A stretch of 64,000 nucleotides of DNA. Origin: Chitinophagaceae bacterium BSSC1. Its GTDB lineage: Bacteria > Bacteroidota > Bacteroidia > Chitinophagales > Chitinophagaceae. How positions within the stretch are numbered: position 1 is the first letter of the stretch; each line of letters begins with the position of its first letter. Positions 1-64,000 of the stretch are shown here, piece by piece. The notes beneath the pieces were generated by a model, which saw only the letters and a list, made by a program, of their open reading frames with translations, was not told the DNA's origin and made no database searches. The stretch lies in contig NKJC01000002.1 of NCBI GenBank assembly GCA_002256435.1, positions 291,996-355,995 on the forward strand. Direction: 5' to 3'. A program made the translations under genes and the position numbers.

Positions 1-1
1 A

Positions 2-151
2 TTAATGGATATTATCCACATTCAATTAAGGGATAATGTAAAAGCCCGTATACTCAATCAAGATTTAAGCAACAACTATGTACCTTACGTTGTCAAGAAA
101 CCGGTTCGTTCCCAAATAGAAACTTACCAATACCTGAATAAAAAAACCTAG
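2..151 (+). CDS. ppk1: Polyphosphate kinase 1, C-terminal end (truncated by window edge)
   Basis: Only the last 49 codons are visible, open from the window edge to a TAG at 149-151. The peptide ends RSQIETYQYLNKKT, preceded by DIIHIQLRDNVKARILN. This resembles the C-terminal tail of PPK1, which transfers the gamma phosphate of ATP onto polyphosphate. The identification rests on this short tail plus context: the next gene starts four bases after the stop and is a Ppx/GppA-type phosphatase, the usual partner of ppk. The catalytic histidines lie outside the window. Confidence 0.65.
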   Translation, partial: LMDIIHIQLRDNVKARILNQDLSNNYVPYVVKKPVRSQIETYQYLNKKT

Positions 152-155
152 TAAT

Positions 156-1043
156 TTGAGATTAGCAGCCATTGATATAGGAAGTAATGCGGCAAGGTTG
201 CTGATTGCAGAACCGGCTTTTGATAGTTATGGCAAAACCGTGTTCAATAAATTGAATTTAGTTAGGGTTCCTTTACGTCTAGGATTTGAAGTCTTTGAAA
301 AAGGTGAAATTTCAAAGGAAAAGAAAGGAATGATTCTTCAAACCATGAAGGCTTACAGTCATTTAATGAATGCTTATGGGGTGAATCATTCTATTGCCTG
401 TGCCACTAGTGCTATGCGTGATGCAAGCAATAGTGAAGAAGTGATTAGAAAAGTTAGAATGGAAACCGGCATCAGTATTGAAATTATAAGTGGGGATCTT
501 GAAGCTTCCTTAATTTATGAGAATCATATAGCAGAACAAATGGATACAGACCATAGTTATATGTATATGGATGTTGGAGGTGGTAGTACGGAATTAACTT
601 TTTTTGCTGAAGGACGTTTGGTGTTTAAAAAATCTTTTAACATAGGAACCATTCGTTTGTTAAAAGAGATGGTAGAAGACCGGCTATGGACGGAGATGAA
701 AGATTTTATCAAACAAAAGACCAAGGGATATAAAAAAATAGTTGCCATTGGAACTGGAGGAAATATTAATAAGGTTTTTTCTTTAAGTAAGAAAAAAGAT
801 GGCAAACCTTTGAGTCTAGACCTTTTGAAAGACTATTTAAAAGAATTTTCCAGTTTTAATTTGCAGGAAAGGATTCAAACCTACAAATTGCGTGAAGACC
901 GCGCAGACGTAATTGTACCAGCGCTTCAAATTTACATCAATGCTATGCGATGGGCAGATGCAGACGAAATTTATGTGCCAAAAATTGGATTGGCAGATGG
1001 CTTAATTCAACATTTGTATAGTGAATTACAAAAAGGTCAATAA
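156..1043 (+). CDS. Ppx/GppA family exopolyphosphatase
   Basis: A 295-residue protein of the Ppx/GppA branch of the ASKHA (actin-like ATPase) fold. These enzymes hydrolyse polyphosphate or pppGpp in the cytoplasm. The N-terminus AAIDIGSNAARLLI is the phosphate-1 loop, DVGGGSTEL at about residue 139 is the phosphate-2 loop, and AIGTGGNINK at about 197 is a further nucleotide-fold motif. The length matches the short single-module members of Bacteroidota, without the C-terminal HD domain of E. coli Ppx. The start is TTG, four bases after the ppk1 stop, and the conserved motif begins at residue 5, so no later start is possible. Tight coupling to ppk1 suggests one operon for making and breaking polyphosphate. 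Whether the substrate is polyphosphate or pppGpp cannot be read from the sequence. Confidence 0.85.
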   Translation: MRLAAIDIGSNAARLLIAEPAFDSYGKTVFNKLNLVRVPLRLGFEVFEKGEISKEKKGMILQTMKAYSHLMNAYGVNHSIACATSAMRDASNSEEVIRKVRMETGISIEIISGDLEASLIYENHIAEQMDTDHSYMYMDVGGGSTELTFFAEGRLVFKKSFNIGTIRLLKEMVEDRLWTEMKDFIKQKTKGYKKIVAIGTGGNINKVFSLSKKKDGKPLSLDLLKDYLKEFSSFNLQERIQTYKLREDRADVIVPALQIYINAMRWADADEIYVPKIGLADGLIQHLYSELQKGQ

Positions 1044-1076
1044 GAGCAAAATATCCCCTCAGAAATCCAAACAAAC

Positions 1077-1886
1077 ATGTCAAAAGACCTCAAAAAAATT
1101 ACTACTCATACCCTTTTAAACCTGAAAAAAAAAGGAGAAAAAATATCTATGATTACGGCATATGACTTTTCATTTGCCAAAATCTTTGACAAGGCAGGTA
1201 TTGACGTAATATTAGTTGGGGATAGCGCTAGTAATGTTATGGGCGGAAATGAAACCACCGTTACTATAACGCTTGACCAGATGATTTATCATGCACAATG
1301 TGTGAGAAAAGCGGTGGAAAGAAGTTTAATGGTAGTGGATCTACCTTTTGGATCATATCAATCCAATTCAGACATCGCGCTAGCATCTGCTATTCGAATC
1401 ATGAAAGAATCTGGAGCCCATGCTGTTAAAATGGAGGGTGGAGCAGAAATTGCTGAAAGTATTAAAAGAATAGTAGCCGCAGGAATTCCTGTTATGGGAC
1501 ATTTAGGTCTAACGCCTCAATCCATTTACAAATTTGGTACTTACGCTGTTAGAGCAAAAGATGAAGCCGAAGCGGATCAATTACAAGCGGATGCTGTTTT
1601 ACTGGAGCAAGCAGGTTGCTTTGCAGTTGTCTTAGAAAAAATCCCTGCTAAACTTGCCCAAACCGTCTCAAAAAGTCTTGAAATACCTACTATTGGCATT
1701 GGTGCCGGCCAGGATTGTGATGGTCAAGTACTTGTGATGCATGACCTTTTGGGAATTAATCAGGAATTCAAACCCCGCTTTATCAGGCAATATTTGAACC
1801 TAGAAGCCAGTATTCATCAAGCGGTTACACAATATATAGAAGACGTAAAAGGTCTGAATTTCCCCAATGAAACAGAATCCTATTAA
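1077..1886 (+). CDS. panB: 3-methyl-2-oxobutanoate hydroxymethyltransferase (PanB)
   Basis: A 269-residue TIM-barrel enzyme of pantothenate/CoA biosynthesis. It transfers a hydroxymethyl group from 5,10-methylenetetrahydrofolate to 2-oxoisovalerate to give ketopantoate. Visible family motifs are [12 protein letters not shown], the metal-site region [33 protein letters not shown] and [24 protein letters not shown]. Length is normal for the family. The gene follows ppx by 33 bases in the same direction and may be carried by the same transcript. No other pantothenate gene is in the window. Confidence 0.97.
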
Positions 1887-1925
1887 TCTGCTTCACCGAT
1901 AAGAGTCCCTCATTCACCCATATTG

Positions 1926-1951
1926 TAGCCCCCACTCTGCCGTAGGGGTTA
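1926..1951 (+). terminator. Weak hairpin between panB and the histidine kinase
   Basis: TAGCCCC and GGGGTTA can pair over seven positions (one G-T) around a loop of about 12 bases. No U-run follows, so this is at best an imperfect terminator or a structure in the leader of the following kinase gene. Confidence 0.25.
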
Positions 1952-1954
1952 AAT

Positions 1955-3082
1955 TTGGCTAGTGTTTCGGGCAGATTTTTTACATTTATTCAAAATAATA
2001 GGATTTTGATTAGTTCAAATAAAAAGATTGTTACCATCATTGCTCATATAGCTGCTTGGGCTTGTTTTTTTGCCCTCCCCTATCTGGTATTCTTTCCTAG
2101 GATGTTGGATGCCAATTTTTCTATGAGTGATCATATGATTGCGAGCATTATTTGCAACAACCTTTTTTTGGTCTTTTTCTACTATTTGAACACTTTGGTA
2201 TTAATTCCCAAATTATTGATGAAGGAAAAATGGCTAATCTACACATTAACCATGTTCTGTTTTTTGGCAATGTACTTATATGTTCCTAAATACATAGCAA
2301 CCTGGATAGCGCCTCCTGAAATCAGAAATTTCCCAACCAATACAGCAGGTAGAGGCAGACCCAGAACAGGAAGTAGTAGAAGATCTTTTGTAGACTTTTT
2401 CAATATTGCCATCTTCTTATTAGTCTTTACGGTTGGAACCTGTATATCAGTGATTCAAAGATGGTTACAAACAGAAGAAACTAGAAAAGAAACAGAAAGT
2501 CAAAAGCTACAAACAGAATTGTCCTTTTTGAAATCGCAAATCAATCCCCATTTTTTCTTTAATACTTTAAACAACATTTATTCTTTGGCAGTAGTAAGAA
2601 GTGATAAAACAGCACCTGCTGTGATGAAGTTATCATCTATCATGCGCTATATTTTAACCGAGACTACCCAAGAACATGTGGCACTTCACAATGAAGTAGA
2701 TTTTATTAAAAATTATATTGAATTACAACAAGTAAGGCTGACTGAAAAAACAACGGTTGCTTTTTCGACAGATGGTTTGATTGACGAAAAACTGGTTGCT
2801 CCGTTGGTTTTTATTCCATTTGTAGAAAATGCTTTTAAGTATGGCATTAGTACCAAATCTGTTTCACATATTGAGATTAAAATTGCGGCAACACCCAAAA
2901 GCATCACTTTCTTTTCTAGCAATTTTATTGTTCCTTCTGAAAATAATATGTTGGAAAATACCGGTATCGGCATCAATAATGTGAAACGTAGACTAGAATT
3001 AATGTATCCTGGTAAATACACACTCACAAATGAAATTAAAGATAATTTCTATCTTGTACACCTTGAGATTATTACATCATGA
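1955..3082 (+). CDS. LytS/YehU-type sensor histidine kinase
   Basis: A membrane sensor kinase of the LytS-like (His_kinase) family, partner of the LytTR regulator that overlaps its 3' end by four bases (ATGA). Four hydrophobic segments lie at about residues 24-47, 60-88, 92-118 and 146-168. A coiled linker follows, then the phosphoacceptor block QINPHFFFNTLNNIYSLA at about 197. The C-terminal ATPase region carries PLVFIPFVENAFKYGI (N box) and NTGIGINNVKRRL (G box). Phosphotransfer to the downstream regulator is expected from the family. The start is uncertain: the tracked start is TTG at 1955, another TTG lies at 2006, and no ATG occurs before residue 51, which is already inside the membrane region. 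The sensed signal is unknown. Confidence 0.88.
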   Translation: MASVSGRFFTFIQNNRILISSNKKIVTIIAHIAAWACFFALPYLVFFPRMLDANFSMSDHMIASIICNNLFLVFFYYLNTLVLIPKLLMKEKWLIYTLTMFCFLAMYLYVPKYIATWIAPPEIRNFPTNTAGRGRPRTGSSRRSFVDFFNIAIFLLVFTVGTCISVIQRWLQTEETRKETESQKLQTELSFLKSQINPHFFFNTLNNIYSLAVVRSDKTAPAVMKLSSIMRYILTETTQEHVALHNEVDFIKNYIELQQVRLTEKTTVAFSTDGLIDEKLVAPLVFIPFVENAFKYGISTKSVSHIEIKIAATPKSITFFSSNFIVPSENNMLENTGIGINNVKRRLELMYPGKYTLTNEIKDNFYLVHLEIITS

Positions 3083-3777
3083 TAAACTGCATAGCCATAG
3101 ATGACGAGCCACTGGCACTTCAATTGATCAGTGAATATTGTGCTAAAATATCTTTTCTACAATTGGATAAAGTATTTTCAAATACGGATGAAGCAAAAAA
3201 GTGGTTACAAGAAAATAAAGTAGACCTGCTCTTTTTAGACATTCAAATGCCTGATATTAATGGTTTACAATTTTATAAATCGCTAGCTGAAAAACCAGCA
3301 GTTGTTTTCACCACTGCCTATAAAGACTTTGCTGTAGAAGGTTTTAATGTTGACGCAGTAGATTATTTGCTCAAACCTTTTGAATATGATCGTTTTTTAA
3401 AAGCAGCTTATAAAGCCAAAGAATATTTAGATTTCTTGGGCTCACAAGAATTGCAATTGAATTCCATCTTCGTAAAAGTGAATTACGAAATCATGAAAAT
3501 CAATCTAAAAGACCTTGAACTTGTTGAGGCCCTTGATGATTATATTAAATTATACATTAAACCTAGTCCTGTTTTAACCTTGATGACACTAAAGAGTATT
3601 CAAGAAAAACTCCCACCCAGGGATTTTATTCGGGTTCATAGGTCCTTTATTGTTCCTCTTGCCAAAATTGAAAAGTTTAGTAAAACCAAATTAGTGGTTG
3701 CAGGTAAGGAAATACCTATTGGAAGTAGTTACAGTAATGTTTATGATCTTTTATTACAGCATTCCAAAAACAAATAA
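3079..3777 (+). CDS. LytTR-family response regulator
   Basis: A 232-residue two-domain transcription factor. The receiver domain (about 1-118) has the acidic pair D8-D9, the phosphoacceptor D54 in LLFLDIQMPDING, the T/A switch TTAYKDFA and the KP of LLKPFEYDRF. The C-terminal LytTR DNA-binding domain (about 130-230) shows FIRVHRSFIVPLAKI, typical of the family. The start codon overlaps the kinase stop, so the two proteins are translationally coupled. In Bacteroidota such pairs often control surface or carbohydrate functions; the targets here are unknown. No terminator is seen before the aldehyde dehydrogenase 56 bases downstream, though that gene has its own -7-like box. Confidence 0.93.
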   Translation: MINCIAIDDEPLALQLISEYCAKISFLQLDKVFSNTDEAKKWLQENKVDLLFLDIQMPDINGLQFYKSLAEKPAVVFTTAYKDFAVEGFNVDAVDYLLKPFEYDRFLKAAYKAKEYLDFLGSQELQLNSIFVKVNYEIMKINLKDLELVEALDDYIKLYIKPSPVLTLMTLKSIQEKLPPRDFIRVHRSFIVPLAKIEKFSKTKLVVAGKEIPIGSSYSNVYDLLLQHSKNK

Positions 3778-3812
3778 GAAAGATACAAAGCCTGCAAATA
3801 ACCCTTTAGTCC

Positions 3813-3820
3813 TAACTTTG
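3813..3820 (+). promoter_or_regulatory. Bacteroidota -7 box (TAACTTTG) of the aldehyde dehydrogenase gene
   Basis: TAACTTTG fits the TANNTTTG sequence used by the Bacteroidota housekeeping sigma factor and ends 13 bases before the ATG at 3834. No TTG/TTTG -33 element is visible at the expected distance, so the call rests on the -7 match and position. Confidence 0.45.
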
Positions 3821-3833
3821 TAAAAAATCTGTT

Positions 3834-5357
3834 ATGGACTTCTTACACTTGCTTGGTATTGAAAATCAAAACAAAGGTGTTTCTACTGGAACCAATTGGA
3901 TTGAAACCAGTGGCAGTATTATTGAATCCTATTCACCTGTTGATGGTAAATTGATTGCAAGTGTTGAAACTGCAGACAACACCGCCTATGCTCAAACAAT
4001 AGAAATTTCTAAAAAAGCCTTCATAGAATGGCGTAATTGGCCCGCTCCCAAAAGAGGCGAAGTTGTAAGACAAATTGGACAAGCCTTAAGGGAAAATAAG
4101 GATGCACTAGGTAAATTGGTGAGTTTTGAAATGGGTAAAAGCTTGCAAGAAGGATATGGTGAAGTACAGGAAATGATTGATATCTGTGATTTTGCTGTTG
4201 GATTATCTAGGCAATTATATGGTTTAACCATGCATAGTGAACGACCTTCACATAGAATGTATGAACAATGGCATCCCTTGGGCGTGGTTGGTATTATATC
4301 TGCTTTTAATTTCCCTGTAGCTGTTTGGAGTTGGAATGCAGCTCTAGCTTGGATTTGTGGGAATACTACAGTTTGGAAACCAAGTGAAAAAACGCCTTTA
4401 TGTGGCATAGCTATTCAACATATTGTAGCTACTGTTTTCAAAAAGAACGATGTGCCTGAAGGTGTTAACTGTTTGGTACAAGGAGGTCGTGAAATTGGTG
4501 AATGGATGAGCAATGACCCATCTATCCCATTGGTTTCCGCAACTGGATCTACCAAAATGGGCAAGGCGGTTAGTGCCGCCATAGGTGCTAGACTTGGAAA
4601 AAGTATACTTGAATTAGGTGGTAACAATGCTATTATTATCTCAGAACACGCAGACCTAGACATGTCACTAATTGGGGCTGTATTTGGAGCGGTAGGAACA
4701 GCAGGACAACGATGCACTAGTACAAGAAGACTCATTATACACGAAAAAGTATACGATAGCTTCAAAGAAAAACTAGTAAAAGCTTATGGACAACTGAGAA
4801 TTGGCAATCCTTTAGACGCCAACAACCATGTTGGGCCCTTGATTGACCAAGCTGCAGTAAACATGTATTTAGACGCTATTGAAAAAGGCAAGAAAGAGGG
4901 CTGCCAATTTATAGTTGAAGGAGCAGTACTTGAAGGACCAGGATATGAAAGTGGTTGTTATGTAAAACCATGTATTGCAGAAGCTGAAAACCAATACCAA
5001 ATAGTACAACACGAAACATTTGCTCCCATTTTATATTTAATCAAATATCAAACCTTAGAACAGGCAATTGCCCTTCAAAATGGTGTACCACAAGGATTAT
5101 CATCAGCTATTATGACGCTCAATATGCGTGAAGCTGAAAGGTTTCTTTCACATGCTGGAAGCGATTGTGGCATAGCCAATGTTAATATTGGAACTAGTGG
5201 TGCAGAAATTGGTGGTGCTTTTGGTGGTGAAAAAGAAACAGGGGGCGGTAGAGAAAGTGGTAGTGACGCATGGAAAGCATATATGCGCAGACAAACCAAT
5301 ACTATTAATTGGAGTGATCAATTACCATTGGCTCAAGGCATTAAATTTGATTTGTAA
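3834..5357 (+). CDS. Aldehyde dehydrogenase, ALDH7 (alpha-aminoadipic semialdehyde dehydrogenase) type
   Basis: A 507-residue NAD(P)-dependent aldehyde dehydrogenase. Visible elements: the cofactor region NFPVAVWSWNAALAWICGN and TVWKPSEKTPL, SATGSTKMG of the Rossmann turn, ELGGNNA with the general-base Glu, and GTAGQRCTSTRRL with the catalytic Cys. The QRCTSTRRL signature and the C-terminus GAFGGEKETGGGRESGSDAWKAYMRRQTNTINW are characteristic of ALDH7/antiquitin, which oxidises alpha-aminoadipic semialdehyde in lysine catabolism. No other lysine-degradation gene is adjacent, so the physiological substrate is inferred. The last 17 bases overlap the end of the convergent histidine kinase gene. 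Confidence 0.9.
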   Translation: MDFLHLLGIENQNKGVSTGTNWIETSGSIIESYSPVDGKLIASVETADNTAYAQTIEISKKAFIEWRNWPAPKRGEVVRQIGQALRENKDALGKLVSFEMGKSLQEGYGEVQEMIDICDFAVGLSRQLYGLTMHSERPSHRMYEQWHPLGVVGIISAFNFPVAVWSWNAALAWICGNTTVWKPSEKTPLCGIAIQHIVATVFKKNDVPEGVNCLVQGGREIGEWMSNDPSIPLVSATGSTKMGKAVSAAIGARLGKSILELGGNNAIIISEHADLDMSLIGAVFGAVGTAGQRCTSTRRLIIHEKVYDSFKEKLVKAYGQLRIGNPLDANNHVGPLIDQAAVNMYLDAIEKGKKEGCQFIVEGAVLEGPGYESGCYVKPCIAEAENQYQIVQHETFAPILYLIKYQTLEQAIALQNGVPQGLSSAIMTLNMREAERFLSHAGSDCGIANVNIGTSGAEIGGAFGGEKETGGGRESGSDAWKAYMRRQTNTINWSDQLPLAQGIKFDL

Positions 5358-8046
5358 GTGATGAATTGTTGAAATAAATACTAAAGCGGGTTCCTTTTCC
5401 TAATTCGCTTTCTACTTCTACCCTTCCGCCCATTGCGTCAATTTGATTCTTGGTAATGAATAGACCAATACCCCTTGCATCAGGGTTGTTGCTAAATGTT
5501 TTGTACATGCCAAAAAGCTTGTCTTTATTACGATCCAGATCTATACCAATTCCATTATCAGCAAATACTAAGACTAATTGATCCTGTTGTTGTTGAGCTT
5601 CAATTTCTAACATTGGTGTCCTATCAGGATGGCTATATTTGATGGCGTTTGATATGAAGTTCAGCAATATACTTTCTAGATATGCTGGATTACATTTGAC
5701 AACACAATTGGCAGACACTTTATTAATAATTTCTGCCTTTTTAATGGTTATTAATTCACTCTGAACCTTAAGGGCCTGATTCAAATATTCTAACAAATTC
5801 AATGGCTCAATAACCAAATTAATATTGTTCCTAATTGACACAACTTCATTCAAGTTATAGAGCGTATCATTTAAAGACCTTGATACTTTCTTTAGGTGCA
5901 TCATCAATTCTGAACGTTCCTTTTCTGAAGATTCTTTTTCAAGAAAATTAAGTATAGATAGAATATTACTGGTATGAGACCTAAGATTATGAGAAACAAT
6001 ATAGGAGAAATTCAACAAGCGCTTATTTTGTTCATTGACCAAACTAAATGATTTGTTCAATTCAATTTCTGCATTTTTACTCAAGGTAATATCCCTTTGA
6101 ATAGCAATATATTGATAGGGATTATTATCCTTGTCAATAAAGGGAACAATAGTACAATCTACCCAAAAATATTGACCGCTTTTATTTCTATTTCTGATTT
6201 CTCCTTTCCAAATCTCCCCCCTTTGAATAGTTTGCCAAAGATTGGCAAAAAATTCTCTGCTATGATAACCCGAATTGAGAAAATGCATGTTCTTGTGTAA
6301 AATCTCTTCATTTGAAAATTGGGTCATCCTTAAGCAATTTTCATTTGCATAACTGATCATCCCTTTTTCATCAGTCAGAAATACAATGGAAGATTCATCT
6401 AGCGCAAGTTTATAATCTGTAATTTCTTTGACAATCCTATTGAGGTGTAATTCGTTTTGCTTTCTTTCATTAATGTCTTCAACTGCCATAATAATTCCAG
6501 CAGCTTTTTCATTTTTGTCAAATACAGGATACATATTCATCCTATACCACTTATCAGAACCATCGGCCTGCACATAATTAATTTCATAACTGATGGTTTG
6601 CCCTTTCAAAACCGCATTCATGGCCTGTAAGAGTGATTGTTGGCGAGGTTCTGCAAAATATAAAATGGAGTAAGTATGTAAATGCAGGGTCTTAAACAAA
6701 TCTGCTTCTGCAAATTTTTGCATGGCCTGATTAAAAGACATAATATAAAAATCTGCATCCAGAAGTGCATAACCAGTATCTGTATTTTCAAAAACGGTTC
6801 TTAAATTATCTTCTGATTTTTGTAAGGCAATATCTAGTTTTTTCTTCTCGGTAACGTCTTGCATAACAGAGAGAATCCGTTGGTTCTGACCATCCTGATC
6901 TTTTTCTAAAATGGCAGAAACAAGCACATCCATGGTTTCACCATTCCGCTTAATAGCTTGATACGGAATATCAAAATCGTATCCTTTTTTAAAGAACTCC
7001 TCCATTCTTTCTAATTCCCTTCTCACAATGGAACTCTTTGTAAAAAAATGACTCATGTGTTTGCCAATCACCTGTTCCCTTTGGTAGCCCATTTTAGCCA
7101 ACCAATAATCACTTACACTAAGAAACTCCCCTTCTTTATTCAATGAATGTAACATCACTGGCGTTCTATTATACAAAGACCTAAATCTTTCTTCATTAAT
7201 AGCCAATAAGGTTTCTGACTCTTTCCGCTCAGAGATATCAATAAATCCAGAAAGCAACATGGTTTCTCCATGAAATGAAATGAGTTCAGTAGAGACCAAA
7301 CAATCTGCTTTGTTTCCGCCTTTTTTATTGATTTGAACTTCTAGATTCTTTACTGTTCCTTCTTTGCTTAATATTTCTAACAACTGATCCCGCTGATGTA
7401 AGTTGGAATAAAATTCAGTGGTGTATCTACCTATCAAATCAGTTTCTTCAGTTTCTGCTAATTTTTGAAGTTCTTTATTAACCATGACAATTTTCCCATC
7501 AGTAGGCCTTGCTACCAGCATGGCAACAGGAGCATTGCTAAAAATGGTCAACAAATCTGACTGTGCCAATTTCAGGTTTACTTCTGAAATCAGCGCAAGG
7601 GACAATTGTTTGGCCAAGAGCTCCAATAACTGTATATCCTTAGCAGTAAAAGTTATAGGATTAATATCCATTAACTCTAGCCTTCCTATGGATTCTCCCG
7701 CTTCATTTCTTAATGTGCAACCAGCATAAAACTGAATCTTTGATAAACCTAAATGGGCAAATAATGTCTTTAATCTTTCAGGATCCTGTATAATAAGGGC
7801 ATTTCCATTTTGATGGTCTACCTCTTGCAAATGAATGGCACTCAAATTGACCTTACTTTCATCAATTCCCTTTTTATGTGCCAAATAAGTACCTTCTTTC
7901 CGATAAATGAAAATTAGAAAAATGGGTGCAGCAAACATAGCTTCCGCCATGGTTACCAATCCTTCAACTGCAGGGTTATTTCCATGAATCTGCATCAAAT
8001 GGGAAAACTCTTTTTTCAACTGCTGCATGATTCCTTGCGATGGCAT
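5341..8046 (-). CDS. Soluble GAF/multi-PAS sensor histidine kinase
   Basis: About 901 residues from the preferred ATG (8046); the tracked ORF begins at an upstream TTG (8100), and a further ATG lies at 8028. There are no transmembrane segments, so a cytoplasmic sensor is expected. The N-terminus is GAF-like (to about residue 170). Four PAS blocks follow, beginning near IFSNAPVAMLVARP, LYNRTPVMLHSLNKEG, VFENTDTGYALLDAD and DESSIVFLTDEKGMISYAN. The dimerisation helix carries FSYIVSHNLRSHTSNIL with the probable phosphoacceptor His. The ATPase domain has FISNAIKYSHPD (N), ADNGIGIDL (G1) and GIGLFITKN (G2). There is no receiver domain or adjacent regulator, so it is an orphan kinase. It is last in the minus-strand run with tex, 93 bases downstream. 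Confidence 0.87.
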   Translation of the reverse strand: MPSQGIMQQLKKEFSHLMQIHGNNPAVEGLVTMAEAMFAAPIFLIFIYRKEGTYLAHKKGIDESKVNLSAIHLQEVDHQNGNALIIQDPERLKTLFAHLGLSKIQFYAGCTLRNEAGESIGRLELMDINPITFTAKDIQLLELLAKQLSLALISEVNLKLAQSDLLTIFSNAPVAMLVARPTDGKIVMVNKELQKLAETEETDLIGRYTTEFYSNLHQRDQLLEILSKEGTVKNLEVQINKKGGNKADCLVSTELISFHGETMLLSGFIDISERKESETLLAINEERFRSLYNRTPVMLHSLNKEGEFLSVSDYWLAKMGYQREQVIGKHMSHFFTKSSIVRRELERMEEFFKKGYDFDIPYQAIKRNGETMDVLVSAILEKDQDGQNQRILSVMQDVTEKKKLDIALQKSEDNLRTVFENTDTGYALLDADFYIMSFNQAMQKFAEADLFKTLHLHTYSILYFAEPRQQSLLQAMNAVLKGQTISYEINYVQADGSDKWYRMNMYPVFDKNEKAAGIIMAVEDINERKQNELHLNRIVKEITDYKLALDESSIVFLTDEKGMISYANENCLRMTQFSNEEILHKNMHFLNSGYHSREFFANLWQTIQRGEIWKGEIRNRNKSGQYFWVDCTIVPFIDKDNNPYQYIAIQRDITLSKNAEIELNKSFSLVNEQNKRLLNFSYIVSHNLRSHTSNILSILNFLEKESSEKERSELMMHLKKVSRSLNDTLYNLNEVVSIRNNINLVIEPLNLLEYLNQALKVQSELITIKKAEIINKVSANCVVKCNPAYLESILLNFISNAIKYSHPDRTPMLEIEAQQQQDQLVLVFADNGIGIDLDRNKDKLFGMYKTFSNNPDARGIGLFITKNQIDAMGGRVEVESELGKGTRFSIYFNNSSLTNQI

Positions 8047-8139
8047 GTATTGGGGTATTGCAATTCCTGATGATCCGTTTGAACTATACAATTTACACAA
8101 AATCCCATAGTTCGGAAAATAAAAAACTTTAAAATGTTG

Positions 8140-10386
8140 CTATTTCCCAAACCTTTTTTTCAGCAAAGCCAATGCGTCAGAAACATCCATATTTGATAAA
8201 TCTTGCTCTTTTGTTTGTATTTGTTTCATAGGTTGTTGACTCCTTTGTGGTCTAGCTGTTTTAGCGGGCGCCTCTTGGGTTTGTTTAATTGACAAGGCTA
8301 TTCTTTTGCGTACCAAATCCACTTCCAAAACCTTTACCAGCACTTTGTCATTGAGTTTGAGTGCTTCATTAGGATCGGTAATATATTGATGTGAGATTTC
8401 ACTAACATGTACTAACCCATCTTGCTTTACGCCAATATCTACAAATGCACCAAAACGCGTAATATTTGTGACCATACCAGGCACTACCATTCCCAATTTC
8501 ACGTCTTCCATCTTATAAATAGCTGCATATTCAAACTGCTCCAATTCAGAACGTGGATCCAATCCTGGTTTGCCCAATTCCTTTAGAATATCACGTATGG
8601 TTAGTTCCCCTAATTGTTCTGAAACATATTTTTTGGGATTCAATTGCTTTAGCACCGCTTCATTGGCAACTAAATCAGATAAACCCAAGCCTAGGTCACT
8701 AGCCATTGTTGTTACAACAGGATAGGCTTCTGGATGCACTGCACTTTTATCTAATGGATGATCCCCATTGGGAATTCTAAGAAAACCAGCACATTGTTCA
8801 AATGCTTTCCCTCCTAATCTGGGTACTTTCAATAATTGTTCTCTATTGGTAAATTTGCCAATTTCAGAACGGTATTTGACAATATTTTCTGCCAAACCTA
8901 GTCCAATACCACTGACATAAGCCAACAAATGTTTACTAGCCGTATTTAAATTGACCCCAACATTATTTACGCAACTAACTACCGTCTGGTCAAGTCTTTC
9001 TTTTAACCTGAACTGGTTAACATCATGCTGGTATTGCCCCACCCCAATGCTCTTGGGATCAATTTTCACCAGTTCAGCCAAAGGATCCATGAGTCTTCTT
9101 CCTATACTAACGGCTCCCCTTACAGTGATATCCTGCTCTGGAAATTCTTCTCTTGCTGTTTCTGAGGCAGAATAAACAGAAGCTCCATCTTCATTTACCA
9201 TAAATACTGGCAGGCCTAAAGACATTTTTTTAATAAACTGATCCGTTTCTCTACCTGCTGTACCATCGCCAATGGCTATCACTTCTATTTGATAAACTTT
9301 TACCAATTCCCTAATGCGATACTCAGCATCAGAAAGCCTATTGTTCTCATGAATAAAAATCAAATCCGTTTTTTTCAACTCACCTTTTTCATCCAAGCAA
9401 ACTATTTTACAACCAGTTCTATAACCTGGATCAATGGCCAAAATGCGCTTGCTTCCAAGCGGGGCACTTAATAACAATTGTCTTAAATTTTCTGCAAAAA
9501 CAGTAATTGCCTCTTCGTCTGCCTTTTGTTTTAAAGCAGATCTAAATTCAGACTCCAAACTTGGTTGAAGCAATCTCCTATAAGCATCCCTAATGGCTTT
9601 CTTAACATGGGTGGAAGATTCAGTAAAACCTTTGATATATTGTTTTTCTAATAACTCCAATGCATCCTCTTCCATTGGCAAAATGGCCATTCTTAGAAAT
9701 CCTTCTAGAAAACCTCGCAATACTGCCAAAATTCTATGGGATGGAATTTTATGGATGGGTTCTGTAAAATCAAAATAGTCCTTGTATTTAACGCCTTCTG
9801 TTTCTTTACCCTCTAACACTTTGCTTTGCAATAATGCGGCGTCTTCAAACAATTTTCTCAATCTGGCCCTATTCTCAGCGTCTTCATTCACCCATTCTGC
9901 AATGATATCTCTAGCCCCTTGTAACGCAATTTCAACTGTGGTTACTTGTTCATTTATAAATGCAGGTAATTCGGGTTCCAGTGGATTGGGGCTTTGTTCC
10001 AATAATAGTTTTGCCAAAGGCTCTAATCCATTTTCCCTAGCCGTTTGGGCCTTTGTTTTCCTTTTGGGTTTAAATGGCAAATAAATATCTTCCAAAACAG
10101 ACATGGTACTTGCTACTTGCAATTTTTGCAAAAGCGCATCAGTCATTTTACCTTGTTCCTCAATAGTCTTGATGATAAAAGCCCTTCTTTCTGTGATTTC
10201 TTTGAAAAACTTTTGTTCGTCTTGTATTTGCTGAATCTGCACTTCATCTAAACCACCTGTTTTGTCTTTTCTATACCGTGCAATAAAGGGAATAGTGGCC
10301 GATTCTTCTAACAATTCTATCACCGCTTCAACTTGGGTTTGGCGGATATTCAATTTACTGGCAATAAGGGAACCGAATTCACTCAT
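8140..10386 (-). CDS. tex: Tex-family RNA-binding transcription accessory protein
   Basis: A 748-residue cytoplasmic nucleic-acid-binding protein of the Tex/Spt6-related family. Domains in order: helical N-terminal region with IPFIARYRKDKTGGLDEVQ; YqgF-like RNase H fold starting at about 323 (RILAIDPGYRTGCKIVCLDE); helix-hairpin-helix repeats at about 490-560 (LLAYVSGIGLGLAENIVKYR); and a C-terminal S1 domain at about 645-715 (GMVVPGMVTNITRFGAFVDIG). The tail beyond S1 is basic and Gln-rich, as is common. Length and motifs are normal. It lies 100 bases downstream of the DnaQ/GIY-YIG gene on the same strand. Confidence 0.95.
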   Translation of the reverse strand: MSEFGSLIASKLNIRQTQVEAVIELLEESATIPFIARYRKDKTGGLDEVQIQQIQDEQKFFKEITERRAFIIKTIEEQGKMTDALLQKLQVASTMSVLEDIYLPFKPKRKTKAQTARENGLEPLAKLLLEQSPNPLEPELPAFINEQVTTVEIALQGARDIIAEWVNEDAENRARLRKLFEDAALLQSKVLEGKETEGVKYKDYFDFTEPIHKIPSHRILAVLRGFLEGFLRMAILPMEEDALELLEKQYIKGFTESSTHVKKAIRDAYRRLLQPSLESEFRSALKQKADEEAITVFAENLRQLLLSAPLGSKRILAIDPGYRTGCKIVCLDEKGELKKTDLIFIHENNRLSDAEYRIRELVKVYQIEVIAIGDGTAGRETDQFIKKMSLGLPVFMVNEDGASVYSASETAREEFPEQDITVRGAVSIGRRLMDPLAELVKIDPKSIGVGQYQHDVNQFRLKERLDQTVVSCVNNVGVNLNTASKHLLAYVSGIGLGLAENIVKYRSEIGKFTNREQLLKVPRLGGKAFEQCAGFLRIPNGDHPLDKSAVHPEAYPVVTTMASDLGLGLSDLVANEAVLKQLNPKKYVSEQLGELTIRDILKELGKPGLDPRSELEQFEYAAIYKMEDVKLGMVVPGMVTNITRFGAFVDIGVKQDGLVHVSEISHQYITDPNEALKLNDKVLVKVLEVDLVRKRIALSIKQTQEAPAKTARPQRSQQPMKQIQTKEQDLSNMDVSDALALLKKRFGK

Positions 10387-10486
10387 AATTCAAAAAATAT
10401 TTGATGGCTTAACAAAGGGATGCGAATGTAGGTGCTGGTTTGGAAAAGAAAAAATTGAAATTTCAGAAGTTAATCACAGTCAATCT

Positions 10487-11800
10487 TTAGGCTATACGAA
10501 TGACTTTATTGGGATTTCTCTCCACAAAATTTCTAATCATAGATCTGATTATTTCATTTTCCGGATAGGGAGTCAATAAGGATTTGGCCGTTTCTAATGC
10601 GGTTACGGTTTCTTTAGCTTCAATAGATCCCATACCAAAGAAACGCCCTTCCTCTACTAGAATACAACTGTTTTTGTCTCTAATCAAAAAGGTTTCATTT
10701 TGGGATTGCACCCAATGCATTGCTGCGGCCACGTTTAAATTATACGTTTCAGGATCAGGATATTGTTCCATTTGGGTCTTATCCAAAAAACAGAGTACGG
10801 GGTCTAAGGAAAAATCTCTAACCAATTTCCATAGCATTCTATGTGCATCTGCTAGCATAGGAAACACAGCAACAGGTTGGCTGTGTTTTTGTTTCTTATC
10901 AATGGCAAGTCTTAGGTATCCCCGGTTGTCTTCAAAATGATAAATTCCCCATAACTGCTCGTATCTTTTTTGACTTTTATTATATGCAGGCCAAAGTCTT
11001 TTTATTTCAACGCTCTCTAACAAACAAGCACTAAACTCAGTAGGACAAGTAGTAAAATCAATACTATGAATATTTCTCAAAAACTCTTGTCTTTTCTTGG
11101 TGGTATCCAATCCTGTAAAATGGCTAACCACCCTTTTACTTAAATATTTGGCTTTCCCAACATAGATTACTTTTCCTTTTGCGTCTTTAAAATAATATAC
11201 ACCAGGCTGAGCGGGTAAGTCCTTGATTTGTTGTTCTGGAAGGTTGGGTGGTAGAATTTGAAACCTGTTCTCTTTTTTAAGCATGTCTTTGATAACCGGC
11301 ATTCCATCTTTTGCAAGTATCAATTGTAACACTTTTGCCGTAGCCAAAGCATCGCCCCCGGCTCTATGCCTATTTTCAATATGTATCCCTAATTCTCTTG
11401 TTAGATGCCCAAGGCCATATTTCCTAAACCCGGGAAATACTTTTCTACTAGTTCTAATAGTACAGATCTTGGGAGTTTGTAATTGAAACCCTGCTTCTTG
11501 CAAATGGTATTTGACAAATGAAAAATCAAAATTGACATTATGGGCAACAAATACGCGGTCATGCAGTAATTGATAAATTTTTTCTGCCACCACATGAAAG
11601 GAAGGTGCCCTAGACACCATTGCATCACTAATCCCAGTCATATTTACAATGAAAGGTGGAATGGGTTGGTGCGGATTCACCAACGTGGCATATTGCCCTT
11701 CAATTTCAGATCCATCCATTAAAACAATAGCAATTTCTGTAATGCCATGCTGTTGGGGAAATCCTCCTGTTGTTTCTATATCTACTACTGCAAATCTCAT
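10487..11800 (-). CDS. DnaQ-like 3'-5' exonuclease fused to a GIY-YIG endonuclease domain
   Basis: A 437-residue fusion. Residues 1-165 form a DEDDh exonuclease: FAVVDIETTGG (ExoI, Asp and Glu), VFVAHNVNFDFSFVK (ExoII) and HRAGGDALATAKVL (ExoIII His/Asp). Residues about 195-275 form a GIY-YIG nuclease of UvrC/Cho type: PGVYYFKDAKGKVIYVGKA with later Arg and Glu residues. The C-terminal 160 residues are not assigned. This architecture is known in Bacteroidota and is usually annotated as an exonuclease domain-containing protein, with a presumed role in DNA repair. It follows the MscS gene by 37 bases in the same direction. The UvrC C-terminal endonuclease and HhH domains are absent, so it is not UvrC. 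Confidence 0.9.
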   Translation of the reverse strand: MRFAVVDIETTGGFPQQHGITEIAIVLMDGSEIEGQYATLVNPHQPIPPFIVNMTGISDAMVSRAPSFHVVAEKIYQLLHDRVFVAHNVNFDFSFVKYHLQEAGFQLQTPKICTIRTSRKVFPGFRKYGLGHLTRELGIHIENRHRAGGDALATAKVLQLILAKDGMPVIKDMLKKENRFQILPPNLPEQQIKDLPAQPGVYYFKDAKGKVIYVGKAKYLSKRVVSHFTGLDTTKKRQEFLRNIHSIDFTTCPTEFSACLLESVEIKRLWPAYNKSQKRYEQLWGIYHFEDNRGYLRLAIDKKQKHSQPVAVFPMLADAHRMLWKLVRDFSLDPVLCFLDKTQMEQYPDPETYNLNVAAAMHWVQSQNETFLIRDKNSCILVEEGRFFGMGSIEAKETVTALETAKSLLTPYPENEIIRSMIRNFVERNPNKVIRIA

Positions 11801-11837
11801 TAAGGTTTCAAAATTTTAGCACAATTCCTGTACCTGA

Positions 11838-14306
11838 TTATTTAGGCGCCACTAAATTGTCTAAGGGCAGATCCTCTCCGTCATCTAACAATTGTTGTTT
11901 ATCTATTTCCAGTAAGCTTTTAACTGATTTAATATGTAAATCTCGTTGTGGAAATGGAATAGTAATATTGTTTTTGCGGAAGCTATCAAACAACTCCAAC
12001 AAAATGGTACTTTTTAAACCTGTCCAAGTATCAAAATCAGCAGTCCAAAATAGCACCCTAAAGTTCACTGAATTATCTGCAAATTCATGTACCAATACAG
12101 CCGGCTTTGGAAAATGCATCACTTCTTTATGATGTTGAATAACTTCTGATATTAATTCTTGCACTTTACGCAACTCAGAATCATAAGCAACACCTACAAT
12201 TAATTCAATTCTTCTATAACTATTGGTCAGCGTCCAGTTGATGAGTTGTTTTGAAATAAATTCCCCATTAGGCACCACTATATCAGCCCCATCATAGGTG
12301 GTGATTTTACTACTCCTGATACCTATTTCTTTAACGGTTCCAGTTTGCTTATCAATTTCAATCACGTCTCCAATTTGCATGGGTTTTTCAAAAGCAAGAA
12401 TAATTCCTGAAACAAGGTTATTGACAATATTTTGTAATCCAAAACCAATACCAACTCCCAACGCTCCAATGACAATAGTGATCCTATCAAAAGGAATACC
12501 GGCAGCTGCAACTGCAACAAAGAACCCCAAAGAGAATACGCCCAATCGCATTAATAATACCCATGATCCATTCTTATTTTTCTTGTTGGCCGCAAACTGA
12601 CCACTTGTTCCAAAAAAGAAGGTTAGCAACTTTGAAATATTACTGGAAATCCAAAGTATAAAAAAGAATAAAAAGATGGTTCCAGCAGTAAAATTCAAGT
12701 TTCCTAATTTAATGGAATAAGCCAACCATTCCCCAATTTTTTCACTCAGAAAATCATATAAGTTTAATGAGAAAAAGAAAATCATGATCCAAATGATCAA
12801 TAATATAATCCTAAGTGTTGACTGGAAGTTTTTCTTGATTTCTTCAAAATTAAACATGACAGAAATCTTGGAATCTTTAAATGCTTCTAAGTGCAAATAA
12901 ATCACTTCAAAAACCAGACTTTCTAAAACATCAATGGCAAGGGCAAAACTGATACTGATAATAGCACTAGAAGAGAATAATTTGGCCAAAGTAACCCTTC
13001 CTGCAAAATTGGAAACAATTGCCAATAAATGCAGGAATACATAAAGGTTCAATAACCAGAAATAATATTTTTCGTACCTGCCAGCATTCCCTTTTAACCT
13101 ACGCTGCATCTTAACCGCAAGTGCCACTGAACCCAAATTCAAGAAAAACAAAAACCATCTTTGAACCAAGGATGGCTCAATTAATACTACGTCTAAGCTT
13201 ATACCTAGAAAAAGCAATAAAAAATACATCCAAGAAATTTTGAATTCCTTAGACCATGTAAACCAAGCTAATTTTGTAAAAATCAGCATTAACAAGAATG
13301 ATAACATCTGTACCAATGACATTGGTGGTGTATCATACACAAAGGGAGATAATAAAAAAACAAAAAAACAAACCGTATACAAAACACCTTGACTCAAATA
13401 AGGGATAGGAGTAAAAATGTCTGGCTTACCCATTTTGTGTAACCTACTCATGCACAACCATAACCAAGCAAAAACCAACACTATCCAAACTAAATGCCAA
13501 ACCATTGCATCCGATGTTACACGCAAGTAAAAAGGAATTAAATAACTAATTCTTTTAAAGCTATCCTGATATACTTGTAAAAAACTTCTTTTATACTCAA
13601 CATTATGGGCATTGATTAAATAAGATTCTTCTAACTTAAATGCGTTTTTACTATAGTTCTTAATTTGAAACTGTACTTCATCCAACAAATCATTGATTTG
13701 AAAAGAAAGTGCCACTACCCTAGACTCTAAAAAACCAATTTTATTCAGGGCAAACTTTGAACTGGTATCAGCTTGTTCCCATTTCTTACTTACATTTTGA
13801 ATTTGCAACACATAAATTGACAAGAGTCCGGAATCTTGTGACAATTTATTGAAGATAGATTCCTGCGAAATTTTTGCAATATCATTTGAGATTCCATCTA
13901 ATTGATGGCTGTATCTTAATAATTGTTCCTGCCAATCACGCATTTGCTTTTTGAGTTGTACTAATACTACCCTATTGGTATACAAACTCCTTAAATTATA
14001 ATATTTACTATTACTTAAATTCTTTTGGATATAAGTAACCAACTGCTCATTTTCTGGCAAACTCTCTGCAATAGCAGTAGTATCAAACCCCCTTTTCAGA
14101 ATATTATTAGCCTTATTCAACACCTCAGCATAAGATTCTAGGTTGGTCAAAATAGACCCAATGCTAGTATCCTGCTTGGGTTGTATTTGTTGAGAACTGG
14201 TATCAGTTTTTAAAAGAGAGTCAATAGCAGATTGTGAAATCCCTACCAAAGGCATCATCAAAAGGAACAAAATGCCACACTTAACTGAAATATGCTTCAA
14301 GTTCAT
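11838..14306 (-). CDS. Large mechanosensitive channel, MscS family
   Basis: An 822-residue membrane protein with a signal-peptide-like N-terminus (CGILFLLMMPLVGISQS), a periplasmic helical region of about 200 residues, and about ten or eleven hydrophobic segments from residue 265 onward. The pore helix and beta domain carry the MscS signature: GALGVGIGFGLQNIVNNLVSG, EKPMQIGDVIEI, GTVKEIGIRSSKITTYDG and VVPNGEFIS. The length resembles the MscK/YbdG-like enlarged members rather than E. coli MscS. It probably opens under membrane tension during hypo-osmotic shock. It is the first gene of the minus-strand run MscS > nuclease > tex > kinase. What the long periplasmic part adds is unknown. Confidence 0.9.
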   Translation of the reverse strand: MNLKHISVKCGILFLLMMPLVGISQSAIDSLLKTDTSSQQIQPKQDTSIGSILTNLESYAEVLNKANNILKRGFDTTAIAESLPENEQLVTYIQKNLSNSKYYNLRSLYTNRVVLVQLKKQMRDWQEQLLRYSHQLDGISNDIAKISQESIFNKLSQDSGLLSIYVLQIQNVSKKWEQADTSSKFALNKIGFLESRVVALSFQINDLLDEVQFQIKNYSKNAFKLEESYLINAHNVEYKRSFLQVYQDSFKRISYLIPFYLRVTSDAMVWHLVWIVLVFAWLWLCMSRLHKMGKPDIFTPIPYLSQGVLYTVCFFVFLLSPFVYDTPPMSLVQMLSFLLMLIFTKLAWFTWSKEFKISWMYFLLLFLGISLDVVLIEPSLVQRWFLFFLNLGSVALAVKMQRRLKGNAGRYEKYYFWLLNLYVFLHLLAIVSNFAGRVTLAKLFSSSAIISISFALAIDVLESLVFEVIYLHLEAFKDSKISVMFNFEEIKKNFQSTLRIILLIIWIMIFFFSLNLYDFLSEKIGEWLAYSIKLGNLNFTAGTIFLFFFILWISSNISKLLTFFFGTSGQFAANKKNKNGSWVLLMRLGVFSLGFFVAVAAAGIPFDRITIVIGALGVGIGFGLQNIVNNLVSGIILAFEKPMQIGDVIEIDKQTGTVKEIGIRSSKITTYDGADIVVPNGEFISKQLINWTLTNSYRRIELIVGVAYDSELRKVQELISEVIQHHKEVMHFPKPAVLVHEFADNSVNFRVLFWTADFDTWTGLKSTILLELFDSFRKNNITIPFPQRDLHIKSVKSLLEIDKQQLLDDGEDLPLDNLVAPK

Positions 14307-14496
14307 ATGAAAATATTGGCTTAAAACTAAGAAAAATAGCCCCAGAAACTGTAATAATGATGGAGAATTGAATACAAATGATCAAATAAACGTCAAATTG
14401 TAACATTTAGGTGAATAATGCGTTTTGCTATTATTAACAACATTTAACCTAGCATCTGCTTTTGACGTTTTACTTTTACAACCAAATCACACTGAT

Positions 14497-14736
14497 ATGA
14501 AAGCCCTATATTCCCTAATGGTGGTAATTTTGTTAGTTGGGTGCCAAGGTACCCGTCAAAAAGCCATTCAAACCCTTTGCAAGGAAGTGGGTAAGAATAC
14601 AAGCAATTGTACCAAAACTGTGGGTTTGATCAGTGCCAGTGTGGTGGAAAATCAGTTAATCAATAGTTCCAACCAACATCAAGAAACCAATACTTCTCCA
14701 AGTTTATTAGAGGCTCACGATTCATTTAGCTGGTAA
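14497..14736 (+). CDS. Small predicted lipoprotein (79 aa) of unknown function
   Basis: The tracked ORF starts at 14425, but the ATG at 14497 gives a clean lipoprotein signal: MKALYSLMVVILLVGC, with the lipobox LVGC at residue 16. The mature part is about 64 residues, contains two more cysteines (TLCKEV and SNCTKT), and ends in a polar Asn/Gln/Ser-rich tail. I recognise no domain. It stands alone between the divergent MscS gene and valS. Whether it is expressed is uncertain, but a lipobox in a short ORF is hard to get by chance. Confidence 0.5.
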   Translation: MKALYSLMVVILLVGCQGTRQKAIQTLCKEVGKNTSNCTKTVGLISASVVENQLINSSNQHQETNTSPSLLEAHDSFSW

Positions 14737-14807
14737 GCTAGTGCTAGATTTTACCCTTTTTCAACCCAAGTTCAAAGACTTTCCTTTACCCCAAGAGGCT
14801 TTTACCT

Positions 14808-14815
14808 TAGTTTTG
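14808..14815 (+). promoter_or_regulatory. -7-like box (TAGTTTTG) upstream of valS
   Basis: TAGTTTTG matches TANNTTTG and ends 26 bases before the valS ATG. No convincing -33 element is seen. Confidence 0.4.
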
Positions 14816-14841
14816 TAGCTAGTTAATAAGTATTAGAAAGC

Positions 14842-17475
14842 ATGGAACTGAGCAAGAATTATATGCCTACAGAGGTGGAAACCAATTGGTATGCCCACTG
14901 GCTGGCAAAGGGTTATTTTAGTAGCAAACCTGATCATAGGGAATCTTATACCGTGGTCATCCCCCCTCCCAATGTTACAGGAGTGTTGCACATGGGGCAT
15001 TGTTTGAACAATAGTATTCAGGATATTTTGGTAAGAAGGGCTAGGATGATGGGCAAAAATGCCTGTTGGGTTCCGGGTACCGACCATGCTTCTATTGCCA
15101 CTGAAGCAAAGGTTGTAGCAATGCTACGTGAAAGAGGGATTGCCAAGTCTTCCTTAACCAGGGATGCTTTCTTGGAATACGCTTGGGAGTGGAAGGAAAA
15201 ATATGGTGGCATTATCTTACAGCAATTGCGCAAATTGGGTTGTAGCCTAGACTGGGACAGAACATCCTTTACCATGGACCCAGATTATTACCAATCTGTG
15301 ATTGGGGTATTTATTGAACTATATAACAAGGGTTGTATCTATCGCGGCAAGCGAATGATCAACTGGGATGTTCGAGCAAAAACAGCTTTGAGTGATGAGG
15401 AAGTGATTTATAAAGAAGTTCAAAGCAAATTATACCATTTGAGGTATGAGATTGAGTCTTCAGAAGGTTCTGAAAAATCCTATATCACCATTGCCACTGT
15501 ACGTCCTGAAACCATTTTAGGCGACTCGGCAATTTGCGTTCACCCTGATGATGAACGCTACAAACACTTACACGGTAAGTTTGCATTTGTTCCTTTGATC
15601 AATAGAAAAATCCCCATTATTCCTGATGAATATGTTGCTATTGATTTTGGTACTGGAGCTTTAAAAGTAACACCTGCTCATGATATGAATGACTACCAAC
15701 TGGGTCAGAAATACCAGTTAGAAATCATTGATACCATGAATGATGATGGCACCATGAACCAAGACGCCCAATTATTTGTGGGTCTAGATAGATTAGAAGT
15801 TAGAAAACTGATTGTCCCTGAATTGGATGCTGCAGGCAACTTGGTAAAAATAGAAGAATACACCAACCAAGTTGGGTTTAGTGAGCGTACTGATGCCATG
15901 GTAGAACCTAGGTTAAGTTTACAATGGTGGGTAAGTATGAAAGATTTGGCCGCTCCAGCATTATCTGCGGTAATGGAAGATGAAATTCATTTTCATCCAG
16001 CCAAGTTCAAAAATCTATACCGCCATTGGATGGAGAACATCAAGGACTGGTGTATCAGCCGTCAATTGTGGTGGGGCCATAGAATTCCCGCTTATTATGC
16101 CCCTGATGGGCGATTTGCAGTGGCAAAAAATGCCGAAGATGCTTTAGCGCAATTGAATACTGCTGAAAATCCTTTGACCATTGACCAGATCAAACAAGAC
16201 GATGATTGTTTGGATACCTGGTTCTCAAGTTGGCTCTGGCCTTTTGAAGTATTCAAAGGATTATCACAGCCGGGAAATAAAGAACTTGACTATTATTATC
16301 CAACCAACACCTTGGTTACTGCACCAGAAATTATTTTTTTCTGGGTTGCTAGAATGATCATGGCGGGTTATGAATTCCAAGGTAAGAAACCCTTTACAGA
16401 CGTATATTTTACTGGAATTGTAAGGGATAAGCAAGGAAGAAAAATGAGTAAGAGTTTGGGAAATTCACCAGACCTACTTGGCTTGATTGACAAATACGGA
16501 GCAGACGCTGTGCGATTTGGGATCATGATCTCCTCTCCTGCTGGAAATGATTTGTTATTTGACGAGTCTGCCTTAGAACAGGGTAGAAATTTCAACAACA
16601 AACTCTGGAATGCATTGAAGTTGATTAAAATGTGGGAAGCCCGCATTGGCGCAGATTCAGACAACCATGACCAACAAGTTTTTGCCATCAATTGGTTTGA
16701 AAACAGACTCAATACTGTTAGAACAGAAGTAGAAGGATTGATGGAACAATTCCGTTTAAGTGAGGCTTTGAAAATCATTTACTCACTTATCTGGGATGAT
16801 TTTTGCAGTTGGTATTTGGAATGGATCAAACCAGGCTTTGAACAACCTATTGACCCAGCATTGTATCAAAAAACGGTTGGATATTTTGAAGAATTGATGC
16901 AATTACTGCATCCATTTATGCCATTTATTACAGAAGAAATTTACCATTTACTAGGCGAACAAACAGATGACCTTTGTGTAAAACAAAATAAGCCTTTGGT
17001 ATCTGAAAATGCTTCTATTACAGCAGCTGGTGAATTATTAAAGCAAGTAATTTCCGCTTTGCGCGATGCTAGAAACAAAAACCAATTAAAACCCAAGGAA
17101 ACCATTGACCTTCATATTCAAACGTCAAATCTTTCAAGCTATCAAGCTATAGAAGCAATTCTTGCCAAACAGGTCAATGCCAAAAGCATTCAATATACCC
17201 AAGAATCTGTGGCTAATAGTATTGTAGTGGCTGTTGAAAAGGATAAATTCTTTATTGAAACAGAAAAGCAATTAGACGCAGGCACTTTAAAGGCAGAATT
17301 ACTAAAAGACCTAGAACACCAACGCAATTTTCTAGAAGCGGTTAGCAAAAAACTGTCTAATGAACGGTTTGTACAAAACGCAAAACCTGAAGTAGTAGCG
17401 CTGGAGCAAAAGAAACAATCTGATGCTTTGGCAAGGATTAAAACTATTGAAGAAAGCTTATCCAATTTGAACTGA
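14842..17475 (+). CDS. valS: Valine--tRNA ligase
   Basis: An 877-residue class I aminoacyl-tRNA synthetase that charges tRNA-Val in the cytoplasm. Visible: PPPNVTGVLHMGHCLNN with the HIGH-type motif HMGH, the CP1 editing domain (ATVRPETILGDSAICVHPDD, GTGALKVTPAHDMNDY), KMSKSLGNS at about 533, and a C-terminal region with charged helices matching the ValS tRNA-binding arm (from about 810). Length is typical for the family. Its stop overlaps the start of the following PAP2 gene by one base. Confidence 0.98.
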   Translation: MELSKNYMPTEVETNWYAHWLAKGYFSSKPDHRESYTVVIPPPNVTGVLHMGHCLNNSIQDILVRRARMMGKNACWVPGTDHASIATEAKVVAMLRERGIAKSSLTRDAFLEYAWEWKEKYGGIILQQLRKLGCSLDWDRTSFTMDPDYYQSVIGVFIELYNKGCIYRGKRMINWDVRAKTALSDEEVIYKEVQSKLYHLRYEIESSEGSEKSYITIATVRPETILGDSAICVHPDDERYKHLHGKFAFVPLINRKIPIIPDEYVAIDFGTGALKVTPAHDMNDYQLGQKYQLEIIDTMNDDGTMNQDAQLFVGLDRLEVRKLIVPELDAAGNLVKIEEYTNQVGFSERTDAMVEPRLSLQWWVSMKDLAAPALSAVMEDEIHFHPAKFKNLYRHWMENIKDWCISRQLWWGHRIPAYYAPDGRFAVAKNAEDALAQLNTAENPLTIDQIKQDDDCLDTWFSSWLWPFEVFKGLSQPGNKELDYYYPTNTLVTAPEIIFFWVARMIMAGYEFQGKKPFTDVYFTGIVRDKQGRKMSKSLGNSPDLLGLIDKYGADAVRFGIMISSPAGNDLLFDESALEQGRNFNNKLWNALKLIKMWEARIGADSDNHDQQVFAINWFENRLNTVRTEVEGLMEQFRLSEALKIIYSLIWDDFCSWYLEWIKPGFEQPIDPALYQKTVGYFEELMQLLHPFMPFITEEIYHLLGEQTDDLCVKQNKPLVSENASITAAGELLKQVISALRDARNKNQLKPKETIDLHIQTSNLSSYQAIEAILAKQVNAKSIQYTQESVANSIVVAVEKDKFFIETEKQLDAGTLKAELLKDLEHQRNFLEAVSKKLSNERFVQNAKPEVVALEQKKQSDALARIKTIEESLSNLN

Positions 17476-18104
17476 TGCCAATAAGAACCTTTGCCTTATT
17501 TGTTTTCATATTTTCCATGTTTCTTCCAACAGAACAAACATGCGCTCAGAATTGGGATATTAATTTATTGAAAAGCATCAACCCTTCCAAACCTGATAAC
17601 CAGTTTTGGAAGTCTGTTTCAAGTACCGCAGAGCCTTTGGCTGTTGCGGCACCTATTAGCATGTTTGCGGTTTCATTCATTAATAAAGACAAACAGTTAA
17701 GGGCCAATGCTTGTAAAATGGTAGGAAGCTTGGTTATTACCGCTGTGCTTACTGAAGGAATTAAAAGAACGGTGAATAGAGATAGACCATTTGTTACCTA
17801 TCCCTTTGACGTGTTTCCAAATAACATGGATGAGACAGGCAAATCCATGCCATCCGGACATACCGCATTTGCTTTTACAACGGCCACATCGCTGTTTACA
17901 GCTTACCCCAAATGGTATGTTGGTTTGCCATTGTATGCTTGGGCAACTTCAGTAGGTTATAGCAGACTTTACTTAGGGCAACACTACCCATCTGATGTAT
18001 TGATGGGTGCAGTTGTTGGAACAGGATCGGCCTTGGCCAGCAACTGGTTGTACAAAAAATTGACCCATAAAAAAGAACAGAAACAAGCTCCAGTAATTAA
18101 TTAG
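17475..18104 (+). CDS. PAP2-superfamily phosphatase, periplasmic/membrane
   Basis: A 209-residue type 2 phosphatidic-acid-phosphatase-like protein with a signal sequence or first membrane helix (FALFVFIFSMFLPTEQTCAQ). The three catalytic blocks are present: KRTVNRDRPF (C1), MPSGHTAFAFTTATS (C2, His) and SRLYLGQHYPSDVLMGAVVG (C3, nucleophile His). The family dephosphorylates lipid phosphates such as undecaprenyl diphosphate, phosphatidic acid or lipid A. The ATG shares its A with the valS TGA (TGATG), so translation is likely coupled; a functional link to valS is not expected. It is separate from the second PAP2 gene at 47.3 kb. Confidence 0.9.
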   Translation: MPIRTFALFVFIFSMFLPTEQTCAQNWDINLLKSINPSKPDNQFWKSVSSTAEPLAVAAPISMFAVSFINKDKQLRANACKMVGSLVITAVLTEGIKRTVNRDRPFVTYPFDVFPNNMDETGKSMPSGHTAFAFTTATSLFTAYPKWYVGLPLYAWATSVGYSRLYLGQHYPSDVLMGAVVGTGSALASNWLYKKLTHKKEQKQAPVIN

Positions 18105-18106
18105 CA

Positions 18107-18607
18107 TTAATACACCAACACATGTGTTTGTTTGATGATCCCCATCACAAAAACGCTTTGTACATGGCCAATGTTTTCTGCTTGGCTTAGCTTGTTTACA
18201 TGAAAATTATAATACGCATCCATACTTTCTTCTACCACTTTTAGCATAAAATCAAATTCTCCAGAAATATTGTAGCACTCAATAACTTCATTCATTTCTT
18301 GGATGCTCTTGATGAATTTGGCTCCTGCATTTTTATTATGCTGTTTTAATGAAACATAACAAATGACCATTAAGCCCTTTTTTACTTTTGCATGATCTAC
18401 CAAAGTGGCGTATTGCTTTATAATACCGCTTTCTTCCATCCGCTTAATACGTTCATGAACGGGGGTAGTACTTAAATGAACTTTATCTGAAATTTCCTTT
18501 ACCGTGGCCCTAGCATTCTGTTGCAAGATTCTTAGAATGGCTAGGTCTTTTTCATCTAATGAAAACCCATTACTAGTGGATTCGGCTATATGGGGAGACT
18601 TGGGCAT
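18107..18607 (-). CDS. Lrp/AsnC-family transcriptional regulator
   Basis: A 166-residue regulator. The N-terminal winged helix-turn-helix (about 16-75) reads DEKDLAILRILQQNARATVKEISDKVHLSTTPVHERIKRMEESG. The C-terminal RAM/ligand domain (about 85-160) carries YNISGEFDFMLKVVEESMDAYYNF, including the G-x-x-D loop that binds amino acids in this family. It is divergent from ahcY with 119 bases between starts, so ahcY or its own gene may be a target (inference). It ends two bases from the convergent PAP2 gene. Confidence 0.93.
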   Translation of the reverse strand: MPKSPHIAESTSNGFSLDEKDLAILRILQQNARATVKEISDKVHLSTTPVHERIKRMEESGIIKQYATLVDHAKVKKGLMVICYVSLKQHNKNAGAKFIKSIQEMNEVIECYNISGEFDFMLKVVEESMDAYYNFHVNKLSQAENIGHVQSVFVMGIIKQTHVLVY

Positions 18608-18698
18608 GACAAAAATGGCTTTTATTCCATATAAAGCTAATAAAACATACTGTTTATTCCAAAATAGATAAATAATATGCGCTTTTATCCTATAAAAC

Positions 18699-18706
18699 TA
18701 CATTTG
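18699..18706 (+). promoter_or_regulatory. -7-like box (TACATTTG) of ahcY
   Basis: TACATTTG matches TANNTTTG and ends 20 bases before the ahcY ATG. The region between the Lrp and ahcY genes would contain both promoters and any Lrp site; no clear operator could be picked out by eye. Confidence 0.45.
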
Positions 18707-18726
18707 CACCACATAAAATATATAAC

Positions 18727-20046
18727 ATGTCTATTTCAAACATCGATTTCAGTCTGCCCTATAAAGTGGCCGACATGAGTTTAGCTGATTGGGGCCGTAA
18801 AGAAATTCGTCTTGCAGAAGCGGAAATGCCCGGTCTAATGTCTATTCGTGCCGAATACGGCCCTAGCCAACCTTTAAAAGGTGCGCGCGTTGCTGGTTGT
18901 TTACACATGACTATCCAAACAGCTGTGTTGATTGAAACACTGGTTGCCCTTGGAGCAGAAGTAAAATGGAGTTCTTGCAATATCTTCTCTACCCAAGATC
19001 AGGCTGCTGCTGCTATTGCTGCTGCTGGTATTGGTGTTTTTGCCTGGAAAGGTCAAACACAGGAAGAAGCTGATTGGTGTATTGAGCAAACTTTGTTCTT
19101 TGGTGCGGCTGACCGTCCTTTGAACATGATCTTGGATGATGGTGGAGACTTGACCAATATGGTATTTGATGTGTATCCTGAATTGGTTGCCAATATCAAA
19201 GGTCTTTCTGAAGAAACCACTACAGGTGTACACCGTTTATACGAGCGTATGGCTAAAGGCACATTGCCAATTCCTGCTATCAACGTAAATGACTCTGTAA
19301 CCAAATCTAAATTTGACAACAAATACGGTTGCCAAGAATCATTGGTAGATGCTATTCGCAGAGCTACTGACGTGATGATGGCTGGTAAGATTGCAGTTGT
19401 TGGTGGATACGGTGACGTAGGTAAAGGTTCTGCCCTTTCTTTAAAAGGTGCTGGTTGCCGCGTAATTGTTACTGAGATTGATCCTATCTGTGCTTTACAA
19501 GCTGCTATGGAAGGTTTTGAAGTAAAACCAATGGCAGAAGCTGTAAAAGAAGCTGATATTATTGTAACTGCTTCAGGTTGCAGAGACTTGATCACTGAAA
19601 AGCATTTCCGCTCTATGAAAGACAAAGCCATTGTTTGTAACATTGGCCACTTTGATATTGAGATTGACGTTGCTTGGTTAAACCAAAATTATGGTCATAC
19701 TAAAGACACCATTAAGCCTCAGGTTGATTTATACAATGTAGAAGGAAAGGATATTATTTTATTGGCTGAAGGCCGATTGGTAAACCTTGGTTGTGCAACT
19801 GGTCACCCATCTTTTGTAATGAGTAATAGCTTCTCTAACCAAACTTTGGCTCAAATTGAATTGTGGACCAATTTCAAGAACTATGAGAACAAAGTGTATG
19901 TGTTACCTAAACACTTAGATGAGAAAGTGGCACGTTTACACCTTGCTAAAGTAGGTGCTGTATTGGACGAATTAACAGATGCTCAAGCCGAATACTTAGG
20001 TATTGCTAAATCTGGTCCTTTCAAATCTGAAATGTATCGCTACTAA
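18727..20046 (+). CDS. ahcY: Adenosylhomocysteinase (S-adenosylhomocysteine hydrolase)
   Basis: A 439-residue cytoplasmic NAD-dependent enzyme that splits S-adenosylhomocysteine into adenosine and homocysteine in the methyl cycle. Visible: the substrate region [29 protein letters not shown], the NAD-binding Rossmann motif [25 protein letters not shown], and the C-terminal [21 protein letters not shown] ending KSEMYRY, where the terminal Lys-x-x-x-Tyr-Arg-Tyr contributes to NAD binding. It is followed directly by a strong terminator, so it is probably monocistronic. Confidence 0.98.
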
Positions 20047-20068
20047 GCAATAGTCTATTACAAATAGT

Positions 20069-20107
20069 AAAGCCCCCGACAATTAGTTATCGGGGGCTTT
20101 TTTTTTA
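20069..20107 (+). terminator. Rho-independent terminator after ahcY
   Basis: AAAGCCCCCGA pairs with TCGGGGGCTTT around a ten-base loop and is followed by a run of T. The A-run on the other side may let it also serve the convergent gene ending at 20105. Confidence 0.93.
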
Positions 20108-20542
20108 TTTAGCCTGTTTTAACTGAGCAATTTCTGATTTGAGTTGATTCACCTGCTCCTGCAATTCTTTTACTGAAGCTACTAAAATGGGAATCAATCC
20201 TGTTTCATCAACCATTTTTCGAGAATAGGATTTATACAAATTCTTACCACCTATATATTGGCCATTCTTTGCATAGACCAAGGAAGGCAACACCATTTGT
20301 ACCTGATCTGCATTAAAACCATATTGCACGGCTTTTGGATTTTCTAAATAGGGAAAATCTTGGTTATTGTATTTAAAACTTACTGGAGTTAACTTTTGCA
20401 ACAAATCACTTCCATCTTTAATTTCTGTAACCTGTTTTTTTAATGCAGATTCTGGAATTTCTTGGGCAAATGATGTTTGCGACATTAACAATAAACACAA
20501 CAAAAGCAAACGAACATTGGAAACTTGTAGCATTTTTTTCAT
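20105..20542 (-). CDS. Secreted endosialidase-chaperone-like (tail-fiber domain) protein
   Basis: A 145-residue protein with a signal peptide (VRLLLLCLLLMSQTSFAQ). The remainder resembles the intramolecular chaperone region found in Peptidase S74/tail-fiber domain proteins: LLQKLTPVSFKYN, YGFNADQVQMVLPSLV and a C-terminal coiled coil VKELQEQVNQLKSEIAQLKQ. In phages this domain trimerises and cuts itself off. In Bacteroidota short secreted versions are common and their role is unknown. There is no phage gene nearby, so it is not taken as prophage. The stop lies against the ahcY terminator. Confidence 0.65.
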   Translation of the reverse strand: MKKMLQVSNVRLLLLCLLLMSQTSFAQEIPESALKKQVTEIKDGSDLLQKLTPVSFKYNNQDFPYLENPKAVQYGFNADQVQMVLPSLVYAKNGQYIGGKNLYKSYSRKMVDETGLIPILVASVKELQEQVNQLKSEIAQLKQAK

Positions 20543-20698
20543 GGCTTAATATTAAAAATGAGAAAATCTTTTCTATAAAACATGGAACAAAAAGGCTTGG
20601 TTTATCCAAAAATGTTAAACAGTTGAGAAAACGGGGCTAGAAATTGGTTTATGCACACATATGAATAAATAAGCGAAAGATTTGAGGATAGCATCGGC

Positions 20699-20706
20699 TA
20701 TTTTTG
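20699..20706 (+). promoter_or_regulatory. -7-like box (TATTTTTG) of the polysaccharide deacetylase gene
   Basis: TATTTTTG matches TANNTTTG and ends 15 bases before the preferred ATG at 20722. Confidence 0.35.
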
Positions 20707-20721
20707 AGGAAATTAGAAGGA

Positions 20722-21552
20722 ATGAAGAAACAATTTTTTGTAGGCAGCATGGCTTTATTGGTTTTGTTGACCGCTTGTAACAGTGGAAAGGACCAAAAAC
20801 CTACTACTGATTCAACCAAACCCGCAGAAGCCAAACTAGGACCAGGGTCTGCCATTAAATATGATAGTTCAAAAAGGTATGTTTTCCTTACTTGGGATGA
20901 CTCTCCGCAACCTCCAGGCACAGTGAATAGTAAGGCCATATTTCGTGAACAAGGCATTAAAGCTACTTTTTTTGCGGTTGGCTTTAACCAAGTGGGACCT
21001 TGGAAAAAAAGGATTATTGATTCCTTAAGAAATGACTATCCCCAGTTTCTATTGGCCAACCATAGCTTTAGCCATGGCTTTAATGACAAGTATAGCAAGT
21101 TTTATGCCCCTGCCAATACGGATAGTGCCTTAAATGACTTTATTAAGAATGAACAGTTGCTTAAAATCCCTGTTAAAATTATCCGTCTCCCAGGTAACAA
21201 TACTTGGGCCTCTAATGGTGATATTCAAGGCCAAAAAGCAACTACTCCCGTTGTTGTAAAACTAGATTCACTTGGTTATAAAATTGTTGGATGGGACATG
21301 GAATGGTCACAACAAGCCAAAGCCAAGGCGCCTAAGGAATCAGTAGATGAAATGATCAAGAAATTGAATCAGAAATTTGATGATGGTAGTACCAATCAAC
21401 CCAATATGATTGTTATTCTCTCTCATGACCGTTTATTTGAGAAAAAACAATACGCCGATTCTTTGACTAGATTCATCAATATACTCAAACAAGACAAACG
21501 TTATGTGTTTGAAACTATTGACCACTATCCAACCGTTCAGGCAAAAAAATAA
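20722..21552 (+). CDS. Polysaccharide deacetylase-family lipoprotein
   Basis: The ATG at 20722 (residue 7 of the tracked ORF) gives a lipoprotein signal: MALLVLLTAC with a lipobox Cys. The NodB-homology fold follows. VFLTWDDSPQPPG replaces the usual TFDDGP motif 1 and keeps the Asp pair; LANHSFSHG supplies the two metal histidines; VGWDMEW and ILSHDR match motifs 4 and 5. The family removes N- or O-acetyl groups from polysaccharides such as peptidoglycan or chitin-like polymers. The protein is probably anchored in the envelope. The substrate is unknown. A strong hairpin terminator follows. Confidence 0.85.
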   Translation: MKKQFFVGSMALLVLLTACNSGKDQKPTTDSTKPAEAKLGPGSAIKYDSSKRYVFLTWDDSPQPPGTVNSKAIFREQGIKATFFAVGFNQVGPWKKRIIDSLRNDYPQFLLANHSFSHGFNDKYSKFYAPANTDSALNDFIKNEQLLKIPVKIIRLPGNNTWASNGDIQGQKATTPVVVKLDSLGYKIVGWDMEWSQQAKAKAPKESVDEMIKKLNQKFDDGSTNQPNMIVILSHDRLFEKKQYADSLTRFINILKQDKRYVFETIDHYPTVQAKK

Positions 21553-21572
21553 TTCTAAATGCTAACCACTTT

Positions 21573-21613
21573 AAGGGTAAAACGAATAACTGTTCGTTTT
21601 ACCCTTGTTTTTT
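21573..21613 (+). terminator. Rho-independent terminator after the deacetylase gene
   Basis: AAGGGTAAAACGAA and TTCGTTTTACCCTT form a perfect 14-base stem around TAACTG, followed by GTTTTTTG. Confidence 0.9.
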
Positions 21614-21713
21614 GTATACCCAGCAAGGGTTTTAATGAATCATAAACCCTTACCTTCGCCACGCATTGGCCCACACCCAATGTAAAGAACTCAAAATCAC
21701 AAGCTGAACAAAC

Positions 21714-22691
21714 ATGACCTTGAATCCTACACGAATTGAAGTGATGCATTTTCTAGCACAGAAAATTGATAGTATCATTGAAGAATTCCTAAAACCCATA
21801 GACACAAATTGGCAACCTTCTGATTTTCTTCCTGAAAGTAATAACCCAGAATTTACAAAAGAGATCAAAGAAATTCAAGAACAGTGCAAAGCCCTTCCTT
21901 ATGATTATATGGCCATCTTGGTTGGTGATTTGATCACAGAAGAAGCACTTCCAACTTATGAAAGCTGGTTGATGGAAATTGATGGCATTAGCAAAGGTGA
22001 ACCGCAAGGTTGGAGTAAATGGGTTAGGATGTGGACAGCCGAAGAAAACAGACATGGTGATTTATTAAACAAATATATCTATCTATCTGGCCGAGTAAAT
22101 ATGCGCCAAATGGAAATTAGTACCCAACACTTAATTGCAGACGGAATGGAAATTGGCACTGCCAGAGACCCCTATCGCAATTTTGTTTACACTTCTTTCC
22201 AAGAAATGGCAACCAATATTTCTCATCGCAGAACTGCAACCATGGCAAAGAAACATGGCAACGAACAATTGTCAAAAATCTGCGGTGTAATTGCTGCAGA
22301 CGAAGCAAGACATGCAAAAGCCTATCGTTCATTTGTGACAAAAATCTTTGAAGTTGATCCAAGTGAAATGATGATTGCTTTAGAAGATATGATGCGTAAA
22401 AAAATTGTGATGCCAGCCCATTTTCTCCGCCAACAGGGAGAAAAAATTGGACAAAGCTGGTCACATTTTAGTGATGCTGCTCAAAGACTAGGAGTTTATA
22501 CAAGTATGGATTATACCAATATTTTAGAATCATTGGTAGAGGAATGGAATATTGGAAATATAACTGGTTTGAATGGTGCCGCTGAAAAAGGAAGAGATTA
22601 TCTAATGGGTTTGCCAGACCGATTCCGTAAAGTGGCTGAACGCAGTGGTATCAAAGCTCCTATTGACTATCAATTCAACTGGATATTATAA
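21714..22691 (+). CDS. Acyl-[acyl-carrier-protein] desaturase (ferritin-like di-iron)
   Basis: A 325-residue soluble desaturase of the stearoyl-ACP delta-9 type, which introduces a double bond into ACP-bound saturated acyl chains. The di-iron ligands are visible: E76/E77 region (LITEEA), EENRH at 110-114, FQE-x6-H at 162-171, and DEARH at 196-200. The C-terminus IDYQFNWIL looks complete. A TACCTTCG box at 21651-21658 could be a -7 element. Its last 25 bases lie within an open frame continuous with the protein-glutaminase-like gene that follows; see that entry. Confidence 0.92.
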   Translation: MTLNPTRIEVMHFLAQKIDSIIEEFLKPIDTNWQPSDFLPESNNPEFTKEIKEIQEQCKALPYDYMAILVGDLITEEALPTYESWLMEIDGISKGEPQGWSKWVRMWTAEENRHGDLLNKYIYLSGRVNMRQMEISTQHLIADGMEIGTARDPYRNFVYTSFQEMATNISHRRTATMAKKHGNEQLSKICGVIAADEARHAKAYRSFVTKIFEVDPSEMMIALEDMMRKKIVMPAHFLRQQGEKIGQSWSHFSDAAQRLGVYTSMDYTNILESLVEEWNIGNITGLNGAAEKGRDYLMGLPDRFRKVAERSGIKAPIDYQFNWIL

Positions 22692-22798
22692 ACAAGAAGA
22701 CGGTTTTTGACCAGCAACTTTCTGACACTTGGATTGGTACAGACTATCTAACCACTGACCAAGCTGCTCAAATAAATGATTATTTCAGAAAACATCCT
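22667..22798 (+). other. In-frame coding extension upstream of the glutaminase-like ORF with no standard start codon
   Basis: The frame of the glutaminase-like gene stays open upstream of its first TTG, back to a TGA at 22664-22666 inside the desaturase gene. It encodes NKKTVFDQQLSDTWIGTDY and then LTTDQAAQINDYFRKHP, which looks like real protein and supplies the helix that precedes the active-site Cys in protein glutaminases. No ATG, GTG or TTG occurs in frame here. CTG (22679), ATT (22685) and ATA (22688, touching the desaturase TAA) are the only plausible near-cognate starts. Confidence 0.6.
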
Positions 22799-23314
22799 TT
22801 GTTTTTCTGGAATGACATACACAATTGTGAAGACAGAGCTGAAGCCATTTCTATTTTGTTAACCCATTGGCAGATTCCACATTTTAAAGCTTGGGTATTT
22901 AGTGGTTACTTTCTCAATAGGAATATGGGGAGTTTAAAAAACAAATGGAATTACCATGTAGCTATTATGCTGCCTACGCTAGTAGGAACAGTTCCATCTG
23001 CCATGGTCCTTGACCCTACCCATTCAGATACTTTAGAAACAATTGAACACTGGGCAAATGCTGTTACACTAGATGCCCAAAGTCACCATTTAGTAAAACA
23101 GGGACATGTCTATATTTTTCCTGTTGGGCCAATTAGAAATGAAAACTGGCACCATCGCAATCGCCAAAATTACAAATGGACCATGCAGGGTTTAGCGGGC
23201 ATTAATGGCGTGAGTACAAAGGGAAAAGCCGCTGTAACTTTTAATAAATTTAAGATTGCTAGAACCATAAAGGCTTTTCAACTTCTACAAAGGAGTAAAC
23301 CATTCTCATTTTAA
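22799..23314 (+). CDS. Protein-glutaminase-like (protein glutamine deamidase fold) enzyme, no signal peptide
   Basis: The tracked ORF of 171 residues begins at TTG 22799 but is probably N-terminally incomplete. It carries the catalytic layout of Chryseobacterium protein-glutaminase: NCEDRAEAI (Cys10) corresponds to DGCYARAH, KWNYHVAIML (His53) to AWSYHVAILV, and AMVLDPT (Asp72) to the IIDPS Asp. The spacing of 43 and 19 residues is close to the 41 and 20 of the known enzyme as I recall it. KAWVFSG matches the strand between them. The family deamidates glutamine side chains in proteins. The known enzyme is a secreted pre-pro-protein, but no signal or pro-region is visible here, suggesting a cytoplasmic enzyme. 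It follows the desaturase with overlapping frames and may be translated by coupling. Confidence 0.75.
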   Translation: MFFWNDIHNCEDRAEAISILLTHWQIPHFKAWVFSGYFLNRNMGSLKNKWNYHVAIMLPTLVGTVPSAMVLDPTHSDTLETIEHWANAVTLDAQSHHLVKQGHVYIFPVGPIRNENWHHRNRQNYKWTMQGLAGINGVSTKGKAAVTFNKFKIARTIKAFQLLQRSKPFSF

Positions 23315-23316
23315 AC

Positions 23317-24081
23317 TTATTGATGAGGCTTGTTCCAAACTTGATAAGGATACATGAGCCATTGATTAATTAACTGCAAAGAAATCATACACCTAAACAA
23401 TAAGGAAGGATAGACGGAAGTCTTTTTCTGTTTTACTCCTTTTAATATTGACTGAGCTACTTTTTGGGGTGATTGGGTAGGCCATGGAATCTTGGAAAGA
23501 TCTTGACCATTAAAAAAATCAGTTTTAGTTGCAATAGGATATACCAACATCAAATGACAGGCGGGATGATGTTCAAACCTAAAACAATCTGCAAATCGGT
23601 CTAGGGCTGCTTTAGTAGCCGCATACATGGCATAATTGGGCATGCCCGTTTTGGCCATGGCCGATGCCGTAATCACATAACTAAAGGGATGACCATTGGC
23701 TACTTGAAGTAGCTGATAAAGCCCTTCTAGTGGTGCCACAAGGTTTACCATCATCTGTGACTGTCTGGCTTTAAAATCTTGGGAACTAAAACTTCCATAT
23801 AATGCAATACCTGCATTTGCAAAAAACAAGTCAATGCGGCCTAACTTTTCCAATGCCATTGGCACTAAAGCTTGTATTTGATCTGCATTGGTTAAATCCA
23901 ATGTTAGGATTTGAACTTGCGTCTTGGAAGATGCCATTTCTTGCATCAACAGCTTTAACCCCTGCTCATCCTTATCAATGGCCAATACATGACAATGGTA
24001 CTGCGCTAATTCTTTCACAAGTGCTTTACCAATCCCTGATGCTGCACCAGTAATGACAATATGTTGTTGTTGAAATAACAC
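23317..24081 (-). CDS. Short-chain dehydrogenase/reductase (SDR)
   Basis: The tracked ORF starts at 24135, but the GTG at 24081 is preferred. It forms TAGTG with the stop of the upstream gene and puts the NAD(P) motif (VITGAASGIGKAL) directly at the N-terminus, giving 254 residues. Other SDR marks: ANAGIALYG, the Ser of VITASAMA and YAMYAATKAAL with the catalytic YxxxK. The C-terminus is hydrophobic (SLLFRCMISLQLINQWLMYPYQ) and could associate with the membrane. The substrate is unknown. It is coupled to the acetoacetate-decarboxylase-like gene, which suggests a joint pathway. It ends two bases from the convergent glutaminase-like gene. Confidence 0.88.
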   Translation of the reverse strand: MLFQQQHIVITGAASGIGKALVKELAQYHCHVLAIDKDEQGLKLLMQEMASSKTQVQILTLDLTNADQIQALVPMALEKLGRIDLFFANAGIALYGSFSSQDFKARQSQMMVNLVAPLEGLYQLLQVANGHPFSYVITASAMAKTGMPNYAMYAATKAALDRFADCFRFEHHPACHLMLVYPIATKTDFFNGQDLSKIPWPTQSPQKVAQSILKGVKQKKTSVYPSLLFRCMISLQLINQWLMYPYQVWNKPHQ

Positions 24082-24746
24082 TATAAAAAAATAGGTTTTG
24101 GAAAAGCTAATGAAAAATCTGGTATATGCAAACAAGCCAGTCTTGTTTGTGTACCAATACTTGGAAAAAGTCCCTTCCCTGTAATTAAATCCTGGGGCGC
24201 TGATAAAATAGCTCTTCCACTTCCTTTTGGATGGGTAATATATTCTTTTGCGTTAAGAGGCTGAATAAATTGAAATGGCAAAAAAGCTGTACTTAATGGA
24301 AAACCAAATGACCTGTCTTTGAATTGGCAATTAAACAGCAGTTCTCCATTGCTAATCACTTTTGCAGAATTGATTCCCATTTCTAATTGCTCAAACTCAA
24401 ATTGAGCCAATTCTTTTGGGATGCCCCAATTTTCTCTGCCATTCATGACAGAGTCTAATGAGCTCACATAGATCTTAGAAATATGCCAGTAGTATTTTCC
24501 CTTATAATGAAACATACCTGGTATAAATAATAACTCTCCATATGGCCCTATAGGCGATGATTGGTAATTGACCAACATAACCATCCCTATATTCATCCAA
24601 AGAAAAGGTTTAAGCCCCTGCGCAATGCAACCTTCTTTCATTAAGAAATCATTGCTAAAGCGATATAGCATTAAATACCCCTCCCCTTTTAATTGCCAGG
24701 GTGCAGGGCTGCTCTGATATGGAGTACTAGCATCAAATTGCATCAT
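24081..24746 (-). CDS. Acetoacetate decarboxylase-like protein
   Basis: The preferred start is ATG 24746 (221 residues). The tracked ORF uses TTG 24809, only 18 bases from the divergent GNAT start, and cannot be excluded. SSPAPWQLKGEGY at the N-terminus and ENWGIPKELAQFEFE in the middle match the ADC fold; the Lys of IPKELA aligns with the Schiff-base lysine of acetoacetate decarboxylase. Many members of this superfamily act on other beta-keto or enol substrates rather than acetoacetate. Its stop overlaps the SDR start by one base (TAGTG). Confidence 0.75.
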   Translation of the reverse strand: MMQFDASTPYQSSPAPWQLKGEGYLMLYRFSNDFLMKEGCIAQGLKPFLWMNIGMVMLVNYQSSPIGPYGELLFIPGMFHYKGKYYWHISKIYVSSLDSVMNGRENWGIPKELAQFEFEQLEMGINSAKVISNGELLFNCQFKDRSFGFPLSTAFLPFQFIQPLNAKEYITHPKGSGRAILSAPQDLITGKGLFPSIGTQTRLACLHIPDFSLAFPKPIFL

Positions 24747-24814
24747 TTGCAATGTAATACTTTGTGTTGGTTTTGCATTTAGAGGCCTTACTGTTTTAAA
24801 ATCTAGCAAGTACT

Positions 24815-24822
24815 TATCTTTA
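24815..24822 (+). promoter_or_regulatory. -7-like box (TATCTTTA) of the GNAT gene
   Basis: TATCTTTA differs from TANNTTTG only at the last base and ends five bases before the ATG, as at the BamA-like and pdxJ genes. That is close enough to imply a leader of very few bases. Confidence 0.35.
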
Positions 24823-24827
24823 CCATC

Positions 24828-25349
24828 ATGAATGAGCAGCTTACCATTGCTAGTGCTACCATAGCAGATATTCCAGATTTAGTTTTACTGGTCAATAGTG
24901 CCTATAGAGGGGATAGTTCAAAAAAAGGATGGACCACTGAAGCGGATCTATTAGATGGTGTTCGAGTAATACCAGAAACCCTATTGGAACAAATGAATAC
25001 CCCTGGCCAACATTTTTTAAAAGCCATCAACCATACTGGGGCCATCATTGGTTGTGTTTCACTTTTAGAAAAATCAAACAAAATCTATTTGGGAATGCTC
25101 ACTGTTGAACCCAATATTCAAGACGGGGGTATTGGTAAATTGTTAATGCAAGCTTCAGAAAAATTTACTCAATCACTTGGTATCACAGTCATTGAAATGA
25201 CCGTGATCAGTGTCCGTGCTGAATTAATTGCCTATTATGAACGCCGGGGCTATCGCCAAACAGGCGAAAAAAGGCCTTTCCCAAATGACCCAAAATTTGG
25301 CATTCAAAAACAGGCTTTGGAATTTATTGTAATGGAAAAAACACTCTAG
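24828..25349 (+). CDS. GNAT-family N-acetyltransferase
   Basis: A 173-residue acetyl-CoA-dependent acyltransferase. Motif A (acetyl-CoA pyrophosphate loop) is MLTVEPNIQDGGIGKLLMQASE, and the C-terminal strand/helix is VISVRAELIAYYERRGYRQTGEKRPF, typical of GNAT motif B. The substrate is unknown; small molecules and protein amino termini are both possible. It is divergent from the ADC-like gene and ends one base from the convergent isomerase-like gene. Confidence 0.88.
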   Translation: MNEQLTIASATIADIPDLVLLVNSAYRGDSSKKGWTTEADLLDGVRVIPETLLEQMNTPGQHFLKAINHTGAIIGCVSLLEKSNKIYLGMLTVEPNIQDGGIGKLLMQASEKFTQSLGITVIEMTVISVRAELIAYYERRGYRQTGEKRPFPNDPKFGIQKQALEFIVMEKTL

Positions 25350-25350
25350 C

Positions 25351-26268
25351 TTAATACCCCCATTTACGCATAATCTCAAAATCTGCTTTCATGGATTGAA
25401 GTGGTGTTAATTGCTGATAAGATTCTTGTTCTACCACAAAGTGAATGGTGCCTCCTGTTTTGCGGCCTTGATCAATGATTTCTTTTACGCCAACAACACC
25501 CTTACCCAAAACGGTGCTTTCGTAACCATCTTCCATTTCGCCTTTTGTGGCAGTTTTTATTTCATCTTTTACGTGCATTAATTCAAAACGACCTGGGTAT
25601 TGCTTTACTATTTCCAATGCCCTGCCTCCAGCACCATACATATTTCCAATATCTAATTGCTGAGCCACCAAGGATGGGTCAGTATGCTTTACCATAATAT
25701 CAAAGACTTTTTGGTTATTCAATTTGGTACTGAATTCAAAATTGTGGTTGTGGTATCCAAACTTCATTCCAGATTGCTTGCACAATTCTCCAGACTTATT
25801 AAACACTTCCATATAAGCCAAGAGCCCATCATAGGTTTTTCTAAGCTCTTCATCCAACCATGGGCTGATCACATACTGTTGACCAACAATGGCTGCGTCT
25901 TCTACCGTATATTTCCAAGAAGCTGTAAAATCCTTTTTAGCTTGATCCCAATGTGCCCTTTCCATTACTGTATGACCACTAGGCATTTTTAACCCCAAAT
26001 CATCCAATACTTTTTTAAACTCTTTTGCAGAATAACCATAGAATTTTCTATCTACATAATTGGCGTGCTCTACATTACGATAACCCATTGCAGACAATTG
26101 TTTCAAAGTTCCCAATGGATCCTTTTTCATGTCATCTCTAACAGAATAGAGTTGCACACCTAAAACAGAACTAGTTGCATAGTTGGCCAATAACTGATGA
26201 GGCATTGTAGCTGCGCCAGCTAATAAGAAACCAGTCTGGGTTAGAAATTTTCTTCTTGAGGCAAGCAT
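25351..26268 (-). CDS. Exported sugar phosphate isomerase/epimerase-like TIM-barrel protein
   Basis: A 305-residue protein of the xylose-isomerase-like TIM-barrel superfamily. The N-terminus SRRKFLTQTGFLLAGAATMP is a twin-arginine-type signal, so periplasmic export after folding is likely. Motifs: GVQLYSVRDDMKKDP on strand 1, GYRNVEHANY, KFGYHNHNFEF, QQLDIGNMYGAGG and HFVVEQESY, supplying the His/Glu/Asp metal ligands expected of the family. Members of this exported subgroup occur widely in Bacteroidota and are often paired with sugar dehydrogenases, which are not seen here. The reaction is not assigned. Confidence 0.85.
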   Translation of the reverse strand: MLASRRKFLTQTGFLLAGAATMPHQLLANYATSSVLGVQLYSVRDDMKKDPLGTLKQLSAMGYRNVEHANYVDRKFYGYSAKEFKKVLDDLGLKMPSGHTVMERAHWDQAKKDFTASWKYTVEDAAIVGQQYVISPWLDEELRKTYDGLLAYMEVFNKSGELCKQSGMKFGYHNHNFEFSTKLNNQKVFDIMVKHTDPSLVAQQLDIGNMYGAGGRALEIVKQYPGRFELMHVKDEIKTATKGEMEDGYESTVLGKGVVGVKEIIDQGRKTGGTIHFVVEQESYQQLTPLQSMKADFEIMRKWGY

Positions 26269-26406
26269 ATCAAAGTTTTTACATTGTTTCCAAAATTCAC
26301 TCCTTAAACTTGTACAATTTAAGGAATCTTTTTAAAGCTTGCTACATTGGTTCAGTTAGCATATAGGAGCTTATAGGCTTTTTATCCTAGCCAATTACTA
26401 AGGCTT

Positions 26407-26414
26407 TATCTTTG
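26407..26414 (+). promoter_or_regulatory. -7 box (TATCTTTG) five bases before the BamA-like gene start
   Basis: TATCTTTG fits the -7 consensus and leaves five bases to the ATG at 26420. With initiation a few bases after the box, the mRNA would start at or next to the ATG (leaderless). Confidence 0.45.
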
Positions 26415-26419
26415 CCTAG

Positions 26420-28273
26420 ATGAGCTATAGGAATACCATATATTCCCTAACAATTGTAATAATGACCATTTTCCTATATCCCTTCCAGGTTTATGGTCAG
26501 GAAAAAGCTGTATCCGATACTTTTTTTCTAGCCAAGAAAAAAGGGATTCTTGGAAAAATTGGAAAGAGTATTTCCATTAGTGGAGACATTCCTATATCGG
26601 CAGATTCTGGCGTTTTAAAAAACGAAGAAAGTTATGCCATATTCAAGGGTAAAATCATCCATCGCATTTTTATTCAAAAACCCGGATTCAATGGTACCGT
26701 AAATGATACTTCTAAACTCATAAAAAATATTTTCAATGATATAGGTAATCGCTTACACCCCAATACTTCAGACAAAATCATCAAAAGAAATTTATTCTTT
26801 AAAGAAAAGGACACGCTATATCCTGCGCTGGTGGCAGACAATGAACGCTTTTTACGTGATATCAGCTACCTGCAAGATGCCAGAATATTGGTTAGGCAAA
26901 ATGATTTATTCAAGGATCAAGTAGACGTAATTGTGGTTTGCAAAGACGTTTTCCCAGTTGGCGGCAGTGCCGATTTAGGGTCTACAAAATTGCTGAATTT
27001 TGAAATCAATGATGACAATATTGCGGGTACAGGTGATAGACTTGCTATTTCCAATATGATTGACCTAGACAGGAATCCCCATTATGGATTTGGTGCTTTA
27101 TTTTTAAAGCGCAACCTAATGGGAAGCTTTATAGATTTGAGTTGGGGATTTAGCAATATGATACCCACATTTAATAGTGGTCGTAGAGAAGAAAATGTAC
27201 TTTACTTTAAAGCCGAACTTCCCTTAGTCAGTCCCTATAGAAAATGGACTGGATCCTTTGAAACGGCTTTAAGGTATACATCAAATAGATATGTAAGCGA
27301 TTCTGTTTACCAATCAGATTTCAAATATCGCATGCGTGTTTTTGACGGTTGGATTGGTTATAATATTGGGGCAAAAAAAGAATTGTCTAATGCTGAAATC
27401 AAGAAACGTTTAAAACATCTTTTATCGCTCCGAGCCATTCATAGGAATTATGAAGCAATCCCCAAATATTATCAGACAAATTACAACAGCGACTATAGCA
27501 ATCTTTCTACCATTTTGGGGGCTTTGACCGTTTTTGAGCAAGACTACTACCATACCAATTACATTTATGGATTTGGTAGAAACGAGGACGTTCCCGAAGG
27601 TTTTTCCATGTCTTTGATTGGTGGATGGACTAACCGAAATGGCATTTCCCGTCCCTATCTTGGTTATGATTATCAACGAAACTATTTTACAAGGAAAAAG
27701 AACTATATCAATTATATCCTTCGGTTTGGTGGCTATTATGGTGACAATAGGTTGGAAGACCTGAGTTTCTTAACTGCTGTTGAAACTTTTACACGTTTGC
27801 GAAAATTGGGAGCAAGTAAATGGTTAATCAGGCATTTTTTAAGTGGTAGTTTAACCCAATTAATCAATACCAGGCTGAATGACCCATTAAGGCTTTCAAG
27901 TATTTATGGCATTCCTGATTTTAACAATATTAATACCAAAACTAGTACTAGGGCTACGCTTAATTGCGAATCTGTTTTTTACAATACTTGGAAATTTTTT
28001 GGATTTAATTTTGCACCATTTGCCTTTACCAACCTATCTTTCTTAAAGGAACAAGGACAACCCCTTACCAAGGCTGACCTTTATTCTGCCATTGGCACTG
28101 GCATTAGAACTAGGAATGAAAACCTGGTATTTGGAACCATGGAATTAAGAGCCGCCTATTATCCAAGAACTATTAATAATATGCCAGTTTGGAATATCAC
28201 ATTTAATACTTCTTTACAATACAAATACACCAGCAGTCTTGTTAAAAGACCCGATTTTGCAACTGTGAATTAA
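26420..28273 (+). CDS. BamA/TamA-like outer-membrane beta-barrel protein
   Basis: 617 residues with a signal peptide (IVIMTIFLYPFQVYGQ). Residues about 80-175 resemble a POTRA-type domain (FKGKIIHRIFIQKPGF, RFLRDISYLQDARILVR, VDVIVVCKDVFPVGG). The rest alternates aromatic and polar residues like a 16-strand barrel (NIAGTGDRLAISNMIDL, YFKAELPLVSPYRKW, LRAAYYPRTINNMPVWNITF). The NIAGTGD motif after the POTRA resembles the start of bacterial-surface-antigen barrels. It is shorter than BamA, with a single POTRA, so it is more like TamA-type or other accessory barrels. Cargo is unknown. It is a single gene with divergent and downstream neighbours of unrelated type. Confidence 0.7.
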   Translation: MSYRNTIYSLTIVIMTIFLYPFQVYGQEKAVSDTFFLAKKKGILGKIGKSISISGDIPISADSGVLKNEESYAIFKGKIIHRIFIQKPGFNGTVNDTSKLIKNIFNDIGNRLHPNTSDKIIKRNLFFKEKDTLYPALVADNERFLRDISYLQDARILVRQNDLFKDQVDVIVVCKDVFPVGGSADLGSTKLLNFEINDDNIAGTGDRLAISNMIDLDRNPHYGFGALFLKRNLMGSFIDLSWGFSNMIPTFNSGRREENVLYFKAELPLVSPYRKWTGSFETALRYTSNRYVSDSVYQSDFKYRMRVFDGWIGYNIGAKKELSNAEIKKRLKHLLSLRAIHRNYEAIPKYYQTNYNSDYSNLSTILGALTVFEQDYYHTNYIYGFGRNEDVPEGFSMSLIGGWTNRNGISRPYLGYDYQRNYFTRKKNYINYILRFGGYYGDNRLEDLSFLTAVETFTRLRKLGASKWLIRHFLSGSLTQLINTRLNDPLRLSSIYGIPDFNNINTKTSTRATLNCESVFYNTWKFFGFNFAPFAFTNLSFLKEQGQPLTKADLYSAIGTGIRTRNENLVFGTMELRAAYYPRTINNMPVWNITFNTSLQYKYTSSLVKRPDFATVN

Positions 28274-28340
28274 GAACAGGCTTGCAAAAATGGTAATGCT
28301 GATTTTTTTTCATTAGTTTTCCGTTCTAACAAAACATCAT

Positions 28341-28856
28341 ATGAAAAAACTGATTCTACTATCCTCTTTTGCCCTTTTTATAGGACAAGCAATTATGGCA
28401 CAGGATGCAAAACCTAAACCAAGTCCTGCTGCAAAAGCAACAGAGACAATTGTTTCTGGTGCAACCATTACCATTGATTATGGTCAACCATCTGTAAAAG
28501 GCAGAACCATTGGAACCAATCTAGAACCCATGCCTGGTAAGGTTTGGAGAACTGGAGCCAATGATGCCACCGTTTTTGAAACTAGTAAGGATATCATGGT
28601 ACAAGGGCAAAAATTGACTGCTGGAAAATATGGTTTGTTTTCATTAGTCAATAATGGCGAATGGACCATTATTTTCAACAAGACTTTTAAACAATGGGGT
28701 GCTTTTCAATACAAGGAAGCTGATGACGCATTGCGTGTAAAAGCCAAGGCTGACAAAGCCCCTGAATTTCATGAAAAAATGAGCTTTGAAATAGCAAAAT
28801 CTGGTGAAATCACTTTGTTTTGGGGTGATCACCGAGTAGTTTTTCAAGCTAAATAA
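28341..28856 (+). CDS. DUF2911 secreted protein
   Basis: 171 residues with a signal peptide (LILLSSFALFIGQAIMAQ). The mature part is DUF2911: ITIDYGQPSVKGRTIG, GKVWRTGANDATVFE, GKYGLFSL and WTIIFNKTFKQWGAFQY are all family blocks. The domain is predicted to be periplasmic and common in Bacteroidota; no function is established to my knowledge. A clear terminator follows. Confidence 0.88.
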   Translation: MKKLILLSSFALFIGQAIMAQDAKPKPSPAAKATETIVSGATITIDYGQPSVKGRTIGTNLEPMPGKVWRTGANDATVFETSKDIMVQGQKLTAGKYGLFSLVNNGEWTIIFNKTFKQWGAFQYKEADDALRVKAKADKAPEFHEKMSFEIAKSGEITLFWGDHRVVFQAK

Positions 28857-28870
28857 TTACCTATTTTCTT

Positions 28871-28905
28871 AGAGAGCCCCGATAATTCGGGGCTCTCTTT
28901 TTTTT
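28871..28905 (+). terminator. Rho-independent terminator after the DUF2911 gene
   Basis: AGAGAGCCCCGA pairs with TCGGGGCTCTCT (loop of a few bases, TAAT) and is followed by eight or more T. Confidence 0.93.
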
Positions 28906-28967
28906 GGGAATCCAACAATTAATAGCAAGCTTTGTTATAAGATTGCCAACTAGACCGGCTCAATCCT

Positions 28968-29768
28968 ATGGTACAAGCATATAATTTTTTAGCCAGTTGG
29001 CAATTGTTTCCTGAAAAATGTGATTTTCAACATGGCCTCTCCCCCAAAAGCGGTAATTATAAAATTGAGTCTATTAGAAATGGTCATGCATTAGGGATCA
29101 GCATTAATTGGGTTAGTCTAGAGAACCAAGCTTTTTATAGTCAGTATGAAATGATTCCTGACAATGTTCAAAGACCCATTGACAATCCAGATTTGGCTGA
29201 TACTATTCAAGCATCTATCTTAAATGCATCTACCATACAATGTACCTTTTTCAAAGCGGATCAAGCCATATTGGTGGTAACCCATGAGATCTTGCAGAAT
29301 GGTTATTTAAAAGTATCCCATCAAGGAGAGAATGAACAGGGGCAATCCTTTACCAATATTGAGATCTACCACAAACAAATGAGTGTGTTACCCTATGCCT
29401 CATCCGTGGGCAGTGTTGCCATTAGACCAACCAAAGAAGGTGTGATCAAACACAAAGCACTTTCTGCCATGGAAGAGCAAACCAATATGCAATTGGATCA
29501 GATTAGACAACAAATTGAGTTATTGGCCAAACAAGCCCAAGAAATCAGAAAAAGAAAGGAATTGAGTATGATGATCTATGAAGCCAAACTCAATTTCAAA
29601 CCCCAGATAGGACAGATCTATCACCTATATGAAAAAAGAGATGGCACGCATTTGCTTTCATTGGTAGCCCCACAAGAATGGGGTGGCTCTGGTCCGTTCA
29701 AACAATTTGTTTCAACAGTAAGACTATTGGCAGACCATACTTGGGTAGAATTGAATGAACCTATTTAA
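28968..29768 (+). CDS. DUF2452 protein with an extra N-terminal domain
   Basis: 266 residues without signal peptide. The C-terminal part (about 135-265) matches DUF2452: LPYASSVGSVAIRPTKEG, a long amphipathic helix DQIRQQIELLAKQAQEIRKR, IYEAKLNFKPQIGQIYHLYEKRDG and LLADHTWVELN. The first 130 residues form a separate beta-rich module (YNFLASWQLFPEKCDFQHG, GISINWVSLENQAF, LKVSHQGENEQGQ) that looks lipocalin-like but is not assigned. The last eight bases overlap the convergent UbiD-like gene. Function unknown. Confidence 0.7.
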   Translation: MVQAYNFLASWQLFPEKCDFQHGLSPKSGNYKIESIRNGHALGISINWVSLENQAFYSQYEMIPDNVQRPIDNPDLADTIQASILNASTIQCTFFKADQAILVVTHEILQNGYLKVSHQGENEQGQSFTNIEIYHKQMSVLPYASSVGSVAIRPTKEGVIKHKALSAMEEQTNMQLDQIRQQIELLAKQAQEIRKRKELSMMIYEAKLNFKPQIGQIYHLYEKRDGTHLLSLVAPQEWGGSGPFKQFVSTVRLLADHTWVELNEPI

Positions 29769-31599
29769 TTCCATAAAGACTTCCCCCTTTCTCAAACAAA
29801 CGGTCAATTCTTTTCTCCACTTCAGGATCAGTTTTTAATTCCGGGACGTGGTGAGGTTTAATTCTTGCATCAATAACCAAGGGGCCTTTACAACCCCAAT
29901 GCTTATTGGTATAGAATTCAGCAATGCCATGTATATCATGTGAAGGATTGCACCTAGTAAATGCCACCCAAAGAAAATTATTCAAAGTTGCTGCTGTAAA
30001 GCTGGCGTCATTGGCTAAGATCATGATGGGAAAGCTTTTTAAAGCTTCTAGATGAGGCAATAATTGTTCATTCAAGGATGCTATTTCAACTAAGGTTTGC
30101 TCATAATTAGAGAATGCCTGGGTCTGCAATACGGCAACTCCTGGAATGGCCACTTGTGGATTTTCAAATCCTTTCAAGTTCTGTAAAACAACAGGAATTT
30201 CGTTTCCTAAAGTTCTAATGGGATCCCCATAAGCTGCAATTACCACTTTACTTCCGGAATTCAATCCAGTACCAGAATAATCTAAGGTATCAATAGTGGT
30301 TTGAGTATGAAAGTGCAAGTCTCTTTCTAAATGAATTCTTTCCAAAACATATTGCAGATATTCAGGAATATTCCTGATTTTCAGTTGATTGGTATCATCA
30401 GCTGTGATAAACAGGAATTTGGCCAAACTTAATTGCCCTGTACCCAATACATGGTTGGCAATGGTTAGTATTTCGGCTGGCTGTTTTGTTGGCGTATAGG
30501 GCGTATACCTTTCTGACCCAATGGCCAATAATAAGGGGTGTACACCTGCAGCATCTACTGCGTGAACTTCTTTTAACCCAGGAACTTCCATGGGAATGGC
30601 TGCACCCGTTAATTCATGTATTAGGTCTCCAAAACTAGTGTCTTCTTGTGGAGGTCTACCCACTACTGTAAAGGCCCAAATAGCGTCTTTACGAGCATAC
30701 ACTTTGTGCACACGCATCAATGGGAAAGGATGGGTTAAACTATAATAACCCAAATGGTCACCAAAAGGGCCTTCTGGTTTATTTTCTCCTGGATATACTT
30801 CTCCGGTAATCACAAAATCAGCATCTGTACTAATAGCAAAACCATCCTGATAAGTATATCTAAATCTTCTGCCACCCAAAACTCCTGCAAAAGTCATTTC
30901 ACTAATCCCTTCTGGCAAAGGCATCACAGCCGATACAGCGTGAGAGGGTGGTCCGCCAACAAAACAACTTACTTTCAAGGGTTGGCCTAATTTATTGGCC
31001 TTGGTTTGGTGAACTCCAATACCTCTATGCAATTGATAATGCAATCCAATTTCTTGATTAGTCACATAATCATTCCCTGTTAATTGCACCCGATACATAC
31101 CCAAATTGGCATGCATAATACCTGGTTGATCAACATCTTCTGTGTATACTTGGGGTAAGGTTACAAATGCGCCACCATCCATGGGCCAATGTTGAATGAG
31201 TGGTAACTGATCTATGCTAATTTCTTGATAGAGTACTGGTTTATTACTAGGATTCTTGAGTGGCAAGGCTTTCAAGGCGGCCATGCCTACTTTAAAATTA
31301 TCCAAAGGATGTTTAATGGCTTTAATGGGGTCTCCTTTTAACTCAATTAAGTCTTGCACCAATTGAAAAGTCTTTCTAAAGATAAACTTGCTCCGTTCCA
31401 TGGTTCCATAGATATTGGATGCAGCACGGAATTTAGAGCCTTTCACGTTTTCAAATAGCAGGGCTGGACCCTGAGCCGCGTATACCCGCAAATGAATGGC
31501 CGCCATTTCTAGATAAGGATCTACTTCTTCTTTAATCCTAACCAAATGGCCATTTTTTTCTAAATCTATTAAACATTCTTCCAAGGAGGCATAACTCAT
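29761..31599 (-). CDS. UbiD-family decarboxylase (menaquinone-type)
   Basis: 612 residues, the length of the long UbiD-like proteins annotated as menaquinone biosynthesis decarboxylase in Bacteroidota. UbiD enzymes use prenylated FMN to decarboxylate aromatic or unsaturated acids. Visible blocks: [70 protein letters not shown] and [17 protein letters not shown] (metal/prFMN-binding Glu region), then [18 protein letters not shown]. No futalosine-pathway gene or UbiX is in the window, so the exact substrate is inferred. It is divergent from pdxJ. Confidence 0.88.
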
Positions 31600-31688
31600 A
31601 TAGAGATAACATTAAGTGCCAGAAAAAGTTACAATTCAACCGCAAATTACTGATAAATCAACCAATGAATAGGGATGCCGAATCCACT

Positions 31689-31696
31689 TATCTTTG
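31689..31696 (+). promoter_or_regulatory. -7 box (TATCTTTG) four bases before pdxJ
   Basis: TATCTTTG ends four bases before the preferred ATG at 31701, so transcription would begin at about the start codon. This also argues against the upstream in-frame ATG at 31665. Confidence 0.45.
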
Positions 31697-31700
31697 TGCC

Positions 31701-32420
31701 ATGACCAAATTGAGTGTAAACATCAACAAGTTTGCTACCATCCGCAATAGCAGGGGTGGCAACAATCCCAATGTGGTGCAAGCAGCATTGGATGCTGAGC
31801 GTTTTGGTGCAGATGGGGTAACAGTTCACCCAAGACCTGACGAACGCCATATCCGCTATGCGGATGTGAGGGATTTGAGCAAGGTCTTGACCAAGGAATT
31901 CAATATTGAGGGCAATCCAAAAGAAGCTTCTTTTATAGACTTGGTTTTAGAAACCAAGCCAGCGCAAGTAACCTTAGTACCAGATGCACTTGGTCAAATT
32001 ACCAGTAATCATGGTTGGGATACCATTGTTCATCAGGAATTTCTAATAAAGACAATTCAACTATTTCAACATGCTGGTATTAGGGTCTCCATCTTTGTAG
32101 ACCCCATCATTGAAATGATAGCTGCGGCTGCAACAACAGGTACGGATAGAATTGAATTATATACAGAAGCTTATGCTACTGAATATGCAAATGGACATGC
32201 AACTATTGCCATTGCACCCTATATAGCCGCGGCTGCAAAAGCTAAAGAATTAGGAATGGGCATTAACGCAGGGCATGATTTAGACTTACACAACCTGCAA
32301 TTTTTCAAATCCCAAATCCCCTATTTAGACGAAGTGAGTATTGGACATGCCCTTGTCTGTGATGCCTTGTATTTGGGTTATGAAAACACTGTTCAGTTAT
32401 ACCAACGCCAATTAAAATAG
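31701..32420 (+). CDS. pdxJ: Pyridoxine 5'-phosphate synthase
   Basis: Condenses 1-deoxyxylulose 5-phosphate with 3-amino-2-oxopropyl phosphate in the DXP-dependent vitamin B6 pathway. The ATG at 31701 gives 239 residues, the usual PdxJ length, and starts directly with [18 protein letters not shown]. The tracked start at 31665 would add 12 residues that do not fit. Blocks: [54 protein letters not shown] and [14 protein letters not shown], with the catalytic Glu, His and Arg regions present. The methyltransferase gene follows by 20 bases. Confidence 0.97.
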
Positions 32421-32440
32421 CCCCAAAACATTCTTCTGCT

Positions 32441-33256
32441 GTGAAAAGATTTTTAAAGTCATTGGGCAGGGTTACTGGTCTGACCCATTGGGCCAAACCC
32501 ATGGCTTTTAAATGGCAAAAATGGCAGCACAAAAAAGTCAATCGGGCTTTTAGAAAAAAATTTCCCAACCAAGTTTTACCACCAGATAAATGGTTATTTG
32601 AAACATTTCAAACCAACTATGTCAAATACACAGTTGAAGGCAATCTTTGTGCCAAGGAAATCATAGATTGGTCTAAGCCATATCTTCCTGAAGATGCTTT
32701 ATGGAAAATTTTAGATTGGGGTTGCGGCACGGCTAGGGTAACCCAACATATTCATCAACACGCTCCTTATAGTTTGGTCTATGGAGCAGATATTAATTCA
32801 GAGATGATTCAATGGAATACACTGCACATTAAAAATGCATTTTTTCATTCATTATCTGAGCACACTAGATTACCTTATCCAGATGATTTTTTCCACTTGA
32901 TATATGGTATTTCTGTGTTCACCCACTTACCCATTAAGCAACAAATAACTTGGCTACATACACTTCAAAAAGCGCTTCAAACAGGAGGCATTTTAATACT
33001 TAGTACCCATGGATCTTTTTTTGAAAATAAACTTTCAAAAAAACAACACGCCCTTTTGCAGAACCAAGGATTTCTGGAATTAGTGGAAGGGAATCAAGAA
33101 CTTTCTGCTGGAGACAGAAACTATAGTGTTTATCAAAATGCAAGTATTTTAAAACAGCAATTTGAAAAAGACTTTCAAATAATACAATGCTATGAAGGCA
33201 AGGAATTTCCAAAAATCATGGGCGGACAAGACTTATGGATCTTGCAAAAAAAATAG
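32441..33256 (+). CDS. Class I SAM-dependent methyltransferase
   Basis: 271 residues; GTG start 20 bases after pdxJ, likely the same transcript. The Rossmann methyltransferase core shows motif I ILDWGCGTARVTQHI, acidic motif II YGADINSEMIQWN and the post-motif LIYGISVFTHLP. The N-terminal 85 residues are basic and unassigned (FKWQKWQHKKVNRAFRKKF). The substrate is unknown. The gene ends inside the arm of a bidirectional terminator. Confidence 0.85.
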   Translation: MKRFLKSLGRVTGLTHWAKPMAFKWQKWQHKKVNRAFRKKFPNQVLPPDKWLFETFQTNYVKYTVEGNLCAKEIIDWSKPYLPEDALWKILDWGCGTARVTQHIHQHAPYSLVYGADINSEMIQWNTLHIKNAFFHSLSEHTRLPYPDDFFHLIYGISVFTHLPIKQQITWLHTLQKALQTGGILILSTHGSFFENKLSKKQHALLQNQGFLELVEGNQELSAGDRNYSVYQNASILKQQFEKDFQIIQCYEGKEFPKIMGGQDLWILQKK

Positions 33257-33279
33257 CTCCAATTGGAGCTATTTTTTTA
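33246..33279 (+). terminator. Bidirectional rho-independent terminator
   Basis: AAAAAATAGCTCC and GGAGCTATTTTTTT form a symmetric stem around AATT, with an A-run before and a T-run after. It overlaps the methyltransferase stop and can serve both that gene and the convergent BNR-repeat gene ending at 33296. Confidence 0.92.
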
Positions 33280-33295
33280 TCATAGAAAAGTTGAT

Positions 33296-35824
33296 TTATT
33301 TTTTCTGATCAATCTCAGCTTGACGTTTAGCCCTAAAATCGGCGTCTTTGTACAATTTTTGAAGATCATCTAATCTGCCAATGTACAAGCTTCTTCCATG
33401 GGTACCCAACACAATTTCGTTTTCACGTGCCTGGGTTACAATATCATGAATAGGAACACTTACAGGTAAGCCTTTGTTCCATTGCATAAAACTATCCCCT
33501 CTATCAATACTCACAAACAAACCACCATCAGTACCAACATACAAAATACCTTCATTAGCATGGTCTTCTTTGATCACATTCACTGGTTCATTGGGCAAGT
33601 CTTTTCCTATTTGTTTCCAAGTGGTACCGTAGTCTTCACTTACATATACATAAGGTAGAAAATGGTCATTTCTATATCCATTTAAAGTAGCATAAACCCT
33701 ACTTTCAGAATAGGCACTGGCTACTACCCTGCTTACGTATAATCCCTTTGGAAGTTTCTTGGTAATTAAACTCCAGGTATAACCACCGTCTTTGCTCACT
33801 TGAATATTACCATCATCAGTACCAACATAGATCAGTCCAAATTTCAACGGGCTTTCACTAATGGTGCTTAGTGTTCCATAAGGCACATCGCCTTGGGCAG
33901 GATTGGTAGTTAAATCAGCACTCATGGTCACCATACTGTCTCCCCTGTTCATAGATCTATGGAACTTGTTGGAACCATAATAAAATACGTCTTGGTTATG
34001 CTTACTCAACAAGATGGGTGCCTGCCAGTTAAACCTAAAATTTGTTTCGCCCAAATCATTACTAGGCTTAACACTTTTTCTATCACCACCACCGGTATTA
34101 CTACGCATATAGTTACCATACTGTGATCCGGTATATACTGTTTTATTATCCCTAGTGTCTACCTGTACTTGCATACCATCGCCACCATTGAGACGTTTGT
34201 AAGGGTTCTCTCCGGAATCGTACCAATCATAGTCTTCTCTTGTGGTGCTTGGTGCAAACCATGTTCCATTATCTTGCAATCCACCATATACATTATAGGG
34301 TTTTGCATTGTCTACCGCAATATTGTAAAATTGACCAACAGCAGGTGTATTGGCTTTGAACCAATGCGCGCCATCGTCATAACTAATATTGGCACCACCA
34401 TCGTTACCATTAATGATATGATTATCTCTGGCAGGATCAATCCAAACAACGTGGTGATCAGAATGCACGTGTTCCTTGGCAATATTGGTAAATGATTTAC
34501 CTCCGTCTTTGCTCATCATCACATTCAAACCAGTAATGAATACTTTGTCTGGATTAGAAGGGCTAACAAAGATTTTACCAAAATAATAGCCATAAGTGCT
34601 ATAGAAAAAAGAACCAACACTTTTATCATTGGTCTTCTTCCAAGTCTCTCCGTTATTATCACTCCTATAAACTTCGCATCCAAGAATGGGTGTTTCAAAC
34701 AAGGCAGCATTGGCGTCATACAAAAAGTCCCAAATGCAAGTTGGTTTTAGTTTATCTGCTTTTACCAAATCTTTCAAAATAGCTGGGGTATATTTTGCTG
34801 GAATCCCATTTCTCCTACTTGAGGTAAATACGGCTAATTTTTTATTATCTAAAGCAAGAAATTGCTCTTTGGTTAAGTCTTTAAAATCGCGCAGCACATA
34901 ACGGCTAGTATCCACAACACGTTTAACAGTATCAGATACATGAGACTGATTGTCCAAAACGGCATAAACAATATTGGGTTGCTTGGGCGATACGGCAAGA
35001 CCAATTCTTCCTACACCATCGCCATTAGGAAAACCACTTCCTACTTTAGAAACCAATACCCAATTGCTTCCTCCATCGGTACTCTTATAAATCCCACTGG
35101 TTTTACCACTTTCTTCAAAATTAGAAGCGGTTCTGGTTCTGTACCACATGGCTGCATATAATTCATTAGGATTGGCGGGATTCATTTCTACATCTACGGC
35201 TCCTGTCTTGTCATCAACAGCCAATACTTGCTGCCAAGTTTTTCCAGCATCTGTAGTTTTGTAAACACCTCTTTCCTTGTTAAAAGAATAAAGATGCCCC
35301 AGTGCTGCTACCCAAACAATATTGGGATCGGTTGGATGCAATTGGATTTTTCCAATATGATGACTTTCAGGCAAACCCATCCAATCCCAATGTTTACCAT
35401 TGTCATTAGACTTATAAATACCCATACCCGCATAAGAAGAACGGCTACTATTCACTTCTCCAGTTCCTACCCAAATGGTCCTGGTTTTCCAGTTAACTGC
35501 AACATCACCAATTGTTAAGATATCGGCGCTATCAAAAATGGGTTGGAAACTTTGACCATTATTGGTTGTATGCCACAAACCACCCGATGCATAAGCAATA
35601 TAGAATTCTGTAGGGTCAGTAGGATTAGCATCAATATCTACTACCCTTCCACTCATGACACTAGGGCCAATATTGCGGAAACCGGTCTGGTTAACCAGTG
35701 ATTTCTTTTGAAGTGCCTGGCGTTGTTCCACCACTTTTAACCTGTCTGTTGCCGAAGTGGGTTTCACTTGGGCTTGTCCGCAAATAGCAAACAATAAGCC
35801 AACTATAACAGTTGTTTTTCTCAT
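33296..35824 (-). CDS. Secreted BNR/sortilin-type beta-propeller protein
   Basis: 842 residues with a signal peptide (TTVIVGLLFAICGQAQ). The sequence contains many BNR/Asp-box repeats: SNDNGKHWDWM, TTDAGKTWQQVL, STDGGSNWVLV, SDNNGETWKKT, SKDGGYTWSLI, SEDYGTTWKQI and SIDRGDSFMQW. This predicts two propellers similar to sortilin (VPS10) and xyloglucanase-type glycosyl hydrolases. Many Bacteroidota members are annotated only as glycosyl hydrolase. No catalytic pair can be confirmed by eye, and no carbohydrate-utilisation genes (SusC/SusD) are adjacent. Confidence 0.85.
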   Translation of the reverse strand: MRKTTVIVGLLFAICGQAQVKPTSATDRLKVVEQRQALQKKSLVNQTGFRNIGPSVMSGRVVDIDANPTDPTEFYIAYASGGLWHTTNNGQSFQPIFDSADILTIGDVAVNWKTRTIWVGTGEVNSSRSSYAGMGIYKSNDNGKHWDWMGLPESHHIGKIQLHPTDPNIVWVAALGHLYSFNKERGVYKTTDAGKTWQQVLAVDDKTGAVDVEMNPANPNELYAAMWYRTRTASNFEESGKTSGIYKSTDGGSNWVLVSKVGSGFPNGDGVGRIGLAVSPKQPNIVYAVLDNQSHVSDTVKRVVDTSRYVLRDFKDLTKEQFLALDNKKLAVFTSSRRNGIPAKYTPAILKDLVKADKLKPTCIWDFLYDANAALFETPILGCEVYRSDNNGETWKKTNDKSVGSFFYSTYGYYFGKIFVSPSNPDKVFITGLNVMMSKDGGKSFTNIAKEHVHSDHHVVWIDPARDNHIINGNDGGANISYDDGAHWFKANTPAVGQFYNIAVDNAKPYNVYGGLQDNGTWFAPSTTREDYDWYDSGENPYKRLNGGDGMQVQVDTRDNKTVYTGSQYGNYMRSNTGGGDRKSVKPSNDLGETNFRFNWQAPILLSKHNQDVFYYGSNKFHRSMNRGDSMVTMSADLTTNPAQGDVPYGTLSTISESPLKFGLIYVGTDDGNIQVSKDGGYTWSLITKKLPKGLYVSRVVASAYSESRVYATLNGYRNDHFLPYVYVSEDYGTTWKQIGKDLPNEPVNVIKEDHANEGILYVGTDGGLFVSIDRGDSFMQWNKGLPVSVPIHDIVTQARENEIVLGTHGRSLYIGRLDDLQKLYKDADFRAKRQAEIDQKK

Positions 35825-35867
35825 GAGATGCAGAATTTTGGTAAATTGAAGGGCTAATTTAACAATA

Positions 35868-36557
35868 ATGCGCTACTGTCTAGTACCATTTCTCCTTTTA
35901 ATTTATAATATTGGCTTTGGCCAGTGTAAAACATTTAAAATTGCCGCCAATGGCGATACTTTAAATTGTACAGATTTCAATGGATTCAAACAAGGCAAAT
36001 GGACGGTACATGTAGAACCATTAAGAGGGAATCCAGGTTTTGAGGAAGAAGGCGTTTTTAAAAATGATAAAAAGGAAGGGGTTTGGAGAAATTTTAATTT
36101 AATGGGCGATATCATGGCTGTAGAAACCTACCGTTGGGGTTTGAAAAACGGAAAATGCCAATATTTTACTATTAACGGGATTGAAAGAGAAGAAAATTGG
36201 CGTGCCAGTAATCCCAACAAAGCCTATGATACTATTGACGTTGCCGACCCTCTGATTCCCAATAAATATGAACGTGTGATTGTAAAAGTAGATGGAACCT
36301 CCCTAAAACACGGGGTTTGGAAATACTATAACCCCATGTATGGAACTGTAACCCATACGGAAAAATGGGTATTAGATAACTTACAGGGTGATCAACCCGA
36401 GTCATTGGCTAAATCTGTGGACCCTACAGTACCGGATTCTCTTGGTGGGGACCCAAAAAAGACCCTCTCTAAACCAAAACCAAAGGAGGTAGAGGATTTT
36501 GAAAAGAAAAATAAGGGGAAAAAGAGTAAAGTCAGGGATGGTAAAACCGGAACCTAA
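35868..36557 (+). CDS. Secreted MORN/YwqK-like repeat protein
   Basis: 229 residues with a signal peptide (CLVPFLLLIYNIGFGQ). The mature protein has MORN-like or YwqK-type repeats: FNGFKQGKWTVHVE, FKNDKKEGVWRNFN, WGLKNGKCQYFTING and LKHGVWKYYNPM. The last 40 residues are Lys/Pro/Asp-rich and probably disordered. Such proteins are frequent in Bacteroidota with no known role. It is divergent from the BNR gene and 64 bases upstream of the sigma factor. Confidence 0.6.
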   Translation: MRYCLVPFLLLIYNIGFGQCKTFKIAANGDTLNCTDFNGFKQGKWTVHVEPLRGNPGFEEEGVFKNDKKEGVWRNFNLMGDIMAVETYRWGLKNGKCQYFTINGIEREENWRASNPNKAYDTIDVADPLIPNKYERVIVKVDGTSLKHGVWKYYNPMYGTVTHTEKWVLDNLQGDQPESLAKSVDPTVPDSLGGDPKKTLSKPKPKEVEDFEKKNKGKKSKVRDGKTGT

Positions 36558-36621
36558 CTTTTTTAGGTAAAAGCAACCTTTTGTATTTGTTCCGCGTATT
36601 AAAGGCTAAGAAGTATATTTA

Positions 36622-37242
36622 TTGGAACGAAATCTGAACCATACTATTTACTTTAGAAATTTGCCCCAGGAACCTATTAACATCATCAGCCTGATAAAGG
36701 GTTGTAGCCAAAACAACCGAATCAGCCAACGGGACTTATACCATTGGCTGCATGGCTATGCTATGAAAATCAGTTACCGATACATACAGCAACAAGAGGA
36801 AGCCGAGGAATTGGTGAGTGAAGCTTTTGTGAAACTGTTCAAAAACATAGCCCAATTTGATAGTAGCAGGCAAAATGACCAAGAAGCTTTACTTAAAGCT
36901 TGGTTTAAACGAATATTGGTCAATACTTGTATAGACCATTTGCGTAAAACACAACTGAAAATGGTGAGTTATGACGTAACGCCGGAAACAGAACCGATGA
37001 TTGAAAAGCAAGAAAGCGGTTTGGACAAAATTGCTTACCAAGAAATCATTTTGGCTATTAGAAGGCTTTCTCCTGTTTATAGAACCGTTTTCAACTTGTT
37101 TGTCATAGAAGGATTTAGTCATGAAGAAATTGCGGATACTTTAAAAATAAGTGTAGGCGCCTCAAAATCAAACCTGTCAAAAGCCAGGAATAATTTGAGA
37201 AAAATCATTTTAGAGAAAAAAGCGTATAAGCAGTATGCATAG
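36622..37242 (+). CDS. ECF-type RNA polymerase sigma factor
   Basis: 206 residues from TTG 36622; a second TTG at 36661 would still keep the family N-terminus IISLIKGCSQNN. No ATG occurs before residue 48, which is inside region 2. Region 2: AEELVSEAFVKLFKNIAQFD and KAWFKRILVNTCIDHLRK. Region 4: LSPVYRTVFNLFVIEGFSHEEIADTLKISVGASKSNLSKAR, with a clear helix-turn-helix. It directs RNA polymerase to its own promoter class; targets are unknown. The following membrane protein gene overlaps by eight bases, the usual layout for a sigma factor and its regulator. Confidence 0.92.
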   Translation: MERNLNHTIYFRNLPQEPINIISLIKGCSQNNRISQRDLYHWLHGYAMKISYRYIQQQEEAEELVSEAFVKLFKNIAQFDSSRQNDQEALLKAWFKRILVNTCIDHLRKTQLKMVSYDVTPETEPMIEKQESGLDKIAYQEIILAIRRLSPVYRTVFNLFVIEGFSHEEIADTLKISVGASKSNLSKARNNLRKIILEKKAYKQYA

Positions 37243-38491
37243 TTTTGAGGAAGATAATGAATTGGATCATGTAGCCAAAAGGGCTGCCGAGGCATTTGAT
37301 GCCCCCGGCATGGCAAATTGGGACAAGATGCAATTATTACTGGATAAGGAAATGCCCCTAGAGAAACCTAAAAAAAGGTTTTTATGGGTGTTAATACCTG
37401 CTTTGCTCTTATTGGGCATTGGGGGGGCATGGTGGTATAACCATGTTGATCAACAACTTGAGGTTAAAGAAACTACTACAAAGCCAGAACCAAGTCAAAC
37501 AACATTACCCATTGATCAACAAGCTACTTTTGAACAAAAAAAATCAACCCCAGCTGAAGCACTAACTAGTGCTAATAGTAGCCAAAATCAAACAAAGGAT
37601 TTAGTAGCAACAAAATCTGTTCAAACAAGTCCTAGTTTATTGAGTCAAATGGGGATACCAATTGGGCCCGTTGACCAAGTATTGGCTAAAGAAAATAGTC
37701 AAACAAACATTTCTCCAAATAATAACGAACTGCTTCAAGCCGCAAGTAGTACAAATACGGTTCAAGAAAATAATACTTCATCTGATTTAAATACAAAAGT
37801 ATCTAGCACCCTACATCAAACAACAACTACCAATACAAATTTGACAGAAGAAAAGTCTAGTAGCATTGTCATTAAAAACAAAAACAATACTGAAAAAGGA
37901 TTCTTTATTGGATTAACAGCAGGGATTGACGCTAGTACGGTACATTTTAATTACAAGGAAGACCTGGGTTACAATATTGGAGGCTTGATTGGATATAGAT
38001 TCAACCAACATTTCTCTATTAAAACAGGTGGAATATATACCCAGAAAAATTACAAAATGAATGGTGTAGATTTTCATGCGCCTAAGGGAACATGGGTCAG
38101 CTATTTCAAAATGGAAACGGTAACAGGATCATGTGATATGTGGGATGTTCCTCTAATAGGCACCTACCATTTTAAGTATAATGGAAAAGGTAATTATTTT
38201 GCTTCACTAGGTACTTCTTCATATTTTATGAAGAAGGAGAACTACACCTATTTATATTATGTAAATAATCAAACTTATAATAGATCTGCCAATTATCCTT
38301 CAAATGACCAGCATCTATTTGCCTTGCTTCATATTTCAGGTGGCATTGAAAAACCAATGGGAAAACACCTCACAGGCATTATTGAACCCTATGCTAAAAT
38401 TCCAATGGGAGGAGTAGGTTTTGGAAGTATAGAACTGAGTAGTTTTGGTGTAAATTTTTCTTTGACTTATAAGCAACCAAAAAGAAAATAG
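37235..38491 (+). CDS. Membrane-anchored protein with C-terminal beta-barrel-like domain; candidate regulator of the adjacent sigma factor
   Basis: 418 residues, overlapping the sigma factor gene by eight bases. A cytoplasmic-looking acidic N-terminus of about 45 residues (HVAKRAAEAFDAPGMANWDKM) precedes one membrane helix (FLWVLIPALLLLGIGGAWWY). A long Gln/Thr/Ser/Asn-rich linker (about 70-215) follows, then an outer-membrane-beta-barrel-like domain (FIGLTAGIDASTVHFNY, YNIGGLIGYRFNQHFSIKTGGIYTQKNYKM) to the end. Cytoplasmic stub plus single helix fits an anti-sigma factor; the C-terminal PorT/OMP_b-brl-like part fits a barrel. Both in one chain is a known Bacteroidota design, but its mechanism is not. 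I call regulation of the sigma factor an inference. Confidence 0.65.
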   Translation: MHSFEEDNELDHVAKRAAEAFDAPGMANWDKMQLLLDKEMPLEKPKKRFLWVLIPALLLLGIGGAWWYNHVDQQLEVKETTTKPEPSQTTLPIDQQATFEQKKSTPAEALTSANSSQNQTKDLVATKSVQTSPSLLSQMGIPIGPVDQVLAKENSQTNISPNNNELLQAASSTNTVQENNTSSDLNTKVSSTLHQTTTTNTNLTEEKSSSIVIKNKNNTEKGFFIGLTAGIDASTVHFNYKEDLGYNIGGLIGYRFNQHFSIKTGGIYTQKNYKMNGVDFHAPKGTWVSYFKMETVTGSCDMWDVPLIGTYHFKYNGKGNYFASLGTSSYFMKKENYTYLYYVNNQTYNRSANYPSNDQHLFALLHISGGIEKPMGKHLTGIIEPYAKIPMGGVGFGSIELSSFGVNFSLTYKQPKRK

Positions 38492-38499
38492 GTTCGTAA

Positions 38500-38526
38500 C
38501 ATACGATTACAAAACAAGATCGTATG
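38500..38526 (+). promoter_or_regulatory. Inverted repeat ending at the cytochrome c start codon
   Basis: CATACGAT and ATCGTATG are perfect eight-base arms separated by 11 bases. The second arm contains the ATG at 38524-38526. In RNA this hairpin would bury the start codon; as DNA it could be an operator. No T-run follows, so it is not a terminator. Confidence 0.5.
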
Positions 38527-38913
38527 ACTTATCAGAAAAAACATTCCTTACAATTTCTAGCTGTAAGTTTAGCTATGATGGCATTAATAGCTTGCAGTAA
38601 AAGTAGTGACACTGGTTCTGGAACGCCAAGTTCTTCCGACTGTGCTGCATTGGTTACCGGACAAGCAGGTCCTTTGTATACAGCAGTAAAATCAATGATG
38701 GCCTCAAATTGTTCTTCCTGTCATACGGGCAATAATGGTACTGGTGGTAAAGACTTAACCACTGATTGCAATATCATCAGTAATAAAGATAGAATCAAAG
38801 CCAGAGGCGTTGATGGCTCTCCTAGCTTTATGCCTCAGGGTAGTCAATTGAGTGCAGCCGACAAGAAAAAAATATCTGACTGGGTTAATGCAGGCGGCAG
38901 GTTCAGCGATTAG
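38524..38913 (+). CDS. Small c-type cytochrome lipoprotein
   Basis: 129 residues. MALIAC is a lipobox (Cys24), followed by a Ser/Gly linker. Haem attachment motif CSSCH lies at 63-67, and a candidate axial Met is in FMPQGSQLSAADKKKISDWVNAGG, which matches the C-terminal helix of monohaem cytochrome c. It should be an envelope-anchored electron carrier. No oxidase or dehydrogenase is adjacent. It follows the sigma factor/membrane protein pair by 32 bases and may belong to their transcript. Confidence 0.85.
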   Translation: MTYQKKHSLQFLAVSLAMMALIACSKSSDTGSGTPSSSDCAALVTGQAGPLYTAVKSMMASNCSSCHTGNNGTGGKDLTTDCNIISNKDRIKARGVDGSPSFMPQGSQLSAADKKKISDWVNAGGRFSD

Positions 38914-38945
38914 GGGCAATTGCTTGAATCGGCCTGTATTCTCAT

Positions 38946-38976
38946 AAAGCGACCCTCTGGGTTGCTTTTTTATTTT
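38946..38976 (+). terminator. Rho-independent terminator after the cytochrome gene
   Basis: AAAGCGACCC and GGGTTGCTTT pair with one G-T around TCT, followed by a T-run. It reaches the stop codon of the convergent esterase gene. Confidence 0.85.
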
Positions 38977-39800
38977 ACTCCCTTTGCAAAGAATTGGTGA
39001 AAGAATACAAAATGATAATCAATGGATTTGTTCCAATAAATAAAGTTGTGTTCTCCTGGTCTTTCAATATAATCGTGTGGAATTTTTAGTTTGTTCAGCT
39101 TGTCATGTACGGCCCTATTCATAGCCAATACCCTATCTTCTGTTCCACAATCAATTAGAATAGCTAATGAATCTTTGGGATAATGTTCAATGGTATTTAA
39201 GACACTCCAGTCATTCCAATATTGTTTATTAATAGTAGGATCACCCAACCTTTTTTCTACGCCATATCCTTGTGTAATCACAGAAACATGAAGTGCCCCA
39301 CTAGTACTTCCACAAGCCCCAAAAATATTGGCGTGTCTAAATGATAAAAACATAGCACCATGTCCACCCATACTCAATCCCGAAATAGCCCTGGCTGTTC
39401 TATTGGCAATAGTAGGATAATGTGCATCTATATATTGGGTTAACTCTTCAGCTACAAATGTCTCGTACTGATAAGAACTATCAATTGGACTATCAAAATA
39501 CCAGCTTGTATATCCTCCGTCTGGACAAACAATCATCATACCATATTGGTCAGCCAAATCCTTGATATGTGGCACTTTTAATAACCAATTATTATATGCC
39601 CCAAATGCTCCATGTAACAAATACAAAACAGGAAATTGTTTTGTACTCACTTTATTAGAACTGGGTTTTATAACAATGGTTTTAATAGACCTTTTCATCT
39701 TAGGACTATAAACTTCAATGCTATCCACACTTGCAGCATAGCCATAAGAAGAAACCAAAATAAATAGACAAAACAAAAAACTAGTTGAGCGGCATTTCAT
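38970..39800 (-). CDS. Secreted esterase-D-like alpha/beta hydrolase (copy 2)
   Basis: 276 residues with a signal peptide (FLFCLFILVSSYGYAAS). The fold matches the esterase family of S-formylglutathione hydrolase/mycolyltransferase type: LYLLHGAFGAYNNW (oxyanion region), nucleophile elbow GLSMGGHGAMFLSF, DCGTEDRVL with the acid, and RPGEHNFIYW with the His. It is a clear paralogue of the next gene upstream on the minus strand (same motifs, same length), separated by 41 bases. Substrates of such exported esterases include acetyl or feruloyl groups on polysaccharides; not assigned here. Confidence 0.88.
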   Translation of the reverse strand: MKCRSTSFLFCLFILVSSYGYAASVDSIEVYSPKMKRSIKTIVIKPSSNKVSTKQFPVLYLLHGAFGAYNNWLLKVPHIKDLADQYGMMIVCPDGGYTSWYFDSPIDSSYQYETFVAEELTQYIDAHYPTIANRTARAISGLSMGGHGAMFLSFRHANIFGACGSTSGALHVSVITQGYGVEKRLGDPTINKQYWNDWSVLNTIEHYPKDSLAILIDCGTEDRVLAMNRAVHDKLNKLKIPHDYIERPGEHNFIYWNKSIDYHFVFFHQFFAKGVK

Positions 39801-39841
39801 ATAAGTGGGATTGGAAGTTAGATTGTATAAGCTAGATTGAA

Positions 39842-40657
39842 CTAAAGGGCATTGGCATCAAAATATTTTTTGAACAACAACAATTGAAAGTCAATGCTAT
39901 TACTCCAATAAGCTGTATTATGGGCTCCTGGCCTTTCAATATAGTCATGGTCTATTTTTAGTTTCAACAGTTTCTCATGCAAGGCTTTGTTTACTGGATA
40001 AAAGAAATCGTCTACGCCACAATCAAATATCAATTTTAAAGAATTGTTCTTTAATCCGTCTACCAATTCCATTACCGTATTGGCATCCCAAACAGACTTA
40101 TTGTTTGCATATTCGCCTAAGGCTTTTTTAATTTCCCAGTTGTTGGGAAAGGGTCTAAAATCAACCCCACCACAAATACTTCCCGCTGCGCCAAATATGT
40201 TTTGGTTGCGAATAGCCAAGTAAAGCCCTCCGTGACCTCCCATACTTAAGCCTGTAATTGCCCTATGTTTTCTATCTGGAATAGTCAAATAATGTTCATC
40301 TACATATGGGATCAGGTCTTTAATTACAAAAGATTCATAACGAATGCTGGAATCAATTGGACTATCAAAATACCAGCTATTGGCGCCATCAGGGCAGACT
40401 AGAATCATATTCAAGTCTTCTGCCTTCTGTTGTAATTGAGGCGCGGCTTGGGGCCACTGGCGTTGATTACCACCATATCCATGTAGCAAGTACACCGCCG
40501 GAATTAATACTTTGCTTTTGTTCCTTGGTTGAATGACTACAAACTTGACTTGTTTGTGCAAACTATTGCTGTAAAACTGAACCGTGTCAACAGATGCATT
40601 GGCAGCAAGGCTTACCATGCAAAAAAGGAACAGAGCTATTTTAATTAGACGCATCAT
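39842..40657 (-). CDS. Secreted esterase-D-like alpha/beta hydrolase (copy 1)
   Basis: 271 residues with a signal peptide (IALFLFCMVSLAANAS). Motifs parallel those of the neighbouring paralogue: VYLLHGYGGNQRQW, GLSMGGHGGLYLAIR (nucleophile Ser), DCGVDDFFYP (acid) and RPGAHNTAYW (His). The pair SWYFDSPIDSS is shared word for word, so the two arose by tandem duplication. A perfect 11-base hairpin lies about six bases upstream of the start codon and leaves no room for a ribosome-binding site outside it. Confidence 0.88.
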   Translation of the reverse strand: MMRLIKIALFLFCMVSLAANASVDTVQFYSNSLHKQVKFVVIQPRNKSKVLIPAVYLLHGYGGNQRQWPQAAPQLQQKAEDLNMILVCPDGANSWYFDSPIDSSIRYESFVIKDLIPYVDEHYLTIPDRKHRAITGLSMGGHGGLYLAIRNQNIFGAAGSICGGVDFRPFPNNWEIKKALGEYANNKSVWDANTVMELVDGLKNNSLKLIFDCGVDDFFYPVNKALHEKLLKLKIDHDYIERPGAHNTAYWSNSIDFQLLLFKKYFDANAL

Positions 40658-40663
40658 ATAAAA

Positions 40664-40699
40664 ATTAAAGTCACCTGAAATTAATCAAGTGACTTTAAT
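40664..40699 (-). terminator. Hairpin between the M1 peptidase stop and the esterase start (terminator or attenuator)
   Basis: On the minus strand ATTAAAGTCAC and GTGACTTTAAT form a perfect 11-base stem with a 14-base loop, followed by TTTTATATG and then the esterase ATG. It looks like a terminator for the M1 peptidase gene, but its position also makes it the leader of the esterase gene. Confidence 0.75.
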
Positions 40700-40725
40700 C
40701 AAAAAAATAGATTTATCAAAAACAA

Positions 40726-43143
40726 CTAGTTCTTTTTCTCCATGGCTTTTTGCATAGGATTAACACCTGTGCTTTGACCACGTCCACCACCCTGTCTTGC
40801 CTTAAAGATGGCAAACTTACTTGGTGTAACAGTTTCCATACCCCAAGTATTGTTATTCTCATTAATATCGGCTGTTTCACGCATTGGATCCAATTTGATT
40901 CCTACCGCTTTTTTGTTTGTCAGGAACAATTTGGTCACTTTATTTTCATTTAAACGCCAAACCTGTGAAGGAATTCTTTCTGTTTGTTTGGTTCCATCTT
41001 CAAAACTGAACTCCACAATGATTGGCATCACTAAACCGCCCTTATTGCTAAAGGTAATTTCATACAAATTCACATTGGCGTATTTAGCTTTAGCAGCATT
41101 GTCCATTGATTCTGGTGTAACATTTGGAGGAGTTACTTTGTATTTAGTAGTATCGTATGGTTCAATACCCCTTGCATAACGCCAGTAAAAATCCCTTAAA
41201 CTAGTATCCGCATCGGTCAAGAAGATAATGTTCTTGTCATTACGATTTCTAATTTTAGAAATATCATCAAATGTATTCAACATAGGCTTGGCCAAAGACA
41301 TCATGCCATTTGGACTAGCATTCATAGGTGCCCCTCCGCCTCTTCCACCTTGGAATCCTGCTTGTGCAGCCATATTAGGATCATAGACACCATGCTTAAC
41401 GGTATCAATGGCAATATCGCAAGGATCTATTCCGTAGAACCATCCCCTCCAGAACCAATCCAAATCTTCTGCACTAGCGTCTTCCATAGTACGGAATAAG
41501 TCTGCGGGTTGAGGATGTTTGAAAGCCCAACGGCGAGCATATTCTTTGAAACTATAGTCAAACAGTTCCCTTCCCATAATGGTTTCTCTTAAAATATTCA
41601 AACCAGTAGCAGGCTTGGTATAAGCGTTTGGTCCAAAGAGGACAATATTTTCACTATTGGTCATAATAGGTTCCAACTGATCCTTGGGTAAACGCATATA
41701 GTCTGCAATGGTATATGCAGCACCTTTACCACGAGATGGATATTTGTTGTCATACAATTCCTCAGTTAGGTATTCTACAAAAGAATTCAACCCTTCATCC
41801 ATCCAGCTCCACTGACGCTCATCACTGTTGACAATCATGGGGAAGAAATTGTGACCTACTTCGTGAATAATCACACCCAACATTCCTTGTTTGGTAGTTT
41901 CACTATAGCTACCATCTTTTTCTGTTCTACCATTGTTAAAACAGATCATAGGATATTCCATACCATTAGAAGCTTCAATACTTTGGGCAACTGGGTAAGG
42001 ATAAGGAATAGAGAATTTAGAATAAGATTTAATAGTATGAGCTACTACTTTGGTAGAAAACTTACGATACAAGCCGTAAGCTTCTTTTGGATAACCGCTC
42101 ATGCACATTATTTTCTTTCCTTCTACATAGGCTGGCATGGCGTCCCAGATGATTTTTCTAGAAGAAGTCCATGCAAAATCACGAACGTTATCGGCTTTGT
42201 ATACCCAAGTTTTCTTAGCAGTACTTTTTTGTTTTTCTGCTTTCTTGGCTTCGTCCAGAGTTACAATTTCTACTGGCTCTTTGGCATTCTGAGCCTTAGA
42301 CCAACGAGTCATTTGTGCTGGAGATAATACTTGTGAATAGTTCTGGCACTCTCCTGTAGAAAGAATGGTATGGTCTGCAGGAACAGTCATGCTCACATTG
42401 AAATTGCCAAAAGTTAAGGCAAATTCCCCCCTTCCAGTAAATTGGTGGTGTTGCCATCCTTGAAAATCACTGTAAACAGTTAGTCTAGGATACCATTGTG
42501 CCATGGTAAAGAAATGGTTTCCATCTTCTGGGAAGAATTCATAGCCACCTCTACCTCCAACGGTTAAACGATCAGAAATCTTGTAATGCCAACTAAGGTT
42601 GAACACAAATTTCTGACCAGGTTTTAATGCTGTTGGTAATTCAACGCGCATCATGGTTTTGTTGATGGTATATTTTAAGTTCTTACCTGTAACATCGGTT
42701 AACTTGGTAATCACATCGCCCAAGCCATTATCTTTTCCAGCTTCCATCATAGCATCTGCTTGAGTGGTAGACAATTGCCTACCCATTTGCGATGAATTTT
42801 GATAACCCGCATTGTTGATGCTGCTATGCTCGTTCTCGTCCAATTGCAACCAGAGATAAGTTAGCACATCAGGAGAGTTATTATAATAAGTAACGGTTTC
42901 ACTTCCTTTTAAGGTTAAATTGGGTTCATCCAATTCACATTTGATATTGTAGTCTACCCTTTGCTGCCAATATTTTGGGCCGGGGGCACCGCTAGCTGTG
43001 CGATACTCATTGGGTGTTGGAAGAATGGTACCCAATTGTTCAAACTTGTTCCCATGATTGGAACCTGGATTGTTCATGATGTTTTGCGCCTGCGTTAAAG
43101 AAGCAAAAGCCACCATTAAAACAATGAAACCTAATTTTCTCAT
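40726..43143 (-). CDS. M1-family zinc metallopeptidase
   Basis: 805 residues with a signal peptide (LGFIVLMVAFASLTQAQ). The zinc site VIIHEVGHNFFPMIVNSDE has HExxH plus the distal Glu in WMDEGLNSFVEYLTEE (HExxH-x18-E pattern). The N-terminal beta domain shows YNIKCELDEPNLTLKGSETVTYYN, typical of aminopeptidase-N relatives. The GAMEN-like exopeptidase motif is seen only as ASNGMEYPMI, as in the Bacteroidota branch. The C-terminal part has a Gly/Met-rich loop (GFQGGRGGGAPMNASPNGMM). It lies 11 bases downstream of the HupE-like gene, so the two are likely co-transcribed. Confidence 0.92.
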   Translation of the reverse strand: MRKLGFIVLMVAFASLTQAQNIMNNPGSNHGNKFEQLGTILPTPNEYRTASGAPGPKYWQQRVDYNIKCELDEPNLTLKGSETVTYYNNSPDVLTYLWLQLDENEHSSINNAGYQNSSQMGRQLSTTQADAMMEAGKDNGLGDVITKLTDVTGKNLKYTINKTMMRVELPTALKPGQKFVFNLSWHYKISDRLTVGGRGGYEFFPEDGNHFFTMAQWYPRLTVYSDFQGWQHHQFTGRGEFALTFGNFNVSMTVPADHTILSTGECQNYSQVLSPAQMTRWSKAQNAKEPVEIVTLDEAKKAEKQKSTAKKTWVYKADNVRDFAWTSSRKIIWDAMPAYVEGKKIMCMSGYPKEAYGLYRKFSTKVVAHTIKSYSKFSIPYPYPVAQSIEASNGMEYPMICFNNGRTEKDGSYSETTKQGMLGVIIHEVGHNFFPMIVNSDERQWSWMDEGLNSFVEYLTEELYDNKYPSRGKGAAYTIADYMRLPKDQLEPIMTNSENIVLFGPNAYTKPATGLNILRETIMGRELFDYSFKEYARRWAFKHPQPADLFRTMEDASAEDLDWFWRGWFYGIDPCDIAIDTVKHGVYDPNMAAQAGFQGGRGGGAPMNASPNGMMSLAKPMLNTFDDISKIRNRNDKNIIFLTDADTSLRDFYWRYARGIEPYDTTKYKVTPPNVTPESMDNAAKAKYANVNLYEITFSNKGGLVMPIIVEFSFEDGTKQTERIPSQVWRLNENKVTKLFLTNKKAVGIKLDPMRETADINENNNTWGMETVTPSKFAIFKARQGGGRGQSTGVNPMQKAMEKKN

Positions 43144-43154
43144 AATTGTATGGT

Positions 43155-43787
43155 TTATTGTGGTAATACGTTGTGTAATCTATCCAAAGCCATGTTTAAT
43201 GCAAGTGCAAACACGGCAGCACTTACAAATAAAAGCCATTCCCTCCTATTTACCTTGATTAAACCCACAAAAACAAAGGAAATAATCAGGATAATCAAAA
43301 CAATCAAAATTTGTCCAAGCTCCAAACCCAGATTAAAAGCCAGCAATTGGCTAAAAATCCCTTGATCCTTACCCAATAAACTTTTCAAATAGCTACTAAA
43401 ACCTAAGCCATGAATCAGGCCAAAGAACAGTGCCATAAAATAAATGGGTGGGAACTTTGTCTTAAACACAAATTTCTTCACAAACAAATTACTAATAGCC
43501 GTTATTAGGATAGTGATGGGGATTAAAAACTCAATCCAATTGACCGAATAAGTAACAATATTTAGGACACTCAAAGCCAATGTAATGCTATGCCCAATGG
43601 TGAACGCCGTAACCAGTACCAAGACCTTTTTCCAATCTGCAAATTGATACCTGATGGTCAAAGCTATAATAAAGAGTATATGATCACTGGTGGTTAAACC
43701 CGCCAATTGAGACCAGAAAGATAATTGCCCGTTCCAATTGGCAATATGTTGAAAACCAGTCTCTAAATACAGTTTAAAATCATTCAT
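43155..43787 (-). CDS. HupE/UreJ-like membrane protein
   Basis: 210 residues with six or seven hydrophobic segments. HILFIIALTIRYQFADWKK, FTIGHSITLALSVL, FFGLIHGLGFSSYL and the repeated His-containing helices match the HupE/UreJ_2 family. HupE and UreJ are associated with nickel delivery to hydrogenase or urease, but neither enzyme is encoded here. The shorter Bacteroidota members may carry another metal or solute. It forms an operon with the M1 peptidase and is divergent from the DUF6702 gene with 54 bases between. Confidence 0.82.
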   Translation of the reverse strand: MNDFKLYLETGFQHIANWNGQLSFWSQLAGLTTSDHILFIIALTIRYQFADWKKVLVLVTAFTIGHSITLALSVLNIVTYSVNWIEFLIPITILITAISNLFVKKFVFKTKFPPIYFMALFFGLIHGLGFSSYLKSLLGKDQGIFSQLLAFNLGLELGQILIVLIILIISFVFVGLIKVNRREWLLFVSAAVFALALNMALDRLHNVLPQ

Positions 43788-43841
43788 AAGCGAGGTTTCA
43801 AATTAATCATGACATTTGTAGTGTAAAAAAAAGAATGTTGA

Positions 43842-44330
43842 ATGGTAAATAGTATGTTTCAATGGATTTCTTTGGCATTCGTAGCCCTATTGCACCCCTT
43901 TTATGTATCCGTTATAGAAATAAATCATAATACAAAAGAAGCCACAGCCGAAATCAGCGTTCGCATATTTACGCAGGACCTAGAAACCACTCTACAAAAG
44001 TATAGTAATACAAAAGTAGATATTGCCCATCCCGCAGACAATGCTTTGCTTGACAAACAAATCAACAATTATATTCAGCAGAAACTGCAACTCAAAATCA
44101 ATGGACAAGCTGCCAATATCCATTATTTGGGCCACGAAATTCAAATGGAAAGTGTTTGGGTTTATGCAGAAGTGCCCAAGGTTAGCCAATTAAAAAGGCT
44201 GGACGTGCAATGCCAATTGCTATTTGATTTTCAAACCTTGCAAAGCAATATTTTTCATGTAAAGGCAAAGGGGCAAGAAAAAAGCTATAAACTAGATTAT
44301 CCGAAAACTAGCACCAGTTTCGAGTTTTAA
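43842..44330 (+). CDS. DUF6702 protein
   Basis: 162 residues with a short hydrophobic N-terminus (MFQWISLAFVALLHPFYVS), probably a signal peptide. The block HPFYVSVIEINHNTKEATAEISVRIFTQDLETTLQKY is the DUF6702 hallmark, followed by a beta-rich domain to residue 155. It lies back to back with the HupE-like gene. Function unknown. Large HupE proteins of other bacteria carry an N-terminal periplasmic domain that this protein could replace as a separate chain (inference). The stop overlaps the convergent CorC-type gene by four bases. Confidence 0.75.
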   Translation: MVNSMFQWISLAFVALLHPFYVSVIEINHNTKEATAEISVRIFTQDLETTLQKYSNTKVDIAHPADNALLDKQINNYIQQKLQLKINGQAANIHYLGHEIQMESVWVYAEVPKVSQLKRLDVQCQLLFDFQTLQSNIFHVKAKGQEKSYKLDYPKTSTSFEF

Positions 44331-45613
44331 TCTACTCCTGGATCAAGTCTGGTATTTACCAATACTTTGTCAATTCGGTGGTGATCCATGTCTATTACTT
44401 CAAATTCAAAGACTTTCCAGCTCAATGTTTCTCCCGTAGTAGGAATTCTTTGCAATTCATGAATAATAAATCCCGCAAGGGTATCAAAATCTTGATCCCC
44501 TTCCATCATCCATTCCGTTTTGTCAAAATGACTCAAGAAATCATAAAATGGAATTTGCGCGTCTACCAAGAAAGAACCATCGGCCCTTTCCAAAATGTCA
44601 AATGACTCGTCTTCTTGTTGGGGAATATCACCTACAATGGCTTCCAAAATATCATTAAGCGTAATCATGCCCAATATGGAACCATATTCATCAACTATAA
44701 AACAATGGTGAATCTTGGTTTTCTTGAATTGCTCCAAAACTTGATAAGCCGTATTATTCTCTGGAACATACATGGCGGGTTTCATAATCTTTTGAACACC
44801 CGTATTTTCAGCAACAACAATAAAGTCTTTAATTGCCACCACCCCAATGATTCTATCAATTTCACCATCACAAACTGGATAAACAGAATGCACCACTTCT
44901 TGCATCATTGACTTGATTTCAGCCACTGACTTGTTCTGGTCAATCCAAACAATATCACTTCTATGAGTCATCAATGAAGTAATATTTCTATCACCCAAAT
45001 GAAAAACGCGTTCAATAATTTCTTGTTCTGCTTCTTCTATAGCACCGTGCTCGGTTCCCTCACTAATGATGGCTTTAATTTCTTCTTCTGTAACCTGATT
45101 TTCACTGGTTTTTACATTCATTAATCTCACCAACAAATTAGATGCGCCCATGAGCAACCAAACAAATGGATAAGTAATCCAAGAGATAATGCTCATTGGC
45201 CCTGCCGCTTTTTTGGCTATCCCCTCAGGGTTACTCAAGCCAAGGCGCTTGGGCACCAATTCTCCCAAAACCAAGGAAAGAAAAGTGATCACAATCAATA
45301 TAATGACTGTAGCAATGGTACCACTATAGGGTTTAATGAAATCTATTTGAGATAAAGTGGCTTGTAATGGTGTTTTAAAACTGTCTCCAGAATAAATACC
45401 TGTTAGGATGCCAATAAGGGTAATGCCAATTTGCACCGTGGATAAAAAACTATCAGGATGATTGGCCAGCTCTAAAGCCTTGGCGGCGTCTTTGTCCCCT
45501 TTTTGGGCCTGTGCTTCTAGCCTTGCTTTTCTAGCAGAAACAAGGGCAATTTCGGCCATAGAAAACAGACCATTGACCAAAATCAGCGCTAAAATGATAA
45601 ATACTTCTGTCAT
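44327..45613 (-). CDS. Hemolysin-family (CNNM transmembrane/CBS/CorC) protein
   Basis: The ATG at 45613 is preferred to the tracked TTG at 45625 and gives 428 residues. Domains: CNNM/DUF21 membrane domain with about four helices (residues 1-190; VNGLFSMAEIALVSARKARLEA, IGITLIGILTGIYSG, GELVPKRLGL), CBS pair (about 200-335; VYPVCDGEIDRIIGVVAIKDF, FIVDEYGSILGMITLNDILE) and a CorC_HlyC C-terminal domain (WMMEGDQDFDTLAGFIIHEL). The family takes part in magnesium efflux or resistance. It is commonly annotated as hemolysin, but it is not a toxin. Confidence 0.92.
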   Translation of the reverse strand: MTEVFIILALILVNGLFSMAEIALVSARKARLEAQAQKGDKDAAKALELANHPDSFLSTVQIGITLIGILTGIYSGDSFKTPLQATLSQIDFIKPYSGTIATVIILIVITFLSLVLGELVPKRLGLSNPEGIAKKAAGPMSIISWITYPFVWLLMGASNLLVRLMNVKTSENQVTEEEIKAIISEGTEHGAIEEAEQEIIERVFHLGDRNITSLMTHRSDIVWIDQNKSVAEIKSMMQEVVHSVYPVCDGEIDRIIGVVAIKDFIVVAENTGVQKIMKPAMYVPENNTAYQVLEQFKKTKIHHCFIVDEYGSILGMITLNDILEAIVGDIPQQEDESFDILERADGSFLVDAQIPFYDFLSHFDKTEWMMEGDQDFDTLAGFIIHELQRIPTTGETLSWKVFEFEVIDMDHHRIDKVLVNTRLDPGVD

Positions 45614-45646
45614 GAGATGGATCAAATCTAATCAATTGCCAGCAAA

Positions 45647-47323
45647 TCAGGGTTTCCCATCTAAATCAAGGATTACATAATGCGGAACTTCTTGCTCCCT
45701 AGTAGCTGGATTTAAAAATTGGGCGCTTAGAATACTCACTGAAAAATTGGGGCCCTTGTGCAATAATTTAGCCCCTGGATAAACTTGCTGAAACAAGGAT
45801 AGACTATCACTTGAGGTTACAAGTATATCTGAAGAAAGAATCTCTCTGCGTTGGAATTTGTGTTGAAATATATGTTTTCCATAAAAATGCATGGCCCTGC
45901 TATCGCCAGTGCCATAGAGCACTATTTTATTTTTATCCAAGCCCGATTGGTTAATATAATCCGCGGCCGTATTCCCCATTTGAAATTGTAATAACCTGGG
46001 ATAAAATTGGGTATTCAAAAATAGGTTTACTGCAATAACGGTATAGACTGCCCCTATTAGAATAGAAGGCATTCCCATAAAAGGTTGATTTCTTAAAACC
46101 AACCACATAAATAGCAAAAGCCCCATGATGGCAAGAATGGGAACAAATATGGGGACTTCTGGAAAAGGAAAACGCATGAGTACCACAACCGCCATCCACA
46201 AAACAAAAAACACAAAAGCATGTACCCATTGGAAACCCTTTTTAAGGAGGGGCCATTGTTTGGTAAAAAATAAATGATTCAAAAATACTGCTGTAACAAT
46301 GGCGGCCAATGGGAATACCACAAAAATATAGTGTGGCAGTTGTGCTTGACTTCTGGCTAAAATGCAATAGGTAAAAACAAATCCACCCGTAGTTATCCAC
46401 TCCTGCTTTTTGTTTAACCAAAAACGAGAAGGTATTATTTGCCAAATAGAGAAAACCAGACCAGCTAAAAAGAATAGGATCCAGGGTAAAAAACTCCAAA
46501 GCATGTTTTCCAATAAAAAGCTGAAATAGCTCATCTCATGATACATGTTTTCTCCAGTATACCTACCAAAACTCTGTGTCCAATAATAGAACCTTAATCC
46601 AGACTGAATAGGTCTTCCATTAATTAATTTTCCTGGATGCAAGTCAAATTGTTGGTAGAGTCCAATGCTCATGGGAATCAATAAAACGGCTATGATTACT
46701 AGCCCAACCAAATATTCCCATCGGAACAATTGTTTCCATTCTCTTTTGAGTATGAAATGAGGTAAAAAAGCCAGCACAGGTACAATTAAAGCAATTGGCC
46801 CCTTGGTCATCATACCACCCGCAATTGCCATAAAAGCCAATATAAAATTCAGCCATTTATCTTCTTGGTACCAAGCACTTAATTGCCAGATACTAAATAT
46901 AACCCAACCCATGAGCATGGTGTCTGTTCTCACGTCATGGTTGATTAAAAAGAACGCTTGAGAAGTTGCTAAAACCATTGCGCTTAATCGTGCGATATTT
47001 TTTCCATCCCATTGATTTGCCAAAGCATGCGTAGAATAAACAGCTAGTATGGCAAACAAAAAAGACGGTAAGCGATAAGCCCAGTCATAAATACCAAAGA
47101 CCTTCATACTAAGTGCACTCAACCAAAATAACATGGGGGGTTTGTCTAAATAATCCGCTCCCATATCATAAAACCAAATCCATGATTTCCCCTCCAATAA
47201 TTCTCTACTAATAGAAGCATATTGAGAGGCATCAATGTCCATTAGGGGTATGGAAAACATCCCCACTAAACAAGTGAGAAATGACAATCCCAATACGGAA
47301 AAATAAAACCGTTGATTAATCAT
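45647..47323 (-). CDS. GT39/ArnT-like membrane glycosyltransferase
   Basis: 558 residues, about 11-12 membrane helices. The first periplasmic loop has DIDASQYASISRELLEGKSW and YLDKPPMLFWLSALSMKVFG, the DxD-like and KPP motifs of the GT-C families GT39/GT83 that transfer a sugar from a polyprenyl phosphate. HDVRTDTMLMGWV and GPIALIVPVLAFLPHF are further family blocks. ArnT modifies lipid A; protein mannosyltransferases are alternatives. It overlaps the PAP2 gene by eight bases, which links it to lipid phosphate chemistry. Confidence 0.87.
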   Translation of the reverse strand: MINQRFYFSVLGLSFLTCLVGMFSIPLMDIDASQYASISRELLEGKSWIWFYDMGADYLDKPPMLFWLSALSMKVFGIYDWAYRLPSFLFAILAVYSTHALANQWDGKNIARLSAMVLATSQAFFLINHDVRTDTMLMGWVIFSIWQLSAWYQEDKWLNFILAFMAIAGGMMTKGPIALIVPVLAFLPHFILKREWKQLFRWEYLVGLVIIAVLLIPMSIGLYQQFDLHPGKLINGRPIQSGLRFYYWTQSFGRYTGENMYHEMSYFSFLLENMLWSFLPWILFFLAGLVFSIWQIIPSRFWLNKKQEWITTGGFVFTYCILARSQAQLPHYIFVVFPLAAIVTAVFLNHLFFTKQWPLLKKGFQWVHAFVFFVLWMAVVVLMRFPFPEVPIFVPILAIMGLLLFMWLVLRNQPFMGMPSILIGAVYTVIAVNLFLNTQFYPRLLQFQMGNTAADYINQSGLDKNKIVLYGTGDSRAMHFYGKHIFQHKFQRREILSSDILVTSSDSLSLFQQVYPGAKLLHKGPNFSVSILSAQFLNPATREQEVPHYVILDLDGKP

Positions 47324-47957
47324 TTGGGGAGGTTTTTGTACTTTCTATATTCCAAGTTGGAAACCTTTGTTGGTAAACAGAGGCTGTAGCATAACCAATT
47401 AATGAACCCAGTATGCCTCCACCTATGACATCAATAGGATAATGCACACCAACATAAACTTGGGCATAAGCCACAGAAGCTGCCCAAACAATAAAAGCCC
47501 ATTTCCATTTACCAAAGACTTGTCCAAGCGTCATAAAAATAAATACTGCAAATGCAAAATGATTGGTTGCATGAGAGGAGGTAAAACTATATCCAGAACC
47601 ACAATTGGGCAATAACAACCTAACCATCCCTACTAATTCAGGGTCATTACAAGGTCTTAATCTAGCAAAAAATGGTTTCATCAAGCTACTGCTCAGTTGG
47701 TCAGAAATGGCAAATGTGATAATGGCAGTAAGTATCCAAGAAAATGCTTTGGAGTGAAAATTAAGCACAACAAACAATATGAGGAAAAGGTATAATGGTA
47801 GCCAGGTATTGGCTTCTCTCCAAATGGGCAATAAACTATCTAACCAAGGGTGATTCCATTTACTATTGATTAATAAAAATAGCTGTTGATCCCAGGATGC
47901 CAACCATTCCCATGATTTTTGGAAAAAGCCCATTAAGAAGATATTGTCCATTGTCAT
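47316..47957 (-). CDS. PAP2-family lipid phosphatase, coupled to the GT39 gene
   Basis: The ATG at 47957 (or 47951) is preferred to the tracked start at 48029, giving 213 residues. Catalytic blocks: KPFFARLRPCND (C1), FTSSHATNHFAFAVFI (C2; the usual PSGH is SSH here, His retained) and YAQVYVGVHYPIDVIGGG (C3). Five or six hydrophobic segments place it in the inner membrane. The family includes undecaprenyl-diphosphate phosphatases and the lipid A phosphatases LpxE/LpxF. Eight-base overlap with the GT39 gene suggests both act on the same lipid. Confidence 0.88.
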   Translation of the reverse strand: MTMDNIFLMGFFQKSWEWLASWDQQLFLLINSKWNHPWLDSLLPIWREANTWLPLYLFLILFVVLNFHSKAFSWILTAIITFAISDQLSSSLMKPFFARLRPCNDPELVGMVRLLLPNCGSGYSFTSSHATNHFAFAVFIFMTLGQVFGKWKWAFIVWAASVAYAQVYVGVHYPIDVIGGGILGSLIGYATASVYQQRFPTWNIESTKTSPND

Positions 47958-48058
47958 TTTGTAAAGATAATGGAAGCTGCCGTTCCCCATTCCAGAATGG
48001 GATTGAGAATTAACAAACTGGACTTGCAAAAATTTAATTTAATTAATATATTTAATTC

Positions 48059-48439
48059 ATGAAACAGATTAGCCTTTTTTTATGCCTATTGGTTAGCCAA
48101 TCAATTTTGGCTCAGAAAAGTAGTTTGGTCATTGTTCCATCTGCTAAAGACAGCATTATAATGCCGAATGCATTAAAAGGGCAAAATTTTGGTCTAAAGT
48201 ATCAGTCCAATAATGGCCAGGGCTTTGACATATATGAATCTGGAATTGACAGAATGCCTGTTTTAATGCCTGACAAAAACAATTCGGCTTCTTTGGGATT
48301 GAACAAAACAGAAAATCAACCTAGCTTTCAACCTTTTAAAAAATATCAGCCAGCTCAAGTATTGCCAAATAACAATCAGGGACTTCAATTTCAAAATGAT
48401 AGTTTGATCATCACTCCCAAAAAATTCAAAAAACAATAG
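48059..48439 (+). CDS. Small secreted protein of unknown function
   Basis: 126 residues with a signal peptide (ISLFLCLLVSQSILAQ). The mature part is polar, rich in Asn, Gln, Lys and Pro, with no recognised domain (DRMPVLMPDKNNSASLGLN, FQPFKKYQPAQVLPNNNQG). It ends in a basic tail KKFKKQ. The single gene lies between the divergent PAP2 gene and a convergent methyltransferase, one base from the latter's end. Probably disordered; no function suggested. Confidence 0.55.
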   Translation: MKQISLFLCLLVSQSILAQKSSLVIVPSAKDSIIMPNALKGQNFGLKYQSNNGQGFDIYESGIDRMPVLMPDKNNSASLGLNKTENQPSFQPFKKYQPAQVLPNNNQGLQFQNDSLIITPKKFKKQ

Positions 48440-48440
48440 T

Positions 48441-49190
48441 TTAAAGGATGGCCATTTTCCTGGCAACTAAGATTAATCTTGGAGAATCCTGCAATTGGTA
48501 TTTGCCTAGTTGATAATCTCCAAACACTTCTAATACTTGCAATCCTTGATAGGATAGCATTTCTGTAAAATCGCCCAGCGTAAATTTGGCTACTTTCTCT
48601 GTGTACAAATGTTTGGGAGATTGATTGCTGGCATCCGTAATTTGAATCTGTTTGTAAAAATGGGATTCGTCATTCCATTTACTAATATGAAATTTCACGT
48701 CCTCCACATCTACACTATGGGTGCTTTGCTGATTTTTTTCAGCGTATCTAACATTTAGGTAGTCAATCACAAAAATGCCACCCGGTTTAAGACTTTGGGC
48801 AATGGTTCTGATAGCATTATCATGCTCGCGTTTGGTTCTAAAATATCCAAAGCTGGTAAAAAAGTTGAATGCATAATCAAAATAGTTAATCCAAAAAGGC
48901 AAACGCATATCGTGTTGGTAAAAATGCAATTGCTCAGTTTCATCCAATTTAGCTTCTTGAATTGACTCTTCAGATAGATCAATACCTGTTGCTTCATAAC
49001 CCATATCGGCTAGCGCCTTGCTATGTCTTCCCTTGCCACAGGCCACGTCTAACATTCTTGCATGTTCAGCAGGTTTCAGGTGGGCAATCAGTAATTGTAT
49101 GAAATTCAATGCTTCCTGATCATCTCGATGTTGGTACAACAAATGATAATAATGGGAATTGAACCAATCTTTGAACCAGGTCTTGGGCAT
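48441..49190 (-). CDS. Class I SAM-dependent methyltransferase
   Basis: The ATG at 49190 is preferred to the tracked start at 49232 and yields 249 residues beginning MPKTWFKDWFNSHYYHLLY, an N-terminus found in many Bacteroidota methyltransferases of this type. Motif I is MLDVACGKGRHSKALADMGY, motif II ATGIDLSEESI, then FFTSFGYF and LKPGGIFVIDYLNV. Substrate unknown. It is divergent from glmM. Confidence 0.88.
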   Translation of the reverse strand: MPKTWFKDWFNSHYYHLLYQHRDDQEALNFIQLLIAHLKPAEHARMLDVACGKGRHSKALADMGYEATGIDLSEESIQEAKLDETEQLHFYQHDMRLPFWINYFDYAFNFFTSFGYFRTKREHDNAIRTIAQSLKPGGIFVIDYLNVRYAEKNQQSTHSVDVEDVKFHISKWNDESHFYKQIQITDASNQSPKHLYTEKVAKFTLGDFTEMLSYQGLQVLEVFGDYQLGKYQLQDSPRLILVARKMAIL

Positions 49191-49243
49191 ATACGGGTTT
49201 ATGACGCAAAAATAGGCAGGAGAATCAAACAAAAAATTTGAAT

Positions 49244-49251
49244 TATGTTTG
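49244..49251 (+). promoter_or_regulatory. -7-like box (TATGTTTG) of the glmM operon
   Basis: TATGTTTG matches TANNTTTG and ends 22 bases before the glmM ATG at 49274. Confidence 0.4.
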
Positions 49252-49273
49252 CAGCTCTAAAAACAGGTAATGA

Positions 49274-50668
49274 ATGGCATTGATTAAGAGTATTTCAGGA
49301 ATTAGGGGCACAATTGGTGGCGTACCCGGAGACAATTTGAGTCCTTTAGACGTGGTTAGATTTACAGCTGCCTATGGTAGTTGGTTAAAAGAATCCCTGA
49401 ATGATGGTACCAGTGTTCGTAAAAAAGTGGTCATTGGTAGAGACGGAAGGATTAGCGGAGAGTTGGTACAAAGAATTGTAATCAGTACTTTGAATGCACT
49501 TGGAATTGACGTTGTAGACCTTGGTTTAAGTACTACGCCCACTGTAGAAATGGCTGTAGTTTTTGAAAAAGCGGATGGCGGAATTATTCTTACTGCTAGT
49601 CATAACCCCAAAGAATGGAATGCATTAAAACTCTTAAATAATAAAGGAGAATTTATCAGTGGAGATGAAGGTGCCAAAATTCTTGAAATAGCAGCAGCTG
49701 ATTTGTTTCATTTTGCAGATGTAGACAATCTTGGTAGCTATACCACCAACAAAACCGCTTTAGAAAAGCATATTCAAATGGTGGTTGACTATCCATTGGT
49801 AGATATTGCTGCAATTAAAAAAGCTGGATTTAAAATTGTTTTAGACGCCATTAATAGTACTGGCGCTACCGCCGTTCCCCAATTATTAAAAGCCTTAGGC
49901 GTTGATGATATTGTTGTTTTGAATGGAGAAGTTAATGGACAGTTTGCACACAACCCTGAGCCATTACCTGAACACTTGAACCAATTATGCAATGAAGTAA
50001 ATAAGCAAAAAGCCCATATGGGTATTGCGGTAGATCCTGATGTAGATAGGCTTTGTTTTGTATGTGAAGACGGCACTTTATTTGGTGAAGAATATACCTT
50101 GGTAGCTGTTGCAGATTATGTATTAAAACATAGAAAAGGAAATACCGTAAGTAATTTATCAAGTACAAGGGCACTAAGAGATGTAACTGAGAAACATGGT
50201 GGACAATATTTTCCAAGTGCAGTGGGTGAAGTGAATGTGGTTAATATGATGAAGGAATCTAAAGCGGTGATTGGAGGAGAAGGTAACGGAGGTATTATTG
50301 TTCCCGATTTACATTATGGTAGGGACGCTTTAATTGGTATTGCCTTATTTCTAACACACTTGGCGCACGAGAAGAAAACAGTGAAGCAATTGCGAAGTAG
50401 CTATCCTGATTACTTTATCAGCAAGAATAAAATTGAATTGAATCAAGGAACAGATTTGAAAAAAATCTTTTCTGTGATACAAAAGAAATATAAAAAGCAA
50501 CCAATTAATACCATTGATGGATTAAAGATTGAATTTGATACTGATTGGGTACACTTGCGTCCTAGCAATACAGAACCCATTATTCGTATTTATGCTGAAA
50601 GCAATTTCCAAACAACCGCTGCAAATATTGCCAAGCGTTTGATGCAGGATATTAATGAAGCACAGTAA
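49274..50668 (+). CDS. glmM: Phosphoglucosamine mutase (alpha-D-phosphohexomutase family)
   Basis: 464 residues. It interconverts glucosamine-6-phosphate and glucosamine-1-phosphate on the way to UDP-GlcNAc; phosphomannomutase activity is the alternative in this family. Visible: ISGIRGTIGG at the N-terminus, phosphoserine loop GIILTASHNPKEWNALKLL, metal loop AVDPDVDRLCFV, sugar loop GGEGNGGIIVPDLHYGRDA and C-terminal phosphate loop RPSNTEPIIRIYAE. Length and motifs are normal. A cysteine desulfurase gene follows after nine bases, so the two are co-transcribed. Confidence 0.93.
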   Translation: MALIKSISGIRGTIGGVPGDNLSPLDVVRFTAAYGSWLKESLNDGTSVRKKVVIGRDGRISGELVQRIVISTLNALGIDVVDLGLSTTPTVEMAVVFEKADGGIILTASHNPKEWNALKLLNNKGEFISGDEGAKILEIAAADLFHFADVDNLGSYTTNKTALEKHIQMVVDYPLVDIAAIKKAGFKIVLDAINSTGATAVPQLLKALGVDDIVVLNGEVNGQFAHNPEPLPEHLNQLCNEVNKQKAHMGIAVDPDVDRLCFVCEDGTLFGEEYTLVAVADYVLKHRKGNTVSNLSSTRALRDVTEKHGGQYFPSAVGEVNVVNMMKESKAVIGGEGNGGIIVPDLHYGRDALIGIALFLTHLAHEKKTVKQLRSSYPDYFISKNKIELNQGTDLKKIFSVIQKKYKKQPINTIDGLKIEFDTDWVHLRPSNTEPIIRIYAESNFQTTAANIAKRLMQDINEAQ

Positions 50669-50677
50669 AGCTAGAAC

Positions 50678-51805
50678 ATGGAAAGAATTTACCTGGATAA
50701 TGCCGCAACTACTGCACTTGACCCAGCAGTGCTAGAGGCAATGATGCCTTATTTAACTACCAATTTTGGTAACCCCTCTTCTATTTATAGTTATGGTAGA
50801 GAATGCCGAATGGGTATTGAAAACGCGCGCAAGACAGTAGCCAAAATTTTGAATGCGCATCCAGCTGAAATCTTTTTTACCAGTGGTGGTACTGAAAGCA
50901 GCAATACTGCCATTACTGCTTCTGTTAGAGATTTGGGTTGTAAGCATATTATCTCTTCTGTTATAGAACACCATGCCACTACCCATACCATTGAGTATTT
51001 GCACAAGAATGGAGAAGCCGCATTGAGTTATGTGAAATTGTTGGAAAATGGCCATGTAGATTTAGAAGACCTAGAATTATTACTGAAAGAAAGTGAAGAG
51101 AAATGCTTGGTTACTTTAATGCACGCCAATAATGAAATTGGGAATATCTTGGACATTCATGCGGTAGGCAATCTTTGCAAAGAATATGGTGCTATTTTCC
51201 ACAGCGATACGGTTCAAACAGTTGGTCACTTTCCTTTTGATCTTAGAAACACACCTGTACATTTTATAACTGGTGCTGGTCATAAATTCCACGGCCCCAA
51301 AGGTGTTGGCATGTTGTACATTAATGAGAATGTGAAAATTCATCCATTGATTAATGGGGGTGCCCAAGAAAGAAATATGCGCGCTGGTACTGAAAATGTA
51401 TACGGTATTATTGGTTTTGCAAAAGCATTGGAACTAGCAACGGAACATTTTGAAAATGACAGCCAATATATTCAAGGTTTAAAAGATTATATGGCAGAGG
51501 CTTTGCAAAAAGCCATTCCTGAATGTAGTTTTAATGGAGATAGAACTGGCAAATCATTATATGCAGTTCTCAGTGTTAGTTTTCCTAAAACTGAAAAAAG
51601 TGAAATGATATTGTTTAATATGGACATTAACCATATTTGTGCTAGTGGTGGCAGTGCCTGTACTTCAGGTGCCGACCAAGGTTCTCATGTAATTAGGGCC
51701 ATCAATTCTAATCCCAACCAAGTAACCGTTAGATTTTCTTTTTGCAAACACAATACCAGAGCTGAAATTGATCTTGTTGTTAGCAAGCTCCAAGAAATGA
51801 TATAA
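50678..51805 (+). CDS. Cysteine desulfurase (NifS/IscS class)
   Basis: 375 residues; a PLP enzyme that takes sulfur from cysteine for Fe-S clusters or tRNA thiolation. Visible: YLDNAATTALDPAV at the N-terminus, TSGGTESSNTAI, HANNEIGNI, SDTVQTVGH, the PLP lysine in TGAGHKFHGPKGVG, and CASGGSACTSGADQ with the catalytic Cys loop. The loop length is that of the NifS/IscS class, not the SufS class. Which pathway it serves is unknown; no IscU/IscA gene is nearby. Confidence 0.93.
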   Translation: MERIYLDNAATTALDPAVLEAMMPYLTTNFGNPSSIYSYGRECRMGIENARKTVAKILNAHPAEIFFTSGGTESSNTAITASVRDLGCKHIISSVIEHHATTHTIEYLHKNGEAALSYVKLLENGHVDLEDLELLLKESEEKCLVTLMHANNEIGNILDIHAVGNLCKEYGAIFHSDTVQTVGHFPFDLRNTPVHFITGAGHKFHGPKGVGMLYINENVKIHPLINGGAQERNMRAGTENVYGIIGFAKALELATEHFENDSQYIQGLKDYMAEALQKAIPECSFNGDRTGKSLYAVLSVSFPKTEKSEMILFNMDINHICASGGSACTSGADQGSHVIRAINSNPNQVTVRFSFCKHNTRAEIDLVVSKLQEMI

Positions 51806-51825
51806 TATCTGAATAAAAAACTACC

Positions 51826-52524
51826 ATGAAAAAAATCAAATTGATTCTTGCCTTTTGTAGCATCATTGCCCTGTTTGAGGGATGCAAATCTTCCTCCATG
51901 TCAGTGATTGGCTTTTGGGTTAACAAAAACCAAGAAGTTTTGGGTAAGAAACGCAGTTTGTTTATTATGGTCTTGGCCCAAGACTTAAACGCTCGCAATG
52001 TGCTTGAAACTGATTTAAAAGCAGCTGCAGAAAAAAGGGGACTGAAAGCGGTAACTAGTATTGAAGCCTTAGGCCCAATGAATGTGGGAAAGAATTTTCC
52101 TGCAGACGCCATTTTGGCCAAGATTAAGGAATTAAAATTGGAAACCATTTTTACGGTTGCCGTAAAAGATATTCGCACTGAAAGTCACTATGTTCAAGCG
52201 TCACAGTCTTTCTACAATCCAGTAAGCAGCTATGGCTATTATGGCAATTTTGGTTCTTATTATGGCAATTACTGGGGTTCAGGATTGGGTATGATGGGAC
52301 CAGGCGTTGTGATGAGTACGGGTATGTCTAGTTATAATCCTGGCTATACGGTTGAAAAGAAAACTATCTACCTAGAAAGCAACTTGTATGACACTCAAAG
52401 TCAGGAATTACTGATGTCTATTCAAACCAAGGCCGTTGACCCAGAATCCATTGCCAAAGCCAGTAAAAAATTCACCACTGAAATGGTGAAGGAGCTAGAT
52501 ACTGAGATTAAACTTAGAAAATAA
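51826..52524 (+). CDS. Predicted lipoprotein, DUF4136-like, with a Tyr/Gly-rich loop
   Basis: 232 residues; lipobox ALFEGC, then SSSMSVIGFWVNKNQ. The N-terminal half alternates strands and helices (RSLFIMVLAQDLNARNVLETDLKAAAEKRGLKAVTSIEAL), similar to DUF4136-type or nucleotide-binding-like lipoproteins. Residues about 132-178 are a Gly/Tyr/Ser-rich segment (SSYGYYGNFGSYYGNYWGSG). It lies 20 bases after the cysteine desulfurase on the same strand and ends at a bidirectional terminator. Function unknown. Confidence 0.6.
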   Translation: MKKIKLILAFCSIIALFEGCKSSSMSVIGFWVNKNQEVLGKKRSLFIMVLAQDLNARNVLETDLKAAAEKRGLKAVTSIEALGPMNVGKNFPADAILAKIKELKLETIFTVAVKDIRTESHYVQASQSFYNPVSSYGYYGNFGSYYGNYWGSGLGMMGPGVVMSTGMSSYNPGYTVEKKTIYLESNLYDTQSQELLMSIQTKAVDPESIAKASKKFTTEMVKELDTEIKLRK

Positions 52525-52547
52525 AAAAATATCCTTTTTGACTTTCC

Positions 52548-52584
52548 AAAAAAAAGCAGCTAATCAATTAGCTGCTTTTTTTTT
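52548..52584 (+). terminator. Bidirectional rho-independent terminator
   Basis: AAAAGCAGCTAAT and ATTAGCTGCTTTT form a perfect stem with a two-base loop; A- and T-runs flank it on both sides. It serves the lipoprotein gene and the convergent MoxR gene. Confidence 0.94.
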
Positions 52585-52601
52585 ACTATCATACCTATTA
52601 A

Positions 52602-54140
52602 TTATCCTTGGTATTCATCATCTTCTTCCTCGTTTAGGTCAAATTGTCCAAGATTCATCATGCTACCCATCAAATCTTTGAACTCAATCTTTCCGTCAAT
52701 ATTTCTTTTGCTGATCATAGAATAAGCAGCTAATCCATGTAATACAAATTCCATTAATAGTGCATTCTCTGTTTCACTAGCATGAGGATAGTGTTTTTTA
52801 ACTATCCCATACAAGCCATCTACTTGGTATAAAGCAGCAATTTTAGCATCGTCCTTCATATCTAATAAAAGGTCTACATGCTTACCTCCATCAAACCAAC
52901 GGATAATGGATTTATAAGGATTCTCCGGCTCTTTTTCTTCTGCAGATTTTTTACCCGTTCCGCGTTTCTTTTTAATCTGATCTGGGTTGGGAAAATATTG
53001 CACAAACTGAGACCTAATGGATTTATCTAAAAGTTGCACAGCAACTTGATAAGGCCCTTCCTGTTCGCCTTCATAGACCAACTCTATTTTACCTGTAATG
53101 GCTGGAATAATCCCCTGCAAATCTGAGATCCAAACTTGTGTGTGTTTTTCACCGTGTATGATGGCCCTTCTTTCTGCTGCGCTGATGGCGTTTTCATAAG
53201 CTGCAATGGTTAGCCTTGCACTAACCCCACTTTTCTTGTCAACGTATTCATTGTTTCTAGCTTCAAAGGCAATTTGCTCTACCAGTCTTTTTAATAAATC
53301 ACTAATGGAAACCTTTTCCATCTGCACGGGCAATAAGTTAGCCTCTTGTTCTGTAATAGCCAAAGATGTTTCCATGGTCTTTGGATAATGTGTAAGAATC
53401 TGACTTTCAATCCTATCTTTTAGAGGTGTAACAATGCTACCGCGATTGGTATAGTCTTCCGGATTGGCTGTGAATACAAACAATATATCAAGTGGCATCC
53501 TTAATTTGAAACCACGAATTTGAATATCACCCTCCTGCAAAATATTGAATAGCGCTACTTGAATCCTGGCTTGCAAATCAGGCAATTCATTGATCACAAA
53601 AATGCCTCGATTGCTTCTAGGAATAATACCATAATGAATAACTTCTTCATCCGAAAAACTCAGTTTTAAGTTGGCCGCTTTAATGGGATCTATGTCTCCA
53701 ATTAAATCAGCCACACTTACATCGGGCGTAGCCAATTTTTCGCCATAGCGTTCATTTCTATTGACCCAATGAATGGGTGTATCATCTCCTAACTTGGCAA
53801 TCAGGTCACGAGAATACTTGCTCAGAGGATTAAATGGGTCATCATTGACCTCTGACCCAGCAATGGTAGGTACCCACTCATCTAATAATTCCACCATTTG
53901 CCTGGCCATTCTGGTCTTGGCTTGTCCCCTAAGACCTAAATACAAAATATTATGCCTACTGAGCAAGGCCCTTTCCGTATCTGGGATCACCGTGTCTTCA
54001 TAACCCATAATGCCTTCAAAAGGATTTTCTTTTGATTGCATTTTCAAAATCAAGTTTTCCCTGATTTCTTCTTTTACGGTTTTAGAACGGTAACCACTCT
54101 TAATCAATTCTCCTAAAGTCTGTATCTGTTGCTTGCTCAT
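52602..54140 (-). CDS. MoxR/magnesium-chelatase-like AAA+ ATPase
   Basis: 512 residues. The AAA+ core has Walker A-like HNILYLGLRGQAKTRMARQ, Walker B region GIFVINELPDLQARIQVALFNILQEG, sensor 1 DILFVFTANPEDYTNRG and an arginine region DRIES. The C-terminal 150 residues are charged and unassigned (KKKRGTGKKSAEEKEPENPY). MoxR ATPases work with VWA proteins to assemble or activate other proteins. Here the VWA gene starts the pair and this one follows after nine bases. It resembles the RavA/ViaA arrangement in principle; the client is unknown. Confidence 0.87.
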   Translation of the reverse strand: MSKQQIQTLGELIKSGYRSKTVKEEIRENLILKMQSKENPFEGIMGYEDTVIPDTERALLSRHNILYLGLRGQAKTRMARQMVELLDEWVPTIAGSEVNDDPFNPLSKYSRDLIAKLGDDTPIHWVNRNERYGEKLATPDVSVADLIGDIDPIKAANLKLSFSDEEVIHYGIIPRSNRGIFVINELPDLQARIQVALFNILQEGDIQIRGFKLRMPLDILFVFTANPEDYTNRGSIVTPLKDRIESQILTHYPKTMETSLAITEQEANLLPVQMEKVSISDLLKRLVEQIAFEARNNEYVDKKSGVSARLTIAAYENAISAAERRAIIHGEKHTQVWISDLQGIIPAITGKIELVYEGEQEGPYQVAVQLLDKSIRSQFVQYFPNPDQIKKKRGTGKKSAEEKEPENPYKSIIRWFDGGKHVDLLLDMKDDAKIAALYQVDGLYGIVKKHYPHASETENALLMEFVLHGLAAYSMISKRNIDGKIEFKDLMGSMMNLGQFDLNEEEDDEYQG

Positions 54141-54149
54141 GTGTTGCTG

Positions 54150-55247
54150 TTAATAAACGGTTTTGTTTTTGCCACTTTCAAAATCTTTGAACAGAAATGC
54201 ACCTAATTTATCCAAGGATGCAAAAAATGCTTTGCCATGATTGGTCTCTGTAAACTCCTGAACAAAGCTCTGAAGATAAGGGTCAGAAGCAATCATGAAT
54301 GTGGTGATGGGAATTTTTAATTTTTTACACTGGGCCGCCAGATTAATACACCTGTTGACCACTTTGCGATCCAAACCAAAACTATTCTTATAATATTTTT
54401 TACCAATTTTCAAACAGGTGGGTTTACCATCTGTGATCATGAAAATCTGTTTGTTGGGATTCTTTTGTTTTCGCAACAAGTCCATGGCCAATTCCAAACC
54501 GGCAACGGTATTGGTATGATAGGGCCCAACTTGTAAATAAGGCAGGTCTTTGATTTCTATACTCCATGCATCATTTCCAAAAACCACAATATCCAACGTG
54601 TCTTTGGGATAGCGGGTAGTAATGAGTTCACTGAGTGCCATGGCCACTTTTTTGGCAGGCGTAATCCTGTCTTCTCCATATAAAATCATGGAATGAGAGA
54701 TATCAATCATCAACACGGTAGAAGTCTGGCTTTTAAAATCAGACTCTCTAATTTGTAAATCATCTTCCCTCATGGAAAAACTTTCTACACCATGATTGAT
54801 CTGAGCATTTCTAATGCTTTCTGTAAAATCAATTTGTTCTAGAGAGTCACCAAATTGAAATGGTCTTGTATCTGGATTTAATTCATCACCCCTTCCCTGT
54901 TTATTAGTTTGGTGACTTCCCTGTTTTGCTTTCTTGAGCTTCCCAAAAATCTCTTCTAGGCTTTTTTTGCGAATGGTTTGTTCTGACTTTCCCGTAATCT
55001 TAAAACTCCCGTCTTGGGGATTTTCCTTGAGATAACCATTCTCTTTGAGGTCCTCAATAAAATCGCCCATGCCATAATCCTTGTCTGTTAAATGGTACTG
55101 TCTGTCTAGTTCATTTAACCAAGACAGGGCCTCTGTTGCATCTCCATTGGTATGTGTAAGCAATTGCGTAAAAATGTCTAGCAATTGTTCAAACTTGGAG
55201 CTTGCACCCTGATTAGGCTGAAATTGAATAAAACGGTGTCCGATCAT
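54150..55247 (-). CDS. VWA-domain protein, partner of the MoxR ATPase
   Basis: 365 residues without signal peptide. The C-terminal von Willebrand factor A domain (about 170-350) has the MIDAS motif LMIDISHSMILYGEDR (DxSxS), a Thr in TNTVAGLELAM and the Asp of MITDGKPTC. The N-terminal half is helical and charged (FGKLKKAKQGSHQTNKQGRG). It lies upstream of the MoxR gene in the same operon. Cytoplasmic MoxR/VWA pairs act as chaperone-like metal-insertion or complex-remodelling systems in characterised cases; here it is inference. Confidence 0.87.
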   Translation of the reverse strand: MIGHRFIQFQPNQGASSKFEQLLDIFTQLLTHTNGDATEALSWLNELDRQYHLTDKDYGMGDFIEDLKENGYLKENPQDGSFKITGKSEQTIRKKSLEEIFGKLKKAKQGSHQTNKQGRGDELNPDTRPFQFGDSLEQIDFTESIRNAQINHGVESFSMREDDLQIRESDFKSQTSTVLMIDISHSMILYGEDRITPAKKVAMALSELITTRYPKDTLDIVVFGNDAWSIEIKDLPYLQVGPYHTNTVAGLELAMDLLRKQKNPNKQIFMITDGKPTCLKIGKKYYKNSFGLDRKVVNRCINLAAQCKKLKIPITTFMIASDPYLQSFVQEFTETNHGKAFFASLDKLGAFLFKDFESGKNKTVY

Positions 55248-55313
55248 AATGGGAATCTACAAAAGAATTGGAAACTACTAAAGACTATAACAAGGAATTG
55301 ATGAATAAGTTCT

Positions 55314-55346
55314 AAAAAAGATGCCCGGACTTTTGTCCAGGCATCA
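55314..55346 (-). terminator. Terminator after the DUF2723 gene
   Basis: On the minus strand GATGCCTGGAC and GTCCGGGCATC pair (one G-T) around AAAA, then TTTTTT. It separates the DUF2723 gene from the VWA/MoxR pair. Confidence 0.9.
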
Positions 55347-55367
55347 CTACATATATTTATTGACTGA

Positions 55368-58300
55368 TTACTTATTCACAGAATCAGCAGACATCATCTT
55401 TCCAGGTATTTGAATCCTTGGATTGTAAATGGTCTGAATCTGCTCTAAGCCTTGTAAATAGCTTTCTGCCATTCTTTTTTCATCGGCCATCTGATCAACT
55501 TTATCTCCAGTAAGACCATTGTAAAACTTAACCTGTTGTTGTAGGTCTTTTTTCACTGAGGCGGCTACCTTATTGGCTAAGGTAGTATCACCAGCCATTA
55601 AACATGCTTCTAAGAATAATAAAGAGTTCTTATTATGCATATTTCCACGGCTAACCATACCATATGAGAAGTTTTCATCCAACATCATTTTATCTACTAA
55701 TTGCAAGGCTTTTTTAGCTTCTTCTTTTCTGTTTTTAGCAGAAAGGTCAATGGCTAGTTCAGCATATGCATTTCTAATGGTATTTAAGTGTCTGCGGTTT
55801 TCTTCATCAAAATACACTCCTTTTACATTGGCATTACCAAAGGCAAAATTGTTCATTGCTTTAGACAGCATCCAATCTGTATTTACCCTGCTATTTTGAA
55901 CAGGTACCAATCTAAAACTCAAACCATCTCTTCTTAAGAATTGGTCAAATCCAAGATCCACACCTGGGTTGGTGAAATAGATGGGGCGTTTCCATTTGTT
56001 AGCAGCAATAATATTCAATACAGCTAGGTCATTTTTCATCAAAGAACCCTTAGGAATATCAAACCTCATTTCTCCAACAATGCTATCTGTAGCATTGGCC
56101 ACTTTGTTTTTCAAAACAAAATCCTTATCAACTGGAACAGCAAATTTTCTAACTGGGAAACTGTTCAAAGGCTCAGATCCGCGGCTATTGTCTAATTTGT
56201 CTGCGTCATCACTACCCACATAATTCTTCATCACATCATATAGGTCATAATAACGGTCTTCTGGAATATTGGGTCTTGGTGAGTAAACAATATAATCACG
56301 CTTGCCTGCTTCAATTTGCTCAGCAGACCAAATTACGTCTATGCTATCACTCTGGTTTACTTTGTAACGCAATTGGTTAATGTACCAATCAATACCTAAT
56401 AAGCTATAGTTAATCACACGAATATCTGGCCTAATGCCCTCTACTTCTTGTGCATACCAAAGCGGATATGTATCATTATCGCCAAAGGAGAACAAGATGG
56501 CATTTGGTGCACAGCTTTCTAAATAGTCTTTAGCCAAGTCTCTAGAAAGTACTTTTTGACTACGGTCATGGTCATCCCACTCTTGTTGAGCCATTAAAGT
56601 TGGTACGGCAAAGAAACAAAGCACGGTAGCCGCAATAGCTGCCACTTGCTGAGAGAGCTTAGAAGAGAACCAGTCACGCACTTTTAATACCCCAAGTCCA
56701 ATCCAAACAGCAAATGCATAGAAAGACCCTACATAAGCATAGTCACGTTCACGTGGTTGGTATCCTGCTTGGTTCAAATAAATGACAATAGCAAATCCTG
56801 TAAAGAAGAACATTAGAAAGTTCACTACGCCATCATCACTGCGCTGCTTGAACTGATAAAACAGTCCAATTAAACCAAGGATAAAGGGCAACAAGAATAA
56901 TTTGTTATTGGCTTTATTGTTCTTCATACTATCTGGCATCAAAGACTGATCGCCATACAACATATTATCAATAAAAGAAATTCCGGTAATCCAGTTACCA
57001 TCACGGATATTGCCCAAGAACATTCCCTGAACGTCATTTTGCTTACCAGAGAAATTCCACATAAAGTAGCGGAAATACATCCAATAGAACTGATAACCCA
57101 CCAAGAATTTTACGTTATCTGCCTGTGTAGGAGAACGATCATATCCTCCATCTTTTAAGCGATTAATATTTAAGAAATAGGCATAGTAATCAGCATGATT
57201 CTGGTCATTACTTGCATCCCAAACCCTTGGGAAAACCATTTTGTCTTCTGCTTGATACAAGTATTTTCTATCTGGTCCAATTTCAATGTATTTGTCACGG
57301 GCTTTCTCATATTTCATAGCCCCATTTTTTACATCTACTGGTTGCGCATTAAACTTTTGACCATAGACCAAGGGGAAATCACCATATTGTTCCCTACCCA
57401 AATAACCCACCAAACTCATTGGATTGTCTACATTGTACATGTCTACAGAAGGATTGGCATTACTTCTAATCATGGTAGTTACATAAGTACTATAACCAAT
57501 GAGCATAAATGCCAAAGACCAAAGACTGATGCGTAAATAGGCCCAGTTCTTTTTGGCAGCATAGTTTAATCCATAACCTATTAATACAGCCAATAAAACA
57601 AAGAAAGTGATAAACCCACTAAAGAATGGAAGACCCATTAAGTTGACAAACCAACGGTCAAAACTTCCTGCTAGTTTAACAGTGTATTGAATTACACCCA
57701 CCTGAATAATTCCAGTAATGGCACAACCAATCACAAAGAAGATATAGATACCACCATAATGTGCTTTCTGGTCTTTATTCCATTTTTCAACCAAGAACAA
57801 AAGACCAATAGCCGCTAAGGTTCCAAAAATCATTAATCCACCCATAGTGGCATCCATGGTCAATCCACGATCTTCATTTACTTCACCGTTGGCAAGCACC
57901 AAAGCACTTACAAAAGCCAATGCCCCACCAATGGCAATAATGCGTAAAAACCATTTGCGCAGATTAGCGTAATTGAAACTGTCTTTCTTTTTAAAATAAT
58001 ACACCATTACTATGGCAGGTATTGTCAAGAGGTTCAATAAGTGAACCCCAATAGACAAGCCCATCATAAAGAAGATAAACACAATCCATTTGTCTGCACC
58101 TTCTTCTTCAGCATGGTTCTCCCATTTAAGGATGGCCCAAAATACAATTGCAGTAAAGAAACTAGACAAAGCATATACTTCACCCTCTACTGCACTATAC
58201 CAAAATGAATCAGAGAAAGTATATGCCAAAGCACCTACTACACCTGCTCCCATAATGGACCAAATCTGATAACTACTTAAAGTATCGGTAGTCTTAACCA

Positions 58301-58616
58301 TCACAATCTTGCGTGCAAAATGGGTAATGGTCCAGAACAAAAATAAAATGGTAAATCCACTAGCCAGTGCACTCATCACGTTCACTGCTTTTGCAGCAGT
58401 GAGTGGATTGTCACCAAACAAAACAATGAATACCCTACCTAGGATCACAAACAATGGCGCTCCCGGAGGATGCGGAATCTGTAGTTTAAAACAGCTACTC
58501 ACAAACTCACCACAATCCCAGAAGCTTCCACCCGCTTCAGCGGTCATGATGTACACGGTACAGGCTACAAAAGCCACTACCCAACCAACAATGTTATTGA
58601 TCCGATTAAATTGCAT
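55368..58616 (-). CDS. DUF2723 polytopic membrane protein (putative GT-C glycosyltransferase)
   Basis: The ATG at 58616 (MQFNRINNIVGWVVAF) is preferred to the tracked start at 58643; about 1082 residues. The N-terminal DUF2723 domain includes TAEAGGSFWDCGEFVSSCFKLQIPHPPGAPL, whose acidic residues in the first loop resemble GT-C enzymes. Around a dozen membrane helices extend to about residue 680 (YQPRERDYAYVGSFYAFAVW). A soluble part follows (NAILFSFGDNDTYPLWYAQE, IRPDIRVINYSLLGIDWY) and a helical C-terminus. Members are near-universal in Bacteroidota and have been linked to protein O-glycosylation; activity here is inferred. Confidence 0.88.
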   Translation of the reverse strand: MQFNRINNIVGWVVAFVACTVYIMTAEAGGSFWDCGEFVSSCFKLQIPHPPGAPLFVILGRVFIVLFGDNPLTAAKAVNVMSALASGFTILFLFWTITHFARKIVMVKTTDTLSSYQIWSIMGAGVVGALAYTFSDSFWYSAVEGEVYALSSFFTAIVFWAILKWENHAEEEGADKWIVFIFFMMGLSIGVHLLNLLTIPAIVMVYYFKKKDSFNYANLRKWFLRIIAIGGALAFVSALVLANGEVNEDRGLTMDATMGGLMIFGTLAAIGLLFLVEKWNKDQKAHYGGIYIFFVIGCAITGIIQVGVIQYTVKLAGSFDRWFVNLMGLPFFSGFITFFVLLAVLIGYGLNYAAKKNWAYLRISLWSLAFMLIGYSTYVTTMIRSNANPSVDMYNVDNPMSLVGYLGREQYGDFPLVYGQKFNAQPVDVKNGAMKYEKARDKYIEIGPDRKYLYQAEDKMVFPRVWDASNDQNHADYYAYFLNINRLKDGGYDRSPTQADNVKFLVGYQFYWMYFRYFMWNFSGKQNDVQGMFLGNIRDGNWITGISFIDNMLYGDQSLMPDSMKNNKANNKLFLLPFILGLIGLFYQFKQRSDDGVVNFLMFFFTGFAIVIYLNQAGYQPRERDYAYVGSFYAFAVWIGLGVLKVRDWFSSKLSQQVAAIAATVLCFFAVPTLMAQQEWDDHDRSQKVLSRDLAKDYLESCAPNAILFSFGDNDTYPLWYAQEVEGIRPDIRVINYSLLGIDWYINQLRYKVNQSDSIDVIWSAEQIEAGKRDYIVYSPRPNIPEDRYYDLYDVMKNYVGSDDADKLDNSRGSEPLNSFPVRKFAVPVDKDFVLKNKVANATDSIVGEMRFDIPKGSLMKNDLAVLNIIAANKWKRPIYFTNPGVDLGFDQFLRRDGLSFRLVPVQNSRVNTDWMLSKAMNNFAFGNANVKGVYFDEENRRHLNTIRNAYAELAIDLSAKNRKEEAKKALQLVDKMMLDENFSYGMVSRGNMHNKNSLLFLEACLMAGDTTLANKVAASVKKDLQQQVKFYNGLTGDKVDQMADEKRMAESYLQGLEQIQTIYNPRIQIPGKMMSADSVNK

Positions 58617-58734
58617 ACGGTTTTGGTTTTTTAAGACTGGCAAACATACCTTAATAATCCTAAAATGGAAAAACTGACACCCTCTTTTATGATATTTAAG
58701 AAAATCTTAGACCTTGATTTGAAACAAGATGCCA

Positions 58735-59187
58735 TCATTGGCAACTACAGGCCCATTCCTTACCCAAATCAATACAGGTAACAACCGTTACTTCATCAGC
58801 ACAAGGTGCAAAAATGACCCTGACCCTTTGCCCGTCATCCGTTATCCCTTCTACCGCATATTTTTTCTGGCAATCAGCCACTTGAAGGGAGCTTTTCTTG
58901 TAGTTGATGGTTCCATTGAGCAAGATTGCTTCAATTTCTTTTTCGGAAATTTGTCTACAATCCATTCTACACCTAGCGTGTTTAGAATAATTCATTTTGG
59001 CTGGATGTCTATTTAACCCTCTTGGTTCAGATGCCACAGTTGGCTTGGGGTTACTGGTCTTTTTGGTAGTAGGTTTAACAGTAGGATCCTTGGTTGGCTG
59101 GCGCGATTCTTGACATTTTTTCAGTCCAAAAGAAAGCAAGGCAAGGAAAATCAATCCAAGATAAGGGGCTGCTTTTTTAAAATTCAT
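58735..59187 (-). CDS. DUF4258 protein with N-terminal membrane anchor
   Basis: The ATG at 59187 is preferred to the tracked start at 59283; 150 residues. One hydrophobic segment (APYLGLIFLALLSFGL) is followed by a Pro/Thr/Lys linker. The C-terminal DUF4258 domain (about 70-140) reads YSKHARCRMDCRQISEKEIEAIL, YAVEGITDDGQRVRVIFAPCADEVTVVTCIDLG, with the His and Arg typical of this RelE/BrnT-like fold. Extra cysteines occur (CRMDC, ADCQKK, FAPCADE, WACSC). An envelope location makes a toxin role unlikely. It is divergent from mtaB. Confidence 0.75.
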   Translation of the reverse strand: MNFKKAAPYLGLIFLALLSFGLKKCQESRQPTKDPTVKPTTKKTSNPKPTVASEPRGLNRHPAKMNYSKHARCRMDCRQISEKEIEAILLNGTINYKKSSLQVADCQKKYAVEGITDDGQRVRVIFAPCADEVTVVTCIDLGKEWACSCQ

Positions 59188-59238
59188 GTTTAAACTGCTT
59201 TGAAAGGGCCAATTTACAGCATTTTGACTTTGGCTTGT

Positions 59239-59246
59239 TATCTTTG
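59239..59246 (+). promoter_or_regulatory. -7 box (TATCTTTG) seven bases before mtaB
   Basis: TATCTTTG ends seven bases before the preferred ATG at 59254. This supports that start over the tracked upstream start at 59200 and implies a very short leader. Confidence 0.45.
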
Positions 59247-59253
59247 CGCCTCT

Positions 59254-60534
59254 ATGGAAAAGAAGCGTTCGGTGGCCTTTCACACCCTTGGGTGCAAATT
59301 AAATTTCTCCGAGACCTCTACACTTTCTAGATTAATGGAAAATGGAGGTTTTGAGAAAAAGGACTTTTTTGAAGACCTGGCCGATGTGTATGTGATCAAT
59401 ACCTGCTCTGTTACAGACAATGCAGACAAAGAATGCCGCCAATTGGTGCGCAGGATTCAGCGCAAATCTCCGGAAAGCTTTGTTGTGATTACGGGTTGTT
59501 ATGCTCAGTTAAAGCCAAATGAAATTGCCAGTATTCCCGGTGTTGATTTGGTTCTTGGAGCTGGAGAAAAGTTTAATATTATTGAACATATTAGTCAATT
59601 GACCAAGGGAGATTCTGGCAAAGTCTGTTCCTGTGATATTGAAGAAGTGACTGGATTTAATGCTTCTTTTTCCATGAATGACCGCACCCGCTCCTTTTTG
59701 AAAGTACAGGATGGATGCGATTATAATTGTTCATTTTGCACCATACCCATGGCAAGAGGCAAGAGCCGAAGCGACAATGTAGCCAATGTAGTTAGCAATG
59801 CCCAGCAACTAGCAGCGGATGGGGTAAAAGAAATTGTACTCACAGGGGTAAACCTAGGAGATTTTGGGAAGGGGCCTAACGGCGATTTGAAATACGAAGA
59901 AAACTTTGAAACCCTGATTCGTGCCTTGGATAAAGTGGAAGGAATTGAGCGATATAGAATCTCATCTATTGAACCCAACCTACTCACCAACAGTATCATT
60001 GATTGGGTAGCTGAAAGTAAAAAATTCATGCCCCATTTTCATATTCCATTGCAAAGTGGCAGCAATGAAATTTTGAAACTAATGCGCAGAAGGTATAAAA
60101 GAGAATTGTACCAAGAACGTGTAGCAAGAATCAAGGAGCTCATGCCCCATTGTGCCATAGGTGTTGACGTAATTGTAGGATTCCCTGGAGAAACCAATGC
60201 CCATTTTCAGGAAACTTTTGAATTCTTACACGAGTTAGACGTTTCATATTTACATGTATTCACCTATTCAGAAAGGGATCAAACCAAGGCCTTGGAAATT
60301 GAACCAGTGATTCCCATACATGTGAGAAACGAACGCAACAAGGTCTTACGTAATTTATCTTATCAAAAGCTCCAATATTTTACTGAGCAGCATTATAAAA
60401 GTAATAGAAAGGTCTTGTTTGAGAAGTTTGAGAAAAACGGAATGATGGAAGGCTATACAGATAATTACTTAAGAATTATAACTCCTTACAGAGCAGAATG
60501 GGCCAACCAAGTAGTAGACTGGACCATTCAATAA
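59254..60534 (+). CDS. mtaB: tRNA t6A37 methylthiotransferase (MtaB)
   Basis: 426 residues from ATG 59254. A radical-SAM enzyme that converts t6A37 to ms2t6A37 in tRNAs reading ANN codons. The N-terminal UPF0004 domain has FHTLGCKLNFSET, NTCSVTDNADKEC and VITGCYAQL, whose three cysteines bind the auxiliary cluster. The radical-SAM motif is VQDGCDYNCSFCTIPMARG (CxxxCxxC). HIPLQSGSNEILKLMRRRY and DVIVGFPGETNAHF follow, then a TRAM-like C-terminus. This pattern distinguishes MtaB from MiaB and RimO by length and the t6A-type motifs. It abuts the convergent NusG paralogue with no gap. Confidence 0.93.
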   Translation: MEKKRSVAFHTLGCKLNFSETSTLSRLMENGGFEKKDFFEDLADVYVINTCSVTDNADKECRQLVRRIQRKSPESFVVITGCYAQLKPNEIASIPGVDLVLGAGEKFNIIEHISQLTKGDSGKVCSCDIEEVTGFNASFSMNDRTRSFLKVQDGCDYNCSFCTIPMARGKSRSDNVANVVSNAQQLAADGVKEIVLTGVNLGDFGKGPNGDLKYEENFETLIRALDKVEGIERYRISSIEPNLLTNSIIDWVAESKKFMPHFHIPLQSGSNEILKLMRRRYKRELYQERVARIKELMPHCAIGVDVIVGFPGETNAHFQETFEFLHELDVSYLHVFTYSERDQTKALEIEPVIPIHVRNERNKVLRNLSYQKLQYFTEQHYKSNRKVLFEKFEKNGMMEGYTDNYLRIITPYRAEWANQVVDWTIQ

Positions 60535-61041
60535 TTAATACATAGGTTCCAAATATTCTGCAGGAAATTCTACCACCATTACCTGGCCCAAGCTTTCTAG
60601 TTTGACAAAGATTTTCTTTTTGGCATTCTTTAAAACTGTGCCTTCTTTGCCCATGAACACACCGTGTTTTACACAAACCTTGGTGGATTCTTCAAATCCT
60701 TCTTTTGCAATCAGTGAAATAATGGCTTCTTTTTCAGAAAGATAATGCTTGATCATATTGATCTCTTCATCACGGATTACCGCAGGCTTTCCTACATAAT
60801 GGACAAAATTGAGAATACCATCTACACTCAAAACCTTCACTTTGTCAATCAAATTAATGCGAACAAAGATGTAAGATTTAAATAAAGGTTCTTCTACTAC
60901 TTTCTTTCTATCGCTCCACTGTCTTTCAATCCTATTCAAAGGACACCAAGACTCAATGCCCCTTTTTATGAGTACTGAATCTATTTTCTTTTCCCATCTG
61001 GGTTTGGTGTACAAGGCATACCAATGCTTATCATTCTCCAT
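60535..61041 (-). CDS. NusG-paralogue transcription antiterminator (UpxY/LoaP-like)
   Basis: 168 residues. The NGN domain (about 5-100) starts HWYALYTKPRWEKKIDSVLIKRGIESWCP and has PLFKSYIFVRI. The KOW motif is near the end (VKHGVFMGKEGTVLKNAKKKIFVKLES). The divergent NGN and size match UpxY-type specialised NusG proteins that promote readthrough of long polysaccharide operons in Bacteroidota. No capsule or polysaccharide cluster lies in this window; its 3' neighbour is mtaB (convergent) and it lies 28 bases downstream of the prc-type protease gene. General NusG is unlikely, as no secE/rplK genes are present. Confidence 0.88.
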   Translation of the reverse strand: MENDKHWYALYTKPRWEKKIDSVLIKRGIESWCPLNRIERQWSDRKKVVEEPLFKSYIFVRINLIDKVKVLSVDGILNFVHYVGKPAVIRDEEINMIKHYLSEKEAIISLIAKEGFEESTKVCVKHGVFMGKEGTVLKNAKKKIFVKLESLGQVMVVEFPAEYLEPMY

Positions 61042-61069
61042 CTGCCAACAATCGTTTGTACTAGTTCAA

Positions 61070-63223
61070 TTATTTTAAAACCGTAGCAGTTTGTGGATGA
61101 ATCAGACTGCTGATCATCTTCACTGTCTCGTCAACATACATATCCGTTTTAATGGATTTTAACCAAGCTTGATATCTTTCACCTTTTACTTTATCTGGAT
61201 TCTTGTAAAACTTATCATAGTCTACTTTAATCACGTCAACAGCCATCTCTTCTTTAATCTTCAACAAGGAATTATTTTGATTAACCGTTGCTTTAATCTG
61301 CTTTTGCATGTCTTTGTATTTTTGCATATTCAGGTTAACCGGCATTTCCGAATTCTTGCTCAACCAAGAAAGGTTATCACGCAATAGATTCAAAGACTTG
61401 TTCTGAGCAATCTTCTCATTTTCGGTTTTAACTACAGAACTTAAATCGGCATTGTTCCAAGTATTGTATGGCACTTTGGTAATTTCATCCCAAGGCAAAG
61501 AAGCGGTATTGTCTTTTTCACGAATCTTGTAAAACTCGTATGCATCAGGTAACACCACATCTGGTGTAACCCCTTTTAATTGTACTGATCCACCATTGAT
61601 CCGATAGTATTTCTGGAAAGTCAATTTTACAGCACCATATTCTGTTCTGCCACTGCTAAAATCAATGGGTTTACCAAAGGGAACTGTTTTTTGAACTGTA
61701 CCCTTTCCATATGTAGAGCTACTACCAATAATAATTCCGCGTTTGTAATCTTGAATGGCTGCAGCAAAAATTTCACTAGCAGATGCGCTTAGTTCATTGA
61801 CCATTACAGCTAAAGGACCATCGTAAATGGCACCAGCATTTTTGTCATTCAAAGCACTTGACTTTCCTTCTTTGTCTCTTACTTGTACCACAGGACCTTG
61901 GTTGATAAATAGACCCACCATTTGTACCACTTCATACAAGGAACCACCACCATTATTTCGAATGTCTAAGACAATTCCTTTTACATTCTCCGCCTTCAAT
62001 TTTTCCACTTCTTTGGCAACGTCTTCTGAACAACGGTTACCATCTTCTCTTTCAAAATCGGCATAAAATTCAGGTAAATAAATGTATCCAATTTTGTCAG
62101 CGCCATTTTGAATTACAGCTCCCCTAACCAAGGCCTCGTCTAATGATACTTCTTCACGAATAATGGAAACTATTTTAATACTACCATCTAATTTTTTCAA
62201 AGTCAATCGCACTTCAGTGCCCTTATTTCCCCTGATTAATTTTACAGCGTCTTCTGTAGCAAAACCTGTTACGTCTACGGGTTCTTCTTTACCCTGGGCT
62301 ACTTTTACTATGACATCATTGGCAGCCACTTCACCAGTTTTCCAAGCAGCACCACCTGTTTGCACACTGGCAATTTTAATACCGGCATCGTCTTCACGCA
62401 ATTGTGCACCAATACCGTAGAACCTCCTGCTCATTTCTTCATCAAACGCCCTTTTTTCAATGGGAGGAAAATAATCTGTGTGTGGATCCATCAAATTAGT
62501 GATGGTATTTAAGAAGGCATTAAAACGTTGGTCTTCATTAAATGTACCCTTGATGCGATCATATTTTTTGTCCATGATTTTCATCACTTTCATCCTAGCT
62601 TCTCTTTCAAGCGCCGTATCGGCTTTAGCCACAAAATCCTTAGTGTCTTTGTTCTTTTCACGAACTTCTTGTAAGTCTACATAACGCTCCAAGGTTAAAA
62701 ACTTCAGCAATTTGCGGAATCGGTCTTTGCGTTCTTTCTCGTCTTTGGCAAAATCCATTTTATCTCCGTCTAAAACAGCAGTCTCTTCTGTTGTAAAATC
62801 AAAAGGCTGAGACAAAATCTCTTTGTACATGCCAATTAACTCTGGAATACGTTTGTCAAATACGGTGCTCACGGTTGGTGCAAAAAGAATAGCCGAACCA
62901 TGGATCTCGTCGTCAATGGTTGTTTCAAACTTTTTAAACTCTTTGATATCTGACTGTAAGAAAAGAATTTTTTCTCCGTCTAGATCGTTGAGGTATTTCT
63001 TATATACTTCCTTAGAAAAAGCATCATTAATTGGTTTAGGACTATAATGTTCTTGCTCTAATAATGACCCAATGGCCGCTACTAGTCTTTGTCTTAGGGT
63101 AATATTAATGTCAGACTTACCATATTCAATGCCTTTGAAGGCAAAGAACAGGGCAGCAAATAATACTATTGCGGATAACACAATGCCTTTACTACTCTTC
63201 ATAAATTGCTTAAATTTTTGCAT
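61070..63223 (-). CDS. Tail-specific (carboxy-terminal processing) protease, S41 family
   Basis: The ATG at 63223 is preferred to the tracked TTG at 63235; 717 residues. N-terminal signal/anchor (GIVLSAIVLFAALFFAFKGI), helical N domain, PDZ domain (about 240-330; FYGIGAQLREDDAGIKIASVQTGGAAWKTG), then the S41 protease core: GIVLDIRNNGGGSLYEVV, MVNELSASASEIFAAAIQDY (catalytic Ser) and STYGKGTVQK (Lys). The C-terminal 150 residues are helical as in Prc (DUF3340-like). The family trims C-termini of envelope proteins and peptidoglycan hydrolases. Length is as in E. coli Prc. Confidence 0.92.
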   Translation of the reverse strand: MQKFKQFMKSSKGIVLSAIVLFAALFFAFKGIEYGKSDINITLRQRLVAAIGSLLEQEHYSPKPINDAFSKEVYKKYLNDLDGEKILFLQSDIKEFKKFETTIDDEIHGSAILFAPTVSTVFDKRIPELIGMYKEILSQPFDFTTEETAVLDGDKMDFAKDEKERKDRFRKLLKFLTLERYVDLQEVREKNKDTKDFVAKADTALEREARMKVMKIMDKKYDRIKGTFNEDQRFNAFLNTITNLMDPHTDYFPPIEKRAFDEEMSRRFYGIGAQLREDDAGIKIASVQTGGAAWKTGEVAANDVIVKVAQGKEEPVDVTGFATEDAVKLIRGNKGTEVRLTLKKLDGSIKIVSIIREEVSLDEALVRGAVIQNGADKIGYIYLPEFYADFEREDGNRCSEDVAKEVEKLKAENVKGIVLDIRNNGGGSLYEVVQMVGLFINQGPVVQVRDKEGKSSALNDKNAGAIYDGPLAVMVNELSASASEIFAAAIQDYKRGIIIGSSSTYGKGTVQKTVPFGKPIDFSSGRTEYGAVKLTFQKYYRINGGSVQLKGVTPDVVLPDAYEFYKIREKDNTASLPWDEITKVPYNTWNNADLSSVVKTENEKIAQNKSLNLLRDNLSWLSKNSEMPVNLNMQKYKDMQKQIKATVNQNNSLLKIKEEMAVDVIKVDYDKFYKNPDKVKGERYQAWLKSIKTDMYVDETVKMISSLIHPQTATVLK

Positions 63224-63232
63224 GACTAGTTT

Positions 63233-63240
63233 CAAAAATA
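63233..63240 (-). promoter_or_regulatory. -7-like box (TATTTTTG) of the S41 protease gene
   Basis: Minus-strand TATTTTTG ends nine bases before the ATG at 63223. Confidence 0.4.
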
Positions 63241-63390
63241 ACTGAAAAACCCTTTTAGCCTTTACCTTTTATAGTAATTAACAAAGGTTTTTCCGGAAAG
63301 GTTTTAAAAAAAATCAAAAATGGCTTTCAACAAATGCCTAATTACCCTATTTTTGCAATCCTTTGGAAACGGAAGTTCCCAAAAAACCCG

Positions 63391-63464
63391 GAGGGCGTAG
63401 CTCAGTAGGTTAGAGCGACAGTTTGTGGCACTGTAGGTCGTGGGTTCGAGACCCATCGTTCTCC
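63391..63464 (+). tRNA. tRNA-His (anticodon GTG)
   Basis: Cloverleaf read by eye: acceptor GAGGGCG pairs with CGTTCTC (two G-T); D-arm GCTC-AGTAGGTTA-GAGC; anticodon stem ACAGT/ACTGT with loop TTGTGGC (anticodon GTG); T-arm GTGGG-TTCGAGA-CCCAT. A G at 63390 could be the -1 guanosine opposite C73 (63464), the histidine identity pair. CCA is not encoded; the bases after C73 are CAA. A terminator follows at once. Confidence 0.95.
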
Positions 63465-63465
63465 C

Positions 63466-63498
63466 AAAACCCTATAAGGTTGTACTTATAGGGTTTTA
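63466..63498 (+). terminator. Terminator after tRNA-His
   Basis: AAAACCCTATAAG and CTTATAGGGTTTT form a perfect 13-base stem with loop GTTGTA. The U-run is short (TTTTATATT), but the position two bases after the tRNA supports the call. Confidence 0.8.
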
Positions 63499-63509
63499 TA
63501 TTATAAGAC

Positions 63510-64000
63510 ATGTCTATAGCAATTTTATCTATCCCTATCATTTCGGCTTTTATTGGTTGGTTCACCAACTGGATTGCCATTAAGATGTTATTTCATCCCA
63601 AGGAGCCCAAATATATTCTGGGTATCAAGTTTCATGGAATCTTCCCTAAACGTCAAAAGCAATTTGCCGAAAAATTGGGCAAACTGGTTGCTGAAGAGTT
63701 ACTCAGCTTTGAGGATATTGAGAAAAAGCTCTCCAATCCAAAGAATATTGAACTGATGATGCCCTTTGTAGAAGGTCATATTGATCAATTCTTAAGGGTA
63801 CGACTTGCCCAAGAAATGCCCATGATCAGCATGTTTATTGGTGATAAGACCATTAATCAGTTGAAAGCTGTGTTTTTAAAAGAATTAGAAACCCTATTTC
63901 CTGAATTGATGGCTAATTACATGGGGAAATTACAAGCTGAATTAGACCTTGAGAAAATTGTAGTTGACAAGGTTAGTGGATTTTCTTCTGATAAATTAGA
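63510..64000 (+). CDS. DUF445-family membrane protein, 5' part (truncated by window edge)
   Basis: 163 codons are visible from ATG 63510 to the window end with no stop. The N-terminus SIAILSIPIISAFIGWFTNWIAIKMLFHP is the DUF445/YheB hallmark: one membrane helix ending in TNWxAIKMLF. KYILGIKFHGIFPKRQKQFAEKLGKLVAEELLS and a charged helical region follow. The tracked ORF at 63553 on this strand is a shadow in another frame. Function of the family is not established. The start is 12 bases after the tRNA terminator stem. Confidence 0.85.
   Translation, partial: MSIAILSIPIISAFIGWFTNWIAIKMLFHPKEPKYILGIKFHGIFPKRQKQFAEKLGKLVAEELLSFEDIEKKLSNPKNIELMMPFVEGHIDQFLRVRLAQEMPMISMFIGDKTINQLKAVFLKELETLFPELMANYMGKLQAELDLEKIVVDKVSGFSSDKL

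Follow-up and report, generated by a model that had tools for sequence, protein, structure and literature searches.

The stretch of DNA analyzed here (the window) is 64,000 nucleotides (nts) long. On its forward strand an acyl-ACP desaturase gene runs directly into an open frame that resembles protein-glutaminase (PG) and has no standard start codon where one would be expected. The features of this locus, all on the plus strand, are as follows.

21572 to 21607, plus strand: terminator-like hairpin upstream of the desaturase gene, with a stem of 16 pairs and a T run
21714 to 22691, plus strand: acyl-ACP desaturase gene (FA_desaturase_2; PF03405, 460 bits), directly upstream of the PG-like gene, with its stop codon, TAA, at 22689 to 22691
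22671 to 22726, plus strand: nucleotide block around the stop and the putative start, 2 of 56 sites variable among four genomes
22679 to 22681, plus strand: candidate start CTG, less favored, further from the stop and within the desaturase Asn-Trp codons
22685 to 22687, plus strand: candidate start ATT, giving a −7-nt overlap, with A at −12 and −13
22685 to 23314, plus strand: PG-like open reading frame, 209 amino acids (aa) counted from ATT 22685
22688 to 22690, plus strand: candidate start ATA, forming ATAA with the desaturase stop (−4-nt overlap), with A at −3
22799 to 22801, plus strand: TTG, the first standard start codon, rejected as the true start
22826 to 22828, plus strand: codon of the catalytic Cys, Cys48, aligned with PG Cys42 (mature numbering) or Cys156 (pro-form numbering)
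22955 to 22957, plus strand: codon of the catalytic His, His91, aligned to PG
23012 to 23014, plus strand: codon of the catalytic Asp, Asp110, aligned to PG
23090 to 23311, plus strand: C-terminal segment, residues 136 to 209 (RNRQNYKWTMQGLAGINGVS..GKAAVTFNK), conserved in the subfamily and outside the Pfam domain match

The PG-like frame follows a TGA at 22664, is open from 22667 to the TAA at 23312 to 23314 (215 codons), and overlaps the last 25 nts of the desaturase gene in the −1 frame. Its first ATG, GTG or TTG is TTG 22799, 44 codons into the frame and nine residues before the catalytic Cys. The window contains 44 stop-to-stop frames that are 200 codons or longer, and none of the others has so long a stretch before its first standard start. 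The gene is present in a single copy in the window's genome. A preliminary description of this DNA had stated that the frame has no standard start before the Cys except TTG 22799, and had named CTG 22679, ATT 22685 and ATA 22688 as near-cognate candidates; both statements held when checked on the window sequence. At the desaturase stop itself there are near-cognate codons only.

The same description had recognized a Cys-His-Asp layout with spacings of 43 and 19 residues, and this was confirmed. The Pfam profile PF18626 (Gln_deamidase_2) matched the window protein over residues 43 to 126 with 48.9 bits against a cut-off of 25 (E 8e-13), and it matched all 23 sequences of the subfamily to which the protein belongs. 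Cys48, His91 and Asp110 are invariant in those 23 sequences. The PG of Chryseobacterium proteolyticum (PDB 2ZK9, 3A54) likewise has a PF18626 domain with the same Cys-His-Asp order, and the motifs around the triad align; its published triad is C156/H197/D217, with spacings of 41 and 20 (PMC4214742). The subfamily profile aligned with the PG structures with the triad in register (E 2e-4 to 1e-3), compared to E 1e-40 to 1e-31 for a profile of secreted relatives, and in a profile-profile comparison the subfamily matched the secreted PG-like profile with a probability of 97.5% (E 5e-12).

Other comparisons set limits to the resemblance. The NCBIfam equivalog for PG, NF040782, gave the window protein 12.4 bits against a cut-off of 250. 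A Foldseek search with the AlphaFold2 model of the protein (pLDDT 86, pTM 0.85) returned no PG match, whereas a secreted relative whose model is of far lower quality does match PG by structure search; by eye, helices and strands follow one another in the same order around the triad in the window protein's model and in PG. The C-terminal part differs from that of the Chryseobacterium enzyme. A structure search of viral models gave no match, and nothing meaningful was matched in a library of defense systems. Read together, these results describe a shared catalytic core, a divergent remainder, and a C-terminal segment peculiar to the subfamily. The name "protein-glutaminase" was thus right about the catalytic residues of the family and too specific about the enzyme: the window protein is related to PG but divergent and without a signal, and it is not PG itself. 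To judge from its sequence, it probably works like PG, but it should not be filed as PG.

The preliminary description had also held that the protein has no signal or pro-region, and its sequence supports this: about 47 residues precede the Cys, and the N terminus is hydrophilic. The Chryseobacterium PG, in contrast, is secreted and has a 21-aa signal and a 114-aa pro-sequence (PMC6132073). The best explanation of these features is a papain-like amide hydrolase of the cytoplasm that has a Cys-His-Asp triad and belongs to the PF18626 superfamily, and its most likely activity would be deamidation of glutamine side chains in an intracellular protein or peptide. There is, however, an appreciable though smaller chance that the protein is a papain-like amidase of a different kind; an amidase of N-terminal glutamine similar to NTAQ1, a peptidase, and a transferase are examples. 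Peptidases, transferases and deamidases all occur in the fold class (PMC10318531), the structure search with the secreted relative gave NTAQ1 as the fold directly behind PG, and PG is the closest structural relative of NTAQ1 in print (PMC4214742); the subfamily's own C-terminal segment, the model without a PG match, and the low equivalog score point the same way. On the other side, PF18626 and PG are where sequence profiles place the window protein, and the scores of other families were not meaningful. Human NTAQ1, which acts on N-terminal Gln, shares the wider fold class but has no sequence match to the window protein and is linked to the subfamily only through PG.

In profile searches by class and phylum, full-length subfamily members were found only in the window's own family, with more distant relatives elsewhere. 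Among the PF18626-related proteins, three of about 275 to 305 aa have no obvious signal peptide and form further, apparently intracellular, branches. Another genome (G522) carries the domain in a 633-aa protein whose N-terminal region resembles, by eye, the leader of eCIS-type (DUF4157-like) cargo.

Where the protein begins was judged from an end-to-end alignment of the 23 subfamily sequences, which are roughly 205 to 221 aa long; residues are numbered from ATT 22685. The relatives start at an ATG or TTG a few residues before a common N terminus, T-x-[FY]-D...LSD, which is followed by a helix. Upstream of TTG 22799, D14 and A27 are invariant in the 23 sequences and T6, D9, L12 and F34 are nearly so, and the helix, residues 24 to 36, is modeled confidently by AlphaFold2. 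A protein begun at TTG 22799 (or, in G165, a relative discussed below, at an additional, earlier TTG) would be decidedly unlikely as the product. In the window's gene no other standard start precedes the Cys, but translation from TTG 22799 would drop all six conserved residues together with the common N terminus and the helix, and at the nucleotide level the closest relatives conserve no part of the gene more than the codons upstream of this TTG. Because of this conservation, the short TTG product is not the protein of the family, and because of the N-terminal extent of the relatives, the PG-like gene would have to start in the region of the desaturase stop. The alignment thus bore out the earlier proposal that the true N terminus lies upstream of TTG 22799.

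We searched 147 genomes of the genus for the PG-like gene and found it in 14. The start-less arrangement is present in four species-level genomes, the window's genome and G142, G074 and G165, whose proteins are 82 to 92% identical to the window's protein. Sequencing error is ruled out as its source because it recurs in these four separately assembled genomes. They share CTG GAT ATT ATA AAC AAG AA(G/A) ACG GTT TTT GAC, in which the desaturase end leads straight into the conserved N terminus, and ATA 22688 and ATT 22685 are kept in all four. None of the four has an ATG, GTG or TTG that would preserve the conserved N terminus; G165, the most distant member, has one in-frame TTG at residue 17, inside it. 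The four are monophyletic in the tree with support of 100/100, which shows that the start-less arrangement had a single origin.

The other genus relatives have standard starts. Eight begin the PG-like gene at ATG, from tens of nts to about 370 nts after the desaturase stop (seven of the eight have that stop on the same contig). In G113 and G128 the homologue begins at TTG, 33 nts after the desaturase TAA; in these two both genes lie in one reading frame, and no stop interrupts the PG frame between the desaturase TAA and the TTG. Between the two genes, four of the ATG-start relatives have a AAAAAAGCCATTTTTC-AAATGGCTTTTTT inverted repeat that by eye resembles a terminator; it is absent from the window's clade and was not called by a pattern scan.

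These arrangements bear on the possibility that a −1 ribosomal frameshift near the desaturase C terminus (22667 to 22691) fuses the two proteins. The PG frame does overlap the desaturase gene in the −1 frame from 22667 onward, and the overlap is kept in all four genomes. By inspection, however, the 25-nt overlap contains no X XXY YYZ heptamer, and a fusion would not be ancestral: in G113 and G128 the two genes are in the same phase, and elsewhere the genes lie tens to hundreds of nts apart. We regard such a fusion as very unlikely. Readthrough of the desaturase stop was ruled out separately, the PG frame being out of phase with the desaturase in the start-less clade.

Two genomes that carry only the desaturase, G112 and G134, also terminate it in ATATTATAA, with the ATT and ATA triplets; a search for PG remnants in desaturase-only genomes found none. 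Thus, ATT and ATA predate the start-less arrangement, having been present before it as desaturase codons, and the conservation of the triplets alone is no proof that they are used as starts. Presumably, the four-species clade lost the DNA that once lay between the desaturase stop and the original start codon of the PG-like gene, and the PG frame thereby became joined to these triplets.

We estimated selection on the gene within this clade. From codon 49 onward, dN/dS between members was 0.04 to 0.07 at dS values of 0.87 to 1.41, similar to that in the ATG group where dS could be estimated. Such low ratios at high dS indicate a functional gene, not a sequencing error. That the gene is instead a decaying pseudogene is most improbable. 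All four genomes are without a suitable standard start, as the loss of a start codon would leave them, but the frame is open in every one, the triad is intact, and the core has evolved under the same constraint as in the ATG-start relatives. The PG-like gene has thus long remained functional with no standard start codon. The alternative raised in the preliminary description, a protein truncated at its N terminus, is rejected in view of the N terminus common to the relatives and the strong purifying selection in the clade.

The first 47 codons behave differently from the core. Their dS within the start-less clade was only 0.08 to 0.39, and their dN/dS, 0.22 to 0.89, was raised largely owing to this low dS. 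Among degenerate codons for invariant amino acids, 25 of 30 were identical in all four genomes in this region versus 49 of 120 in the core (Fisher's P 2e-5, on four sequences). The ATG and TTG groups gave no significant synonymous contrast between the first 47 codons and the core. A narrower test over 12 codons was weaker (P 0.003), and a few windows elsewhere equaled it. Across the desaturase-PG unit, variable sites are scarcest in two 56-nt windows, namely, the block at 22671 to 22726 and the first 56 nts of the desaturase gene. This low synonymous change fits selection on the initiation region, without pinpointing the codon. From 22685 to 22826 synonymous change is depressed over the entire first 47 codons, beyond what a start context alone would need. 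An RNA element at the junction was ruled out: folding was no better than that of shuffled sequences, and the four sequences had no common structure.

Taken with the N-terminal extent of the protein and the codons that overlap the stop, the selection data support the earlier suggestion that the gene is coupled to the desaturase stop through a near-cognate start. We propose that ribosomes ending the desaturase at TAA 22689 to 22691 would begin again on a near-cognate codon in contact with that stop. The likeliest such codons are ATA 22688, whose ATAA has the same geometry as the common ATGA overlap, and ATT 22685. ATA would be the preferred start codon and ATT the second choice, because the −4-nt overlap is the commonest coupled arrangement and because ATA has an A at −3. 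The output of the PG-like protein would then be low and tied to translation of the desaturase. Overall, we think it fairly probable, chiefly from comparative evidence, that the gene encodes a cytoplasmic PF18626 amide hydrolase, probably a deamidase, made by near-cognate restart at the desaturase stop. More tentatively, with slightly less belief than doubt, we suggest that an AUA (or AUU) start, inherited stably and fused into the preceding stop, drives a conserved enzyme belonging to an intracellular PG-like deamidase subfamily, that post-termination ribosomes accept a codon that ordinary initiation rejects, and that the enzyme is made as a low, fixed fraction of desaturase output.

Near-cognate codons are weak starts. 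According to a value quoted in PMC10666635, ATT initiates at about 0.3% of the level of ATG. Reinitiation requires overlapping or very close codons, and −4 nts is the commonest overlap (PMC10666635). The pair described here resembles the ATGA-type pairs of that study in having a −4-nt overlap of stop and start on one mRNA; it differs in that the would-be start is ATA, with A instead of G as its third base, the stop is TAA, and only near-cognates are available. Mutant initiator tRNAs allowed reinitiation at non-AUG codons in E. coli (PMC2268962), which makes the mechanism possible but does not show that the native tRNA does this well.

Conserved starts other than ATG, GTG or TTG have precedents in infC and pcnB of E. 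coli (AUU), infC, ccpN and citZ of S. aureus (AUA), and sigR of Streptomyces (GTC). AUA and AUU starts are both documented in S. aureus (PMC13009471), and in the three organisms near-cognate starts hold output low (PMC13009471, PMC5472188). In the window's genome infC has an ATG available, so it offers no in-genome precedent for an ATT start. Unlike the known near-cognate starts, the candidate start of the PG-like gene sits on an upstream stop codon. Also, infC, cvfC1 and ccpN of S. aureus rely on extended Shine-Dalgarno pairing, whereas Bacteroidota are without Shine-Dalgarno sequences; in Flavobacterium, A at −3, −6, −12 and −13 promotes initiation (PMC6847099).

The start-codon arrangement is the more unusual half of the finding; the enzyme appears to be a new intracellular variant of a known family, and it represents an intracellular branch of this family, which is known for secreted enzymes used in food processing. 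Gene callers mostly seek ATG, GTG and TTG only, so genes of this kind are shortened or missed. The clade is also a natural setting in which to ask if near-cognate codons are better tolerated on reinitiation than on ordinary initiation; its close outgroups, which have retained ATG or TTG, can serve as controls.

We also considered what the neighboring desaturase implies for function. All 14 PG-bearing genomes of the genus carry the desaturase, which occurs in only about 22 of the 147, and the two genes adjoin in all 13 genomes whose contigs permit the check. This adjacency is confined to the genus. Because the order of all the surrounding genes is also conserved throughout the genus, the fact that the two genes are neighbors says little by itself about a common function. 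An order-level PF18626 search gave relatives in other genera; the subfamily occurs in five of them, in unrelated neighborhoods, and outside the genus FA_desaturase_2 is present in two of nine subfamily genomes and absent from seven (family baseline, 30 of 249). It had been proposed that the enzyme deamidates the desaturase, ACP or another lipid-synthesis protein, and the association within the genus is what favors this. However, linked genes are inherited together, the surrounding order is conserved as well, the association outside the genus is two of nine, and several genus genomes carry the desaturase without PG. The proposal is thus unsupported, and we consider it unlikely.

In the genus labeled g41, a radical SAM gene (PF04055) and/or genes for lipoprotein or TonB-C proteins come before the PG-like gene, in what may be a unit. 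In the window, scans for promoters and terminators gave counts no higher than those in shuffled sequences; for terminators the count is weak, with one found (the hairpin at 21572 to 21607) versus 1.4 expected. The desaturase-PG pair would be transcribed after this hairpin. On the other side of the PG-like gene, on the minus strand from 24809 to 23317, an acetoacetate-decarboxylase-like gene (PF06314) and an SDR gene overlap as TAGTG. The likely start of the SDR gene is GTG 24081 to 24079, not TTG 24135, which places an ordinary coupled start next to the unusual one.
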